64,000 nt of DNA from Catenaria anguillulae PL171 (Eukaryota; Blastocladiomycota; Blastocladiomycetes; Blastocladiales; Catenariaceae): assembly GCA_002102555.1 (NCBI GenBank), contig MCFL01000040.1, positions 124,001-188,000 of the forward strand, written 5' to 3'. Numbering within the stretch: position 1 is the first letter of the stretch; each line of letters starts with the position of its first letter. The position numbers and the translations under genes were made by a program. The notes beneath the pieces are model-generated. The model was not told the DNA's origin and did not search any database. It saw only the letters and a program-made list of their open reading frames with translations. Positions 1-64,000 of the stretch are shown here, piece after piece.

Positions 1-1
1 C

Positions 2-142
2 CAATCTGCGCTAGCTCAGAAGGAATTCCAGCCCGCCGTCAAGGACCTGGATGGCGCCATCTGCGCCACCAATTCCGTTTTCCTCACATTCTCTGCGGCC
101 CAAGACCGGCAAGACGACTGGCCTGTGGCCCGGGCTTGCTGA
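2..142 (+). CDS. 3' end of an unidentified gene cut by the left window edge
   Basis: A frame open from base 2 to a TGA at 140-142 encodes 46 residues rich in Ala, Gln and Asp, with C or G at most third positions, as in the confident genes here. There is no start codon inside the window, so only the C-terminus would be present. The other two frames look non-coding (Arg/Pro-rich or early stop). I recognise no family. It could be a chance open frame; the call rests only on codon bias and on its position at the edge. Confidence 0.3.
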   Translation, partial: QSALAQKEFQPAVKDLDGAICATNSVFLTFSAAQDRQDDWPVARAC

Positions 143-390
143 ATGTTGCGTTCTGGAGGCGACGGTGATTGCCTTCCCGGCAGTCATCAAGTTTCAGGTC
201 TCACGTTCCCCCTGATCGTGTCCGATCAGTCAAGACTTCCAGGGCTCCCAATCCAGCTAGTGTGTTGTTGTGTGCTCTTGTGACTCTTGTGTGTGAATAA
301 TGTGTGTGTCTTGATCCAAACCTGGTCCTGGCTCTGGAATTAAGCTGGACCTCAACATGTATGTCTAGTTGTGATTGTCCTGCTGGCGTC

Positions 391-750
391 ACGATCCAAC
401 GCTGAAGCAGTGAGCGCACGATACGTCCACGACAATGGATGCCCATTGGGACGCTTCTCCAGGCAAACCATGCAGTCCGTGAGCGGCCTGTCGCCATTGG
501 AACTTGCAAAATCCAAATCAATCCACGACATATCATTGAGTGCAGCATGGGTCACGGCAGCGCCGTTTTGGCGAGTCGTTGCTGTAAGTGCTGACAAGAC
601 GCTGGCTAAAGTAGCAGGTGCTGGGCGGTATGTGATTTGGCGGAGAATGGCGACAAGGACGAGTCCAAAACCATTGCCATACCTGAAGCTGCGGACAAGG
701 ACATGAGGAGCAGTTGGGCGGCTCCATGTGAATGCATGACTTGGGAGCAT
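391..750 (-). pseudogene. Decayed N-terminal fragment of an ankyrin-like repeat gene
   Basis: About 80 residues of this open stretch resemble the N-terminus of the 854-residue ankyrin-like protein at 21.9-24.5 kb. Both share a W-I-D-L-D-F-A-S block followed by a G-D-x-x-L stretch, an L-E-(K/R)-R-x-N-G stretch and A-L-T-A. After A-L-T-A-S-A the similarity stops abruptly and the frame ends within 13 codons; the histidine-tryptophan repeats that should follow are missing. The upstream part is also poorly conserved. It reads as a broken duplicate of a family with two full-length members in this window. The similarity was judged by eye. Confidence 0.55.
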
Positions 751-1400
751 CCAGACGGCAGTTTAATCCGAGTTCATTTATTCAAGGGTATCAAATGCAT
801 TGAGTAGCTTTATGTCTTCCAAGCGTTGAGACAATACTGGCGTTTCGCAGTCATGGGTCATGGGAATACGGTGGTGCTCCACCCCAAGCAGTGCCGCCGA
901 CACGACCATGAGTTGCAGAAAAAGTCTTGGCAACACAGCATGGCAAAAGGATGCAGTGTTCAACTGAAACGGACAAGAAACAAGTACCGGGACGACATTT
1001 GCGTTCCATAAATGATACACCGGCTCACTGTTCCCATACCAATGGCAGCCCAACATCCACACATATTTTCCACGAGCTGTGTGACAGCGTCGCGATGTAA
1101 GGCTCTCTTGAAGCAAAGCGATTGCGAGCCAGAGTGCAGGAGTAAAATAAAGACAACGTTATGTATATGTTTTTTCTGGTAAATAATCGATTATGAACAC
1201 GAGTGAGCAACCCTGAGCTGCACGCATACAACAAGTTCGCGAGGAGGAATAGGAATGAACAAGAGAGCAAGTCGAGCAAATCAATGAGGTATGATGAGAG
1301 GGGGGAAAAGGGCAAGTCGAATCCATGCAAATGCAATCCAGCCTCCAACACGAGGCCACACCTAACATTGACCATGTGCACACACACTCGCTCAACCAAC
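751..1400. other. Intergenic, no gene supported
   Basis: It lies between the ankyrin-like fragment and the 3' end of repeat gene A. Short open frames on both strands lack codon bias and recognisable motifs. The part next to 1400 is presumably the 3' UTR of the minus-strand gene; a run of T and A around 1150-1190 fits a transcript end. Confidence 0.5.
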
Positions 1401-2600
1401 TTAGAAAGCCGACGAGAAGGAAACCACATCGACATCGGCGTTCTGGAATTGACCAATGTTGTTGCCGCTGGCCTGGTTGGCTTGAATCACGTTGGTCTGA
1501 ATGTCGCCACCGGCATGCGACGCCGACCAATGGTGGTGCGAGTGCACGCCATTGCCCACGGCCAACACATCCACATCGGCCGACTGCACCTGCGAAATGT
1601 CGTTGCCGCTGGCCGCGTTCTGCTGAATCACGTTGGTTTGAATGTCACCATTGGCTCCCGACGTCCATTGCGAGTGCGACCATCCGTGGTGACCGTGGAA
1701 CGCATCAACCACATCGACCTTGGCAAACTGCGCTTGGCCAATGTTGTTGCCAGCGGCTTGGTTGGCTTGAATCAGGTTGGTTTGCACGTCACCCGAGGCG
1801 GCGCCATGCAGATGGCCCCACCCGTGGTTGACGGCCGTCACGTCCACGTTGGCGTTTTGGAACTGGCCAATGTTGTTGCCCGATGCTTGGTTGGCTTGGA
1901 TCACGTTGGTCTGGACATCACCCGAACCGGCCGTGTGGTGGTGGTGGTGCGACCAGCCGTGGTGGTGACCGTGGCCGTGGCCGTGCGCAACCGAGGTCAC
2001 GTCGACATTGAGGTTTTGCGCTTGACCAATGTTGTTGCCCGACGCGGCATTCTGCTGAATCACGTTGGTCTGCACGTCGCCACCGGCGCCGTGAAGGTGG
2101 CCCCATCCGTGGTTGACGGCAGTCACGTCCACGTTGGCTTGTTGTGCCTGACCAATGTTGTTGCCCGAAGCTTGGTTTGCCTGGAAAATGTTGGTCTGAA
2201 TGTCGCCCGTGGTTGCTCCGTGTCCGTGTCCGTGGCCATGAGCGTGCGAGTGCGACGACCAAGCGTGGCCCGATGTGGACGTGACCCCAATATCCGACAC
2301 TTGGGTCTGGCCAATGTTGTTGCCACTGGCCTGGTTGGCGCCGATAAAGTTGACTTGAACATCGCCCACGTTCGGGTTGGCGTTGATGTTGTGGACCAAG
2401 GTGTCGACGTTGGTGAATTGGGCCTGGCCAATATTGTTGCCTGAAGCGGCATTCTGCTGGATCACGTTGAGTTGCACATCCTGGCCAGGCTGGATGCGAC
2501 CAATGGCGGCCGTGTCGATGCCCGTGGAAGTGAACTGACCGATACCGTTGCCCGAGGCGTGGTTGGCTTCAATGAGGTTGAGTTGGAGAGGGGCAGACAT
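1401..2600 (-). CDS. Nine-repeat Asn/Gln-rich protein with His-rich loops, copy A (intact)
   Basis: A single exon of 399 residues, starting at the ATG at 2600. Nine repeats start near residues 6, 42, 81, 134, 176, 229, 272, 320 and 367. Each follows the pattern Q-x-N-x-I-Q-x-N-x-A-S-G-N-N-I-G-Q-x-Q and ends in V-D-V. The linkers between later repeats are rich in His, Gly and Trp (about 112-126, 164-170, 206-222, 259-265, 302-309, 353-362); one has five His in a row. There is no signal peptide or membrane segment. The regular spacing of Gln, Asn and Gly resembles curlin-type amyloid or beta-solenoid repeats, with possible metal-binding loops; this is inference, and no function is known to me. 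A near-identical inverted copy lies at 20173-21374. Upstream and downstream flanks of the two copies match only for short stretches, so similarity is concentrated in the coding part. Confidence 0.85.
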   Translation of the reverse strand: MSAPLQLNLIEANHASGNGIGQFTSTGIDTAAIGRIQPGQDVQLNVIQQNAASGNNIGQAQFTNVDTLVHNINANPNVGDVQVNFIGANQASGNNIGQTQVSDIGVTSTSGHAWSSHSHAHGHGHGHGATTGDIQTNIFQANQASGNNIGQAQQANVDVTAVNHGWGHLHGAGGDVQTNVIQQNAASGNNIGQAQNLNVDVTSVAHGHGHGHHHGWSHHHHHTAGSGDVQTNVIQANQASGNNIGQFQNANVDVTAVNHGWGHLHGAASGDVQTNLIQANQAAGNNIGQAQFAKVDVVDAFHGHHGWSHSQWTSGANGDIQTNVIQQNAASGNDISQVQSADVDVLAVGNGVHSHHHWSASHAGGDIQTNVIQANQASGNNIGQFQNADVDVVSFSSAF

Positions 2601-4395
2601 GGTGATGAGTGATGAGTGGGGATGGTGGTGAGAGGGTGGGATTAGAGGAATGGGAGACCGGGTGCGCTTGAAGATGGACTGGGAGACGGGAAGTGGAGGG
2701 CGGGAGGCGGCCGGTATTTGTACTTGACTCTTTCCTCAACAGTGCAGCTGGGAGGATGCACGGCTGCACGGCTGCAACAAGCTGCTACAGAACGGGTAAC
2801 GGGAGGCAAGCAAGGGAACAGCTGCAAGCAAACGTGTCGGCCTGCTTGTTGGGAACAAGCTGATCTCTAGGGATATGTGGTGCCGTTGGTACACGAGCGG
2901 TTCAGCACAGAGCTTCTCTCCGCACTACGGTCTCTGCCACACCGCTTTCGTTCCCACGCTCGGTATGTCCCTAACCTTGACCTTTGCACGTGGACGCAAC
3001 GCAATCTCTACCGCTGGCCGTTGATTTCATTGCACAATGTTGCAGATCGAGCCACACCGATTCATATGCACCTACGTACTGGAACCGTAATAAGTACCGT
3101 AATCCGGAACCTGACTGAAGTACAAGTTGATCAATCAAGTCGACCAATACCGCAACCCGCATGCATGGATGGCGTTGAACATGCATGCAAAAAAGTCGCG
3201 TGATCGCATGACGTGACACGAACCGCCAGCTGGCGTCATGAAGAACGTCGCTAGTGGGGAGCTCCATCGACGGCAGCTAGAAGCGCTTGTACCTAGCCTA
3301 TCCCCAATGTCTCTACCGGCGTGAATGGGATCCGGCAGCACTTTTTTGACCATTGATTAGGGAGAATCTCTGACATGACGACGATTTCAACCGACCGACA
3401 CCTCTCGTGAGTGGAAACAACAAATGCAGATATCGTTGGCCGCATGTGTCGCAGCAATGCGGGGCATGCAACGGAAACCATACCTCTTCCGCATCCAAAG
3501 CATGCAGGTTAGCTACCCCGGTAGGTAAGCCAACGTTGAGCCAGCGAAAATGAGCCCATCCCACATTCCATAGGAATTTACATCACTTGACCTAGTGAGG
3601 AATGAGTGTTGTGATCGCTTCAATTGTCCACTCGCCCACCCCTTGCTCGACCGTCTTTCGTTTCCCACGGCTTTCGTCCAAAGTGCGGTGTACACAACGG
3701 ACCGCACGATAGTCCCCGGCCCACCACGTAAGTCACACATTCAATTCATGAAATGTACCTACCGTGCAGCATGGTCAGGAGCTGTAGAAACCAAGCAAAT
3801 GTACACAAGTAACCCGACCGTAAGATCGTGCATTGGAAATGTTTAAGGTACTCCTCTACCGATTCTCCAACCCCCCGCAAATGCACCTGTTTCGTCTATC
3901 CCCACACGGCCGCATGATAAAGTGCCCTTCGATGCATGCAGTATGGTAATCTGGGCCGCATTCCGTTTCTGCTGGCTTGTTGATCTGGTTCAATCATGTC
4001 TCACGTCATTCCCACCATTGTCCTTGGCCATCATGACCAGCGTCGTCATACACGATTCACGCCACATGCTCATTGCCTATTGGTACCGCAGCGCTGTGCT
4101 TGAGTCGGTAGGTCCGGCCGAGGAGGCTAGGGACGGTACGCTGCAATGGTATGTTGGTACGTATACGGTACGGTGGAGACTGCATGCGGGGTGAGCCATC
4201 TTTGGCGAGTGGATCCGGTGCATAATTTCTGCTGATCACCTTGAATATAAGTATATGAAGCCAATGCAAGTGGGTGGATGTGGTGGCGCAACGCGATCAG
4301 TGATTGTTTCGTGCGCCTCAACCCAACAATTTCTGGCAACAAACTTTCTGAGGTCCTCCGCGGCTAAAACATGATATCGATGAGAAACTCGTGGC
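2601..4395. other. Long intergenic stretch without a supported gene
   Basis: It holds the promoter of repeat gene A on the left and of the ankyrin-like gene on the right. The first 60 bases (C/T-rich on the minus strand, ending in repeated CATCACT) resemble the leader of copy B. Several open frames of 60-110 codons exist on both strands, but none has codon bias or a motif. I see no repeats or transposon ends. Confidence 0.5.
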
Positions 4396-6162
4396 ATGGC
4401 GGCTGACCTCCGCACCGACGTCCTGGATCCCACTCAACCAACTTACCGACATCTCTTCATGTCTCTCTGCAACGTCATGACTCACTCACATGCACCTAAC
4501 TGCATCGCAACCACGTCCATCATGTGTCCACACATCCCCATCACCACAACGTCAAACGCTGACTCGGGCCTGACGCTGGACCTCGCCCTAGCGATCATCA
4601 CCGTATCGCTTCGTTACACCCACGCAATCTCCTCTTCGTCGCCATCGCTCGCTCACGTCCGCTCGCGCCTCTTGACCCTTGTGCACGTTCTGCCACTGCG
4701 CTCCCCAAGTGTCGTCCGCTGTGCGCTCGTGCTCATGCCCTGGATCCAGCCATGCCACGTGTGTCTCAACCTGTATGTGCTGCGACAATTCACAGTTGCG
4801 CGACTGGCCACCGACGCCATTGGTGACCAAGCATGGCTTGCGTGCGTGCGTGTGGCAGCCGGTGCGGGCCGTGTGGATGTGCTCGCGCAAGTGTTTGGTA
4901 GAACGACAACGACAAATGGCAAGAGAAGCATGATGGATGTGGCAATGCAGGCCGCGTGCACAAAGGGAAACCTTGTCGTGATCAAGTGGCTGGTCCAGTC
5001 GAATCAAGTTGAAGTCCAAGTGACGAGCGCAGCACTTGGACAAGCAATTCGCCACGGCCACTCTTGCGTGCTTGATTTCATCATGGCATGTTCCGGTCGG
5101 GGTGGCATGCTGTGTAACAGGCACTTGCTCGACCATTCGGCACTCACCGGTGCGGCCCTCTCGTCTCCCTCGCCATCAACCATGCTCGCGTGGCTCGCAC
5201 GCAACAACCTGGCGCATTTCGACTCGTCCACACTTGCCGCCGCATGTACCTCTGGAACCCTGACCCTCATTGACCTGGTCCTTGGTCGCCTTGGCACACA
5301 TGTTGACTTGGCAAGCGCCTATCTGGCCGCATGCAAGGCCGGGCACCTGCACGTGCTCGACCATCTCCTGCACACATGGTCTCTCGCATTGCCAATCAAG
5401 TCCGAGATCACAACCAGGCTCGTGTGGGCAGCCGCACGCGCAGGCCATGTGGATGTGCTCGCCTGGCTCGTGGTCCGTGGCCACTGGCAGTATCCAAGCT
5501 CGGGGACCATGATGAGCCGGGTGCGCGACGTGCGAGTGCTCGCGTGGATCGTTGCGCATTTCCCAGTGGGCATGTTGGCGGGTGCGGGCGACGCGCTCGC
5601 GAAAGCGGCAAGCGAAGGAAACATGCAAGTGATTGAATGGTGGGCGGGGCAAGTCAGGGATGGGAAGGTGCGATCATTGATTGGATGGAACGAGATTGAG
5701 CGAATGGTTGAGCGGGCGTGGGTCGGTGGACAAGTGCATGTGTTGGAGTGGGTTGGCGGGCAGGTTGGGGTTGCAAGGGTGGTTGGGTGGGTGGGCGAGC
5801 GTGTCGTGGAGATGGGGACACAGAGTGTGGAGTGTTTGGAGTGGTGGTGGCGACACAAGCCGCAAGGGAAACGGGTCGATTGGGTGAGGAGTCGAGTGGA
5901 AAGAGCGATTGAGGTGGCGGAACAAGCGGGTGGATGGCACGGGTATGCAGTTGGGCATTGGTGGCGGCAACGGTTGGCCGCGTTGAGTGCAAGTGCGGAA
6001 GAGCGACTGTTGGATCCCCGACCCCGAGCCGACGTGAACTGTGTCAAAATCGACGTGTGCGATTGGGTGCTCAAGACTGGAGGTTCGGGAACGCAGCCAA
6101 AGACTCCCAAGTTGAACGTGGAGGCAGAGGCATTGGGCTGTTTGACGTCGGCGTTACCCTAG
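4396..6162 (+). CDS. Ankyrin-like repeat protein, 588 residues
   Basis: A single-exon frame. At least eight helical repeats of about 30-35 residues run from roughly residue 145 to 500. They end in variants of G-H-(V/L)-x-V-L-(D/A/E)-x-(L/W), for example G-H-L-H-V-L-D-H-L-L and G-H-V-D-V-L-A-W-L, as in degenerate ankyrin repeats. The same family recurs at 21.9-24.5 kb (intact), 57.5-59.5 kb (pseudogene) and 0.4-0.75 kb (fragment). The N-terminal 70 residues have no repeats, and the first ATG (4396) may not be the true start; other ATGs follow at 4459, 4474 and 4522. A 50-residue tail follows the last repeat. There is no signal peptide or catalytic motif, so a protein-binding role is inferred from the family only. 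Confidence 0.75.
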   Translation: MAADLRTDVLDPTQPTYRHLFMSLCNVMTHSHAPNCIATTSIMCPHIPITTTSNADSGLTLDLALAIITVSLRYTHAISSSSPSLAHVRSRLLTLVHVLPLRSPSVVRCALVLMPWIQPCHVCLNLYVLRQFTVARLATDAIGDQAWLACVRVAAGAGRVDVLAQVFGRTTTTNGKRSMMDVAMQAACTKGNLVVIKWLVQSNQVEVQVTSAALGQAIRHGHSCVLDFIMACSGRGGMLCNRHLLDHSALTGAALSSPSPSTMLAWLARNNLAHFDSSTLAAACTSGTLTLIDLVLGRLGTHVDLASAYLAACKAGHLHVLDHLLHTWSLALPIKSEITTRLVWAAARAGHVDVLAWLVVRGHWQYPSSGTMMSRVRDVRVLAWIVAHFPVGMLAGAGDALAKAASEGNMQVIEWWAGQVRDGKVRSLIGWNEIERMVERAWVGGQVHVLEWVGGQVGVARVVGWVGERVVEMGTQSVECLEWWWRHKPQGKRVDWVRSRVERAIEVAEQAGGWHGYAVGHWWRQRLAALSASAEERLLDPRPRADVNCVKIDVCDWVLKTGGSGTQPKTPKLNVEAEALGCLTSALP

Positions 6163-6380
6163 CCTAGGTACAATTGTAACTAATACAATATCCATGCTGG
6201 TGCTGGTGTGTCTCTCGTCTCGCTCCACTCAACAGTGTGGGAACGATCGCGTGATTCCGCCAGCGTGAGGAGGCAAACGAGCAGCGCGGCAGCAGCAATT
6301 GATCGCTGACTCTGTTTGTCTGGCGGCCTCTCTCACTCTCTCAACTCATCTCAACTGAATCATGTATCATTCATGATAAC

Positions 6381-7619
6381 ATGTCCATGATCAAATCAAC
6401 TCGGCTTCTTGACCCTCTCCCTCTCCCGAAGCAGCATCCGCACATGTCTTCGACCGCCGACCTGCCCTCCACAGCCATGGGCGATGCCAAGGCCAATCCC
6501 ATGATCTCCCTCAAGAAATTTGTCATGCACGACGCCGTCTCGGTCCAACCCAACCCACGCATCGCCCTCTTCAAGTTGCCCCTGGTCGTCGCGGCTCTTG
6601 TGCTCGTAGTCTTGATATTGACCAGCCTCTCTAGCTCTGGGTATTCCCTGCTTCCTTGGCCAACCGACCTGCTGGGCCTCCCTCCATCATCACGGCCTCC
6701 AACTCCAACGCACCACGCGCCAAGCCCACCGCCTCCACCATACTCGTGTGCCTGGGCCTTTGTCTCCTCGTCCCGCTCGTCACCTCCCGCATGCGCATGT
6801 TCCATCACTGCGTGCGCAGCCTCACCCGATACATGCTGCCCAGACTTCCCACGCGTGTCGCATGTCGTCACCTCGTACCTCGTCAAGTCGGGCGCAATCC
6901 ACGGCCCGCTCCGCCGTGACTTGGGAAACAACATGACCGTGGCGTGGGAAATGAGCCAGTGGCGGCGCACATCTTGGGGCGCCGTGCTGGTTGTCGGACA
7001 AGAATGCGTGCGCTATGTGTTGGCGGGCAAGCACAAGTGGGAGTGTGCGGATCAAGCACACGTGGTCGAGGTCAATGCCCGCGTTGAGCCCGGTTGGGTC
7101 AATTACACTGTGAGCGCCTACACGCCACCCAAGGGTAAACATGTGCCGGGCGAGATGGTGGTTGGATTCGGATCCACTCGCATGCAACGTCCAAAGTATC
7201 GGCCGGCGTTACCGAGTGATTTGTTTTACTTGAGGCTGAGGGATCCCGGGTCAATCGAGGCCGTGCTACAGTCGGTCACGGCCAGGTTGCGGTATTGTGG
7301 GTTGTCGCTTTCTCTGGACGTACGCGGGCGCAACGGTGGCGCACCTTGGGATCCAACGCCCAACCGGGACTGGCATGCCCTATCTGGGTCACGGTATTCG
7401 TTGACCAGGGGTGGAGCCAGTCCAATTGAGTATGATGCATCGCCGAGCGGCGTGGATGCAGAGTATGAAAAGGTGGTGCGTGAGAGTGGCGGGCAGGTGG
7501 TTCCGTGGCTGGCGTGTCAAGTGCGCCGAATTCACATGGGTGGCGAGTGGGTGGATGTGGTGGATCGAGCAACAGGAGAGTGGGTTGATGTGCAAGATGA
7601 TGGCATGTGGTTTTGGTAA
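6381..7619 (+). CDS. Unknown single-pass membrane protein
   Basis: An open frame of 412 residues with no recognised family. A hydrophobic segment at about residues 63-85 (Leu/Val-rich, ending L-I-L-T-S-L) would anchor it, with a short N-terminus on one side and a Pro- and Cys-rich region (about 95-150) followed by a globular C-terminal part of about 250 residues on the other. The C-terminal part has N-x-T sites and many aromatic residues, consistent with a lumenal or extracellular domain. Several Met codons lie near the N-terminus (residues 1, 3, 22, 33), so the start is uncertain. Around 6650-6900 another frame also looks partly coding, so an unrecognised intron or frame error in the Pro-rich part cannot be excluded. 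Confidence 0.6.
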   Translation: MSMIKSTRLLDPLPLPKQHPHMSSTADLPSTAMGDAKANPMISLKKFVMHDAVSVQPNPRIALFKLPLVVAALVLVVLILTSLSSSGYSLLPWPTDLLGLPPSSRPPTPTHHAPSPPPPPYSCAWAFVSSSRSSPPACACSITACAASPDTCCPDFPRVSHVVTSYLVKSGAIHGPLRRDLGNNMTVAWEMSQWRRTSWGAVLVVGQECVRYVLAGKHKWECADQAHVVEVNARVEPGWVNYTVSAYTPPKGKHVPGEMVVGFGSTRMQRPKYRPALPSDLFYLRLRDPGSIEAVLQSVTARLRYCGLSLSLDVRGRNGGAPWDPTPNRDWHALSGSRYSLTRGGASPIEYDASPSGVDAEYEKVVRESGGQVVPWLACQVRRIHMGGEWVDVVDRATGEWVDVQDDGMWFW

Positions 7620-7678
7620 ATGCTTTGAAGCCAGTGTAAGGTAAGTGGGATGTATGAAAACAAATAAAAGACAGAAGC

Positions 7679-7712
7679 ACACACACACACACACTCGAGA
7701 GAGAGAGAGACA
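7679..7712. repeat. Dinucleotide microsatellite (CA)n then (GA)n
   Basis: A run of about eight CA units is followed after CTC by about six GA units, in the short gap between the membrane-protein gene and the convergent BAG gene. It is non-coding. Confidence 0.9.
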
Positions 7713-7723
7713 TGAAATGGTGA

Positions 7724-8398
7724 TTAATTCCATTCCCGAAACCTCGCCTCGACCTCATCCAACAATCCCTGCAACGTATTCACCGCCTCCCTCCGTTTGG
7801 CCCTTGCCAGAACAAACCCGGGTGGGATTTGAATGCCGTCGACCTTGAGCAGGGCTTGCATGAGCTTTTCGCCCAGCTCGAGCTTGAGCTTTGTCACGTC
7901 GCGCGTTTCTGCCTCGGTCGTGGGGCGCAAAGTACGGGCATACCGGTCGAGCGCCGGGTTGATGGGCTGCAGCGACCGCGACAGCGTATCTGAGATGGAG
8001 GCAACCAGTGCCATTTCCTTTGGGTCAGCGAGCCCGCCGCCCGGGGTGATTGGCGTGGTCGCCGAAGACGTGGCTGTTGTTGTCGGTTGGCGAGTGGAGA
8101 TGGAGGGCTGCGGGGCAGAGCCGGTGGCCGAGATGGATGCAGGTGCAGAGAGGACGAGGATGGACGACATGTTGTGGATGCCGTACTGGGCGAGGGTGGC
8201 ATGCATGTCCTTCATGAATCCGCCGGCATAAATTAGGCGTAGGCCCACGAGCGGCAGCTGCAGGGTCGTGGCCGCCAAGTGCAGCAGGTCGTGCAGGGTG
8301 GTGCTGGCGAGGGGCTGCGGAAGCGTCAGGGCGTGCTTGTGCTTGTTGTAGACCAAGTTTAGCACGGGGAAGGGCGATTGCGTCGAGTCATTATCCAT
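7724..8398 (-). CDS. BAG-family Hsp70 co-chaperone with ubiquitin-like domain
   Basis: 224 residues from the ATG at 8398; an in-frame GTG further upstream is not used. A ubiquitin-like domain spans about 13-84 (L-R-L-I-Y-A-G-G core, typical of UBLs). A Ser/Thr-rich linker (85-125) leads to a BAG domain at about 131-220, with the helix signatures I-N-P-A-L-D-R-Y, L-G-E-K-L-M-Q-A-L-L-K-V-D-G-I and R-R-E-A-V-N-T-L-Q-G-L-L-D-E-V-E. BAG domains bind the Hsp70 ATPase domain and speed ADP release; UBL-BAG order is that of BAG1. By analogy it would act in the cytosol and link Hsp70 to the proteasome. It shares an upstream region of about 800 bases with the divergent kinase gene. Confidence 0.85.
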   Translation of the reverse strand: MDNDSTQSPFPVLNLVYNKHKHALTLPQPLASTTLHDLLHLAATTLQLPLVGLRLIYAGGFMKDMHATLAQYGIHNMSSILVLSAPASISATGSAPQPSISTRQPTTTATSSATTPITPGGGLADPKEMALVASISDTLSRSLQPINPALDRYARTLRPTTEAETRDVTKLKLELGEKLMQALLKVDGIQIPPGFVLARAKRREAVNTLQGLLDEVEARFREWN

Positions 8399-9204
8399 CT
8401 TGGTTGTTTTCACGGGTTATTCAATAGTTCATTTGGCAATTTAAACTTGCAAGTCATGAAAATATTCTATATTGAGGAGAACGATGGAAGACATGTGGAA
8501 AGCGGTATGGAATGGCTATCGAAGTTTTGGCCCTCACTCGGAATGGTGGACTGATCACACATCATATGCGTGACCAACGTTAACAGCGGCGGGATAGTAC
8601 ACACCACTAAATTACACTGTGCGCACCTCAATCACACTCTGGGCAATACGATCCCCTCAACAGCGCTGCACGCCATTGGCCAATCCTGATCCATTCTCGG
8701 CCCCGCCGTCCGCGCCCGGCACTTGCGGCCCGCGCCTCGCGTTCAGCAAACCAAGCCAGGCCAAATTGCTTGTTTCCGTACATATCGTGACCGGACCGGG
8801 TACATACCCAGTTCTCGAAAACCGCCGCCAGCCTCTCCACGCCGCTCTGCTCCGCTCCTCAAGCTTACCTGCGCGCAGCCGTACCGACCAATCCGCAAGT
8901 GCAAGCAAGTGCAAGTGCACGGCACTGCCCACTGAAACAGACATTCCATAGATCCCTTCGAGATTTCTGCTTTCTGCCAACGCTGCCAACTCTGGCACTC
9001 GGACACGGACACGGACACGGACTCGCCTCGGCCAGGCCACGGCACACGCTGCGATCCACTGCCACAGCCAAAGCCAATCGTCTCGTCGCTCAGGCCGTCT
9101 GTATTCTTGAGATCATACCCTCCCCCCCCCCCCGCCAACAGGCAACAGGCAACAAAGGATTCCCCCCACCCAAACCCAACACGCAACACGCAACACGCAA
9201 CAAG
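8399..9204. promoter_or_regulatory. Divergent promoter region between the BAG gene and the KIN1-like kinase
   Basis: About 800 bases without a supported gene lie between two outward-facing starts. The right half is C-rich with a run of 12 C at 9122-9133 and short CAACACG repeats just before the kinase ATG, typical of a pyrimidine-rich 5' leader. The kinase frame is open upstream of its ATG to 8899, but that extension is low-complexity and probably not translated. Confidence 0.5.
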
Positions 9205-12200
9205 ATGCCCTCTGTCACAAACTCCCAAATCCCCTCGGCCACAACGCTCGCCATGACATCGCCCCCGCCAATCCACGCGTCGCTCTCTCCCGATCGATCC
9301 ACCGGTTCGGGCTTGGACGCTGGTCCCACACCATCCAACTCGGCCAATTCGCCCGCCATTTCAATGACCACATTACCTTCGCCCACGTCGCCCATCCACC
9401 TCAACCACCAACACCAGCCGCACCAAAGCCAAAGTCAGCAGCACCAACAACAACAACAACAACATGCGGGCGCCTACTACCACCACCCGCAACGGCCCTT
9501 ATCGTACGCGGCACCCACCGATTCTTGGGATCACCCGTTCTTCCGCCCCGCCGTGTTGCACATTGACCGCCCACCTCGTGGTGCGCACCATCACAACCAA
9601 CAACCCCCCACATCGACGTCGCCCACTTCACCCACATCGCCGCCACCAACCAACTCGGCATCAGCGCAGGCGCAAGACCAACCTGCGCCACCCCATCCGC
9701 CCACTCGGCCTACCGTCCGCATCGACCAATACACTCTTGGGCGTACCCTGGGCCAAGGATCCATGGGCAAAGTCAAGCTGGCCACGGACCCAGATGGCAC
9801 GCGCTATGCCATCAAGATCATCCCGCGATCGGGTCACCTGACCAACGAGGACGATGCGGCCGCTGAAACACGCGTGGTGCGTGAAGCCTCGGTGCTCTTT
9901 TTGTTGAATCACCCAAACATTGTCAAGCTCGTCGATGCCCTCGTCACGCCGCAGCATTTTTATCTCGTCATGGAGTTTGTTGATGGGCCGCAGCTCTTGG
10001 ATCATGTGGTTGCGCGGGGCAGGCTGAGTGAAGAAGAGGCCAGGAGAGTCGCGGTTGGGTTGATTAGTGCCATGGGTATGTGTTCGCCTCAGTCTTTTTT
10101 CTATCTCTCTCTCTCTCTCTGATCCAGCGTATTCCAATGACTGACTGACTGACACACGAAATTTTTCGACCGACACACAAAATAAACAAAGCATACTGCC
10201 ATCACCACCACATTGTCCACCGCGACCTCAAAATCGAAAACATTCTACTAACCAAAACCAACCAAATCAAGCTGCTGGATTTTGGGCTCGCCAACTTTTA
10301 CGACCCGCACGCGCACCTGCACACGTTTTGCGGCTCCTTATACTTTGCCTCGCCCGAACTTATTTCTGCACAACCCTACACGGGGCCCGAAGTCGACGCC
10401 TGGTCCTTGGGCGTCGTCCTGTACGTGCTCGTGACTGCGCGCGTGCCCTTTGACGCGCCTACCCTTCCCGAACTGCACGCAAAGATCAAGCGCGGCAACC
10501 CACAGTTTCCGCCACACTGCTCGCCCGCGCTCGTCGATCTATTACGCAAGTTGCTCACAGTGGATCCGCGCACGCGCGCAACGGTGCACGAGGCTGCCCA
10601 GCACCCGTGGCTGTGCGGCCAAACTCCCGCGCCCGTGTCGCAGCTGGTGCCCATAGATCGCGACGCACGTGCAGCTGCCCTGGTGCGCCACTTTGGCCCC
10701 GTACATCACGCCGCGTCAAGTGCGTCTTTGCCCCCAGCATCGGACACGGACTTGGGCCCGTTACACGAGGACGCTACCATCTTGCTCGCGCAACTCACGC
10801 ACTTGCCCGTGCGCGACTTGCAGCGTGGCATCGGCACGAGGGACCATCATTTGCACATGCTACACGTGCTCACGTACGAATGGCTGGGCCGCGCATATGC
10901 GAGTGCGGCAGCCAAGGGCGAGTTTTTGGGCAGCGCAAGTAGTCAGGCTAGTTTGCATACAGTGCCGACACTGGGCGCGCCCCATGGGGGGAAACGCACC
11001 AGTGTTGCGTTGGCGCACGCAAGTGCGGTCGCGGGCAGGCGCGCGAGTTATTTTGGAATGGGAATGGGTACGCCGCAGCATCCCGCGCAGCAGCAGCATC
11101 ACGCGCGGGCACGTCCTGGGCAGTTGAGCGCCGTGGACGAGGCCATTGTAGTGTCGCAAGCCGGGTCGCTGCAAAGCCGCAGGGCGAGTGGCAGCGTCAT
11201 GAGCAGTGGCGCTGGGACCAGTGTGTCTGGCGGCAACCATGCAGGACACGGCGGCACTTGGATCGTGACGGACGCCGTGTTGGCCGGTGTACAAGAACAA
11301 GTCATGTCGCCCGATTCAACGAGCGTCACGTCATCCACCGGCATGGCCGCCGTGGCCGCAGACGCTGACGTGGCCGCAACTCCCGCACCCACCACGCCCG
11401 TGCAAATGCCTGCGTCGCCCAGGAGCGCACACGTCCAAATGTCCAATGCGCACCAGCGTAGGCACCAGGCCAGTGCAGGCGGTATGCCGACAGGCTTGCC
11501 GCCATCCACAGTCCAGAATCGCGCGCGGTATTCGCCGCCCACGGGCGACATCAACGGCCCAACACCCGGCGCGGGCATGGCCTCGGCGGCCGCCACGTTA
11601 CTGGCTCCGGGTGTGCATCGCGCCACATCCACGGGATCCGCAGACGCGTACCAGCACCATCCGCGCCCGCGGACCATTTCGGGGCCTACAAGCATGGCGA
11701 CCGCGGGACCCATTGTGTTCACTGCCCCGCCGCCGCCACCCGTACCCCCAACGTCCTCGGCTCCAGTGCATGTGTTTGAGCACGGCAGGCAACGCGAAGT
11801 GTCCAACGAATCCAACGCGTCGACAGCATCCAATGACGTGGGCGCAGGCGCTAGGACGGGCGCTTTCAAGATTGAGATCCAGCCGTTGCCGGCCAACACG
11901 GCCGCCGCCGTGCAAATGGAGGCGGCCGCCACAAATCCACGTACCCGAGTTGCCACGGCGCCACTCGCAAGCAAACCCAGCACCTTGTCGCCATCGCCCA
12001 CGCGTGCCAATGCCAATGTGGTTGCCCACCGTGCCATTGGCGGCGGATCCACACGCCATGGGTCGTCGCCGCTACCCGAAACCGAGGCTTTGGACCCACC
12101 CACCGACGGCTCACACGCTAGCCTTGCTGCGGCCGCCGTCGCGTCCCCATCGGGGTCTGCGTCTGCGGTCGCATCGTCATCCGCACGTGTCGTGGGGCGC

Positions 12201-12677
12201 AAGCCGTCAATGCAATCGTTGTTTGCCGGGTCGCACGTCATTTCGTTGCCCAACGGGTACGCGCAGCCGCGCGCGCTGGGCGGACTCAATCTCGTGGACC
12301 CGATTGCACGCATAGCCCAGCTCGCACGCGGCATGCATCTCGAGGTGTCAGACGTGGATGCCAAACAGTGTCTTGTGACACACCGGCCAAGCGTCAATGT
12401 CGAGAACCGCATCATGGTGGCGCAAGTGAAATTGACCAGGCAAGGGTTTGGGCTGCTACGCCCGTGTTTGGCGTTTCGCCAAAAGAGTGGCGATGCTGAC
12501 GCGTTTCGCATGGTGGTGCAGGGGTTGCAGAGAGAGTGGGGCAGGCTGGTGGTGAGTACCACGGGGGATGGAGACGACAGCGAACATGACGTTGGTCCAG
12601 AGGAGGAGGGTGCCGAAGACGGCCAAGTCGTAAGCGCTGGCGGTAGGGCAGGAGCCGCTGTGGTTGCGGCTGCCTGA
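9205..12677 (+). CDS. KIN1: KIN1/MARK-type serine/threonine kinase with C-terminal KA1-like domain
   Basis: Two exons, 9205-10075 and 10192-12677 (intron 116 nt, donor GTATGT, phase 1), encode 1,118 residues. The kinase domain runs about 176-432: G-Q-G-S-M-G-K-V-K-L-A loop, Lys204, H-R-D at 300-302, D-F-G at 320-322, Thr335 in an H-T-F-C-G-S activation loop, and H-A-K-I-K-R-G. These features match fungal Kin1/Kin2, the PAR-1/MARK relatives that act at the plasma membrane in polarity and exocytosis. The N-terminal 175 residues are Ser/Pro/Gln-rich. A 560-residue Ala/Ser/Pro-rich low-complexity region separates the kinase from a C-terminal fold at about 995-1076, consistent with a lipid-binding KA1 domain; this last call is weaker. 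The start was chosen for its A-rich context after CAACAAG. Confidence 0.88.
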
Positions 12678-13160
12678 TCTGTACGTGAGACACGTGGGTG
12701 TCTTTTTTTTGGATATGTTGATTTTCTTGTGCATTCCCCTGCTTTTTTTTTTTTTTTTTTTTTGTTTTCTTGCCACTCATCCACCAACCCACCTGTCACA
12801 TTTTTTTCTTTCCCCATCCCCCCATTCTCCTCCACTTTCGCTTGACACCGCAACGGCTCCTCGATTGTTGTGCTGGTCAATGTTCCGTTTTCTTCCCTTG
12901 ATTCTCTTCCCCGTTTACTACCCTGATTTTTCTTTTATTTTCCATGTCCTTGATTTCCCCGATTGCGTACGTTTGATTGTTTGATTTATTTACCGTGCAT
13001 ACCCCACCCACATTTTCTGTGTTATCTCCTTTTCACCCGAACACCAGACCCAATCGCTTCATCCCACCAATCTACCAACCAAACGCAATAATACACCAAC
13101 ACATGTGTTTTTTCCCTCCATTTGGCTGCAACAAAACACAAGAACAAGAAACAATCAGCA
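12678..13160. other. Convergent 3' ends of kinase and aminotransferase genes
   Basis: A pyrimidine-rich gap with a run of about 18 T near 12746-12763 and further T-rich stretches. Two transcripts converge here; the T runs fit 3' UTR and cleavage regions. No gene is seen. Confidence 0.5.
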
Positions 13161-14533
13161 TCATCGAATGTAGGCACGCAACGCCTCGAGCTTGGCCACG
13201 GCCTCATCCAACGTCTCGTCCGTCTTGCAAAAGCAAAACCTGGCCAAATTCTCTGCCAAATGCGCGTTTTCCCTCGAGTAAAACGAGCTGGGCGGAATGG
13301 CCGCCACGCCAATCTTGGTCGTCAGCCAGTAGCACACGCGCCAGTCGCGGTTGGTGCTGGGCATGTCGACGGCACTCACCTCGGCCCATTCGTCATCGGG
13401 GATGGCGATCCGCGACGTGTCGACCAGAATAAAGTAGGAGCCTTCTGGGATGGTGGCGCGCAGGCCCAATGAACGGAAGCACGCGAGCAGTTTGTCGCGG
13501 CGCGCAGCGTATTCGCCGGTTTGCGTGGCGTAATAGTCACGGTCGGCGGCTTGCGAGAGAGAAGAGGCAATAGCGAGTTGCAGAGGGGCGTTGGCACAAA
13601 AGACAATTCTATATCGAAAATGAAGTAAGCCTTGTGAGTGCATATCACAAGCAAACAAGTAAGAAGGAGAGCATACCGCGTATGTGCATTCAACACATTC
13701 TTGACGATTTCCGGCGCGCCAATGGCCCACCCAAGCCTCCACCCAGTCACCGCAAACGTCTTGCCCGCAGACCCGACCGTGATGGTGCGATGCCACAAGT
13801 CTTCAGACAGCGTTGCAATCCGCACATGCTGCTTGCCATCGTACACGAGCCGCTCGTACACCTCGTCGGCAATCACAAGCAAGTTGAACTCCTTTGCTAC
13901 CTTGCCAATCTCATGGAGCTCGTCGCGCGTAAACACTTTGCCTGTGGGATTCTGCGGCGTGTTAATGATAATCACCTTGGTCTTGCCCAACGTGAGCTTG
14001 CTGCGCAACTCGCCGATATCCAACTTCCAATCACTTGCGTGATCCACAAGTTTGTCTGCCCCCGCCGCCGCATCGTGCACGAGCCGCAGCGGCACGTACA
14101 CGGGCGTGCCGCCATTGAGCGTGATGGCGGGCTCGTAAATGTCAAAGAAGGGCTCGAGAATGGCTACCTCGTCGCCCTCGTTGACATAGGCGTTGAGCGC
14201 TGCGTAAATGGCGCCATTGGCTCCCGCAGTCACCAGCATGTTGGTCTCGACATCGAGCGCACGGCCAAACAATGGCGAAAACGTCGCGGCGAGTTGTTGC
14301 CGCAAGGCAGGCGCGCCCTTTGGATGGGCATACTGGTTGTTCATGTCGGGCGCAATCGACGCCGCGGCGGCGTGCTTGACAAAGTCGGGTGGCGGGAAAT
14401 TGGGGAAGCCTTGGCCCAGGTTGACGGCGCCCGTGCGGGCGGCCAGCGGCGAGAACACGGACCAGACGTCTTGGACGAAATGGGCGACGCGCGAGGCGGC
14501 GCGGGGCAGGGAAGACATTTCGGGATCGGTCAT
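13161..14533 (-). CDS. Kynurenine/glutamine-type aminotransferase (class I, PLP)
   Basis: Two exons, 14533-13677 and 13608-13161 (intron 68 nt, donor GTATGC), encode 434 residues. PLP fold-type I signatures: G-Q-G-F-P-N-F near 41, N-T-P-Q-N-P-T-G-K-V-F at 191, D223 in A-D-E-V-Y, the Schiff-base Lys258 in S-A-G-K-T-F, and G-W-R-L-G-W with Arg266. These match the kynurenine-oxoglutarate transaminase / glutamine transaminase K / yeast Bna3 group, which converts kynurenine to kynurenic acid and transaminates glutamine. Substrate preference cannot be fixed from sequence. There is no clear targeting peptide, so it is probably cytosolic. Met6 is an alternative start. Confidence 0.9.
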
Positions 14534-14926
14534 GGATTGCTTTTATTGGTGCATTACCATTGGGTGCATGTGGTGCGAGAGACCAAGAGACACGGGTGCG
14601 TGTGCGAGACGTCTGCACGGATGGGTTGGGTGCAAACAACACTGGATCACACATGGCGGAATGAGCACGTGGGCGAAATGAGAATGACTCGCGACCGAAC
14701 AGTCAGAACCCAGTCCAGAACATTCTGTTGACCTTCATCGATAGGTGACATGTCCGTTCCAGGTCCCACAACTCGTCCTGTATTATGTCAACGGTTTGTC
14801 GAGACTATCAGAGGAGTTGTATTTTATCATTTGCAAAGGGAAAACGACATGGTACAAAAGCAGAAGACAAAAAGGTATAAATAATAACACTCCAAACTCA
14901 TCATCAATCGTCGACCCGAGCTCGCT
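14534..14926. other. Intergenic between two minus-strand genes
   Basis: It contains the aminotransferase upstream region and the 3' UTR of the transporter gene. The A-rich stretch near 14840-14890 would be the transporter's transcript end. No gene is supported. Confidence 0.5.
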
Positions 14927-16429
14927 TTACAATGCCACCCAAAACCGCTTATCCAGCACCCGGAACCTCAAGTACACGGTGCCCATGGTCCCAGCAATCA
15001 TCATAAAACTGGCAAACCCAATGGCCAGCGCATAACTCTTACTTGGCAACGCCTCGCTGCCCTCAATCGCCAAAATGAGTGCGCCCGCAATGGGATTGCC
15101 CGCCAAGTTGCCCGCGGCCGTTGCCGCATACAATAAGCCCAAGATGGACGGCAGCGTGGCCACGCCATAGAGCTGCGCAGCAACCGTGGGCATGAGCGAA
15201 ATGAACCCGCCCGCCGTGAATCCAAACAGGGCTACAAACACAATCAGCATGGCTTGCGACGAGCCCGCAAAGCCCCAAAACACAAACATGCCGACGCCAG
15301 CCAGCATGACCGAGGCAATGAACGAGTTGATGTTGCCGGCGCGATCCGCAAGGTAGCCCATGGACACGCGCCCGACAATGGACAGAGCATTGAGAACGGT
15401 GAGCAGCGTAGTGGCAAACGACAGCGGCAGGCCGGCAATCTGCACGACATAGGTCGGAAGGTAGTAGTAAGGCAACAGGAATCCAAACGGCGTGAGCACG
15501 GCACCAACAAGCATGGGCGTAAACTTTGGGTTGCGCAACATGGTCGTGTCAATGATCGGTCCGCTCACCTTGCGCCTCGGCAACCTGGTTTCTGCCAATG
15601 CCGCAGCAAGCGCCAAAAGCACGCCCGAGGCCAAACCCATGATGCGCAATGTCCACCGAGCGCCCACGGCAGGCAACAGCGCCGCAACCACTTGTGCATA
15701 TACGAGGCCGCCAACGCCCGAGCCTGCCACGGCCAGGCCAACGGCAAATGCGCGGCGCTTGACCCACCATTGCGTGGGCAGTGCGACCGCGGGGAAGTAC
15801 AAGAGGGCCGACCCAATGCCGTACATGACGCCCTGCGTCAGCGCCAAATGCCACGCTTCGGTTGCAAAGCTCGCAAGCACCATTCCGGCCGTCAGCACGA
15901 TCGCGCCCGCAAACATGGTGGGACGGAACCCGTGACGTTCAGCCCACCGCCCGGCAAACAAACCCGCAATGAACATGGAGCAAGGGCCCAGCGTGCCGAT
16001 CAGGGAAATGAGCCATTTTGGGGTGCCCGGAGGGAGCGGGTCGTAGGGTGTGTCAGAGTACCATGCTTGAAACACGCCGTACGAGTATTGCAGCCCAAAT
16101 GCACCCACGTGTGTGAGGAACGACGAGAGGACCACGAGCCAGGCAGTCAGGCCACCGTCGACTTGGCCGGGGTATTCTTCGGGCTCTTCATCGTCGGTTG
16201 CTTTTGCGATTGCATCGGCGGGTGCATGTGTGGCTGAGGCAGTCAGGGTTGCGTCGTCCGAGTCGGATGCGTTGCCGGCAAGCGGTGCGGACGGGTGCAG
16301 ATTGACTTGTTCTTCTGCGTGGTCGGCATGGCGTGGAGGGCGGGCGGCTGGTGTATCGGTTCCGACAGTGGAGTGCGTATTGGTTGCAGTGTATGCATTG
16401 AGATGATTGTTGTGATTTGAAGCCGTCAT
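14927..16429 (-). CDS. Major facilitator transporter, monocarboxylate (SLC16/MCH)-like
   Basis: A single exon of 500 residues. An acidic, Ala/Thr-rich cytosolic N-terminus (about 1-88) is followed by twelve predicted membrane helices. The first opens with D-G-G-L-T-A-W-L-V-V, very close to the (D/E)-G-G-(W/F/Y)-G-W-x-V signature of monocarboxylate-porter families; Y-S-Y-G-V-F-Q follows. The loop between helices 2 and 3 has G-R-W-A-E-R-H-G, and the second half repeats the pattern with G-Y-L-A-D-R-A-G. Fungal members (Mch1-5) include riboflavin and other uptake carriers, so the substrate is open. The family assignment is strong; the function beyond proton-linked or facilitated transport is not. 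Confidence 0.85.
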   Translation of the reverse strand: MTASNHNNHLNAYTATNTHSTVGTDTPAARPPRHADHAEEQVNLHPSAPLAGNASDSDDATLTASATHAPADAIAKATDDEEPEEYPGQVDGGLTAWLVVLSSFLTHVGAFGLQYSYGVFQAWYSDTPYDPLPPGTPKWLISLIGTLGPCSMFIAGLFAGRWAERHGFRPTMFAGAIVLTAGMVLASFATEAWHLALTQGVMYGIGSALLYFPAVALPTQWWVKRRAFAVGLAVAGSGVGGLVYAQVVAALLPAVGARWTLRIMGLASGVLLALAAALAETRLPRRKVSGPIIDTTMLRNPKFTPMLVGAVLTPFGFLLPYYYLPTYVVQIAGLPLSFATTLLTVLNALSIVGRVSMGYLADRAGNINSFIASVMLAGVGMFVFWGFAGSSQAMLIVFVALFGFTAGGFISLMPTVAAQLYGVATLPSILGLLYAATAAGNLAGNPIAGALILAIEGSEALPSKSYALAIGFASFMMIAGTMGTVYLRFRVLDKRFWVAL

Positions 16430-17493
16430 GGTGCTGGACTTGTGGGTGGGTTCAAAGGTTAAGGATGATGATGATGATGATGGATGGATGGGAATATGGA
16501 TGACGAAGGACGGATGCGATGCGATGCAAAGTGGAATGGACGGGTCCGACCTTGCTCTGTATTTGTACCTTCGAGCTCACGGTACGAAGTGCACATGAGA
16601 AGGTGTGGGAAACGCTGACCACTCGGCCTCCGAGGCAAGATCCCGCGGCTTCCGAGCCGGGTCCGTCAGCGAAGGCTCGCCCAATTTGGCCCCGTGCATT
16701 GGCCCGAACCCTGGCCTACTCCTGTGTATTTACCAGCGTGGGCCAAGGCACCACTAATGAACCCAATGCAGCGGTTCCGAAGTGCCCTTGTTCTATGTAT
16801 GTATCCGTTTTTCACATGCACCGTGGGCGAGCCTTGCGATACGGTATCAAGTGGTGAGCGCAATGTGGCGAGCGTGTCTGCATTGTTTTCGGAAATCGCG
16901 GTTCACAGCCTGCTGTTTTTTTGCTGACACATGGCCTTCCACCCCGCCGACCGCGGTTCGAATGACTGGTGTGGTGTATAAAGTGGAACCAGATTTGCAC
17001 CACTTTGTAGTCTGTGATGCAATTCTATAAATGTCAGTCTGACGCAAGAGACTATGTATGTACCTTGGACTGGGTCCTCTGGTGCTGGTGTAAATACTTC
17101 CCTACTGGAAATGCCGCACTGGATTTCCCCACACGACTCTTTGTCCTGCCAACTCTTTAGCACAGACTGCCACAGACCGACTTGATTCAGTTCGGGCCAG
17201 GGGTTCAGTCGAATGACAATACACCCCCAGCATCAATTCGAGTATTTTTTAGTGGTTGCATTGTTGAAAGCTCAAGGCGGCGGCAACTCTCAGTTCAGAC
17301 AACAGACACAGTTGCTGTGGATTCAAAAAAAGCGGGAAAAAAATGCATACGACACCAAACTAATACATGAAGGAATCAGCGGATGACGCTCACAAAAAAA
17401 GTACACGAGACCAGGAGACAAGAATCGGAGACTAATCCGTGAGGAGCCATGAGCCTCAACACCAACAATGCTGGGTGGGGTGGGGGAAACAGC
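16430..17493. other. Intergenic, with a short ATG trinucleotide run
   Basis: A GATGATG run at 16464-16482 lies in the transporter leader. The remainder has only short open frames without coding bias. The last 100 bases before 17494 are A-rich and fit the eIF5A 3' UTR. Confidence 0.5.
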
Positions 17494-17970
17494 TTACGAG
17501 CGGGGAGCCTCCTTGTAGGTGATGGCAGCCTCCTCACCCATGGCAGCAATGACGGTGACGAGCAAATCCTTGCCCTCGTCGAAATCGGCCTGGATCTTGT
17601 CACCAAGCTCACCCTCGGGGACCTTGACGTCGTCCTTGGTGGCGCCATCGGCCGTCATGAGCGACAAGAAACCATCGTCAATGTTGATGAGCTGGTATTC
17701 CTCACGCTTGACGTTGGGCACGTCCATGTTGTGGGTCGAGGGCGAGATATCCTCAAGCTTCTTGCCAGTGAAGATGTCAATGGCAACCATGTGCACCTTG
17801 GCGTGACCGTGCTTGCCAGTCTTGGACGTGGACATGTCGACAATCTTGCAGGGGCGGCCCTTGATGACAACGTGGCCGTTCTTGCGAAGGGCAGAGCACT
17901 GCATCGGGTAGGTAAGCGACGCGCCGGCGCCAACTTGCTGGAAATCGTGATCGTGCTCGGTGTCAGACAT
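17494..17970 (-). CDS. Translation factor eIF5A
   Basis: A single exon of 158 residues, the usual length. The N-terminal SH3-like domain carries the invariant hypusine loop [12 protein letters not shown], with Lys53 as the residue converted to hypusine by deoxyhypusine synthase and hydroxylase. The C-terminal OB-fold domain follows (about 87-158). eIF5A binds the ribosomal E site and relieves stalls at poly-proline and other motifs, and aids termination. All key residues are present. It is transcribed away from the RNASEH2B-like gene, with a shared upstream region of about 700 bases. Confidence 0.97.
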
Positions 17971-18686
17971 GGTGGATGGTGGGGGTGGGTGCGAGGGGTT
18001 CTGTTGAGTCCATTGAACAAAGTGAGACGAGATTGAATCAGTCAGAATGAATCCATCAGGCAGGCGGGCAAGGGGGGGTTGTCGACACAGCTAGAGGTGC
18101 CTGGATGTGAACTGCGTTTGGCGCCATATTGTTGTTTGCGGCGGCCGCATGGGTGGGTGTATGTAGTGCAAGTTGGGGCATGAGGTCGGGTCGGCGACAC
18201 CCGAGATGGAGATGGCAACGGCTGGCAGTGGCCATGGTGGGCGACGAAGGCGACGAACGCAGGGCGGCAGAGTTACATACACTTGGCGGCAAAAGGCGGA
18301 TTCAACCAACGGAGTGGAACGGCGATTTGGGGCAAAGTGCAAGAGAGAGAACTTTACACGGCACGCTCAAGTGTGCGTTTGTGCGAGACAAGTTGGCCAC
18401 CAACAAGCCACTCACAGACAGTCCCATTGGCATTGCCATTGGCATTGGCATTGGCCATTCACAACAACGATCCTGATTGGCTGGGCTTGACCCGACAGGC
18501 CACGCGTTCCACGTGGACGTTGCCATGCCCAAGCTGACGCAGTCACGTGCCGCCGATCGTTGGAGCCTTGTCCGCGTCTCACACGGTCACACCTCAGACC
18601 TCACACGTCCGCACTCCGTCACGTCTCTCACTCTCACACAACCTTGACGTTTTCAATCAATCAATCAATCAATCAAAACAATCAAA
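17971..18686. promoter_or_regulatory. Divergent upstream region of eIF5A and RNASEH2B-like genes
   Basis: About 715 bases hold two outward-facing promoters. Near-tandem GGCATT/GCCATT repeats occur at about 18428-18455 and a run of AATC repeats at about 18654-18676, just before the RNASEH2B-like start. No supported gene. Confidence 0.5.
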
Positions 18687-19653
18687 ATGACGGTCCATGC
18701 ACAATCGAAATCGAAATCGAAATCGAAACAGCAGAAGCAGAAGCAGAACGCTTGCTTCTTCTCCCGCCCAACCTTCCTGCCAACACGACGCTGCGCTCCT
18801 TGACCTTGCCCCACCCAAGAACTGCCGCACCCACAACCTACCTGTTCTTTGCATCAGGTGGCAGTGACCAAGATCCCACCATTCACCTGCTCTCGCTCGA
18901 CATCGTCTCCAACCTGCAGTCTGCATTCATCGACAACGCTGTCCACCGGTCTGGATCGTATCTGCTCGCCACCCCGTTCGATCTCACCTTTCTCCTCCTC
19001 CATTTGCTCGCCTCACGATCTCGCTCCCCCATCAGGTTGGCCACAATGCATACATGGTCGACGACCTCTTGCACTCGGCCGACTATCCCGACCTGGCCCT
19101 TCTCGCCAACACCTACTCGTCTCAAATCGAGCATCTGCTTTCGTTGCACTTGTGCACGGCCATTCCAGTCACGTCGGATCAAGCCGCATTCCGCCTCGAC
19201 AAGTCCAAAGTCACCAAATGGCTCACGGCCAAGGTTCAATCACTTGCTGCGGCCCTTGCACTCAAGGCCGCCACCCCTGCTTCAAACGTATACCCGCCGC
19301 GGCCCTCGCCGCACATTGTCGGTGACGATCAATGGGCGTGGACTCGGTACGCCATGACACTCATTGGCGAATGGCTTGTCAAGGGATCCGTCTCGGAAGA
19401 ATGGATGCGGGCCGTAAGTGAAGCGTTGGGAGTTCCGCCAGTTCAAGTCACACCTGCTGGGTTATGGATCAGCTGGTTGCTGCCAGGTTGCTGGATTGGC
19501 CTCGGCAAATGGAGATCATGAGGAGGCCGGCGGGCCCAGCAAGAAGGCAAAGGCGGTGCATCGGCAAGCAAAAAGCCAGTCAACAAGGCGGCGGCTATCA
19601 AGGTGCCAAAGGGGCAAAAGTCGGTGGCGGCGTTTTTCGCAAAGAAGAGTTGA
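18687..19653 (+). CDS. Ribonuclease H2 subunit B, frame broken in three places
   Basis: Non-catalytic subunit of the RNase H2 heterotrimer, which removes ribonucleotides and RNA-DNA hybrids from genomic DNA. Conserved blocks: Y-L-F-F-A-S-G near 18840, the diagnostic A-T-P-F-D-L-T-F-L-L-L-H-L-L at about 18975-19010, helices through T-K-W-L-T-A-K-V at 19214, R-Y-A-M-T-L-I near 19350, and a C-terminal PIP box Q-K-S-V-A-A-F-F (near 19610-19640) that would bind PCNA. The blocks lie in different frames. Joining them needs one extra base near 18750, one in a C5 run near 19034 and one near 19550 in an AAA run, plus a possible 40-nt intron at 19453-19492. All three breaks are single-base losses, so sequencing error is as likely as gene decay. 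The start at 18687 (AAAATGA context) is a guess. Confidence 0.75.
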
Positions 19654-20172
19654 TGGACATCATGGTTTGTGTACATATTCCAATATCATTTGTACCCATG
19701 TGTCGTCAACGCACCTTGCTCTTGTTTTGGAAACCATCTCAGTCCCAATGTTGGAATGAATCGCTTCTTCTGCACATTGAACTTTGAGCGTCGACCGTAC
19801 GTGCTCCGAACCAGGTCCCCTTTGACTCGATCGACTGTGAGTGAAAAAGGAATGCACTCCGAAAAGGTTGAGAATAACCCGCGAAGCTTCTCTTGACGGG
19901 CGGCACGCACTGTGTCATGGATCACGGTCATATGTCACCTCGCTTCAGCGCGAACATGTCTGCGGTTCGCGACCGCGCTTGCCGCACGCCGCGCTGCGGG
20001 TGCGGTCGGCGGCTCTATACAGAGTAGGTTTATGGCAGCTGCCTAAGGACGTATTCGACCCCCAAGAATCCTTCAAATACGGATCACGTCCCGCTGCCAT
20101 CCTCTCCTCTGCAGTGATCCATCATCATCCACTACCTACCCCCAATCCCACTTTCGCAAACCACTCATCACC
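19654..20172. promoter_or_regulatory. Upstream region of repeat gene copy B
   Basis: About 520 bases with no supported gene. The last 45 bases are pyrimidine-rich and end in CACTCATCACC before the ATG, matching the leader of copy A; farther upstream the two copies do not resemble each other by eye. Confidence 0.45.
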
Positions 20173-21374
20173 ATGTCTGCCCCTCTCCAACTCAACCTTA
20201 TTGAAGCCAACCACGCCTCGGGCAACGGTATCGGTCAGTTCACGTCCACGGGCATCGACACGGCCGCCATTGGTCGCATCCAGCCTGGCCAGGATGTGCA
20301 GCTGAACGTGATCCAGCAGAATGCCGCTTCAGGCAACAACATTGGCCAGGCCCAATTCACCAACGTCGACACCTTGGTCCACAACATCAACGCCAACCCG
20401 AACGTGGGCGATGTCCAAGTCAACTTTATCGGCGCCAACCAGGCCAGTGGCAACAACATTGGCCAGACCCAAGTGTCGGATATTGGGGTCACGTCCACAT
20501 CGGGCCACGCTTGGTCGTCGCACTCGCACGCTCATGGTCACGGACAAGGACACGGAGCAACCACGGGCGACATTCAGACCAACATTTTCCAGGCAAACCA
20601 AGCTTCGGGCAACAACATTGGTCAGGCACAACAAGCCAACGTGGACGTGACTGCCGTCAACCATGGATGGGGCCACCTTCACGGCGCAGGCGGCGACGTG
20701 CAGACCAACGTGATTCAGCAGAATGCTGCGTCGGGCAACAACATTGGTCAAGCGCAAAACCTCAATGTCGACGTGACCTCGGTTGCGCACGGCCACGGCC
20801 ACGGTCACCACCACGGCTGGTCGCACCACCACCACCACACGGCCGGTTCGGGTGATGTCCAGACCAACGTGATCCAAGCCAACCAAGCATCGGGCAACAA
20901 CATTGGCCAGTTCCAAAACGCCAACGTGGACGTGACGGCCGTCAACCACGGATGGGGCCATCTGCATGGCGGCACTTCGGGTGACGTGCAAACCAACCTG
21001 ATTCAAGCCAACCAAGCCGCTGGCAACAACATTGGCCAAGCGCAGTTTGCCAAGGTCGATGTGGTTGATGCCTTCCACGGTCACCATGGATGGTCGCACT
21101 CGCAATGGACGTCGGGGCCAATGGAGACATTCAGACCAACGTGATTCAGCAGAACGCGGCCAGCGGCAACGACATTTCGCAGGTGCAGTCGGCCGATGTG
21201 GATGTGTTGGCCGTGGGCAATGGCGTGCACTCGCACCACCATTGGTCGGCGTCGCATGCCGGTGGCGACATTCAGACCAACGTGATTCAAGCCAACCAGG
21301 CCAGCGGCAACAACATTGGTCAATTCCAGAACGCCGATGTCGATGTGGTTTCCTTCTCGTCGGCCGCCTTCTAA
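20173..21374 (+). CDS. Nine-repeat Asn/Gln-rich protein with His-rich loops, copy B (one frame break)
   Basis: An inverted near-identical copy of the gene at 1401-2600, about 400 residues when the frame break is ignored. Up to residue 314 the proteins differ at only three positions by eye: one His to Gln in the first His loop, and Ala-Ala to Gly-Thr after repeat 6. At 21113-21117 copy B has one base fewer than copy A (TCGGGGCC against TCGGGAGCC). This ends the frame at 21144 with a short wrong tail. The remaining two repeats continue intact in the next frame to 21374, with one extra Ala near the C-terminus. Either a real truncation, giving a seven-repeat protein of 323 residues, or a consensus error. 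The intact downstream frame argues that any loss is recent. Confidence 0.8.
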
Positions 21375-21921
21375 AGTGATTGAGTGGACGGTTGTGCAGG
21401 CCTCGGTGGTGAGGCTGCTTCGCTCAGTTGCGAATTGCTCATTCTTGCATGTCTTTCTTGCTTGTACATATCCGATGTTATTTTTTCAATCTTTGTATAC
21501 ATTATACCATTCTTCTGTGCTTGTGCTCATGTTTTGTTGGGGAAATGGGCAGACTGGGCAGACTTGAGACGTGAGAGATCGATGATGTTTCGCCTGGTGA
21601 GACATGAATATTTATAGGACTCTTGAACCACAAGCGTAAGTATTCTTGACAGACATGCATATTCCACCTCACCTCGGTGATTGCACAGATATTCATAGGT
21701 TCATGTCCTCTCTTCATTCGCTTTCTAACATCGATGTCGACAGAGCCTCACAAAAATCATTGGCAACTGAGTGCGCGTGTGGCGTCTCTCACTTTCGCGG
21801 CCGAAGCACATGACGGAAACTTTGTCGGAGCAAAGAGGTTGACCGTCCGTAACCAGACAACATGCACAAAACCGTGCACCCACCCATCCCGGTCCCTCTC
21901 CTTTTCACTTGGACAGTGACC
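21375..21921. other. Intergenic between copy B and the large ankyrin-like gene
   Basis: T-rich sequence at 21440-21530 fits the copy B 3' UTR. The right part is the upstream region of the ankyrin-like gene. Short open frames have no coding character. Confidence 0.45.
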
Positions 21922-24486
21922 ATGGACCCCATTCCCGATGTATTTCATCACCCACACATATCCGCCATGGTTGCTCCAACACTCACCGACGAACTCATCG
22001 AGCTCGTGCTCGTCGCGTCCCTGCGCCCCGTGACTTGTCACCTCACCTCCACCGACCTGTCTGCCCTCCTGCCCTACCTCACTGCGAGCCCGCGTCCGCT
22101 CGCGCCCGACGTGACCTTAACCGCCCTGCACCATCTGCCGTGGATCGACCTGGATTTCGCCAGCCGTGTCGGCGATGTACGGCTCATGGACCTCATGGTC
22201 GACCTCGAACGCCGGCGGAATGGGCGTGCGTTGCAATGGACGCATGGTGCGCTCACAGCGGCTGCTGCGCGTGGGCATGTGCACGTGCTCGACTGGTGGC
22301 TCAACCAGCGACATTTACAAGTCGAGTGGGTCGGGTTGCTGACGCCGGCACTGCGTGGCGGCCACATCAAAGTGCTTGAGTGGTGGGCAGCGTCGGGGCT
22401 CAAGATGTACTTTACGCAGCCCATCATGCCGGCCATCCCCTTGCGCATGGGGCCAAACATGCTTGCGTGTGTCCAGTGGGTATACGCACACCAATGTGAC
22501 TTGGTTTGGCAAGACAACGAGGCGCAAAGCGCACAGCACGCCAAGGTGCTCGTGCAACGGCTCGTCACGCACTCCTACTGTCCGCAAGTGTACGAGTGGG
22601 CACGGGCGCAGGACGACTTGGGCGACTTGGACGCGCATGCAATTGTCGCGGGAGCGATCCGGTGGCGCGCTCACGAGGCCCTGGATTGGGCTATTGGCCA
22701 GGGCAAGCTCATGACGCATGGCCAGTTGCGCGAGGCCATGCCAAAGATTATTGCCGACGTGCTGCCCGTGCAAATCTCGATGCGCCGCAATCCGCCAAAG
22801 CCCGCGGCTGCCAAGCCCTCGTCAGGGTATTGCACAAAGGGCCTGCCCGATGCCGTGTCCATGACCGGCAAATCCCAAGAGCTGCGGTGGCTCGTCGAGA
22901 CCGACTCGGGTGCCACAATGCTTGACCTTGCCGGGTTCAACGCCATGAAGCGGTTGATTTTGCTGGTTGCGCGCGAGGGCGACGTCAACTTGTTGCGCCA
23001 AATTGAGGCCAAGGGCCACATGACCGTGTCGAATGGGGTGCTTGTGGCTGCGGTTGAATCGGGAAACGTCGAAGCAGTCGAGTATGTGCTTGGGCGCATG
23101 GCTTCGAGTACCAAGGTGGACGAGCGTGCGTGCGAAAAGTGTATGCAAGACGTAATCAACGTCGTCAATTGGCACGGCGGCAAGGTCCATGAGTCGGTTG
23201 GCGCACTGCTGGATACGCTGGTTGCACACGGGATTTCGCCATTGCCAGAGCGGTCACGCGAGTACTTGGTTGCAGCCATCGAGTCGCAACTGTTGCCCGA
23301 GATTTCGTGGTGGAGCAAACAGCGCGATTGTGCCAGTCTGCTCGCAAGCGACCCAGCCATGTTTCCAACCTTGTTTAATGCCCCATCCGCATTGTCGCGG
23401 GCATGTCAAGTTGGCAATGCCGAGTTTCTCGAGTGGTGGATGGGCCAAACCAACGTGGATCTTGACGAGCTGCTCGAGCCCGATATGGTGTGTATGGCGG
23501 CCACCTTGGGCCATCTCAACATCCTCAAGATACTGTACGCAGGCGTCCCGCACCTCCTCCACGAATACGCAAAGTACCCAAAATCCGATTTCACCATGCC
23601 GCGGTTCCAGTTCCAAGCCATGTATGCAGCGGCCGATGCCGAGCTGCAGGAAACCAACACGCTCATGGATCGCGAGACGCGCATCACCATCATTGACAGC
23701 GTGTCGTCGTCCAGCGTCAACCCAAAGTCGGTCGCGGCAACAGTCAAGGTGCTCGACTGGTGGCTTCACGAGGCGCGCTTGCCCATGTACTACACCAAGT
23801 ATGCCATGGACGCTGCGAGCCGCCATGGCGCGTTTCCCATTCTTGATTGGTGGTTGGCGAACAAGAGTCATCTCGAGCTCAAGTACTCGCCGGCAGCGCT
23901 CAACACACAGTGCAACGCCAACCGGTACCGCCCTGGCAACGATGGCGCGTTCCGCCTTGACACGCGCGTGCTCCACTGGTGGCACAAGAGCAAGCTGCGT
24001 GCGGGATTTGACCGTGTTTGGCTGCATGACTACCAGTGCGACCACATGGATCCAAGTGCCAATTTCGAGACGGCGTCCGAGTGCTTCTTTTGTGGCAACA
24101 GCGCCGCCAATTTTCCCTTGTTGTTTGAGTGTACCGAGGCCGGGCAGATGCATTTGGATCGCATCTTTGAGATTGGGTTGGAGCCTGCGCTCAAGCCGCC
24201 GGTTGGCAGGTTGTTGTTGCGCATGGCGGTAAGGCATTATCGGCCGGCATGGATGGAGCAGGATGACATGGATGTTTCCGCGTACACGGAGCGGTTGCGG
24301 GACTTGTTTGGCGAGTTGTGGGACGATGGGAACAGGGTGCAGGAAAGGCAAATCAAGTATTTGACCAACAAGCCCGAGGGTGTGACGGCGATAATGGGAG
24401 GAATGGGATTGCTGGGGAATGGGATGAACGTGCAAATGATGCAGGCCATGATGGGCGGAGGAATGGAGTTGCAGGGAATGGAATGA
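21922..24486 (+). CDS. Large ankyrin-like repeat protein
   Basis: A single exon of 854 residues from the ATG at 21922 (GTGACCATGG context); an in-frame ATG at 21862 would add 20 residues. The N-terminal 60 residues (T-L-T-D-E-L-I-E-L-V-L) look like a short helical cap. Degenerate ankyrin-type repeats follow, with the family hallmark V-L-(D/E)-W-W at many repeat ends (for example G-H-V-H-V-L-D-W-W, G-H-I-K-V-L-E-W-W, E-F-L-E-W-W). A C-terminal part includes C-x-x-C-type cysteines (E-C-F-F-C-G) and ends in a Met/Gly-rich tail (M-M-G-G-G-M). It has no signal peptide or enzyme motif. It is the best-preserved member of the family here and the template for recognising the broken copies at 0.4-0.75 and 57.5-59.5 kb. 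Confidence 0.78.
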   Translation: MDPIPDVFHHPHISAMVAPTLTDELIELVLVASLRPVTCHLTSTDLSALLPYLTASPRPLAPDVTLTALHHLPWIDLDFASRVGDVRLMDLMVDLERRRNGRALQWTHGALTAAAARGHVHVLDWWLNQRHLQVEWVGLLTPALRGGHIKVLEWWAASGLKMYFTQPIMPAIPLRMGPNMLACVQWVYAHQCDLVWQDNEAQSAQHAKVLVQRLVTHSYCPQVYEWARAQDDLGDLDAHAIVAGAIRWRAHEALDWAIGQGKLMTHGQLREAMPKIIADVLPVQISMRRNPPKPAAAKPSSGYCTKGLPDAVSMTGKSQELRWLVETDSGATMLDLAGFNAMKRLILLVAREGDVNLLRQIEAKGHMTVSNGVLVAAVESGNVEAVEYVLGRMASSTKVDERACEKCMQDVINVVNWHGGKVHESVGALLDTLVAHGISPLPERSREYLVAAIESQLLPEISWWSKQRDCASLLASDPAMFPTLFNAPSALSRACQVGNAEFLEWWMGQTNVDLDELLEPDMVCMAATLGHLNILKILYAGVPHLLHEYAKYPKSDFTMPRFQFQAMYAAADAELQETNTLMDRETRITIIDSVSSSSVNPKSVAATVKVLDWWLHEARLPMYYTKYAMDAASRHGAFPILDWWLANKSHLELKYSPAALNTQCNANRYRPGNDGAFRLDTRVLHWWHKSKLRAGFDRVWLHDYQCDHMDPSANFETASECFFCGNSAANFPLLFECTEAGQMHLDRIFEIGLEPALKPPVGRLLLRMAVRHYRPAWMEQDDMDVSAYTERLRDLFGELWDDGNRVQERQIKYLTNKPEGVTAIMGGMGLLGNGMNVQMMQAMMGGGMELQGME

Positions 24487-25381
24487 TCCCTGTGCTTGTG
24501 TTGTGCATTTGCTTCCCCCAATCAGAAATGCGATAGTTGCTTTTAGGCTGAAAATGGGAATCTATGTCAGTGTCCGACAGGTGTCCGACTCCAGGCCCGA
24601 GGATGTATGTATGGAATCGTTTACACTCGGCTTGGAGGAAAGTATCGCGCAATGGTCGGGAGGGATCGGTACACGCGCAAGAAAGACCGCGCGTTTGTTG
24701 TTGAGATTATGACTGCGCCAAGGGACGAGGTCGGTATTCCATCCCTTGCCTCGGCTTTCAGCTACGCGGCACTGGTTGACCGGAGGGTCACGGCTGCACA
24801 ACAAATCGACATGTTGCAAGTCAGTGGTGGGGCTGCAGTCGCGCAGGGTCAGTGAGTCGCCATCCCACGACGGTGAAAAGGGGTCTCACCCGTTCATGTT
24901 CCCGACTGTATTCTTTCAACTCTTTTTGTGTCCAGTCTCCTCTGTGTAATTGTACATCACCTCGTCTTTTCATTTGAAATGGTTTGTGAAATGTATTTCC
25001 AGCACAGAGCCATGGTCCTGTCACCTTGCAACAGTTCGTGAGCGGAGGACTTACTGCTGAAAGATGGGAATGCCACTAATCCAAGTCAATCGGATCCTCA
25101 CCCTGCTTGTCATGACCCGCTTCCTGCTGCTCTGCCAGACATGTAGGTAGATTGACTCATCCTCATCTGCCGAGGTCATCTCCATGACAAAGATGTAATG
25201 GAGTAATGGAAGCTGCCAGGTTTGACCAGCAGGATGTGACACAAATTGACTGCAAAGGCCAAGTGTCGGGTCTGTGTCTGTGCTTGAACCAAATAAATGT
25301 ATTCGCACGTGCAGCTCCTCAGCGAGAGACAATGGGTTTCATTCATCATGTGTCCCATATGGAGGTATAGAAACCAACTAC
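24487..25381. other. Intergenic, nothing recognised
   Basis: About 900 bases between the convergent ankyrin-like gene and the ubiquitin hydrolase. Small open frames on both strands lack coding bias. The right end is presumably the 3' UTR of the hydrolase. Confidence 0.45.
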
Positions 25382-26231
25382 CTATGCTTCGGGCACAAGT
25401 GCCATGAGCGTAAACTGAATGTTTTCTGGATCGCGTGCCATAAACTCCTTGACCACATGGACGACATTCTAAAGTCAAGGAAGAGGGTCAGCTGATTGCA
25501 GATCAAAGTCAACCATGCAACACACCAAGACGTACATCCAGCAAATGCTCACTCACTGGCCTCAATCCCTTTGCCTCATGCACGACCGGTCCAGCCTTGC
25601 GCCCATCAAACTCCACAACCGCCTCATCGTCCCCCTTGGCAACAAATGCAACAAAATGCAAATCCACATCGTCCTCTGCATCTGGCGTGGCCGACTGACC
25701 CATCACGGCCACCTCACCATGGGCCTCGCCTACAAGCATATGGCCTTTGCCCTTGTCCAAATACGCGGCGCGATCTGCGGGCACAGCCAGCGCGCCCAAG
25801 TCTGTGTGCAGCGTGTGCAAGAGCGACCCGTGCATGAGCACACCGGGCTTGTGTGTGTTGTTGAGGACCGCATGAAGTACGGCCATTGTGCCGCAGGCGT
25901 TGCCGATGGTTTGTGGAATGTACATGCCGGCCGCAGCCGCCGCGGGCGTCGCGGGCGTGGAGGTGGAGGCAAACAGGCGCGCGTGTTCTTGTGCACGATA
26001 TTCTTCGTATTTCGGGGTGACGGGAAACAAGAGGACAATGGCAATGGCGCCAGACGGGACCATGGCCAGGAGTTCCGGGTCCAGGCCGTACACGTCGACC
26101 CACGAGTAGCCAATGACGCCGAGCTTGGCCGTGAAGGCGTTGAGCACTTCCGGGTTGGCTTCGAGCGGGATCCAATGCGACTTGACATCGGGCGCGGCGG
26201 GTGTCTCGGGGGTGGGGATGGTGGGTGCCAT
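25382..26231 (-). CDS. Ubiquitin C-terminal hydrolase, UCHL1/UCHL3 (peptidase C12) type
   Basis: Two exons, 26231-25536 and 25468-25382 (intron 67 nt, donor GTACGT, phase 0), encode 260 residues. The catalytic set is complete: oxyanion Gln107 in P-Q-T-I-G-N-A-C, nucleophile Cys113, His192 in V-D-L-H-F-V-A-F and Asp209 in E-F-D-G-R. The C-terminal exon supplies the helix and strand V-V-K-E-F-M-A-R-D-P-E and I-Q-F-T-L-M-A-L typical of UCHL3; without it the protein would be truncated, which supports the splice. The enzyme cleaves small adducts and precursors from the ubiquitin C-terminus. A short Ala-rich insert (about 90-103) lies before the Gln motif. The start is the ATG at 26231; an upstream extension with no domain content was rejected. 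Confidence 0.92.
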
Positions 26232-26872
26232 GGTGGAAAGCGGTACTGTATGTGATGTGCAGAGTGTAGAGTTAATACTCATTCGGGGTGTGTGATTCAT
26301 GGGCCAACTATGAAATAATCACTGGCCTTGAATGTGAATGTGAATGTGAATGTGAATGTGAATGCCGGTCGTGTCTCTCGAATCAAAGCCCACCGATCAG
26401 TTTCTGTTCCACCCATTTTCCACGAGCCTTCCATGGACGAGTCATCCTTGCACTTGATATCTTTAAACCCTCTTGGCCGCGACAAGGATAGCGTATGTAC
26501 AAGTGCACCGGACAAGCACCGACCCTGAGCAAAGCATTTGCGTGACCGATTCCGACCAACTGCGCCAATGCGGTGCCAGTGTGCCAGCTCGGCTGTTGGA
26601 CTCGCATTCTGGTCTGACGCGGGGTTCCTGCTGAGTGCTGAGCTCTGAGTTCTGCTCCCAAATGTTCTGTCTCGACCATTTTCCACCATTTTCGGGCTGC
26701 ATGGCGCCCCACGATATCGTTCTTCATTGCCTCCTTCGTTCTGTGCCTATTGCATGCCTTCGCGAGCAACAGTGTGGAAATGTCAGATTCGCGGCAGCAA
26801 GTCAACCCAACCACAGAATCGCCCGCACAATGGATGGCGCAAGTTCCGGCATCTGACGTTTCGAAGCAGCCA
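26232..26872. other. Intergenic with a GAATGT hexamer repeat
   Basis: About six copies of GAATGT run from 26330 to 26364. The rest has no supported gene and is the upstream region of the hydrolase. Confidence 0.5.
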
Positions 26873-27460
26873 TTAGCGTGGCGCCATCACAACCTTGCCC
26901 ATTCCCAACTTCCAGATCTCGTGCGGTACCCAATACGAGCTCGCCGACGTCGCGTGACGAGTGGAACGGCACTGGACGGATTGCTCACTACAAGGGCGGG
27001 CGTGCCAAGCGACCAGCTGGGTGTGCTGATTGTTGAGCATGTTGTAGTCCATCTGCTGGTAGACGAGCGACATGGGGAATGTCTCCGGCGCGCACAGGCG
27101 CGCCTCACCCGAAATCCTTAAGGATAGCGTTGAAGTGCATTGAGCTGTAGGCCGACAGCTTGACTCCGTTGTTGTATCCGACATTTTCCACACGGGCCAC
27201 CAACGGACAAGCAAGTGCTCCACAGCCCCCGGCCGTGGCCGGCCGTCAGGGCCAGGCATTTTGGTCAATAACGGCATCCGACGGTTCTCCGGCAGTCAGC
27301 CAGCGTTCGGGTTCGCATCGGGCGCAAACCAGTCGCAAAACTTGACGTTGTCGCGCAGCCTCGAGCGGACGTTGACAAGGTTGAGCAATACGAAGCACTC
27401 GCGGCAAACATACTCCCAGGATAAGCGGGTGTGATGAGACGTGTGCACGGATGCCTGTCA
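26873..27460 (-). pseudogene. Eroded coding remnant of unknown family
   Basis: Read on the minus strand, several protein-like stretches sit in different frames with stops between them. One, near 27430-27310, has W-E-Y-V-C-R-E-C-F-V-L-L-N-L and R-D-N-V-K-F-C-D-W-F. A second, near 27190-27110, has Y-N-N-G-V-K-L-S-A-Y. A third, near 27090-26880, has Y-Q-Q-M-D-Y-N-M-L-N-N-Q. Codon bias in each piece is like real genes here. I do not recognise the family; a decayed transposase or a lost host gene are both possible. There is no start codon or intact frame. Confidence 0.4.
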
Positions 27461-27791
27461 TCGAGTTCACGAATCAGAGTGACATTCAGCTGAATGCAAT
27501 GTTGAATGGCCACAAGCTATACCACACGAGGCGGCGCCAGCGCCACTTGGGCCCAAGTTGTTCATGGCTGCCCAACCATTTCGATTCGCTTGGCCGCCCT
27601 TGGCAGACATCTTCTTCAAGTTTACAAAGCAAAGTGAGACAAGCAACCCATATGTATGTGCAAAAATTCAAGACTAAACGCAAAACACAGGTTCCAAAAA
27701 CTCACGCAAAAAGTCAAGAGGGGAACCATTTGATAAGGAAAAAAATGTCAAGTCAGGACGCAAGAAACGCAGCGTGCACGACCTTGAGATG

Positions 27792-30700
27792 TTAGTAACC
27801 ATACTTCTCCTTCAACTCCCACTCCTCCAACCACGCCTTGACGGCTTCGCCATCCCGCTCGATCCAGCCCAAAAGCGCCTCAGTGCGATCATACACCTCG
27901 GCAAGCTTGCGGCTAAACGCCTTGGTGTCCTTGTCAGCAAAGAAGGCCTTGACCTCGTCGAGCTCGGCGCGCGTCGCAAGCACCGACGTCGCGGCACTCA
28001 CACACCCGCCCAACATGCCAAACTGGCCCTCGTACCGCTTGGCGAGCATGTCCCAGTTGGCCACAAGGAATGCCCACGTGGCACGGCGCGCTGCTGGGTT
28101 GCCGCCGAGCGATCCGAAAATGTAGTGAATGTCGCCGGGACGCACAAGCTTGTCGTCGACACTGAGGTCGAGTGCCTTGGCAATGATCTCGGGCGACTTG
28201 GATTGACCAAGGGCAGTCAGGGCAGCGTACTTTTGGTCCGTCACCTCGGTCGTCTTGTACACATTGAGCACTTGGTCCCACTCGGCTTGTCCGCCGTTGG
28301 ACACGACAATGTGGAACACGACGCGGAAGAGCTCGGGGGCAATCGCGTCCTGGTCGCCGGCAATAAACTTGGCAAACCGGGCCTGCGCCTCGGCAACCAC
28401 TTCCTTGTGACCAGCCATACCAGCATGCGACACCATGGTGGGGCGAAGCAATTTCATGAGCGGCGACTCGCCGGGCACACCCTCAAACCCGATACGCTTG
28501 GCGTGCGGGGCAAAGACGGCACGACGCAGGGCATTGACGCGCTCCTGATCCTGCTCGGGCGAGGCGTACAGCAAGCCGCGCAGCACATTCACGTCCAAAG
28601 CGGCCTCGGCAAGCACCACATACTCGCGCTCGTTGGGCACCATGGTGAGCACCAGGTCGAGGAACTGCGCAGTGGGCATGTACCCTGCACGTGCAAGCGA
28701 AAAGGCATCGTCGAGCAGAGCAAGACGGTCGCGCGTGGGCAAACGGCCCTCTGCGGCAGCCGCACCAAGCTTGCGGAGGTGATCGGCGCCATACGCCACA
28801 CGGTACAGACCCGAGCGATCCTGGTTGACGAGGAAGGTGGGAACGGCCGCGCCCTGGGCAGTCACGAGATCCACATCGAGCTTCTTGGCAGTCATGAGCT
28901 CGGACGACACAACGCGCGGCACCTTGTCCTTGGACTCGGGCACGGCGGCAATGTTGAGCGGCAAAGGCCAAGTGACTTGGTCCTCTTCAGGCTTGACGTC
29001 GCCCGTGCGCAAGTACCGCTTTTGCGAGAGGTGCAAGCGCGAGCCAGAGCCAGAGCCAGACTCGAGAGCAGACTCAGTCACCGAGAGCACCGGGTAGCCC
29101 GTCTCGGACGTCCACAAGCCCATCACGGCACCAACGTCGCGGCCAGACACCTCAGAAAGCGCGGCCCACAGGTCGAGCGTCGTGGCGTTTTGGTAGGCGT
29201 GGCGGGCAATGTACTTGCGGATACCCTCAAAGAAGACATCGGTACCAAGCCATTGGGTCAGCATGTGAATGACCGACGCGCCCTTAGAGTACGACTGAAA
29301 GGAATTACACGAGTGCGAACAAAACCGGTGAGTTATTGCAATAGCCAAGAATGGTTGGATGGGAACACGGGAGACATGCGTACAATTGAGTCAAAGATTT
29401 GGTCAATTTCCTTAGCATCGAGCACCTCGACTTGGATCGGGTGCGACGAACGCAAACCGTCCACGTTGAGGGCGTACGACTGGTCGTCGGCAATGAACTG
29501 GGTCCAGATACTGTTGGATGGAGCGAGTTGGCATAAAGGACAAAATCTTGCGAAAAACAACGAAGAATGAACGTACTCCCACTCGGGGAACAAAACACCG
29601 GCTCCGTACGTGCCCACCCAAGTCGCAAAGCCTTCGTTGAGCCAAAGTTCGTCCCACTATGTATCCCCATGGTTCAAGATTGCGCAAGTGAGTTGACATT
29701 CCAAGCGGGGCCGCAGCGGAACATATGTGAACGCACCTCAACAAATGTAACCAAATTGCCAAACCACTGGTGCGCCAACTCGTGCGTAACCGTCGTAGCG
29801 ACCTGGGTTTTGGCCTGGATCGATCCCTTCTCGTCGTCGACCAACAAGGCCACCGTGCGGTATGTGATCTGATGTGCCAGTGCAAAAACAGACAACCAAG
29901 CGTCAGAAAAATGTGCCCGCCGAACGACGCATACACGCACATGCATATGATGCCAACGTACAAGACCCCAGTTCTCCATGGCGCCGGCCGCAAAGTCGGG
30001 AACCGCAATTTGGTCGCACTTGGTCAACGGGTACGCGACACCGAAAATCTCCGAGAAGAGCTCGAGTGTCTTGACGGCGCACGCAAGGGCAAAGCGGCCC
30101 TTGTTGACGGAACCCTTGGTCGTGTAGACACGGCAGCGGACGGGCGTGGGCAAATGAGCCGTGGGGCGGGTAAACGCCTCGATCCATTCGAACTCGCCGA
30201 TGGCCCAAGCGAGCAACTATGCATTTCAATTCGTACGTCAAGTGTGTGTATGTGAGTTAAACAACCAAAGATAGTGAGCAAGAAGAAAAAGAAAAAGAAA
30301 AACATACGTAGGTCGACATGATGGGCGTCTTGGCAAACTTGACGACCCGCTTTTCGCCCTCCTCCTTGTCCTCAACCACCTCAGTGTTGGACAAGGCCGT
30401 CAAGTGCTTGTCGACAATCAGGGTGACATCAAACGTGGCCTTGAGCTTGGGCTCGTCAAAGCACGGCAACGCCCTGCGTGCCTCGGTGGCTTCAAACTGC
30501 GTCACGCCCATGACCTTTTCGGCGCCCGTCTCGAGGTCGGTATACGTCGACCGATAGTAGCCCATCATCTTGTTGTTGATCGTGCCCGTAAAGTCAATCA
30601 CAAGCTGCACGTCCTTGAGCCCGGCACCGAGCGTGCCGTCAATGGGGAGCACAACCGTCTGCTCGTCGGCGTCGTACTCGGGGGTGCCCGTGGCAAACTC

Positions 30701-30958
30701 GCGGCGCTCGCCACCGGCGCCAACAAGGATCTTGGCCGATTGGATTTCGAGCTCGAGGGCGTTGAGCTTGAGAAACGAGGTTTCGGCAACAATGTCGAGG
30801 TCGATGGTGACTTTGCCCTTGTAGGTGAAGTCGGTCATGTTCGAGTCCACGACCAGCGAGTAGTGGCGCGGGATGGCGTGCTTGGGCAGCTCGATACGCT
30901 GGCCAGTGGCCGTGGAGGCGGCAGGAGTGCCTGCAGCGGGGTTGGTGGGGGCGCACAT
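27792..30958 (-). CDS. M1-family zinc aminopeptidase (puromycin-sensitive / Ape2 type)
   Basis: Six exons: 30958-30308, 30216-29962, 29868-29737, 29656-29577, 29510-29384 and 29294-27792, with five introns of 66-93 nt. The joined protein has 915 residues, the usual size. The substrate-binding G-A-M-E-N motif is at 295-299. The zinc site H-E-L-A-H (331-335) is followed, after exactly 18 residues, by Glu354 in L-N-E-G-F, a spacing that only works with these splice sites. S-Y-S-K-G-A-S-V-I and the 500-residue C-terminal helical ERAP1-like part follow. M1 enzymes remove N-terminal residues from peptides. There is no signal peptide or membrane segment, so a cytosolic enzyme of the Aap1/Ape2/PSA branch is likely. 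All five donors are GT(A/G)(T/C)G(T/C). Confidence 0.95.
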
Positions 30959-31656
30959 GGTGGTTGGTATGTGTGTGTATGTGTTGTGAGTAAGTGTGTC
31001 TATGTGGTGAAAGAGTGATGGGGGGGGAGGCATGCGGCTTTAACTCCAAAGAGAGACAAGTTGATGGAAACACGGCAGAAATGCCTGGCGCACACGGTCA
31101 TGCATGGTGAGGCGACGAAACGAACGTCGGCCACCGATTCGATGCCTGACCAACTCAACACAACTTAAACTCACGGCTCTAGCCTCGGCCCGACCCATTG
31201 CTTTCAAGCGCCATGATTGGCTGGAACGGCGTGTTGTTCGCACCTTGACTGCGCCAGCCGCCACGTCGCAGATTGACGCGTTGGCGATGGCGGGACGCCG
31301 ATCGGTCGCGTCTGACCGATGGAGAGGCGCGAGACGAATCGGAGGTAGTGCCACCTCAGGACCTCCTAGCAACCGCAAACATGATCCATATACTTTGCCG
31401 ATAGCAATGTAAAGTGGCAGGCACCCACCGCAGTAGCATCTCCCAGCCCGCCCACACCCTCCAACAAAAGGACAGAATCCGTGGGCCATCTCACCATTTC
31501 ACACCCAGAGGGCAGATCCGTGCCATTTTGGACGAGTGTGCAGCTTGCGCATTTCCTCAGGCCCCAATGGAAGAGTGGCCATGGTCATATCTCAATCTTG
31601 TGCGCCAAATGGCGATCCGCGCCAGACGCTTCGAATGAACTCGTCGTGGTTCGCGA
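30959..31656. other. Upstream region of the aminopeptidase, no gene supported
   Basis: About 700 bases. Short frames on both strands have no consistent coding bias. Confidence 0.4.
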
Positions 31657-31833
31657 CTATACCATGATGGCTCGGTCGTGCACGTCCACGTGTGCGCCCT
31701 TGACGTTGAGAATGTATCTGTATCCGAGGAACGTCATGTACCGCCTGATGTGGTACTCTGAACGGCGGATGGCCCGCAGGTCGGAATTCACTTGGGCGCC
31801 GACGGTGCCTTGCAGCAGGGTACTGAATCTATA
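31657..31833 (-). pseudogene. Short coding-like remnant, family unknown
   Basis: A 58-codon minus-strand frame ending in TAG reads like a folded protein: L-L-Q-G-T-V-G-A-Q-V-N, then R-R-Y-M-T-F-L-G-Y-R-Y and V-D-V-H-D-R-A. It is preceded by a possible splice acceptor (CTGCATACAG) just upstream and followed, in another frame, by a second protein-like run (H-D-E-F-I-R-S-V-W-R). There is no start codon. It is probably an exon or fragment of a decayed gene; chance is possible. Confidence 0.3.
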
Positions 31834-33039
31834 GATTTATAGTACCCCTGTATGCAGTAAGAACGCGAGCTGGGGGTGTTGTCAATAGGATCTTTATGTA
31901 ACGGGGTGCGTTGTTGCATGGATGAATAAGGTGAGGTGGGTATGCGCTGTGCTTGCTGAGTGAGTTGCTTCAGTTGTCATTCGATTGAGCACAGAGCCTT
32001 GGAGCAGTTGAAGAAGGCAAGGTCTGAAGTCGGGATCGGGGCAAAGGGCGTCCAGTGACGACTGGAGTGGGGAGTGGTTGATGGTATTACTTAACTGGGG
32101 TTGGTTCGAGAGCTGAGGCGACTGGATGGGGTACCACAACACATATTATAACAAATGACAGCGTTGAAACACAAAGTTCATTGAGCAAAGCGATGTAATG
32201 GGTGGCCAGGCGTCAGTTGGATGGCAGAAGAAAGTCCCCAGACGAGTGAATCAAGTCGGGTGGAAGGATACGAAGGGCAGCAAGGCGGTCGCAGGTTGAG
32301 CCGGAAAATAAGTCAACATGTGAGACTTGGACTTGGCGACCGATCCCATTCCCAGTGACCGGATCAAAGGGGAGCCAGGTCAACGAGAAACTTTTGGGTG
32401 TATAATCGGGAGGCTTGAGCGACGCAAAACTTGAAAAACCTCATCCGACGTCGACACGTGCAGGTCTTGCTTGTCGTCGGGCGACGTGGGCGTGTTGGAC
32501 TTGACTTGTTGGCGGCAATGGCGACGAATGGTGGTCTTGGGCCGTCTCCCTTGAAAGTTGTCCGACGTTGCCTCACCCGAGCTCATGCTGCCTGCTGCTG
32601 GTGGCCAACGTGGTTGTCAAGCGGCTGTATGTAAGGGATGGAACAAGCTTCCAGAAGGGGATGGCAGGATCGCAACTGATTGCTTCTCGAAACGAGGCGA
32701 AACGCGAGGCTTGACGTGTGAGAGCAGTAGAAACAGCCACACAGCCACGTGTCGCGCACCAATGGCAAAGCGAGCCGAAAGCAGCGAGACATGATGCCAC
32801 CTTTGGCCGTCTCGCACCACTCACGCACGCGCATCTCGCGAACAATCTCTCATTACGAGTGCAACACACGCGAGCAATTGCACCGTCCGCAGTGATTTAG
32901 CTTTTGGACGGAATCCTTCAAAACCAACGTTAACCCGACTGCCGTCCCGAATGGTTCTCTTCACCTGACTCTGGACTGTTCGCACGATTCGCATTTTGCT
33001 CGTCACTGCTTCTTCCGATCGTTCCAATCCTTTTACGCC
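31834..33039. other. Intergenic, nothing recognised
   Basis: About 1.2 kb before the Ser/Pro-rich membrane protein. Open frames of 60-100 codons are present on both strands without bias or motif. Confidence 0.4.
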
Positions 33040-34335
33040 ATGTCATCCTCCTCCCGTGCACCCGCGCCCGGCCCCTCCCCGGCCCCGGCCCCTGCTCCGT
33101 CGCCGTCTGCTTCGGCGTCTGCTTCCGCATCTCCAGCACCTTCCCCACCCGCACCTTCCCCTTCTCCCTCGTCGTCTGCCGCGCCCAGCCCACAGCCCAC
33201 GCCGCCGCCGCAACCGTCGCCATCCCCGTCGCCCGAACCGCCAGCGCCTTCCCCTTCTCCCTCGTCAACGCCTGCCGCGGCTTCCACAACCACCGACGCT
33301 TCCTCGTCTTCCGCAGCTCCCTCGTCCACCTCCTCGGCAACCCCCGTGCTCGGCACGCCCGTTGCCTCTTCGCAATCTCCAGCCGCATCCCCCATGCCCT
33401 CGGGCGTCAATGTTCGCCCGGCCAACGGCGGCAATGTGTCCACATTGGATCCCAGCAACTCGACATCCAACTCTGCGGGATCCGACTCGACGAGCTCGGG
33501 CGACAGCGGCATGTCTGCAGGCGCCGTGACTGCCCTCGTCATTGTCCCGCTGGCGTTGGCGGGCGTGCTGCTGGGCCTGTTTGTTGCCCGGTGGAGGCGC
33601 ACCCAGCGCCGCAGGCAATTTGCCAGTGTGCCCATGTCTATGCTGCACGCGCGCAATGTGGACGGCGGCAATGGATCCAATGGCACTGGCGGGTCTGCCG
33701 GTGGCAGCTTGCCCGCAGTCAAACCGTTTGCTCCCAATGGTGCGTCGGCGTCGTCCATGTTGCCACCAGCGTCGGGCCAAGTCGCATCGTCGTCCATGGC
33801 CGGGACCATGGTGTATGTGCCGATTGCCGAGCCGAAAACGGCCGATCGCCAACAGCAAATGCAAGAGTACCAAGACTACCCACAACAAGACCAAATGGGA
33901 TACCCGCAGCCACAGCAAGGCTATGCGGCCGTTTCGCAGCACCACTTGCAACCCACCATGTACGACACGGACGAGGTGCAATTTCCCGTCTCTTCCGGGC
34001 CGCTTCCGCCGCCGCTGCCAACGGCCTCGGCCGCTGCACCCATTGTGCCCACATCTGGCCCGTTTGCCCCGCGCCACGTGCCCATTGGCCCGCTCGGTCA
34101 AGGGTATACTGGGCCCACGACCCCCGGCGCGCATGCCGTGATTCCCGCAGGCGCGGCCGCAGACTTGCCGCCGTTGCCGCCGCACATGCAGCCCGTGCCG
34201 CAGCAGATGCCGCAAAGCGTCACGTATCGAGCCGGCCCGATGGTCAGGCAAAGCAGTTTGGAGGGTCAGGGCGAGGGCCAGCAGCCGCAGGTCGGGCTTG
34301 TACAGCCCGTGTCCCCTGGATATCAGGGACAGTAA
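33040..34335 (+). CDS. Ser/Pro-rich single-pass membrane protein, possible cell-surface sensor
   Basis: 431 residues. The first 155 are almost entirely Ser, Pro, Ala and Thr, like a heavily O-glycosylated stalk. A single membrane helix follows at about 160-183 (A-L-V-I-V-P-L-A-L-A-G-V-L-L-G-L-F-V-A), then an abrupt basic stop-transfer stretch R-W-R-R-T-Q-R-R-R. The cytosolic tail of about 240 residues is rich in Gln, Pro and Gly with Y-P-Q type motifs. The layout resembles fungal wall-stress sensors and Mid2/Axl2-like proteins, but no cysteine-rich WSC domain is seen and there is no N-terminal signal peptide, so an upstream exon may be missing. Function not assigned. Confidence 0.65.
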   Translation: MSSSSRAPAPGPSPAPAPAPSPSASASASASPAPSPPAPSPSPSSSAAPSPQPTPPPQPSPSPSPEPPAPSPSPSSTPAAASTTTDASSSSAAPSSTSSATPVLGTPVASSQSPAASPMPSGVNVRPANGGNVSTLDPSNSTSNSAGSDSTSSGDSGMSAGAVTALVIVPLALAGVLLGLFVARWRRTQRRRQFASVPMSMLHARNVDGGNGSNGTGGSAGGSLPAVKPFAPNGASASSMLPPASGQVASSSMAGTMVYVPIAEPKTADRQQQMQEYQDYPQQDQMGYPQPQQGYAAVSQHHLQPTMYDTDEVQFPVSSGPLPPPLPTASAAAPIVPTSGPFAPRHVPIGPLGQGYTGPTTPGAHAVIPAGAAADLPPLPPHMQPVPQQMPQSVTYRAGPMVRQSSLEGQGEGQQPQVGLVQPVSPGYQGQ

Positions 34336-34662
34336 GTCGATAATGTGAGAGAGGAGGAGGAGGAGTAGGAGGAGAACGGAACCCATTCATTTGTCACTCA
34401 CTTGCATCTGTTTTCTCGCCGCCTTTGAGTCGTTTTTTTTTTTTTTTCTCTCTTGGGCTTGTGCTTGCGTGGTCTTGCATCTTTTGACATTACTCATTTT
34501 CATTGCACTTGTGTGTTTTTGTTGCACTTTTCCATTTCAACCTCAAAGTATCAAATATGTACAAATGTTTCAACAATAGAACTTCAAAAGAAAACATCAA
34601 GGACGCAAAACCTAGTCAAAATGACAGACATAAAGCGCCCAATTCTCACGAATTACATCCAG
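34336..34662. other. Convergent 3' UTR region
   Basis: A T run at 34434-34448 and A/T-rich sequence to 34660 separate two convergent genes. No gene. Confidence 0.5.
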
Positions 34663-36286
34663 CTAGCCCCTCCTACCCGCCCCAGCCCTCCGCGACCCGG
34701 CGGCCGCGGCCGCGGCCTCTCTCTCCCTACGCTCCTTGCACTCATCACAAAACCACTGCTGATCGTGGTCGGGTGCCGTGGTGACGCCCACACACACCAA
34801 GTGAAACCACTCAAACTTGCACCGGTCGTCGTCGCACCCAATCATGTCGCCGACCTCGATGCCACGGCGGCAGAAGCAGTACACGGCATTTGGGTCGGCA
34901 TCGTCTTCATCCCCTTCGGCGTCTGCATCGCCCTCGCCCTCGCCCTCGCCGAGGTGGTCGTTTTCGTTTTCGCCTTCGTTCTTGTTCGCGGGCAGTGTGG
35001 CCGCGGTCCCCGACCCGGCGTCCGAGGCGTACCCGTGGCCGCCCGCATGTGTGGCGGCCGCCATTTGCGCGGCCGTGGTGGCTTGTGCAGCGGCTGCGGC
35101 CGCGCGTTGCGAATGGCCGTGTCGAACCGTGGCCGTTTGGCGGCCATGGTCGCCTTGCATTGCATCACTGACGTGGCCCACACGTTGGCGATCCATCATG
35201 TTATCGTGCGTCTCGTCGTTGTGCACAATGGCACGCCGAGACGACGACGACGATGCCGCCGTGGATGATTTGCCGGCGTTGCCGTTCCCCGTGGCGGCGC
35301 CCAGAGTCTTCTTGTCAGTCGCGTGCCGTTTGGAGTTGGGCACGGGCTCGGGCGTTGGATTGCGTGAAGACGAGGACGATGCGACGGCTGCAAGTGCCGC
35401 GGCCGCCGTGGGCGCCGGCGAGTTGCGCATGGCTGCGGCTGCACTTGCGGCCGACGCAGCGGCCGATGCCGATGCCGATGAGGATGTGGCATGCGGCGCG
35501 TGTGCGTAGTGGCCGTGCGTGTGCGGCGCGTAGGTTGCGGGCGGAGGTGGGTATGTGCCCGATGGGTGCATGGCGTGGGGTGAGCCGCGACCGGCAAGGT
35601 CTGCGTGGGTACCGGCGGCGGCGGCACGGCGGGCGCGTTCTAGGTTCAAGTCCGCTCCGAGTGTGAATGAATGCCCAGGATGAAAACGAAAGGGGAAAGA
35701 AAAAAGGACAAAACAGACTGTTGGCGGGCGTGCCGGCATTTGCGGCGCCTCTGTGCGACCCGGTGACATTGGGAGACGACGAAGAGGAAGACGAGTTCTT
35801 ATTGTGATTGTTCTTTGCTGACGCGGACGCCTTGACCGGATGCTCGACATGGATAGCGTGATGGTGGTGGGTTCCTGTGTGCGCGTCGGGCGCCCCGGCA
35901 GAGGCAGACACGGAGGCCGAGGTGGACGTGCGCTTGCGCTCGATACGCTGCTCCTCGCTCCACAGCTCGGAGCAAAAGGCCACATAGTTGTCGTTGGCGC
36001 GGGCAATGTGGTTGTTGACGGCATGGTGAGCGGCCATGGCAACGAGGGCACGCTCCTCGTTGAGGGGCACGACGGCGCGGGCACGCTGCTCGATCTCGAG
36101 CAGGAGGGCGGAGCGGGCGGCGGGGGACAGGGCGGCGTGCGATTCCGAGAAGGTGTCGAGCAGGTGGACGAGGCGGGCGTGCGGGTGGTGGACGTTGGCG
36201 TCCAGGTCGTGCAGCGTCGACAGAAGGCGCTGGAGCGAGTCGGGAAGCGACTCGACCGCGTCAATGTAGTCCTCGAGGTAGATCAT
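34663..36286 (-). CDS. ING-family protein with C-terminal PHD finger
   Basis: Two exons, 36286-35719 and 35654-34663 (intron 64 nt, donor GTCTGT, phase 1), encode 519 residues. The N-terminal ING helical region opens with Y-L-E-D-Y-I-D-A-V-E-S-L-P, the family signature. The C-terminal PHD finger at 447-495 has the C4HC3 pattern, starting Y-C-F-C and including G-D-M-I-G-C and E-W-F-H, as in finger domains that read H3K4 trimethylation. The centre is Ala/Ser/His-rich low complexity with an acidic stretch (E-G-E-G-E-G-D). ING proteins are subunits of histone acetyltransferase or deacetylase complexes (Yng1, Yng2, Pho23 in yeast); which one cannot be said. An in-frame GTG six bases upstream of the ATG is not a start. 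The splice site is the weakest part of the model. Confidence 0.88.
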
Positions 36287-36943
36287 TTTCACTTGAATTA
36301 AACGTTAAAATGAAATACATGAAGACGTATGTATTTTATATTGTAAATACATAAATCAATTGATGAATGATCAGTGTAGGTAAGTGCGATCGCGCAACTG
36401 CAACAGACAGGGCCGCCGATCAGTCGCGTTGTGATCCTCTTCCGTCCTCCAAAGCGCATTCCCTTTCACACCTTGACTCCATCCCGAGTCCCGACATCGT
36501 CCAGGCTGCCAATGCGAGCACCGACAATGACCTATGGAGCAAGCAACAGTCGGGCCAGTCAAGATCACTTGCGTTCCCCATCAAGCGTGCAGAGGGCCTC
36601 CGACAAGGGCACGCCTCCCTCCCGTGTCCCCGTCCTCGCCCCACTCACGCTTCAGGGAGGGCTCAGGAGAGGGCAAGAGCCAACAACGGATTTGCAGAGA
36701 TGTCCATTTCATTCATCATTTCACCATGACACCAGCACTCGCCCTTCAGGCCCAAGTCCCGCCCATTACCCGCCCGCCCGTCCGCTCGATCTCTTCTCTT
36801 CTCGCTCGCCTGTCAAGCAAGCCAAAATTCAACTTGCCGTCGTTGGGTCGTCTCTCACCTTCCCAGCTCCAACTGCTTGATACTCACCCAAATCCATTCA
36901 TTCATCCATCCACCCGACCCTCCAACCCTCCCAAGCCATCCAC
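36287..36943. promoter_or_regulatory. Divergent upstream region of the ING and GPCR genes
   Basis: About 650 bases between two outward-facing starts. The ING side is A/T-rich (36300-36370); the GPCR side is C/T-rich with repeated CATCCA before the ATG. No gene is supported. Confidence 0.5.
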
Positions 36944-38798
36944 ATGTCGGTCCTCAACCCGGAGTGGAAGGTCACCAATGACGCTCCCAACTATGAAAAG
37001 CCCATCAACCCAATCCTTTCGGGCATCATACTCACCATCAACACGTGCTCGGTGCTCGCATGCATCTTCATCATGGTGCTCTTCAAGCGCGAGCGAGCGC
37101 TGCGCACTGTGCCAAACTATTTCGTCCTCAACTTGACAATCGCAGACATGTTGACATCGGTCACGCATGGGTCGGTGCATGCCAGTCTGTTGGCAACGGG
37201 AAAGTGGTCGCACGGTTTGTGTCAGTATTCGGGCATTTCGGCAGCCTTTTTTGTCCGTACTTTCACTCTTTTCTCGGACGAACCGATTCTTTACAAGTCC
37301 TCTGACTCTGTTTGCAACGTCACAGGCTGGCACCTCACTCATGTCACTGGCCCTCATCTCATTCGAACGCTTCATGTCAACCTACAAGGAACGCCCCCTG
37401 CAACAGCACCACGTCAATTACATGGTGGGCGGTGTGTGGCTCGAGAACGGCGTAATTGCCGCCATCCCTTACATGCTCGGCCAGCAATACATGCCCGAAC
37501 CCTCCAACGTGTTTTGCATGTCGCTGTGGACAACGACCGTGCCCGCATGGACCTTGTTTGCCATCATCACGCAGCTCCACTTGGGCTCGGCGTTTGGCGT
37601 CATTGTCATGTCCTACTACAAGATTTACAACAAGGTCATTTCCATCAAGGCGCAGCTCAAGGGCGTCAAGCACAAGAATCAGCAAATGAGTTCGGCGCCC
37701 ACTGCTGCCTCGGTCAAGGACGTCAAGTCGTTACCAGGTCGGCCGACGAATGCCAGTACGAGTTCCACTGGTGGCGCTAGCGCGAGCACACCATCACCGG
37801 GTGCAAGCATGAATACGTCCACGCTGGCATCTTCCGGCGCATCCACGTCGCCGCTCGTGTCTGCATCAACAGCCGCAAATGCAAGCAGTTCCGTTGCAAC
37901 ACCACCTGGCCATTACGGTCTTGAGCGCGCTCAGATTCGCCGTCCATCGTGGTGGCTCAACATGTTTGGGCGTGCGTCGACAGCGTCCATGTTGCCTGGA
38001 ATGCCGTCGGGTGTTGATGGACAACAAGCACATGCTCAGGATGCTCCTGTTGAGGAATCTTCCATGGGTAAGTTAGTTGGCAGTGGTACGAATCCATTCT
38101 AGTGACATGGTCAGCATGCCCTCCTCCCCTCCTGTTTCATTCACCGCACATTTCCACCTTGCTCGACTTTTGCAGTTGTTCGTGCCGTTCGCTCTCGTTC
38201 AAGCTCCTCTGCCAGCTCTCCCTCGACGTCCAACGCCGACGCTTCTTCGCATGCCGCGGCCCCGGGCGTCGACCAGTCGGCCATCAACGCTCTCGCCGAT
38301 GCAAACTCGTCAACAAACACACGCACCAACCACTCTGACGGGCTCAACCGCACGCGCAAAACATCGAGCCTGATGCACTCGCTCAAACAAATGCGCCGGC
38401 GCAAGTCGTCGGCAGAGAGCAACCGCAACAAGCTCGAGCAAGTGCTGTTCCGCAAGTCGGTCATCATCTCGTGTGTGTTTACCATGAACTGGATGCCGTA
38501 CATCGCTGTGGTCATGTGGCAGTTTATCACGGGATATCATTTGCCGCCTTGGTATCATACGTTTGCTGCGCTCGGCATTTACACAAACTCCTTCACCAAT
38601 CCCGTCATTTGCTTGTTGTTGGATACGAGGTGGGTCAAGGCTGCCAAGGACATGCTGGGAATCAAGGGCCCAGAGGCCGTGGCACAGGCAGAGTCCGGGA
38701 AGGGTGCAGGCGTCGGTGGCTCGGCCAGCAAGGCGGGGAGAATGCGGGTACCCAACGACGGCCCGCCAAGCAGGAGGCCAGTCAATCGTGACATGTGA
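36944..38798 (+). CDS. Rhodopsin-class (class A) G-protein-coupled receptor
   Basis: Three exons, 36944-37252, 37326-38067 and 38176-38798, encode 557 residues with seven predicted helices. Class A landmarks: N-L-T-I-A-D with Asp68 in TM2, Cys93 at the top of TM3 and Cys167 in the second extracellular loop (the conserved disulfide pair), E-R-F at 117-119 at the end of TM3, N-W-M-P-Y at 455-459 in TM6, and N-S-F-T-N-P at 488-493 in TM7. The residue six before the TM7 Asn is Tyr486, not Lys, so it should not bind retinal. The third cytosolic loop is very long (about 200 residues) and Ser/Thr/Ala-rich. Ligand unknown. Donors are GTCCGT and GTAAGT. Confidence 0.88.
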
Positions 38799-39092
38799 GC
38801 AGTGCACTTGACCCAGACTTGCATTTTACTTTCTGCATAGACTATTGATCATGAATTGATGAAGTGGGCAGGATTTGCCGTCTCATTTGATAAAGTAAAC
38901 TACAGTTTCAGTTGGATCTTTGGTTCACGGTAAATGGGAAACACGAAATCTGACGCGTTCGCTCACCTGAATTGTCCGCTGCCAACTTCGTCAAAGCAAG
39001 ACTGTACTTGTCGTGATATTCCACACTCGATCTGATCCGCATCTAGCTTTAAAACCTCACGCAATATCACCCACACTACCGGATCCGCCATC

Positions 39093-40363
39093 ATGAAGAC
39101 CTCGATCCTGCTCCTGCTCAGCGCTCTGGGTGCCGCCCTCACATCGACCGCGTCGGCCACTTGGGTCGACTCGCGCACCGTCAACATCCAACAATGGACA
39201 CCGTACATCATTGCAGGAACCGACCAGGTCGAGGAGGTCTTCTCATTCACGCTGCCTCAGGACGGATACGTTGAGGTGCAAGACGTGCGGTGCACGGGAG
39301 ATCGGTCGCGCATTGTTGTCGATGGAGCGCAGCTGGTGGTTTAACTGCTGTTGAACGCGTCACCTATTTTGACACAGTTCTGATAACCGACATGCTCTCC
39401 TCTCCTCTCCCTCTCTCTCTCTCTCTCTCACGTGAATGATAAACAGCCGACGAGCCTGTCGTTGCCGATCTGCCCTACGAATGCGAAAACCAAGAAACGC
39501 ACCCGGAACTCGCCAAATGCCACGGCAAGTACTGGCGCCGCACCATCAACATCCGTGCCGGCCAACACGAAATCAAGTTTCCGACCATCCGCTCGTCCTT
39601 GAACCGCGGCGTCGGCTATTTCCGCATCCAGCTCGGCGAGCCCAACCCGGGCCCCTCCACGTACCAGTGGCCGGTTTTTGTGTCCAAGCGTGCCAAAGTC
39701 AATGGCCGCCGGCTGCCGCGCGCGAATGCGAGCCCAAGACGCGTACCTTGCCGAATTGCGGCGACTGATTTCTCGACGTGCGCAACACGGTGATTGACGC
39801 CAACATTGGCCGCAACGCGTGGGGATTGCATCAAGTGTGGATCTCATCGTACAACACGGACCGGTATGAGAACACAAACTTGCTGTACAGCGTGCACCCT
39901 AACGAGCTGTCGTCGGGCGCCGTCGGAAAGGACTTTGAGAGCCAGCAACTGTACCCGTTGTGCGAGCGCAACACGCCCCAGCCGCCGCCGCCTGCGCCCT
40001 CGTGCCCCGTGGCCATGGCGTTGTCGGCCGACTTGGCCATTGTGCGCCAGGATGCCGCTTCGGCATCAAGTTGGTTGGCCCCGCAGACGATCACATGATG
40101 TACACGAGCTCTGCAAGCTCTTGAATCTCGAGCCGTTTGTGGTGCGTAGTGGCCAGTGGGATGCGTGGGCAAAGGCGACTGCGCTGGTTGCTGCACACGG
40201 CCAGCAGGACGCTTGGGTGTATGGATACGACACGCCAAGTAACTTGCCGCTCACCATTCAAACCGTCGGAGCCGTGGTTCCGGCGGGCACGCTTGGACAA
40301 CTTGTGCCTGCCGTGGACAACTCGGCAAGGAAGTTCTTCTTGTGCAAGTCGGCGTCCGAGTAG
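39093..40363 (+). pseudogene. Secreted-protein gene with several single-base frame breaks
   Basis: The first exon starts with a clear signal peptide (M-K-T-S-I-L-L-L-L-S, cleavage near residue 22). After a C/T-rich intron ending at AAACAG (39448), protein-like blocks continue: D-L-P-Y-E-C-E-N near 39467, G-Y-F-R-I-Q-L-G-E near 39614, V-I-D-A-N-I-G-R-N near 39790, G-P-A-D-D-H-M-M-Y near 40081, and E-P-F-V-V-R-S-G-Q-W to a stop at 40363. Each block is in a different frame from the one before, and each switch is explained by loss of one base (near the 39449 splice, 39770, 40055 and 40115). It therefore may be an intact secreted protein of about 370 residues read through consensus errors, or a pseudogene. 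No family recognised. Confidence 0.6.
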
Positions 40364-41610
40364 TAATGGCGACAACCTAAGAGCTACTCTTTCGTCTCTC
40401 GTTCGATTGAAGCGTGACAGGGATCTTGCGTTACCAATTGGTGTCGTGGTTGTGTTCTTTGTTCTTAAGATTCGTATTGAATGCCTGTGGTTGTTTACTG
40501 CTTCATCCATACTACTAATTGCTCACATACAATCTCTATGCTGTATTTATTGCCTCTTTTTAGGACTGAGTGGATGCCGAATGCTCGCAATCGCTCGCTC
40601 ACCACTGCCTCATGTGTCACTCAGTCACTGTATTCCACGTTTTCCTCCGCCACAGTCTACTTTCATGTGTCTGCAGAGGGCGGATTCATGTTGCGATCGA
40701 CTGATCAGCCAAGTGCCAAGTGCCAGTCACGCGATGATATGGCGATCCGTTCCACAATGAAGGCCTTCTGGAGCTCACAATCGACGTTGGTCGAGAGCAT
40801 ATCCCATCCGTTCTGGTTCCGATGAGATCGAGGGACATTGATTCTCGGCAAAAACGTCGATGCTCAGTGAGCCTTGTGTGACATGAACGGAAGATGGTCA
40901 TCCATTCCGCGGCCCAACGCTCATAAAATCGATGTGGGATGCTGAAATGTCGAGTCCGGAGTGACCGTTTCGTGACGGTAACGCAGCTTTTCGGTGCGCG
41001 TCAAGGATCAAAACCCAAACAAAATCAGCGCTGTTGGGAGTACAAGTTGTCCATTGTCACACAAATTCGGGCGCGACATCCGAAAAATACGCCTGCGCCG
41101 CTCTGATTTCGTTGAATCCCACCTATCAGCGCCAAGTCCTGTAATGACGTAGGTCTGAAGGGCTAGAAGGCAATTGGGATGCGATATGAGGCGACGCAGG
41201 GAATACCGGGGAATTCGTCACGAAGCGCAAGAAAACCCACAAACTTTCTTGAGCATCGTCCTACCAGCAGTCTCTTGCGCTCTGTATGATGCTGCAACTG
41301 ACGCCCACCGTCATTGGCAAGAGGTGACATGACGTTGATGTTCAGTGGCCGGTTAGGTTGGGCGAATCCGCGAGCAAATGGTCCGTTAGGTACAAAAGGA
41401 GAAAGGTGCCTCCATCAAACTTCCCCCTTTCTTGCCCCTTTTCCGTGTGTGCATTACCCTGCCATACGCCAGATTGACACACTCAGCTCAGTGACTGCGT
41501 CGCCATACCTGATCCTTTGCCAAAGCCGCCGACTCCCTACAACTTCCCACATCGCGCCAGTAGAGACGGACGCGTCGCACGCTCAATTCGCCATCATTCC
41601 CACACCCAGC
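40364..41610. other. Intergenic, nothing recognised
   Basis: About 1.25 kb, mixed base composition, with no coding bias in any frame. The part near 41500-41610 is C/T-rich and leads into the ATG of the fusion gene. Confidence 0.45.
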
Positions 41611-44600
41611 ATGGCCCCGTCATCGGCGAAACAGCCCTTGCTGCCGGATTCTCGGGCCAGTGCTTCCGTGACATCCGGCCTTGATTCCGCCAAATTAAAC
41701 AGCCAACAACGGGTTCGTGATGGTTGCATTCTGGAAGTGCACCTACAGTACCACTCACACACAGGTAACACATTCATCATGACTGTTTTAGCCGACGTGG
41801 AAACTCGTTGTTACGTTCACTGTGCCGATTCTCGCCTGTGCTGCTCTGTTTGCCACCTTATCCGGCTGGAGTACCACACAGGATGTGCGACCAAAGCCAT
41901 TGTCGGTGCGTGGCATGATCTTTTGAACCGCGTATCCCTTTTTTGTTGTTGCATGCGTTGTTGTGCCATGTCAAGTGAATAGCTGTGCCCGGCACGCAAT
42001 CGCCCGTGCCACATGTGACTGCGTTCATTTTCGGTGCGAGCAGCTTTGCACATCATGCACAGATGCATGGCACAAATTGAGCCGGCCACGATGATGATCA
42101 AAAATCACGAGCACAATGCTTGGATCGCTCGTCACGTGACTGGTCACACAGCTCCGTTTGCTTCATCATTTCCTCTTTTCTTTCCTTGCGCTTTCTCACA
42201 TCAAGCCTGACCGACCCATGACCCCTCGCAATGCATTATCCGTTCATGTGCTTCTACTGTCATCCACGTGTAGACGGTCAAATCCCCGGCCCTGTTTGCC
42301 ATTCCCGAAGAATGTTCGGGGCGAGGCATGATGGTCGTTGGCTCCAACCAGTGCTTGTGCGATATCGGGTACGCGGGCATCGACTGCAGCACATGGATTG
42401 GATTGGACGCTGAAGTGGATGCAGCACTCAAGTCGACGGATGTGGGATCGGATGGTGCGCATGGCTTCTTCCCTGTCTCCCAGACAGCAAAAAATGGGAA
42501 AGCGTCGGAGCTAACTTTCCACTCCAACTATCGACTATGACTATGTGACGTGATATAGCTCGCAAGGTGGCCATGTTCATCGACGCATACACGGCCGATG
42601 GCATCAAGATTGAAGACAACCTCAAGCTCGCTGCCCAAGTGCTCTCGACCACGCCCGACAATGTCCAACTCTTTGTGTACACGTCCATGCCACGCAACGT
42701 GGACGATTTGCGCAAGCAGTACCCTGGCCGTGTGACCATCAAGCCGTTTGCGCTCAAGCCCACCAACGCGCTCCAGGTGCAAGCTCGGTCACGCAAGGTG
42801 GCATCGACGCTGCTGGCCGAGGCAGGGATGGACTTGGTCTACTTTGACGCCAACTCGGGTGCCGGATACCATTACTTGGCTGGCAAGCAGCTCGGAGCGC
42901 GTTGCTCGCGGGCACGCGTCATTGTCGGTGTCACGCAGCGTGGAATCCAAGACAAGATGCTGGAATCGACGGGCATGGGTGCCAACAAGGTGGGCAGCAC
43001 CAGCGCGCTCAGTGATGTGTCGATTGCCATGGACCACTTCCGCGCGTCCATGCTCGAGCTGGCCGACAATGTCGTGTTCACGTCGGATCAAGTGCGTGAC
43101 GCCGAGCTCAAGCCCGCAACGGGTCGCCAGGTCGGTGTGTTGGCAGGCAAGGAGGCCAACATTCGCTCGATTCCACTGCTCTCATCGTCGACGCTCAGGG
43201 GCAACAAGCACGAGTTTGCCAACAACCCTGCGGGCACGCCCAACACGCCATCCGAATTCGTGTTTGTCGGATCGCTCAATGCGCAGAACGGGCTCATGGA
43301 GTTTGTGCGCGCGCTCGACCAGTTCCACTCGGTCATTGGCAAGGACCGCCAGTTCCGCGTCACGTTCTTTGACTTGCAGGACGGTACCAACACGGGCACG
43401 GACGAGGCTCAGCAGATTGATGGCCTTGCGCCCACCGAGTTCCTCAAGCAGCACCAGTTGCTATGGCCAGAGTTTTCCGTCCAAGTCAAGTCGGGAACCA
43501 TTCACCAGGCCGTGCAGCACATGATTGAACCTGGCACGGGGCGTGTGGCCATAGTCGGATCCAAGGTGTCGGCCAATGACATGAACGAGCTGCTTGTCGG
43601 GCATGTGCCGCTGTTGGTGCCGCGCGAACTCGAGATTGCCGCATTGGACGAGCTGACTGCCAGTATGGAAGGAGACGAGATGGACGAGGCCGACCAGGGC
43701 ATCATTCGCTTTTCACCCAACAATGCCGAAGACCACTCGATGGCGCTACTCAATGCACTGCGAAACGGTGTCAAGGCGCCGACGGCCCTTGCCCAAGGGT
43801 TGACCAAGCGCGGGACCGAGGCCGTGTCGGTTTTCGCGCAGCTCACCATGGCGGCGCGCCCTGCATGCAAAACGGCCGAGGACTTGCCGGTTGAAAAGGT
43901 GTCGGTGATTGTGTACCACGATCCGACAAAGACCAGCTTGGAAATGGTCAAGGACATTGTTGCCGAGCTTGAGCGCCAGCAAGTGGACGAGTATCGCCCT
44001 CTCGAGGTTGTGCTGGTGACAAGGCTGTCCAAGAACTCCAAGACCGTGAAGTACTTTGACGAGCTCGACGACATGTGGCAAGTACGTGGATGGATGGTGT
44101 TGCAACTTGCGGCCAATTCAAAATCTAGTTATCGCGACTTTGTTCGTGACGCGGCGCAACTGACCACGGGCGGGCTCATTGTCGTGATGCCGACGACGGT
44201 CATGCCAAAGCCACACATGGTTGCTTCTCTTGCACGTGCTGCAGGTGCTGCCGGTAACAAGGTCGATCTCCTTGTCGGTGACATTGATAATGTGCGCAAC
44301 AAGGTCACAAGGAACGCAGGTGCCTCAATTGACTCGTTGTCCTTGCCGCTCGTGGCGCCCGATATGCTCGCCAACCATGCCGGCATCGTCGCCATTCGCA
44401 AGTCGGTATTGCGCCTCGCTCCCGATGTTCTCGAACAATCCGTCGATTCGGCGTACTTGTCCGTTTTAGCGGCAAGAGCTAACGGCTTGCGTGCCATGTC
44501 GCTCGGCCAGTCAGTTGCGTGGGCAAATACACCCTCCTTGGATGCGCGCAGCCAAGACAAGGTCCAAGCCAAGGCGTTCAGCCTCATGTCGGGAAAATGG

Positions 44601-47600
44601 GCCACGTTGCAAGCCAGCGACCGCGCAGCCATGATGAGCGTGCTATATCGGAGGGCCGTCAACGATGCGGATGCACAACGGATTGCTCGCGCAGCTCAAG
44701 ATGAGGAAGCGGCGGCTGCCACAGCAACAGACACTTCGTCCGAGTCCACGTCGAGCACGGACACCTCCTCTAGCACGGATTCCACGTCGAGCACGGACAC
44801 CACGTCGAGCACGGACACCACGTCGAGCACGGACACCACGTCGAGCACGGATACCGCGTCGAGCACCGCCTCCTCGTCAAGTACGGATTCGCCGTCCAGT
44901 ACAGATTCATCGTCCAGCACGCAATCGACTTCGACCAGCGACTCGGCATCCTCGTCCAGCACGGACACCACGTCGACCACGGATACCGCGTCGAGCACCG
45001 CCTCCTCGTCAAGTACGGATTCGCCGTCCAGTACAGATTCATCGTCCAGCACGCAATCGACTTCGACCAGCGACTCGGCATCCTCGTCCAGCACTCAATC
45101 CAGCTCCAGCTCGGACAGCATGTCCGCATCGACAACGTCGAGCGATAGCACAACATCAAGCAGCAGCACAGCCAGTGACGGCAGCTCATCGGCCAGCACA
45201 GCAAGCTCGAGCTCGACCTCGACCTCGACCTCGGCCAGTATGAGCGATTCAACATCGTCAAGTAGCTCAACCTCAACAACCTCGGATACATCGACGAGCT
45301 CCACCTCGAGCACAACACTGGGCAGCAGTAGTTCAACATCAAGCGAGACGACCGCCACCTCGAGCTCGACTTCCAATGAATCAACGAGCAGCAGTAGCAC
45401 GGCCTCGAGCGAGACGACAACTTCGAGCTCATCAAGCTCCAGCTCCGACAGCTCCATCACCACCGCGTCAAGTTCGTCTCCTTCTTCCAGCAGCACGACT
45501 GTGAGCGGAACGTCAACCACCTCAACCGGCAGCAGCAGCAGCACGTCGTTCGGCGGCGCAACATCAAGCACGACCTCCACCAGCACGACGACTTCGATCG
45601 AAACCCAAGTGGAAAGTTCAAGCGCCGAAACAAGCTCAACAGCATCCGGCGAGGACAATTCAAGTACTGCCACTTTTGGCACGACCACGTCAATGCCCAC
45701 GTCAACATCTGAGGGTGCGCATCGTTGAGATCCCAATTGCTTGATAAACATATCACTCACACTTTGCTGCGACAGAGCCGACCACAACCTCGGAAGAGCC
45801 TCCTTCTTCGTCGTCGTCCGCCTCATTTTCATCGTCGTCATCGTCTTCAAGTGAGAGGACAGCCGAAGTCACCCGGACGGTTGTGCCAGTGCCCACAGCC
45901 ACGACGCCTCAAGTTGGAGCGACCGTTACAATCCCAGCTGGTCCTCCCGAGCCCACTGCTGTTGCGCCGTTGCTCCTGATTGATGGTCCCACTCTTTTGT
46001 CCAACTGTGACACGGATCCCGTTTTCCTGGATTTGAGCGGCAGTGGTGGTGACGATTTGACCTTCAAGGCCGAGTACCTGGGGTCCGATTCCGAAATCTC
46101 CACGGCATTCACGGAGCGGTTTGGGTCCACGTCATTCCCTGATCCGTTCTTGATGCTCGACGCTGAATGGGTGACAGTTGCTGCTCCGCTCCAAGTGCGC
46201 ATCACGGCCATCGAGTCCGAGTCGCAATACCAGACCCAGTACCAGACGCAGAGGACCATCACAATCACACGGTCCAACGATGCCGTGCCCATTGCTCAAC
46301 AATCGACGCCGATCCAAGTGGTTGGCTTGCAAGACGGTGTTGCCCAAGACGTCGTGGTCTCGTTCCCGGCGTGCTCGACCATCAATGTGACCCAAGTGAC
46401 GCTCGCCTACAACTGGCGCCTGTTCAACGCTGCCAACGAGGTGGAAGTCGACATGACGACGCTGCCCAACTTGGCGGGCCGCACCACGTCCCAGGTCTCG
46501 TTTGGCACGTCGACGCTCAACTATGGCAGCTACCTTTTGCGGGCCTATGTGACGTATGCGTCGAGCACGGTGCAGTCCAACTCGCTGATCCAGATTGTTG
46601 CTGGTGACTTGACGGCCAACGTGAACGGTGGCAACTACCAAGTGGTGACGGTTTCGCAAGCCAACACGCTCAGCGTGACCATCACGGACCCCGACTCGAC
46701 CGAAGCCCGTCCGCGGACCTATGTCATTTCGTGGTTGGCGTGCGCAATTGACGGCACTGCGTGCACGGTGCAAGCCAACACGGCGACCTATGTGGTCCCC
46801 GCCAACACGATCCCGTCGGGCCAGGGTGCCGTTTACGTTGTGCTTGTGACGGACGCCAACAATGCCAACCGGATTGCGGTCGACGGCGTGTACTTGGAGG
46901 GAACCACCGTTGTTGTGCCCAAACTCAAGCCCGGTCGCTTCCCCGAGACGCCCACGGTCTCTGCCAAGGATGACACGATTGTGTGGGTGGATGCGTTTGA
47001 TGCGTCGACCAATGACGAGATTTTCGGCGATTCGTACCAGTGGTCCATTTCGCCCCGGTCGGCCGTGACAAACGTGCAATTGACTGGCCCAACGACGGAT
47101 CCGTTCTACATTGCCCCCGCTGGCTTGTTTGCTGCCGGTGCCGACGTGACGCTGCGGTGCACAGTGACGGTCGGGTCTGCCTCGGTGTCGGCCGATATCC
47201 GTGTCCAGTTTGCCGGCTTGCCAGCTGGTGGGTCTCTGCGTGTGCTCAACGACAACACCAACCTTGCCAATGGTGTCGGTCAAGCGTTTGCCCACACTTT
47301 CAGGTTGTCGACGACGGGCTGGAATGGCGGTGCTCAGCCGTACGGTTACTCGTTTGGATTCACCACGTCGGTCAACAATGAAGAAGAAGACAACTTCTTG
47401 TCGTTCCTTTCGTCGTCGTCGTCCGTGACGGGTGTGCGCTTCCCGGCAACGGCCACCAAGGCGTGGGTCATTTTGACAGACAATGTCGGTACTGAAGTGC
47501 GCGTCAACCAGACCTTGACCATTACCCGCCCGACGGGTCAGACTGTGGCACAAGTGATTACCGCTGCAAACACTCAAGTCTCGACGATTCGCGCCACGAT

Positions 47601-48804
47601 ATCGTCGAGTTCCGAGGCGGCGCTTCTCCAAATCGGTGCCTTGCTCGACTTTATCGACTTTGATGCCTTGCCAGCGACGCCCTCGGCCAGCGAGCGTGCC
47701 CAAATCATTGCCATGCAGAACCAGGCCAATGCGTGGCTCAACCAGATTGCCACGTCGCGCGGGACTGTGGATGCTGGATTCGCTGCTCGCTCGGCGTCCA
47801 TGCTGACCAACATTGATCTGGGTGCCGTTTCGAGCGATGCGACGCAATTGACCAACACGCTCAACTTGCTCACGTCGACCATCAACGGTGCGGCGGTTGG
47901 CAAGGGTGGCAAGGCCGTGTCTGCGGATCCCAAGGTGACTGGGCAAATGGCCGGCGTGGTTGACGACTTGCTCGACCGGACCTTTGCGAGCCAGCCCACT
48001 ACATTGCGTCGTCGCGACGATGCCCACTCGCCGCTGCGTCGCCGTCAGGTCAACACCGAGACGCAGTTGCGTTCGTCGGTGGCCGGGCTCTTGCAAGGTT
48101 CGGTTGCCGGTGACACGTGCCGGTCCTCGGGTGTTGCCCGCACGGTCACGAGTCGGACTGGGTCCTTCTTGGGCAACGTGCGTCGCATTTCGCCCACGGC
48201 CAACACGAGTGGTGACTCTGCGCGTACGGTCGGCAACTTTGTGGCCACGCTGCCCGCTGTCGGCCTCCCTGCAGGCTCGTGCTTGGACTCGCACATGGTT
48301 CAATGGCGTCAAGCACGCAACTCGCAGGTCGCATCCAACAAGATTGTATCGCGTGGTGTGCTTTCCGTCAACACGTACAACTCGGGCAGTACCTCGGCCG
48401 GTCCCAACGTCTCTTCACGCATCTTGCGGTTTGAGTCGAGCAACTTGCTCGCCCTGCCCGCAAACCACCGTGCTGATTGCGTGGCGTTTGTGGGCGACGC
48501 GTGGGGGACAAATGGGTGTACAACCGTCAGTCGTACGAGTGGCTCGGTGACTTGCGATTGCCCCATGTCCGCCTCTGAATTTGCAGTTCAAGCCGTACCC
48601 GTGACAACTGGGACAACCACCACAGGTGGTGGTGGTGTGACGGCCACGGCGACGGGCACAGGTACAGGCACGCCGACACCGACACCGCCGGCCGAGGGCG
48701 GGTCCAATGCTGGAGCGATTGCTGGAGGTGTGGTTGGCGGTGTGGTTGGTGTTGGTGCGATTGGCGGTGGGTTGGCGTACATGCGCAAGCGCCGTGCTGG
48801 CTAA
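41611..48804 (+). CDS. GT4/GT2-like glycosyltransferase - mucin linker - REJ - GPS membrane fusion protein
   Basis: Five exons: 41611-41712, 41792-41905, 42274-42454, 42559-45714 and 45776-48804. All junctions are GT-AG and keep frame; predicted length is 2,193 residues. Order: cytosolic tail 1-38; signal anchor about 39-58; EGF-like cysteines 86, 99, 101, 110; GT4-like module about 134-575 (F-V-F-V-G-S-L-N-A-Q-N-G block); GT2-like module about 577-820, opening V-S-V-I-V-Y-H-D; Ser/Thr-rich linker about 850-1220; REJ region about 1260-1800 (Y-N-W at 1396-1398, N-G-G, D-P-D-S); GAIN-like region ending in a GPS-type motif with Cys 2086, 2099, 2111, 2113 and Trp2094; membrane helix about 2162-2187; basic tail. 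The GT2 acidic metal site is replaced by M-P-T-T-V-M (676-681), and the GPS His-Leu-Thr cleavage triad by M-S-A, so both may be inactive. It could be two adjacent genes, but the downstream half has no start or signal peptide. The 368-nt second intron is the least certain junction. Confidence 0.75.
44748..44855 (+). repeat. Six 18-bp units coding T-S-S-T-D-T
   Basis: Six tandem 18-base units (consensus ACGTCGAGCACGGACACC, four almost perfect) encode the start of the Ser/Thr linker in the fusion gene. In-frame unit length means copy-number change would keep the frame. Confidence 0.85.
44850..45094 (+). repeat. Direct duplication of 113 bp with a 132-bp period
   Basis: Bases 44850-44962 recur without any difference I can see at 44982-45094. 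The period of 132 is a multiple of three. It lies in the Ser/Thr linker and looks like a recent slippage or unequal-exchange event. Confidence 0.85.
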
Positions 48805-49201
48805 GGTTGTTGGCCACCTCCAACTGGTTCTTGTGAGATTGTTGTATTTTCTGTTGATGTCTCGTATTGTCGTTCTTTATGACCGTATTGGCGCACTCGC
48901 GGTTTGTCGTCGTACCTGACTTTTGCTCTGCTAAGATTGCTCTGTCTCTCTCTGCCATGTTTTTGTCCTTTCTCGGCTTCATGAAAACGAAGACTTTCTT
49001 ACCTCTGTGTTCAGAACTGTGCTTGGGCTGGGCACAGCTCGCCAGTCTTGGCGGACATGACGATTCCTGCCGTGTTGAAACTTGAAAGGCGATAGTCACC
49101 GAATCAAAACGAACGAACGAATACAGGAAAGTTACATGAAAAGGCCTGCAACAAAACTACCTCACATACATGATGCCCACTTGATTCTCAAGGGCATCCG
49201 G
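48805..49201. other. Convergent 3' ends of the fusion gene and prohibitin
   Basis: About 400 T-rich bases after the fusion stop. No gene is supported. Confidence 0.5.
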
Positions 49202-50146
49202 TTACACGCGCAAGTTCAAGAGCATTCCCGGCCCGCCCGCAGCGGCAGCCCCACCCTGTGCAGCGCCACCATGTGCGCCGCTGCTCGGCAAGTACGTGAC
49301 GTTGGGCGAGTTGGCCAAGATCTGGGCAATGTCCCTGGCGGCCTCGATGCGGCGGAACTCGACAAGTCCTGGGCCGGCCTTGCCCAAGGCATTGGAAATG
49401 ACCTCGGCAGCTTGAGCGTTGCCTTCGGCGCGGATAATGGCGGCTTGCATTTCTTGCTCGGCTTTTTCAACGACAAACTTGGCGCGCTCGGCTTCTTGCT
49501 GGGCAATTTGCTTTTGCTCGACGGCAGAGGTGAAGTCTTTGCCGAAAGCGAGATGGGTCTATGGGCAAATGTGCGGGTAGGTGGTGAACATGAGGTCGAG
49601 CAAGATTGAGTGTGCGTGCGACATATGTAAACATACGATGGAAACGTCCTCAAGCGAAATGTTGAAATCCTTTGCCCTCAAGTGCAACTCCTCGCGAATG
49701 CGTTCCGACACCAATTCACGCTGGGTAATGAGCTCGCTGGCATCAAAACGAGCCACAATGGCCTTGAGGACTTCATTGCCAATACTGGGCAGCACGCGCT
49801 CATCGTAGTCGGGGCCGAGCGTCTGATGCAACTGGGGCAACTTTGCCACGTCGGGCTTGTGCAGGACGCGGAGCGTCAAGCTGACCATTTGCATGTCGCG
49901 GGACCCCGTGGTCGTGGAGATGTTGCGTGGGCGAGTGCGCACGTCGTAGATGATTGCGCGCTGCAGCCACGGAATCACAAAGTGAGTGCCCTCGCCAATG
50001 ACTTCTTGGCGCACACCCTTGAGGCGATCGAAAATCACGGCACGCTGGCCGCCGGAGACATCAAACATGGAGGCCTGTGCCAGGGAGGCGGCGGCACCCA
50101 AGGTGACGGCGAGCGTAGTGAACCGGTCGATGATGCGGGAGGCCAT
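49202..50146 (-). CDS. PHB1: Prohibitin, PHB1 type
   Basis: Two exons, 50146-49637 and 49558-49202 (intron 78 nt, donor GTATGT, phase 0), encode 288 residues, the usual PHB1 length. A hydrophobic N-terminal segment (about 10-30) would anchor it in the inner mitochondrial membrane. The PHB/SPFH core follows with [10 protein letters not shown] and R-T-R-P-R-N-I, then E-D-V-S-I-T-H-L-A-F-G-K across the splice and the coiled-coil region [16 protein letters not shown]. It would form ring complexes with PHB2 that stabilise inner-membrane proteins and m-AAA protease. The C-terminus has an unusual Gly/Ala-rich insert (about 260-282) before L-L-N-L. A PHB2 partner is not in the window. Confidence 0.95.
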
Positions 50147-51348
50147 GTTGGACTTTGCTTGCGATAGACGACGATGTGTTTGGGGATCACAGCGAGTCAG
50201 GATCGGTGAATGTCGGAGGTGGAGACAACAAGAGAGTGGGTGGGTGGGTCAAGGCAGACAGACGGCGCAAGTGCAAGTGTCGGCGGCGGATCGGTCTGAA
50301 GATGACACTATGATTTGCGGAATGCGGGCAGTGCGTAGTATCGTTGCTGGTCAATACGTGGCATTCATGGCGACCGTGATTGGGATTACGGATCAGAAGG
50401 AGTTGGAATATTGAATGATGTAACCATCGTTAGTCAGAGTATGGAAGGGTCTGGGAAGGGCTATGGAATGCAGTCACGAGCGCCGTTTTGATGGGACGCC
50501 GATCGAATCGCCCACTGGTCCCACTGGTGTGTCCAAGGCAAGTCCCAGGCAAGCCCAAGCATCTGACAGAGTCCCATGACCCATGACCCAAACCAGCATG
50601 CAGCACAAGTAGACAAGGAATCGAGTCGCGCGGTTGGCAGAGTTCAATTTTAACGGCAGAGAGGCAGGTGCGACTTGAAGTAACTTGTCCGCCAGTATAC
50701 ACATATCGAGCTGTGATTGATCTTGCGCAACTGCTATATACATGAACAGACGACGTGGGTCGGCCTGTCGACGTGACCAAAAGCGCAACAGCAGCGAAAT
50801 CAACGAGTATGGGAATCCAACTGAAATGGACGGCCGCGGGAACAGGAAAGAGTCTGACCATTGCCATGAGCAATACATCACGAACGAGCTCGGTAATCGA
50901 ACCTATAACCAGAACATTGAAACAGCGGTGATTCTCTTGCACGATTTCGGCTCGGAGACTCGAGAATGTTCGACAAAGCCGTGGTAGCAATGAACCCCCA
51001 GCAACGTTGGTTTGATCACAATTTGGGATGCGGCGTTTGGGGTGTTGGCAATGTATCTGCCTTGGCTCTGGTGTGATGCAGCGACCGAAACTATGTCTGT
51101 AAATGAAGGACGAGGGAAACGAGGGCAAAAGAATGAGTGACTCGTCTTGAAGACAAGACGTGTTGCAAAAGAACCCTCACTTACTTCATTGCAGCACGAA
51201 AGTGTTGAAATGCAACATGATAGATCAGAACTTGAAGAGCGTGAGCTCGCTCGGACGTTACCAAAAAGAATATAAGTCAAGGAAAGCATGAACGGGGAAA
51301 GGTGCCGCAACAACAACGACGAGAGAATCGGGTTCAACATGAGCAGAA
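50147..51348. other. Intergenic, no gene supported
   Basis: About 1.2 kb. The longest open frame (232 codons, minus strand, 51128-50430) has no coding bias, mixed low-frequency codons and no motif, so I do not call it. The left part is the prohibitin upstream region. Confidence 0.45.
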
Positions 51349-54300
51349 TCACTGCACCCAGCCATCCACAACCTCGGGAATCGAGCACAGCGTCAACACA
51401 TTCCCCTCACCAGCGCCCTCACATTTTGCCCTGATGCCAAACTTTGCCCGATTGCCCTCCTCCAAGTACACCGTCAACCCGCCATCCCGCTCGTCGTACT
51501 CGTGAATCCAGAAATCCGTGAAACTCGTCTCCTCGTTGGGCCACGTCCACTTGTTTGTCGCACTCACCTGCGCGTTCTCGGTCAACCAATCTGCGCCCCA
51601 CATCTCGGGATCTTTGGTAATCGGCCCATCAAAGTCCACAGGGTGATCCACATCGGTCACGACCCGCTCATACACCCTGACATGCAGCCCAAAGGTGACC
51701 ACAATGGTCGCCTCCCTGCCCACGTCCCGCCCGCGCACATGCACAAAGAACCGGCGAAACATGAGCGTCCTCGGCATCTGCTCCACGAGATGCCACCAGT
51801 CGTGCACAGCCAGCATGCGTGTAAGCATGCCTGACGAAAACAGCGGCGGTAAGTTTTCCAGATCGCTCAACGTCACGGGCGGCGCGCGTGACACTCGTGC
51901 AGACAGGTATGCGCGGCCACTGGGCCAGCCCTGGCCCATGAGCTCGAGCGGGTTGAACATAGGCACGCGCGTCAGCGGCACGCCTGCGGGGATGCCGACC
52001 TTGACGGCCACTGCGTCGATACACGCCTTGATCAGGTCCGCACCGAAAAAGCCCGGATCGCCCTTGGCCAAATGCTGCACACACCATGCGTGATGCTTGT
52101 GGAGCTGCGCGGCCAACGCACGTGAAATGAGCATGCCGCCACCGGCACCCGCCATATTGCCGTGCGTCCGCTGCCGGTCCTTGCTCTCCGACACCTCGCC
52201 CATGTACACATAGGTCTGCATCGGGTCCACATCCAACGACGTGACGAGCGCCTGAACTTGTCTCGGGAACCAAACGGTCCCCTCTGCGCCCAGGGCAAAC
52301 CACTGGACGTCCTCGGGGCTCGTATCGTACATGTGCACGAGCATGTGGAACGCCATGAGTTTCCAATCGCCACCCAGGATCACAGGATAATGCGTACTGC
52401 CCGTTGCATTCATGTAGGCGTGCATGAGGTACGACTGTACGCCGTACAAACCACGCGGGTCGTCGGCGTGTGACCAGTAGATGCGCAGGTGCACGTCCGA
52501 GTGTGCGTTCGGATCGGCAAACGTCTGGTACATGGCAATGTATCGGTGAAGCGCAGTCGGCGAGCCCGTGTTGCCGAATCGGACGTGGTGCCTAAGCGAA
52601 AAGTTGGCGTGGCGGGCAATCGGTTGGCGGTCCCATTTGCGGCGCGGCCATGTGGATAGCGGAGGCAACGTTGCAACGATGTTAGTATGGTCGGTGGCGG
52701 GGGCCGTGACCGAGTCCGAGTCGACGGCAAAGACTTTGGCGGCTTTTTGCCCGATATGTGACGGGCCGGGGAGTGATGGGTCAATGCGCAGTGTGAGGTC
52801 GTAGTGGAGCGGCATGGAGCGGTCCCAAGAGGACCATTGGCGACGTGAGGCGCTGGGACTCCTAGTTTGCACAGATGGCGTGACGCCAGTCGGAGTTGGC
52901 GGTGATGCCGGTGAGTTGGACGAGGGCATGGCGATGATGAGAGCAAGCGACAGCGTCAAGGCCGCAAGGACGAGCACCGACTTGCTGGATCCGGCGGTTC
53001 TTTCCGTGTGCGAATGCTTGCCCGCCACCTTGCTTGTCGTCGCTGAATGAATCAACGCAGGCTCCAACCCGCTCCTTGCCTTGACCAGGGCATGCACCAC
53101 GACCGCAAACGTTCCACAGTAGACAGCCTTGAGCATAAACGGCGACACGTCTGTGATTCCAAACACAATACCGGCTGCGAGAAAGGTTCCGGCGTCGCGA
53201 AGCAGCTCAACTGCGGCTGGAGGAATCACGGAGGGAGAGGCGAGCAGTGACGTGTGGACTGTTGGATCGAGCGAGACGGTGGCCGAGTGGTCGAGTGGAT
53301 GGTGCCGCAAAAATGTAGCGCCGTGGATGGCGTACTGCGTCAAGAAGTGGGCGACTGTAGCAAAGACGACAAAGCCCAGCACTTGCAAGGCTGGGAAGTT
53401 GCCAGTGAATCCATTGTTTGCCGGTGATGGTGACGCGGAGGATGACAGCGAGAGGACAAGCAATAGAGCGAACGCGGCCTGTACATTACATGGGCAAGGA
53501 ATGCTGAGTAGGTATCCAAGCATACATGGGATGCAGTAGCTCAGCACAGGTCAATACGTACCAAGGATTGAACCGCCTTGACAAACATCTCTTGCCCGCC
53601 CATCATGATCGTTGAACTTGGGCGATCGCATGCCAAAATCGACGTGGCGAGCAAGTCGCGCGAGGTCCGTCTTGCGAGTCCCACGCCTGCCAATGACATG
53701 GCCGTGTAGACGGAAATCTTGGCAACATCCACGGCCCCAGCGGCAAATGAGAGAGACGAGATCCAAGCAACACACGCAATACCTAGTGTAGCGATCAAGG
53801 GCAGTGACAGTGACAGCCCAGGGATGACCAGTGGCGTGATGGTTCAGAGCAGTCGGACAGCCAAGACTGGGGCGAGCGCGACTTGAGCAAACTGCAAAGT
53901 GCTCGAGACATTTTGAAAGACTAGATTTGATAGCGCAAGTGCGACAGCGGTGGAATAGAATGCGTAAAACGGTGACATCAAGAGCATTGAAAGCGCCGTG
54001 AAGGCGTCTGACAAGCCAGAATCAATCATTGTCGACAGTGCGAGTTTTGCGAGTCGTCGAAGCGTACTCGGTGCGAGCATGTCGTCACCGGTCCCTGATG
54101 CTGATGAGGACGGCTCGTCGTCGTGAATGCGCTTGGCCGAGTAGTCTGGCCGCAACCATGCCATCAAGCCAGATACTAACAATGACCCGATCCCCACGGC
54201 CAGCTGATCCAACGCTGCCAAGTGCAACAGTCCTATCCGCGTGTACTGAACGTTTCCCGCGCCTTTTCCGTTGAATGCTGCTGCTGCTGCTGCCTGCTCA

Positions 54301-54647
54301 ATTCCATAATTCGCGTCATACGCAATCACATTCTCGAGATACGACGGGTCCTTGGTCGGTAGCGATGGTGGTTGTGCTATCGCGCCATTGGATGCGAGCG
54401 TCTTGAGTGGCGGAACCAGGTGTGCTGGCGGAGGTACATGTGAATGGAGCAAAGTGACAGCCAGCGACAGGGCGGCAACTGTGGCGAGTGATGCGCCGAG
54501 AATGGCGTAGGATTGACGCGACTGGCAAGGCGGTTCAGAAACGAGTTGCCTCAACCAGATTGAGTGAGAGAGCCGTCCAGGCACTGGCGGTGCTGGTGAA
54601 AGGGGCGCTGAATGAGTTGAGCTGACTCCCAGAGTGGGCGGGTACAT
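51349..54647 (-). CDS. Polytopic membrane protein with GT31/fringe-like domain, in-frame TGA
   Basis: Two exons, 54647-53562 and 53478-51349 (intron 83 nt, donor GTACGT), total 1,071 codons, against 1,060 residues for the paralogue at 59.6-63.0 kb. The N-terminal half has about eight to ten hydrophobic helices. The C-terminal part is fringe/GT31-like: W-F-A-L-G-A-E-G-T-V-W-F near 755-766, A-G-A-G-G-G-M-L-I-S further on. The Asp-Asp-Asp metal site expected after W-F-x-x is G-A-E here. Codon 268 is a TGA (53846-53844) in an otherwise continuous frame; the paralogue aligns on both sides without a gap, and no GT-AG intron in the right phase removes it. So the gene is either inactivated or mis-sequenced at one base. 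If stopped, only the first membrane helices would be made. Confidence 0.75.
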
Positions 54648-56182
54648 TGTCTTGGTTTCGGTCTCGGCAATCGAGGAATCACGGGTCAAGGGAACGTGCG
54701 TTCAAGTTTCATTGAATTGCATTGGGCGATTGCATTGACTGCCAGTGCTCAGGCTGGGTCCTCAGAGGCCGTGTGATTGCTCGTCAAACCTGAGCTGAGG
54801 CTCAATCATGGGTTACTAGGCAAGAAGCTGCAGGCTGCAAGCATGGGATGCTTCCGATGGATGACGCGAACTAACCAAGTTCCACAGCAGAGCAGGAGCA
54901 GGGTGGGGTGCTGTCGTGGGAACTGGCAGTGATCGTGTCACGGTGCACGTGGTCAACCGAAATGAATGGCTCGATCGCAAGTCATTATCTTGTTGGAAGC
55001 ATATGCATACAGCCTTATCCATGGCAAATAAATATTTCTGGACCAATTGATCCTTTGTTATTTATTGTTTCTCAGATTCAGATTCAGATTCACTCTCAAA
55101 AGAGCTTCGAAAAATCTCGAGGATTTGAGCTGACTCGGAAGATGGCAGTCAATATGGACTTTGTCACGACCCAATGGGTCGAAACATGCCCGTCATGTGT
55201 GAGAAACGGGCCGTCGATTTGTATAGTCTGTGTTGGCGAAACGGGATCTCAATGGATCGGTCTTGCGATGGTCCAGGCAGCAAGCACATGTATACTAACA
55301 TCGCGTTTTGTGGGGAACAATCAAAACCTCGGCGCCCCCCATTTTTTGTGCGCTCTGCCGGACTATTCGTATCTTTACTGACATAGTAAACTACATGATT
55401 TACTTTGTTGTCAGGTTCGTATTACCCTTTCCATTCCCGTTTTGGCCGTGTGTATCGTTTCTCTTATACCCCGTTCCGACTCAGTCCCTCCTGTCACATT
55501 CTGTCCCGATTCACTGGCGCGTTTCATTCCCATTCCAGTGTTTATCGTTCCAACGTTTCTTAATGGTCTGTCAGTTTATCTCATCTTCAGTGGAGTCTCC
55601 TTTTTTCGGCTTGTCCCAACCTCTCTACACGTTTTCTCATCGTTTGTTACTTTCCAACCTTGTTATCTTTGGACAAGTTCTGTCGCTTCACGTTCTTTTA
55701 TTGTTGGATCTGTAATAAACGGCCGGACTATTCGTATCTTTACTGACATAGTAAACTACATGATTTACTTTGTTGTCAGTACGAGATCTCAGTCCCTAAC
55801 CAGCACAACTCCGATACCAAGATCGCGACAACTTACATTTATAGTAAGTCCACTCAGAATTCAGCCTGGAACAACGTTGGCACTCTCATTCATTCGTGAG
55901 TGCGGCATGCATGGGAAACCTCCCCGTTGTCCCGCCCGCACTGCCCGCACGAGTACTGCCACCGCGACGTCTGCAAGTCCACGATTTGGATCGACTCGAG
56001 TTGTATTAATATTTACTTGGCAAAGTTCACGTGAGAGTGCGGACGTTGTTGATGGCATGATCTCGCAAGTCCCCAACAAAAATAAAATGAACAAGTTCTC
56101 TTCCGACACTCCATAAAGCGTATTTACATGCATACCCTCTATAAGCACGCTCAAGCTGTTATATAAATACTTCATATTGACC
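54648..56182. other. AT-richer intergenic region with an internal direct repeat
   Basis: About 1.5 kb of noticeably AT-richer DNA, with no coding bias. A short ATTCAG repeat occurs at 55077-55093. A 58-bp direct repeat is listed separately. TATAAATA at 56162-56169 lies only 14 bases before the hydratase ATG, too close to be a simple TATA box for that start. It could hold a remnant of a mobile element. Confidence 0.4.
55357..55779. repeat. Perfect 58-bp direct repeat, 365 bp apart
   Basis: Bases 55357-55414 and 55722-55779 are the same 58 bases by eye, starting GCCGGACTATTCG and ending TTTGTTGTCAG. The flanks differ at once on both sides. The 307 bases between are T/C-rich and non-coding. Possible explanations are a short duplication, the termini of a decayed non-autonomous element, or a solo-type arrangement; nothing in the sequence decides. 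Confidence 0.8.
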
Positions 56183-57181
56183 ATGATCGCACGCCCAATG
56201 TCCATGCTTGCCCGCCGCGCCGTGGGTCGGTGCATGTCGCGCGCCACCACCGCCACTGCCGCCGCCAGTGCCAGTGCCACGTACACTGCAGCTGTCGGCG
56301 CCCGCCGTGTCTTTGTTGCTCGCTCGCACTCGACCGCCACGCCGGCGACGCCTGCATCCGATGCCGCTCAAGACTCCTACCTGACCTTGCCATCGGCTTC
56401 CGGTACCCCAGCCGACTCGGCCGACTCGGCAGGTATCGCCGTGCTGACACTCAACCGCGCCGCTGCGAAAAACGCTCTTTCGCGATCGCTCCTGTCGCAG
56501 CTGCGCACCTCGATCGATACGTTGCGCACGCTTCCGCCCGGCGCTGCTCGCGTGGTCATTGTGCGCTCCACGGTCGACAAGGTGTTTTGCGCGGGCGCCG
56601 ATCTCAAGGAACGCAAGTCCATGACCCCTGCCGAAGTGTCTGCGTTTGTGACGCAGCTCAGGGAGACATTCTCGATGCTGGCCAACCTGCCCATGCCCAC
56701 CATTGCCGCGATTGATGGCGCGGCGCTCGGCGGCGGGCTGGAGCTGGCCATGTGCTGCGACTTGCGCACGGCCGGGCCAGGCGCAAAGGTCGGCTTGCCC
56801 GAAACCAAGCTGGCCATTATTCCTGGCGCGGGTGGGTCGCAGCGGCTTCCGCGACTCGTTGGCGTCCCGATTGCAAAGGAACTCATGTTTACCGGCCGCG
56901 TGCTCAACGCTCAGGAAGCTCAAGCGATTGGACTGGTCAACCGTGTGGGCACCGAGTCGGCATTTGACGCAGCCATGGCGTTGGCAAGGGAGATCACGCC
57001 GCAGGGACCCGTGGCGCTTCGCATGGCAAAGTGGGCCATTGACAAGGGCACCGAGGTGGATTTGGCGAGCGGGCTCAAGGTGGAGGAGATGTGCTATGCG
57101 CAGGTGATTCCGACAAAGGATCGGTTGGAGGGTCTCAAGGCGTTTGCAGAGAAGCGCAAGCCAGAGTACAAGGGCGAGTAA
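56183..57181 (+). CDS. Mitochondrial enoyl-CoA hydratase/isomerase, AUH (methylglutaconyl-CoA hydratase) type
   Basis: A single exon of 332 residues. The first 50 are rich in Arg, Ala, Ser and Thr with no acids, a mitochondrial presequence. The crotonase core follows: C-A-G-A-D-L-K-E-R oxyanion/CoA loop, D-G-A-A-L-G-G-G-L-E-L-A second oxyanion loop, and the catalytic glutamates in G-G-G-L-E-L-A and G-L-P-E-T-K-L-A. E-R-K-S-M and I-P-G-A-G-G-S-Q-R-L-P-R match the AUH subgroup, which hydrates 3-methylglutaconyl-CoA in leucine breakdown. A general short-chain hydratase remains possible. The ATG at 56183 was preferred to an in-frame TTG six bases upstream. Confidence 0.93.
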   Translation: MIARPMSMLARRAVGRCMSRATTATAAASASATYTAAVGARRVFVARSHSTATPATPASDAAQDSYLTLPSASGTPADSADSAGIAVLTLNRAAAKNALSRSLLSQLRTSIDTLRTLPPGAARVVIVRSTVDKVFCAGADLKERKSMTPAEVSAFVTQLRETFSMLANLPMPTIAAIDGAALGGGLELAMCCDLRTAGPGAKVGLPETKLAIIPGAGGSQRLPRLVGVPIAKELMFTGRVLNAQEAQAIGLVNRVGTESAFDAAMALAREITPQGPVALRMAKWAIDKGTEVDLASGLKVEEMCYAQVIPTKDRLEGLKAFAEKRKPEYKGE

Positions 57182-57483
57182 AGTGTGCGACTGCGCAGTG
57201 GTGTGCCTGAGTACTCCCCAGTGTGAGTGTATGTTCTTGACCCGTGGATTCCGTATGATATGGGATAAGTCCAAATGGAATCCAGCCGCGTTGGCGCTTC
57301 TCCATACTGACTGGGCTGCATTGAAAGCGAGTGCGTCAAGGAAAAATGAGGCGAATGAACGAAAAACGAGTCCCGTGCATACTCCTATGCATGAGGACGA
57401 AGAAGTTTTTTATGTAGACAAAAAGGACACATGATTGAAATGCACTTCAAGCACTTGTGTGCTCCAATTGACATTCCCAATGG

Positions 57484-59560
57484 ACTCCTCCTCGACCCAT
57501 CAGCCGCCAAGGACCAACACGCCCACCCCCGCCGCCCGACTTTCACAGCCACGGCGATGGTCTCCCGTTCCCGATCCAAGAACAGGTCCTCGTCACCGCC
57601 ATCCGCCTCGCCGCCCTCGGCCACCACGGCCAATCCGAATGTGCCGTCGCCATCTTCCTGGCACTCTGCGCCTTCTGCCTGCCGAGCAATCTCTGCAGAC
57701 CTGATCAAAGCCGCGCTATGTGAAGTGCTGTGGATCGTCATGGACCTCGCCTGCAAACTCGGCGATATTCCGCTGCTCGAATTCATGCTTGCCTGGTCAC
57801 GCTCGTCGACTCGCAGATAGATATCGCCGGCCCGTTCAGTACACGGGCGACTGGCGCGAGCGCGGCGTGCTGGCGCATGCGGCCCGCAACGGCCACGTGC
57901 AAGTGCTTGAATGGTGGTTTAATCAAGCTGACGCACCAGAATTCATCCTCGATGAATTGGCCACTGGGCACATGGAGGCAGCAAGTCGCGGCGGCCACCT
58001 GCACATTCCCGCGTGGATCGAGGCGACACTCGGCTTATCGCTTGGCCATCCGCGCATGCAACTCAAACGGTGCTATCGAGGCGACGACTGTGTGCCCGAA
58101 TCAGTCAACCAGAGTGTGCGGCTGGCGGCCGTGAAATGATGGCACAAGCACTTTCCGATCAACGGATCGCGCCATGGACGTGCGAGACATGGTCAATAGC
58201 GCCTTGACCCACGGGGACTTCCATGTTCTCGACTGGATCGTCGACGACCACCAGGTGGATTTGCACGCACTGATCACGACCGGAGATGGTTCGGCCTCGT
58301 TCGAGCACATGGATTTTGGCGACCCGTGCGGCCCTTCGCTTTCTCTGATTGGACTTGTGGATATGGTGACTGCGCATCTGCAAGCGGCCATGGACTGGGA
58401 GGCGAGCAAGCAGTTACCCTTGGGCAGCCACTTTGTCTCGATGGTTTCCACGGCATGCAAGCACAACAATCTCGCCGCACTCGAATGGCTCGTACGCGAG
58501 TACGCCGACGAGTTCCGAGAAATCAGTGCCGAGGGAGCGTTTTCCGAGCATGCGTGCGGGAATGGGCATTTGGATGGATGTGGTGCGGTGGATGATTGCC
58601 AGCCCGGTGTTTTCGCCTAAGCTCGATCCGGCCACACTCAGCGAGTGGCTCCAGAATGGTTATCAACGGGATCAAAGATTTGCCACGTTTCCGGGATCCA
58701 TTTTATGCCGCGACCAACGCCGGGAACATGCACGTGCTACACTGGTTGGTCGAGATGGGCGGATACACGCCTGTTGTTGCTGACTTTTCTCGTCATTGTC
58801 AGTCGATGATTGACTGAGCCGGTTCAATGGAGCATGTGCGGATTCCAGACACGACAAGGTCGCAAATCGGTCCGTTCGAGTCCGAGCAGGCCTTAGAGCA
58901 GGCGAGCGCCCGATGAGATGTCGAGCGATTTGGATTGGTGGACCAGGGTTTTGCCGCCGATGGACACGCCGCTTCGCAGTTTGCGCAATGCCGTCTGGGG
59001 GGTCGCTGCGAATGGGCACGCATGCGTCCTTATGTGGTGGTTGCTCCGATCAAATGGTATCACACCATGTTCCCACAAGCTCCGCCCGAGGCCACTGTTT
59101 GCGCCCAAGCCATTGATCGAGCCAGTGCATTCGGTCACATGCACAATCTCGACGGGTGGCTCAACAAGTCGTCGTGGCCATTTGGATACTCGGGCCGAGC
59201 TCTGGAGCCAAGGAACAAGCACGGGTATCTGTCGTACGTGTGGTGGGTGCAACATGGTTTCCGGTTCAACAATGGCGTGCGGCACTCTACTTCGATACTA
59301 TGCTTGTGTGGTTGCGAGCAACAGTCGGCATGCGCGTGTCTGTAGACGATGCGTCGCCGTTTGGTGGATGTCTTTGCCGAGGGGGCACGGCAGGGACATG
59401 TGACCGAGCTGGTCTTTCCCGCAATCAAGCAGGGCACTGGTCAGAGACCAGGCCCAGTGGCTTATCGCAAGCTTGAAAGGCATGGATGATTGGGGGCAAT
59501 GGGTCCACGACCACGTCATCATCTGGTTGGAGAAGCAGTTTGAACTGCGGGGTTATGTAT
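57484..59560 (+). pseudogene. Ankyrin-like repeat pseudogene with many frame shifts
   Basis: Ankyrin-family pieces follow each other in changing frames. They include W-I-V-M-D-L-A-C-K-L-G-D near 57733, G-H-V-Q-V-L-E-W-W-F-N-Q near 57894, G-D-F-H-V-L-D-W-I near 58219, H-N-N-L-A-A-L-E-W-L near 58465, G-N-M-H-V-L-H-W-L near 58721, and G-H-M-H-N-L-D-G-W-L near 59137. At least five frame changes occur, with both gains and losses, and premature stops are present. The N-terminal part (near 57568) also resembles the cap of the intact gene at 21.9 kb. Unlike the single-base-loss genes elsewhere in the window, this is real decay. It ends just before the 3' end of the convergent GT31-like gene. Confidence 0.8.
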
Positions 59561-59630
59561 AGTGGTGTGAATGCAAGTCAAGGAAATACATAGATTCTGA
59601 ACGACATTCCATACGAAAGCGTGAAGCCCA

Positions 59631-62600
59631 TCAAACAACCGCCGGGCACTGCATGTCGAACATGGGCAAGGCAGACTCAGCGGTCGCTCCCATGCCAGTG
59701 CCAGTGCCAGTGCCAGCACACTTGACCTGCAACATAAACTTGCGCCTCAACCGCTCACACACATACACCATCTTGTTGTCGCGCTCGTCCACCTCGGCCA
59801 GCCAATACTCTTCATAGTCACTGTGCCTGTGCGGCCAGTTTGACTCGGCGTGCATGTCCACACTCCCGTCCTTGATCCCAATCGGCACATCTTCAATCTT
59901 TTCATCAAGCACCCACTCGATCCCGCCCACCTGGCCCACGGGCAAGTGCTTGTTGTCCAGATCCACCGTGTGGTCCAGTGACTCCACCTTCATTTCGTAC
60001 ACGCGCACGCTCAGGCCATACGTGAAGACGGCCGTCCCGTGATGGTGCGGGTCCAGGTGAATAAAGAACCGGCGAAACTGGAGTGCCCCTGGTAGCCGCG
60101 AAACAAGGTGCCAGAGCTTGTATGCACCGTACCGGCGGTTGTACACGCCAAACTGGGCCGGTGGAAGAGCGAGCAGGTTGTGCAGCGTAAAGGGTGCTGC
60201 GCGTGATAAGCGAGCAGCGAGGTACGCGGAGCCGCTCAGAGCGAGCAGGTCGATTCCGTCGCGAGTGTTGTGCATGTCAATCGAGTTGAACATGGGCAAC
60301 CGCGTCAGCGTGCGAACTTGATGATGCTTGCTGAGCGAGAGCGGGGGCGAGGGCGAGTTGTCCATGCCTGTGCCCGTGGTGGTCGCATTGGCATGATCCT
60401 CGTTTGTACGACCATGAGGATGGGATGAATAGGACAGGCGCATGATGCGGTCAATGCACTCGCGAAGCATGTCGTCTCCACGCTTGCCCGTTTCCATCAT
60501 TGCCGCGAATGAGCAAGACAGGTCGGCGTGTTGGTGGACCAGTTTGGCGAGTGCGTATGAAATGATGATGCCACCCCCAGCAATGGACTGCGTGCGAGGC
60601 GAAGGGTCGGCAAAGAATGCGGGAACGTGCAACGGGTCAATGGGAAGCGTATTGAGGAAGGCGAGCACATTGCCAGGCAACCAGATGGTGGCGTCGGTGC
60701 CGAGCAAGAACCAACGTGTCGATGGACGGGACGTCAGGAACATGTACGGCAGCATTTTGAAAAACTATTATAATGCTCGGTTGAAGGATCGTATAAGCCG
60801 ACAATTGACACGGCAGCAGCAGAATGACTCGGCGTATTCAACTGAAGGACGCACCATCATGTCCCTTGACTGCTCGGGCTGGTTCGGGTCGCCTTTCATG
60901 ACCACCGGCCCTCTGATGGCCGTTCCCTTGACCATGGCTTGGAACGACTTGACAAAGGTGCTGTGCTTGCCACGCATAGCGATCGGATCCTCCTCGCCCG
61001 ACCAAAACACTTGGCAATCGATCTTGGTCGCAGCTGCAAATGTCCCTGCTGCAAAGGCCACATTCGCCAAGGCCGTCGTAACACTCTGCGAGTCCATGAC
61101 AGCCATACCCATCGCCAAGTGCTCCATGGTCGTCGTCGCGCCTTGTCGTTCTTGACTCGGAAGCAATGCCGGGTGACCAAACGCCTTCTTGGTCCATCCA
61201 AAGTTGTGTGCAATGACGTCCCATGGCCGCTCGGGCCATTTGTCAAGCGTGGGAACTCGCACTTGGAAGGTGACGCGGTCGTCAGGGTCCGTCGCAGCCG
61301 AGTCGGTTGCATTGAGGGCAAACACGCGAGCAGATTTGCGGCCGTGGTGTGGCGTGTATGCAATGGATGGGTCCACAAGGAGCGTGCCGGCAAAGTCGTA
61401 GCGCGGGTCCAAGTTGTTTGGGTTTGCGTAGGTCAGGTGAGCTGGTGACGGCTCTCGATAGATATGGGTCGATGGAATGACGGGTGGTTCGATTTCAGTC
61501 GACTTGGAGACGGAGAGAACGACAGAGTGAATGTCTGATATGACGAGACCAAAGGTGAAGAGAGATGCGAGGCGGATGAGCATCCGGCGGATGGAGCTTG
61601 ACTGACTCTGCGTCGTTACGGTGAGGTTGATTGACGAGTGCTTGCCATGATGAACCCAGGGGCTGTCTCGAAGTGAGTTGGCTCCGTGGACAAGCACATA
61701 CGACCCGAAAACCACAATGTACGCTGTCCTTGTCCAAGCCGAAGTGATGGTATCGCTCCAACCAACGAGACCGAGCGCAACGAATGCAAAGGCATCAGAA
61801 GCAACTGGCGAGTCGAGGAACTGGGCTGATTCTGAGCCCGTTGGTCTGATGTTTGCAGCGGCAACTGCTGTGACGAGCGAGACAAGCGAAAAGAGCACGA
61901 GTCCAGTGGTCGGCACTGCCGAAAGCACGCTAAATGAACTGTCGGCCACGTTGAGGAGGTTGGCCAAGATGATGGCAGACACCTGTTCAAAACCATTGCG
62001 CAAAAGCGTGAGTGATCCCGTCCGCCTGTTACACTGCAGGTGAAGAAAATATGAACCAGCGATAACGACAAGCGCGTCCGTGAGCTGTCAGCTTCAAACA
62101 CATTTTGCAGCCATGGACCGACGACAGAGAGAGCAGCCAACACAGGGAGAGCCCACAATGTGCCAAGCGGCGCCGACAGCGACGAAAGCACGCACAGACC
62201 AGCGACACCAATGGCGGCAAACACTCCAATCACAGATGAGCAACCCTCTCTCTCTTCATGATCGAGCTGACCAGTGGCGGACGAGTCGAGAATCAAGCTC
62301 GTCAAAGCCCTCAATGTCAACAAGGGCACAAAGAAGAATGACTCGCAACCAGCAACAGCAACGGTCGATAACGCGGCACTCGTGGCTGCAGACGAGAGGG
62401 CAATCATTGGGGCCATCATGAGCATATGATGATTTAACGGGCTCCTAATTCCATTCTCGGACGGCTTGGCATCCCCGAAATCACCTGAAACGGGCAGCCG
62501 GCGCTGATAGTCGGTGAGGAGGAGCGCGGCAGCGGCCTGCGCGAGCTGATCGACGAGTGCAAGCAATAATGGGACCGCCAAACTGGTGAAACTCATGGTC

Positions 62601-62971
62601 GCGGCGACAGGTATGGTTTGCTGGGAGCTGCCCTGGCTCTGACTCTGACTCTGGCTCGGAGCAGCGAGATTGAAGTCGTACGAGATGACCCGAGTGTTGA
62701 AAAGTGGCCACAGCGAGTCTTGCGCGATGTGAGAAACACTCGGTTCCAGACTCGGAGCCGCAGGTAGATTGGAATCGTGTGCAACCGTGATGGCCATGAT
62801 GTAGACTGCGGTCGCATGGGCAACCGTCGACAGCATCCAGCAAACAAGCCGTCTCGAGAACCGTTGGACCTGTTGCTTGTTAGCATCTGCTGGCGACGAC
62901 AACAATGATCGTCGAGTCGTGGCATCGGTGTCGCTGCCCGCTGAGTTGGGCAGAATCATATTCGACGGCAT
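59631..62971 (-). CDS. Polytopic membrane protein with GT31/fringe-like domain (intact paralogue)
   Basis: Three exons: 62971-62102, 62033-60855 and 60764-59631. The introns are 68 nt (donor GTGTTT) and 90 nt (donor GTGCGT), both phase 0. The protein has 1,060 residues. The N-terminal half holds many hydrophobic helices separated by Ser-rich loops, with N-x-S/T sites. The lumenal C-terminal domain resembles fringe/GT31: W-F-L-L-G-T-D-A-T-I-W at 701-711 and A-G-G-G-I-I-I-S after it. The metal-binding Asp triad is reduced to G-T-D (705-707). It aligns end to end with the gene at 51.3-54.6 kb. If active, it would transfer a sugar in the secretory pathway, but the altered motif leaves activity open. 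A polytopic N-terminus is unusual for GT31, which normally has one anchor. Confidence 0.8.
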
Positions 62972-63181
62972 GATATGTGATCGTGAATGAGTGTGCGTGT
63001 GAAAATGAATTGCTTGAGGTGTCTATCTTAACCCGATGACGATGCATATGTAAATTTTCTTGTTGAGAGCGTGGGAACCGCGCCGGGCGACACTCCATAC
63101 CGCCAGCGCCAGGTAAGCGTTGAATGCCGCGTCGTACCGAGTCTGGGCCACCAACAGCTTGAACTTGAATTTGATTAGAAA
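62972..63181. promoter_or_regulatory. Compact bidirectional promoter between two GT31-like paralogues
   Basis: Only 210 bases separate the ATG of the minus-strand gene (62971) from the ATG of the plus-strand gene (63182). Both transcripts must start here. No TATA box is obvious. Confidence 0.6.
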
Positions 63182-64000
63182 ATGACACCAGGCAATTCAT
63201 TGCGCACCATGGCCGCTCGCTGGTTATCGCACGTCATTCAGCAGCCGGCAATGCGCGTGGTGGGTGTGGTCCGAGATCGGCTTTATCGTTCGCGACTCGT
63301 TGTCAGCACACGGACCCCCTCATCATCACAACCATATGCATGGGTCTTGCGAATCGTCGCCTGTGTGACCCTATCCGTGACATCCTACGCATTGTCGATC
63401 CAGCTGCTGGCCCAATGCCTTGTCATTCCACAAGATGGACTCGGACGAGTTGATGAACACGCAGCAGACACGAGCAATGAGAATAGCGCACCCACGTTTT
63501 CACAGAGAATGGTGGCTTTCGAGTATCCAACTGGCGGCGGGTCAAAAAGTGTTCCTGGTGGTCGGAATGATGTACCAACGCCCAATCCTCAGTCATCTTC
63601 TTCGCCTCTGCCGCTTGCTCTGGGATTAGCCGCAGCCGAGCTCTTTTCATGTGCGGCTGGCTCGCTCATCTTGGCCATCTGGGCCAAATTCAACCGTACC
63701 CAACAGCGACAACCGTCACCAAACCATGAGCATCATCCTCATCATCATCATCATCATCATGCTGGCGCTGGTCTTTCCCGTGCACTGCTTCTGTCCCCCA
63801 TCACGGCACTTGCCTCTGCCGCAACAGCGCTCTTGCTCGCTTCAGTCATCTCTACACCCCAGGACTCTTTCCAAGCGATTGGAACTGTCGTTTCGTCATG
63901 TGTGGCCATTCGCGTCGCCATTTGGATTGCCGCTGGCAATGCGTCAATAATCAGACAAAGCTCGTCCTCGGCTGGCGCGACCGCGACTGTGTCGTCGACG
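63182..64000 (+). CDS. Third GT31-like paralogue, N-terminal part only (cut by window edge)
   Basis: The frame is open for 273 codons from the ATG at 63182 to the end of the window without a stop. A second ATG at 63209 (CACCATGG) has a better context and may be the real start. The first hydrophobic helix (W-V-L-R-I-V-A-C-V-T-L) and the order helix - polar loop - V-A-F-E-Y - helix (P-L-P-L-A-L-G-L-A-A-A-E-L) match the N-terminus of the neighbouring minus-strand gene. A run of seven His near 63731-63751 lies in the next loop. The enzyme domain, if present, is beyond the window. Similarity judged by eye. Confidence 0.65.
   Translation, partial: MTPGNSLRTMAARWLSHVIQQPAMRVVGVVRDRLYRSRLVVSTRTPSSSQPYAWVLRIVACVTLSVTSYALSIQLLAQCLVIPQDGLGRVDEHAADTSNENSAPTFSQRMVAFEYPTGGGSKSVPGGRNDVPTPNPQSSSSPLPLALGLAAAELFSCAAGSLILAIWAKFNRTQQRQPSPNHEHHPHHHHHHHAGAGLSRALLLSPITALASAATALLLASVISTPQDSFQAIGTVVSSCVAIRVAIWIAAGNASIIRQSSSSAGATATVSST

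Follow-up and report, generated by a model that had tools for sequence, protein, structure and literature searches.

REJ and GPS domains do part of the work in animal fertilisation receptors and in polycystins, and sea-urchin sperm sense the egg coat through surface domains of this kind. In the sea urchin, the SpREJ proteins carry REJ/GPS together with sugar-binding domains in a single chain; SpREJ1 serves as a receptor for glycans on a flagellated cell, and both ends of SpREJ2 are predicted to face the same side of the membrane (PMC1934368). REJ/GPS has also been described outside animals, in the Ectocarpus male-gamete protein Esi0130_0068 (PMC4700764).

Here we consider a predicted five-exon gene at positions 41611-48804 of the window (the whole stretch of 64,000 nucleotides analysed) from Catenaria anguillulae PL171, in which, judging from sequence comparison, a glycosyltransferase (GT)-like head appears to be joined to REJ/GPS surface domains. 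Catenaria anguillulae is an aquatic, nematode-infecting, flagellated fungus.

Gene model and layout of the encoded protein

The exons of the splice model (41611-41712, 41792-41905, 42274-42454, 42559-45714 and 45776-48804) are all in frame and give 2193 aa with one terminal stop, bearing out an earlier sequence-only reading of this DNA in which splicing joined all parts in frame. The protein runs from a signal anchor through an EGF, ~725 aa of GT-like sequence, a Ser/Thr rod and a REJ/GPS-type ectodomain to a membrane helix. Two relatives in the genome help to delimit these parts: copy 2, a diverged copy 19 kb downstream (C335:191958-198355), which retains the order anchor, EGF, GT-like part, Ser/Thr linker, REJ, GPS; and a paralogue on contig C402. 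The features are:

41611..41712, + strand: exon 1, hydrophilic N-terminal segment (aa 1-34), predicted cytosolic (splice model; place of intron 1 matches the public copy 2 model)
41792..41905, + strand: exon 2 with the signal anchor, its hydrophobic stretch (aa 38-57) at about 41801-41860 (hydropathy; likeness to the C402 anchor)
42274..42454, + strand: exon 3, EGF-like domain with 4 Cys, match at about 42301-42390 (Pfam EGF_Teneurin; 83% identity to copy 2)
42559..43832, + strand: putative GT4-like (GT-B) half, covering aa 133-557, its first codon interrupted by intron 3 (hhalign)
43863..44735, + strand: putative GT2-like (GT-A) half, DXD position reading PTT (hhalign, weak)
44733..45714, + strand: Ser/Thr-rich rod, first part (S+T content; Tandem Repeats Finder)
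45715..45775, + strand: intron 4, 61 nt (GTGCGC...GACAG), whose removal puts the halves in one frame; Ser/Thr coding on either side (splice model)
45776..45955, + strand: Ser/Thr-rich rod, end (splice model; S+T content)
46390..47583, + strand: REJ region, approximate (alignment to the C402 paralogue)
48478..48600, + strand: GPS-like motif of the form C..W..GC..CDCPMSASEFAV, lacking the HL(S/T) His (Pfam GPS under cut-off; alignment)
48709..48801, + strand: Gly-rich membrane helix at the C-terminus, then a basic tail (hydropathy; kept in C402)

Hydrophobicity is strongest in two segments, near aa 38-57 and aa 2163-2183, in agreement with the N-terminal anchor and second membrane helix expected earlier; the first shares 13 of 29 residues with the C402 paralogue's anchor, a score reached by 0 of 5000 shuffles. 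The predicted EGF-like segment of exon 3 was recovered by Pfam EGF_Teneurin above its cut-off (E 7.3e-6; 26.4 bits against 24.3), with only 4 Cys, and introns 1-3 occupy homologous places in the window gene and in the public model BCR44DRAFT_1223389 of copy 2. The linker, read before as ~370 residues rich in Ser and Thr, has an S+T content of 72% across 388 aa, and its first part contains tandem repeats of 9/18/54/132 nt.

That a single gene encodes both the GT-like head and the REJ/GPS part is, on these comparisons, well supported, and the domain order first proposed for it likewise: it is the order of copy 2. The competing view, that there are two genes, one for an anchored GT-like protein ending in a Ser/Thr tail and another for a REJ/GPS protein, seems to us very unlikely. 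It draws on the stop that the first frame would meet at 45728 if intron 4 were retained, and on public annotation, which divides copy 2 into BCR44DRAFT_1223389 and _1223408; no fused public model was returned, and among the best 8000 candidates by shared 5-residue words no protein of the window's own gene, fused or split, was found, only copy-2 fragments matching. However, the first public model of copy 2 stops at a frameshift and the second begins at an internal Met below more frame changes, and Ser/Thr coding continues across intron 4. Nor is there any sign near 45.7 kb of a second gene starting: the first Met of the downstream frame is at 46153, the residue at which P0002 (the public model for this part of copy 2) begins, and the REJ half taken alone from there lacks a signal sequence. 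The ~400 nt between the homologous halves of copy 2 are Ser/Thr-coding in shifting frames and offer hardly any space for another gene to begin. In C402, a matching anchor segment lies ~400 nt upstream of the REJ part with no GT-like part between, a link that requires an intron plus a frame change.

An assembly artefact or dead gene is an extremely improbable explanation of the locus. Three related stretches do lie on the window's contig, one inverted at the contig end, and copy 2 is frameshifted, as is the C402 gene, neither being a clean open frame; the five junctions in the GT-like part of copy 2 comprise three one-base overlaps, one two-base gap and one unresolved 63-base stretch, and our guess is that its frameshifts are assembly errors. 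The window copy, however, is fully open, its order is repeated in the diverged copy, and selection is purifying at dS up to 1.48. Between the window gene and copy 2, dN/dS is 0.26, 0.155 and 0.108 in three diverged pieces (of six) of the GT-like part, with dS 0.62-1.48, and 0.13 at the GPS end (dS 0.68); estimated in this way, purifying selection on the GT-like part is shown.

The glycosyltransferase-like head

The middle 725 aa had been read as tandem GT4- and GT2-like folds. Family searches did not return them: nothing for GT families lay above cut-off in Pfam or NCBIfam, none of the 16 genome-wide matches to PF00535 falls at the window gene, and PDB sequence searches gave chance-level rows or nothing, with no GT row. 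With the GT-like part as query, a prokaryote genome scan hit 42 stretches, none of them a relative; three long frames were examined as candidate GT4-GT2 tandems, two having GT4 rows but no GT2 and one being rowless. The NCBIfam row stp1 (E 0.0029 for the piece, 0.04 for the whole; far under cut-off) was set aside as GT evidence because the N-terminal half of the query pairs with the C-terminal part of the profile, and because weak non-GT rows stand alongside it (GalR 0.032, CAF1C 0.021, GDPD 0.042).

What stood of the tandem-fold claim are remote profile-profile signals (hhalign), obtained with an alignment in which two of six copy-2 pieces of the GT-like part were retained. The first half scored 35.5 (Prob 34) against a profile of 32 bacterial GT4 proteins (from 40 fetched frames after a length filter); its controls gave 14.1 (reversed), 25.2 (top of 40 shuffles), 21.2 (GT2), 20.3 (SDR, 24/24 frames) and 19.1 (response regulator, 9/16 frames). 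This alignment is carried by ~115 columns and, in global mode, is colinear, too loose around the E-x7-E part to locate that donor/catalytic motif of GT4. The second half scored 24.9 (Prob 3.6) against 18 bacterial GT2 proteins (18/30 frames), with controls at 12.9 (reversed), 22.3 (top of 40 shuffles), 21.7 (GT4), 21.4 (Fcl) and 16.1 (SDR), while the single-gene GT4 and GT2 profiles WcaI, WcaC, WcaE and WcaA gave no signal in either half. Profile-profile comparison thus makes a moderate case for a GT4-like first half and a weak one for a GT2-like second half; derivation of the whole 725 aa from a GT4-like plus GT2-like module is weakly shown.

Could the middle instead be some other alpha/beta domain pair, unrelated to GT, leaving the remaining architecture to stand? 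The missing cut-off matches and PDB GT rows, the non-GT rows next to the sole weak GT row, the silent single-gene profiles and a GT2-like score that barely exceeds its controls would all suit such a pair. We nevertheless consider it unlikely, as the GT4-like score exceeds those of the reversed, 40 shuffled, SDR and response-regulator controls and of 12 colanic-acid gene profiles (drawn from 38 of 80 loci, with a single sequence in 3 of the 12), and the global alignment of this half is colinear.

In the alignment of the GT2-like half, itself weak, the DXD column reads PTT in the window and PTN in copy 2; with this position lost, catalysis by the GT2-like half would be unlikely. This bears on whether the protein acts in glycosylation. 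Golgi transferases usually consist of a signal anchor and then a GT module, a plan matched here, and the GT4-like signal is retained in the first half; an active or regulatory Golgi/ER protein, in the form of a type II anchored transferase joined to an ectodomain of the adhesion type, might be envisaged. The loss of the DXD position in both copies, and the presence of a REJ/GPS foot and second anchor, which are parts of surface receptors, make this unlikely.

The REJ/GPS-type ectodomain

A REJ domain had been claimed from the letters of the window. At E<=10, Pfam REJ (PF02010) matched neither the window protein nor the copy 2 protein P0002, and genome-wide its signal was on contig C402 only; what upholds the claim is kinship through the C402 paralogue, which aligns to 15-958 of a 958-aa stretch (41% and 49% identity). 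The C402 pieces match Pfam REJ above cut-off (2e-6, 27.1 bits; and 3.7e-8, 32.9 bits), covering 10-113 and 231-430 of its 452 positions, and we infer REJ in the window protein by this descent only. The downstream part is in this sense not devoid of REJ/GPS likeness. Ahead of the GAIN region, 5 Cys in the window and 4 in C402 were counted on the alignment; complete animal REJ domains are reported to have six conserved Cys (PMC1934368).

The GPS-like end seen earlier stands as a Cys/Trp pattern ahead of the membrane helix, but its Pfam GPS score (E 0.02, 15.6 bits) is under the cut-off of 22.5, and the window copy is absent from the genome-wide list at E<=1. Copy 2 scores 23.0 bits genome-wide (above cut-off) and 18.2 when P0002 is scanned (under), and C402 scores 28.2 genome-wide and 23.2 (E 1e-4) by protein scan, both above. 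The His of GPS is needed for cleavage; the triad HL(S/T) is replaced by CDCPMSASEFAV, CDCPLSSSDFAV and CDCNMAATEFAV in the three copies, the His missing in 3/3. Hydropathy shows one hydrophobic segment after the GPS, then a short basic tail, and neither a 7TM nor an 11TM bundle; Pfam gave no PLAT row for the window protein.

Proposed reading and likeness to known systems

We propose, giving it about an even chance, that the gene encodes a surface protein that is anchored twice and stays uncleaved, with a head that is non-catalytic and perhaps binds sugars, in a layout like that of SpREJ1/2. It would be held at both ends, by the N-terminal signal anchor and the C-terminal helix, with both ends predicted to be cytosolic and everything between extracellular. 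The head, catalysis in its GT2-like half presumably lost with the DXD, may now be a lectin-like sugar binder; the rod, probably O-glycosylated, would keep it away from the membrane; and the REJ/GPS base, without the GPS His, would remain uncleaved and could form an elastic or mechanical foot. A likely use would be glycan contact of flagellated cells (with a nematode surface, cyst wall or partner cell), as for SpREJ1 on sea-urchin sperm. The doubly anchored or surface receptor of the sequence-only reading thus fits the layout; its suggested role in contact with sugars, gametes or zoospores remains conjectural.

A wider proposal, more tentative and in our judgement rather likelier to be wrong than right, is that a zoosporic fungal lineage independently built a REJ-receptor-like protein from a retired GT4-GT2 lectin head, a mucin-type rod, an uncleavable REJ/GPS foot and two membrane anchors. 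REJ and GPS in a flagellated fungus, joined to a head related to sugars, would suggest that contact receptors of this plan, sensing glycans, have more than one origin or predate animals; the gene would be a testable candidate for surface recognition by zoospores or gametes of Blastocladiomycota, and the head would exemplify conversion of a transferase pair to a binding domain.

The head resembles, in motifs and in the order GT4-like then GT2-like, what we take to be the plan of bacterial proteins with both modules, but differs in its lost DXD position, and the prokaryote scan found no close relative. Among fungal wall sensors, those of the single-pass Wsc/Mid2 type presumably share the Ser/Thr rod, Gly-rich helix and basic tail; we know of none with a REJ/GPS or GT-like domain. 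Polycystin-1 family proteins likewise have REJ, then GPS, ahead of a membrane helix, but with 11 helices, where the window protein has one after the GPS, a short basic tail and no PLAT row.

Esi0130_0068 is like the window protein in combining REJ and GPS in a non-animal, but its membrane helices are predicted to number 6 or 7 and it matches a channel, and the part of its description consulted reports no GT-like part (PMC4700764). In SpREJ1 and SpREJ2, sugar-binding domains occur in company with REJ, GPS and either one or two membrane helices, SpREJ1 also having one EGF, as here (PMC1934368). Their sugar-binding domains are C-type lectins, in place of which the window protein has GT-like modules; it differs further in a GPS without His, an N-terminal signal anchor, a long Ser/Thr rod and a fungal host. 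Fusion of REJ/GPS with GT folds had been called unknown, and we found no fusion orthologue or paper among close relatives and in the open literature, in public protein searches limited by length (one to ~1206-3838 aa), which Allomyces-level relatives could escape; REJ/GPS with sugar-binding domains, however, is known from the SpREJ proteins. What looks new is that the head is GT-like and the host a fungus.

Gene structure, its diverged copies and the proposed joint at intron 4

The window gene is real and is probably a single gene, as proposed by the sequence-only reading, in which glycosyltransferase folds were fused to REJ and GPS domains. It lies on a contig (C335) of 225,017 bases in a genome of 41 Mb, and the five-exon splice model gives 2193 residues with a single terminal stop; all four introns are GT-AG, with donors GTGCGT or GTGCGC in three of them.

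41611-41712, plus strand: exon 1
41792-41905, plus strand: exon 2
42274-42454, plus strand: exon 3
42559-45714, plus strand: exon 4
45715-45775, plus strand: intron 4, flanked on both sides by Ser/Thr coding
45776-48804, plus strand: exon 5
C335:191958-198355, same strand as the window gene: copy 2, a diverged relative found by homology

Introns 1-3 have homologous places in P0001 (BCR44DRAFT_1223389, a public model of copy 2) and so are independently supported; intron 4, the proposed joint, has Ser/Thr coding on either side but falls outside that support. Were there two genes here, the downstream frame would lack a signal sequence, since its first Met (46153, the residue where P0002, the other public model of copy 2, starts) is internal to the REJ-type part. 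Neither a fused nor a split public protein for the window gene came back from protein searches reaching close relatives, which is neutral between the two readings.

The single-gene reading is also favoured by copy 2, which keeps the same order (exon 1, anchor, EGF, GT-like part, Ser/Thr linker, REJ, GPS), with DNA identity of 83.8% in the GT-like part and 96.1% in the REJ part. Copy 2 is interrupted by reading-frame shifts, which we guess to be assembly errors; three of the five junctions in its GT-like part are one-base overlaps, and the gap of ~400 nt between its GT-like and REJ-side homologies is Ser/Thr-coding, with changing frames. A REJ/GPS paralogue on another contig (C402) carries, ~400 nt ahead of the REJ part, an anchor segment sharing 13 of 29 residues with the window anchor (matched by 0 of 5000 shuffles of each of two kinds), and no GT-like part between the two. 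This paralogue links the anchor with REJ in a single gene plan, and points to either a gain of the GT-like part in one line or its loss in C402. The C402 gene likewise has frame changes (stretch L022, minus strand: a frame shift near 5416 within the REJ part, another change near the start), representing error or decay.

The Ser/Thr rod contains nested tandem repeats at 44746-45094 (units of 9, 18, 54 and 132 nt, the last 98% matching), and its length may therefore vary between strains. Nearby, a minus-strand gene at 49682-50146 encodes a Band_7/SPFH (prohibitin-type) domain (Pfam E 6.5e-21), while a plus-strand frame at 39794-40360 has a sub-cut-off Pfam TagF_N row (E 0.0021), probably by chance. 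At the contig end (L021, C335:220001-225013) lies an inverted copy, 94-95% identical, of window 47756-53271, which takes in the 3′ end of the gene and the sequence that follows; it may be a segmental duplication, a haplotype join or a misassembly.

Selection and the GT-like middle

Purifying selection acts on the GT-like part. Between the two copies, three of its six pieces are near-identical (dS 0.05-0.12, no amino-acid changes) and three are diverged (dS 0.62, 1.48 and 1.26; dN/dS 0.26, 0.155 and 0.108 respectively). Of the seven windows compared along the REJ side, five hardly differ (dS 0-0.02); dS rises to 0.68, with dN/dS 0.13, in one located at the GPS end, and across the final 31 codons it is 0.31, again with no amino-acid changes. 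Along C335:191958-198355 and window 41611-48804, near-identical and diverged tracts switch abruptly (dS ~0 to 1.5), and this patchy identity suggests gene conversion between the copies.

The claim of tandem GT4 and GT2 folds was borne out weakly. For the middle part no Pfam or NCBIfam glycosyltransferase model reached its cut-off and PDB sequence searches gave no GT rows; PF00535, searched genome-wide, was found at 16 places, none on C335. In profile-profile comparison the first half scored 35.5 (probability 34) against 32 bacterial GT4 proteins, over controls of 14.1 (reversed query), 19.1 (best of 20 column shuffles) and 25.2 (best of 20 block shuffles), other folds (GT2 21.2, SDR 20.3, response regulator 19.1) and 12 colanic-acid gene profiles (none above 17.6). 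The second half scored 24.9 (probability 3.6) against 18 bacterial GT2 proteins, a small margin over its controls (12.9 with the query reversed, and up to 18.2 and 22.3 for the two kinds of shuffle), other folds (GT4 21.7, SDR 16.1, response regulator 14.7) and the colanic-acid gene profiles (at most 21.4, for Fcl). Single-gene GT4 or GT2 profiles gave no signal with either half, so that the GT signal is confined to diverse profiles, which counts against the GT reading; and the DXD position in the GT2 alignment is PTT in the window and PTN in copy 2. Taken together, these comparisons indicate that the first half is probably GT4-like; the second may be GT2-like, in which case it is degenerate.

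The REJ/GPS part and known receptors

The proposed REJ domain has no direct match in the window; its identity comes, at the level of sequence kinship, by descent from the C402 relative, in which Pfam REJ and GPS are both above cut-off and which aligns to the window protein at 41% and 49% identity. Before the GAIN region the alignment has five Cys in the window and four in C402; complete animal REJ domains are said to keep six (PMC1934368). Of the proposed GPS-like end and second helix, the Cys and Trp pattern and one following membrane helix are present, but the window scores 15.6 bits against a Pfam cut-off of 22.5 (copy 2, 23.0 or 18.2, and C402, 28.2 or 23.2, depending on the scan). The cleavage-triad His, which is required for GPS cleavage, is missing in all three copies. 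With a single helix after the GPS, the protein has the plan of neither polycystins nor adhesion GPCRs.

A literature search, mostly outside subscription journals, gave no paper with both a REJ domain and a glycosyltransferase, nor, judged by title among papers mentioning both the receptor for egg jelly and fungi, one on a fungal REJ protein; protein searches, reaching close relatives, did not find the GT-like/REJ/GPS fusion elsewhere. REJ and GPS also occur together in a male-gamete protein of Ectocarpus (PMC4700764), and a 2025 survey places GAIN domains in other genes of non-holozoans, with complex receptor N-termini apparently holozoan-only (PMC12716839). In sea urchin, SpREJ proteins join C-type lectin domains (SpREJ1-3) and an EGF domain (SpREJ1) to REJ and GPS, with one or two membrane helices in SpREJ1 and 2, both ends of SpREJ2 predicted on one side of the membrane, and SpREJ1 on sperm binding a sulfated fucan (PMC1934368). 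The domain combination of the window gene, judged from searches reaching close relatives, is new and the kind of receptor known, and the window protein may itself act as such a receptor.
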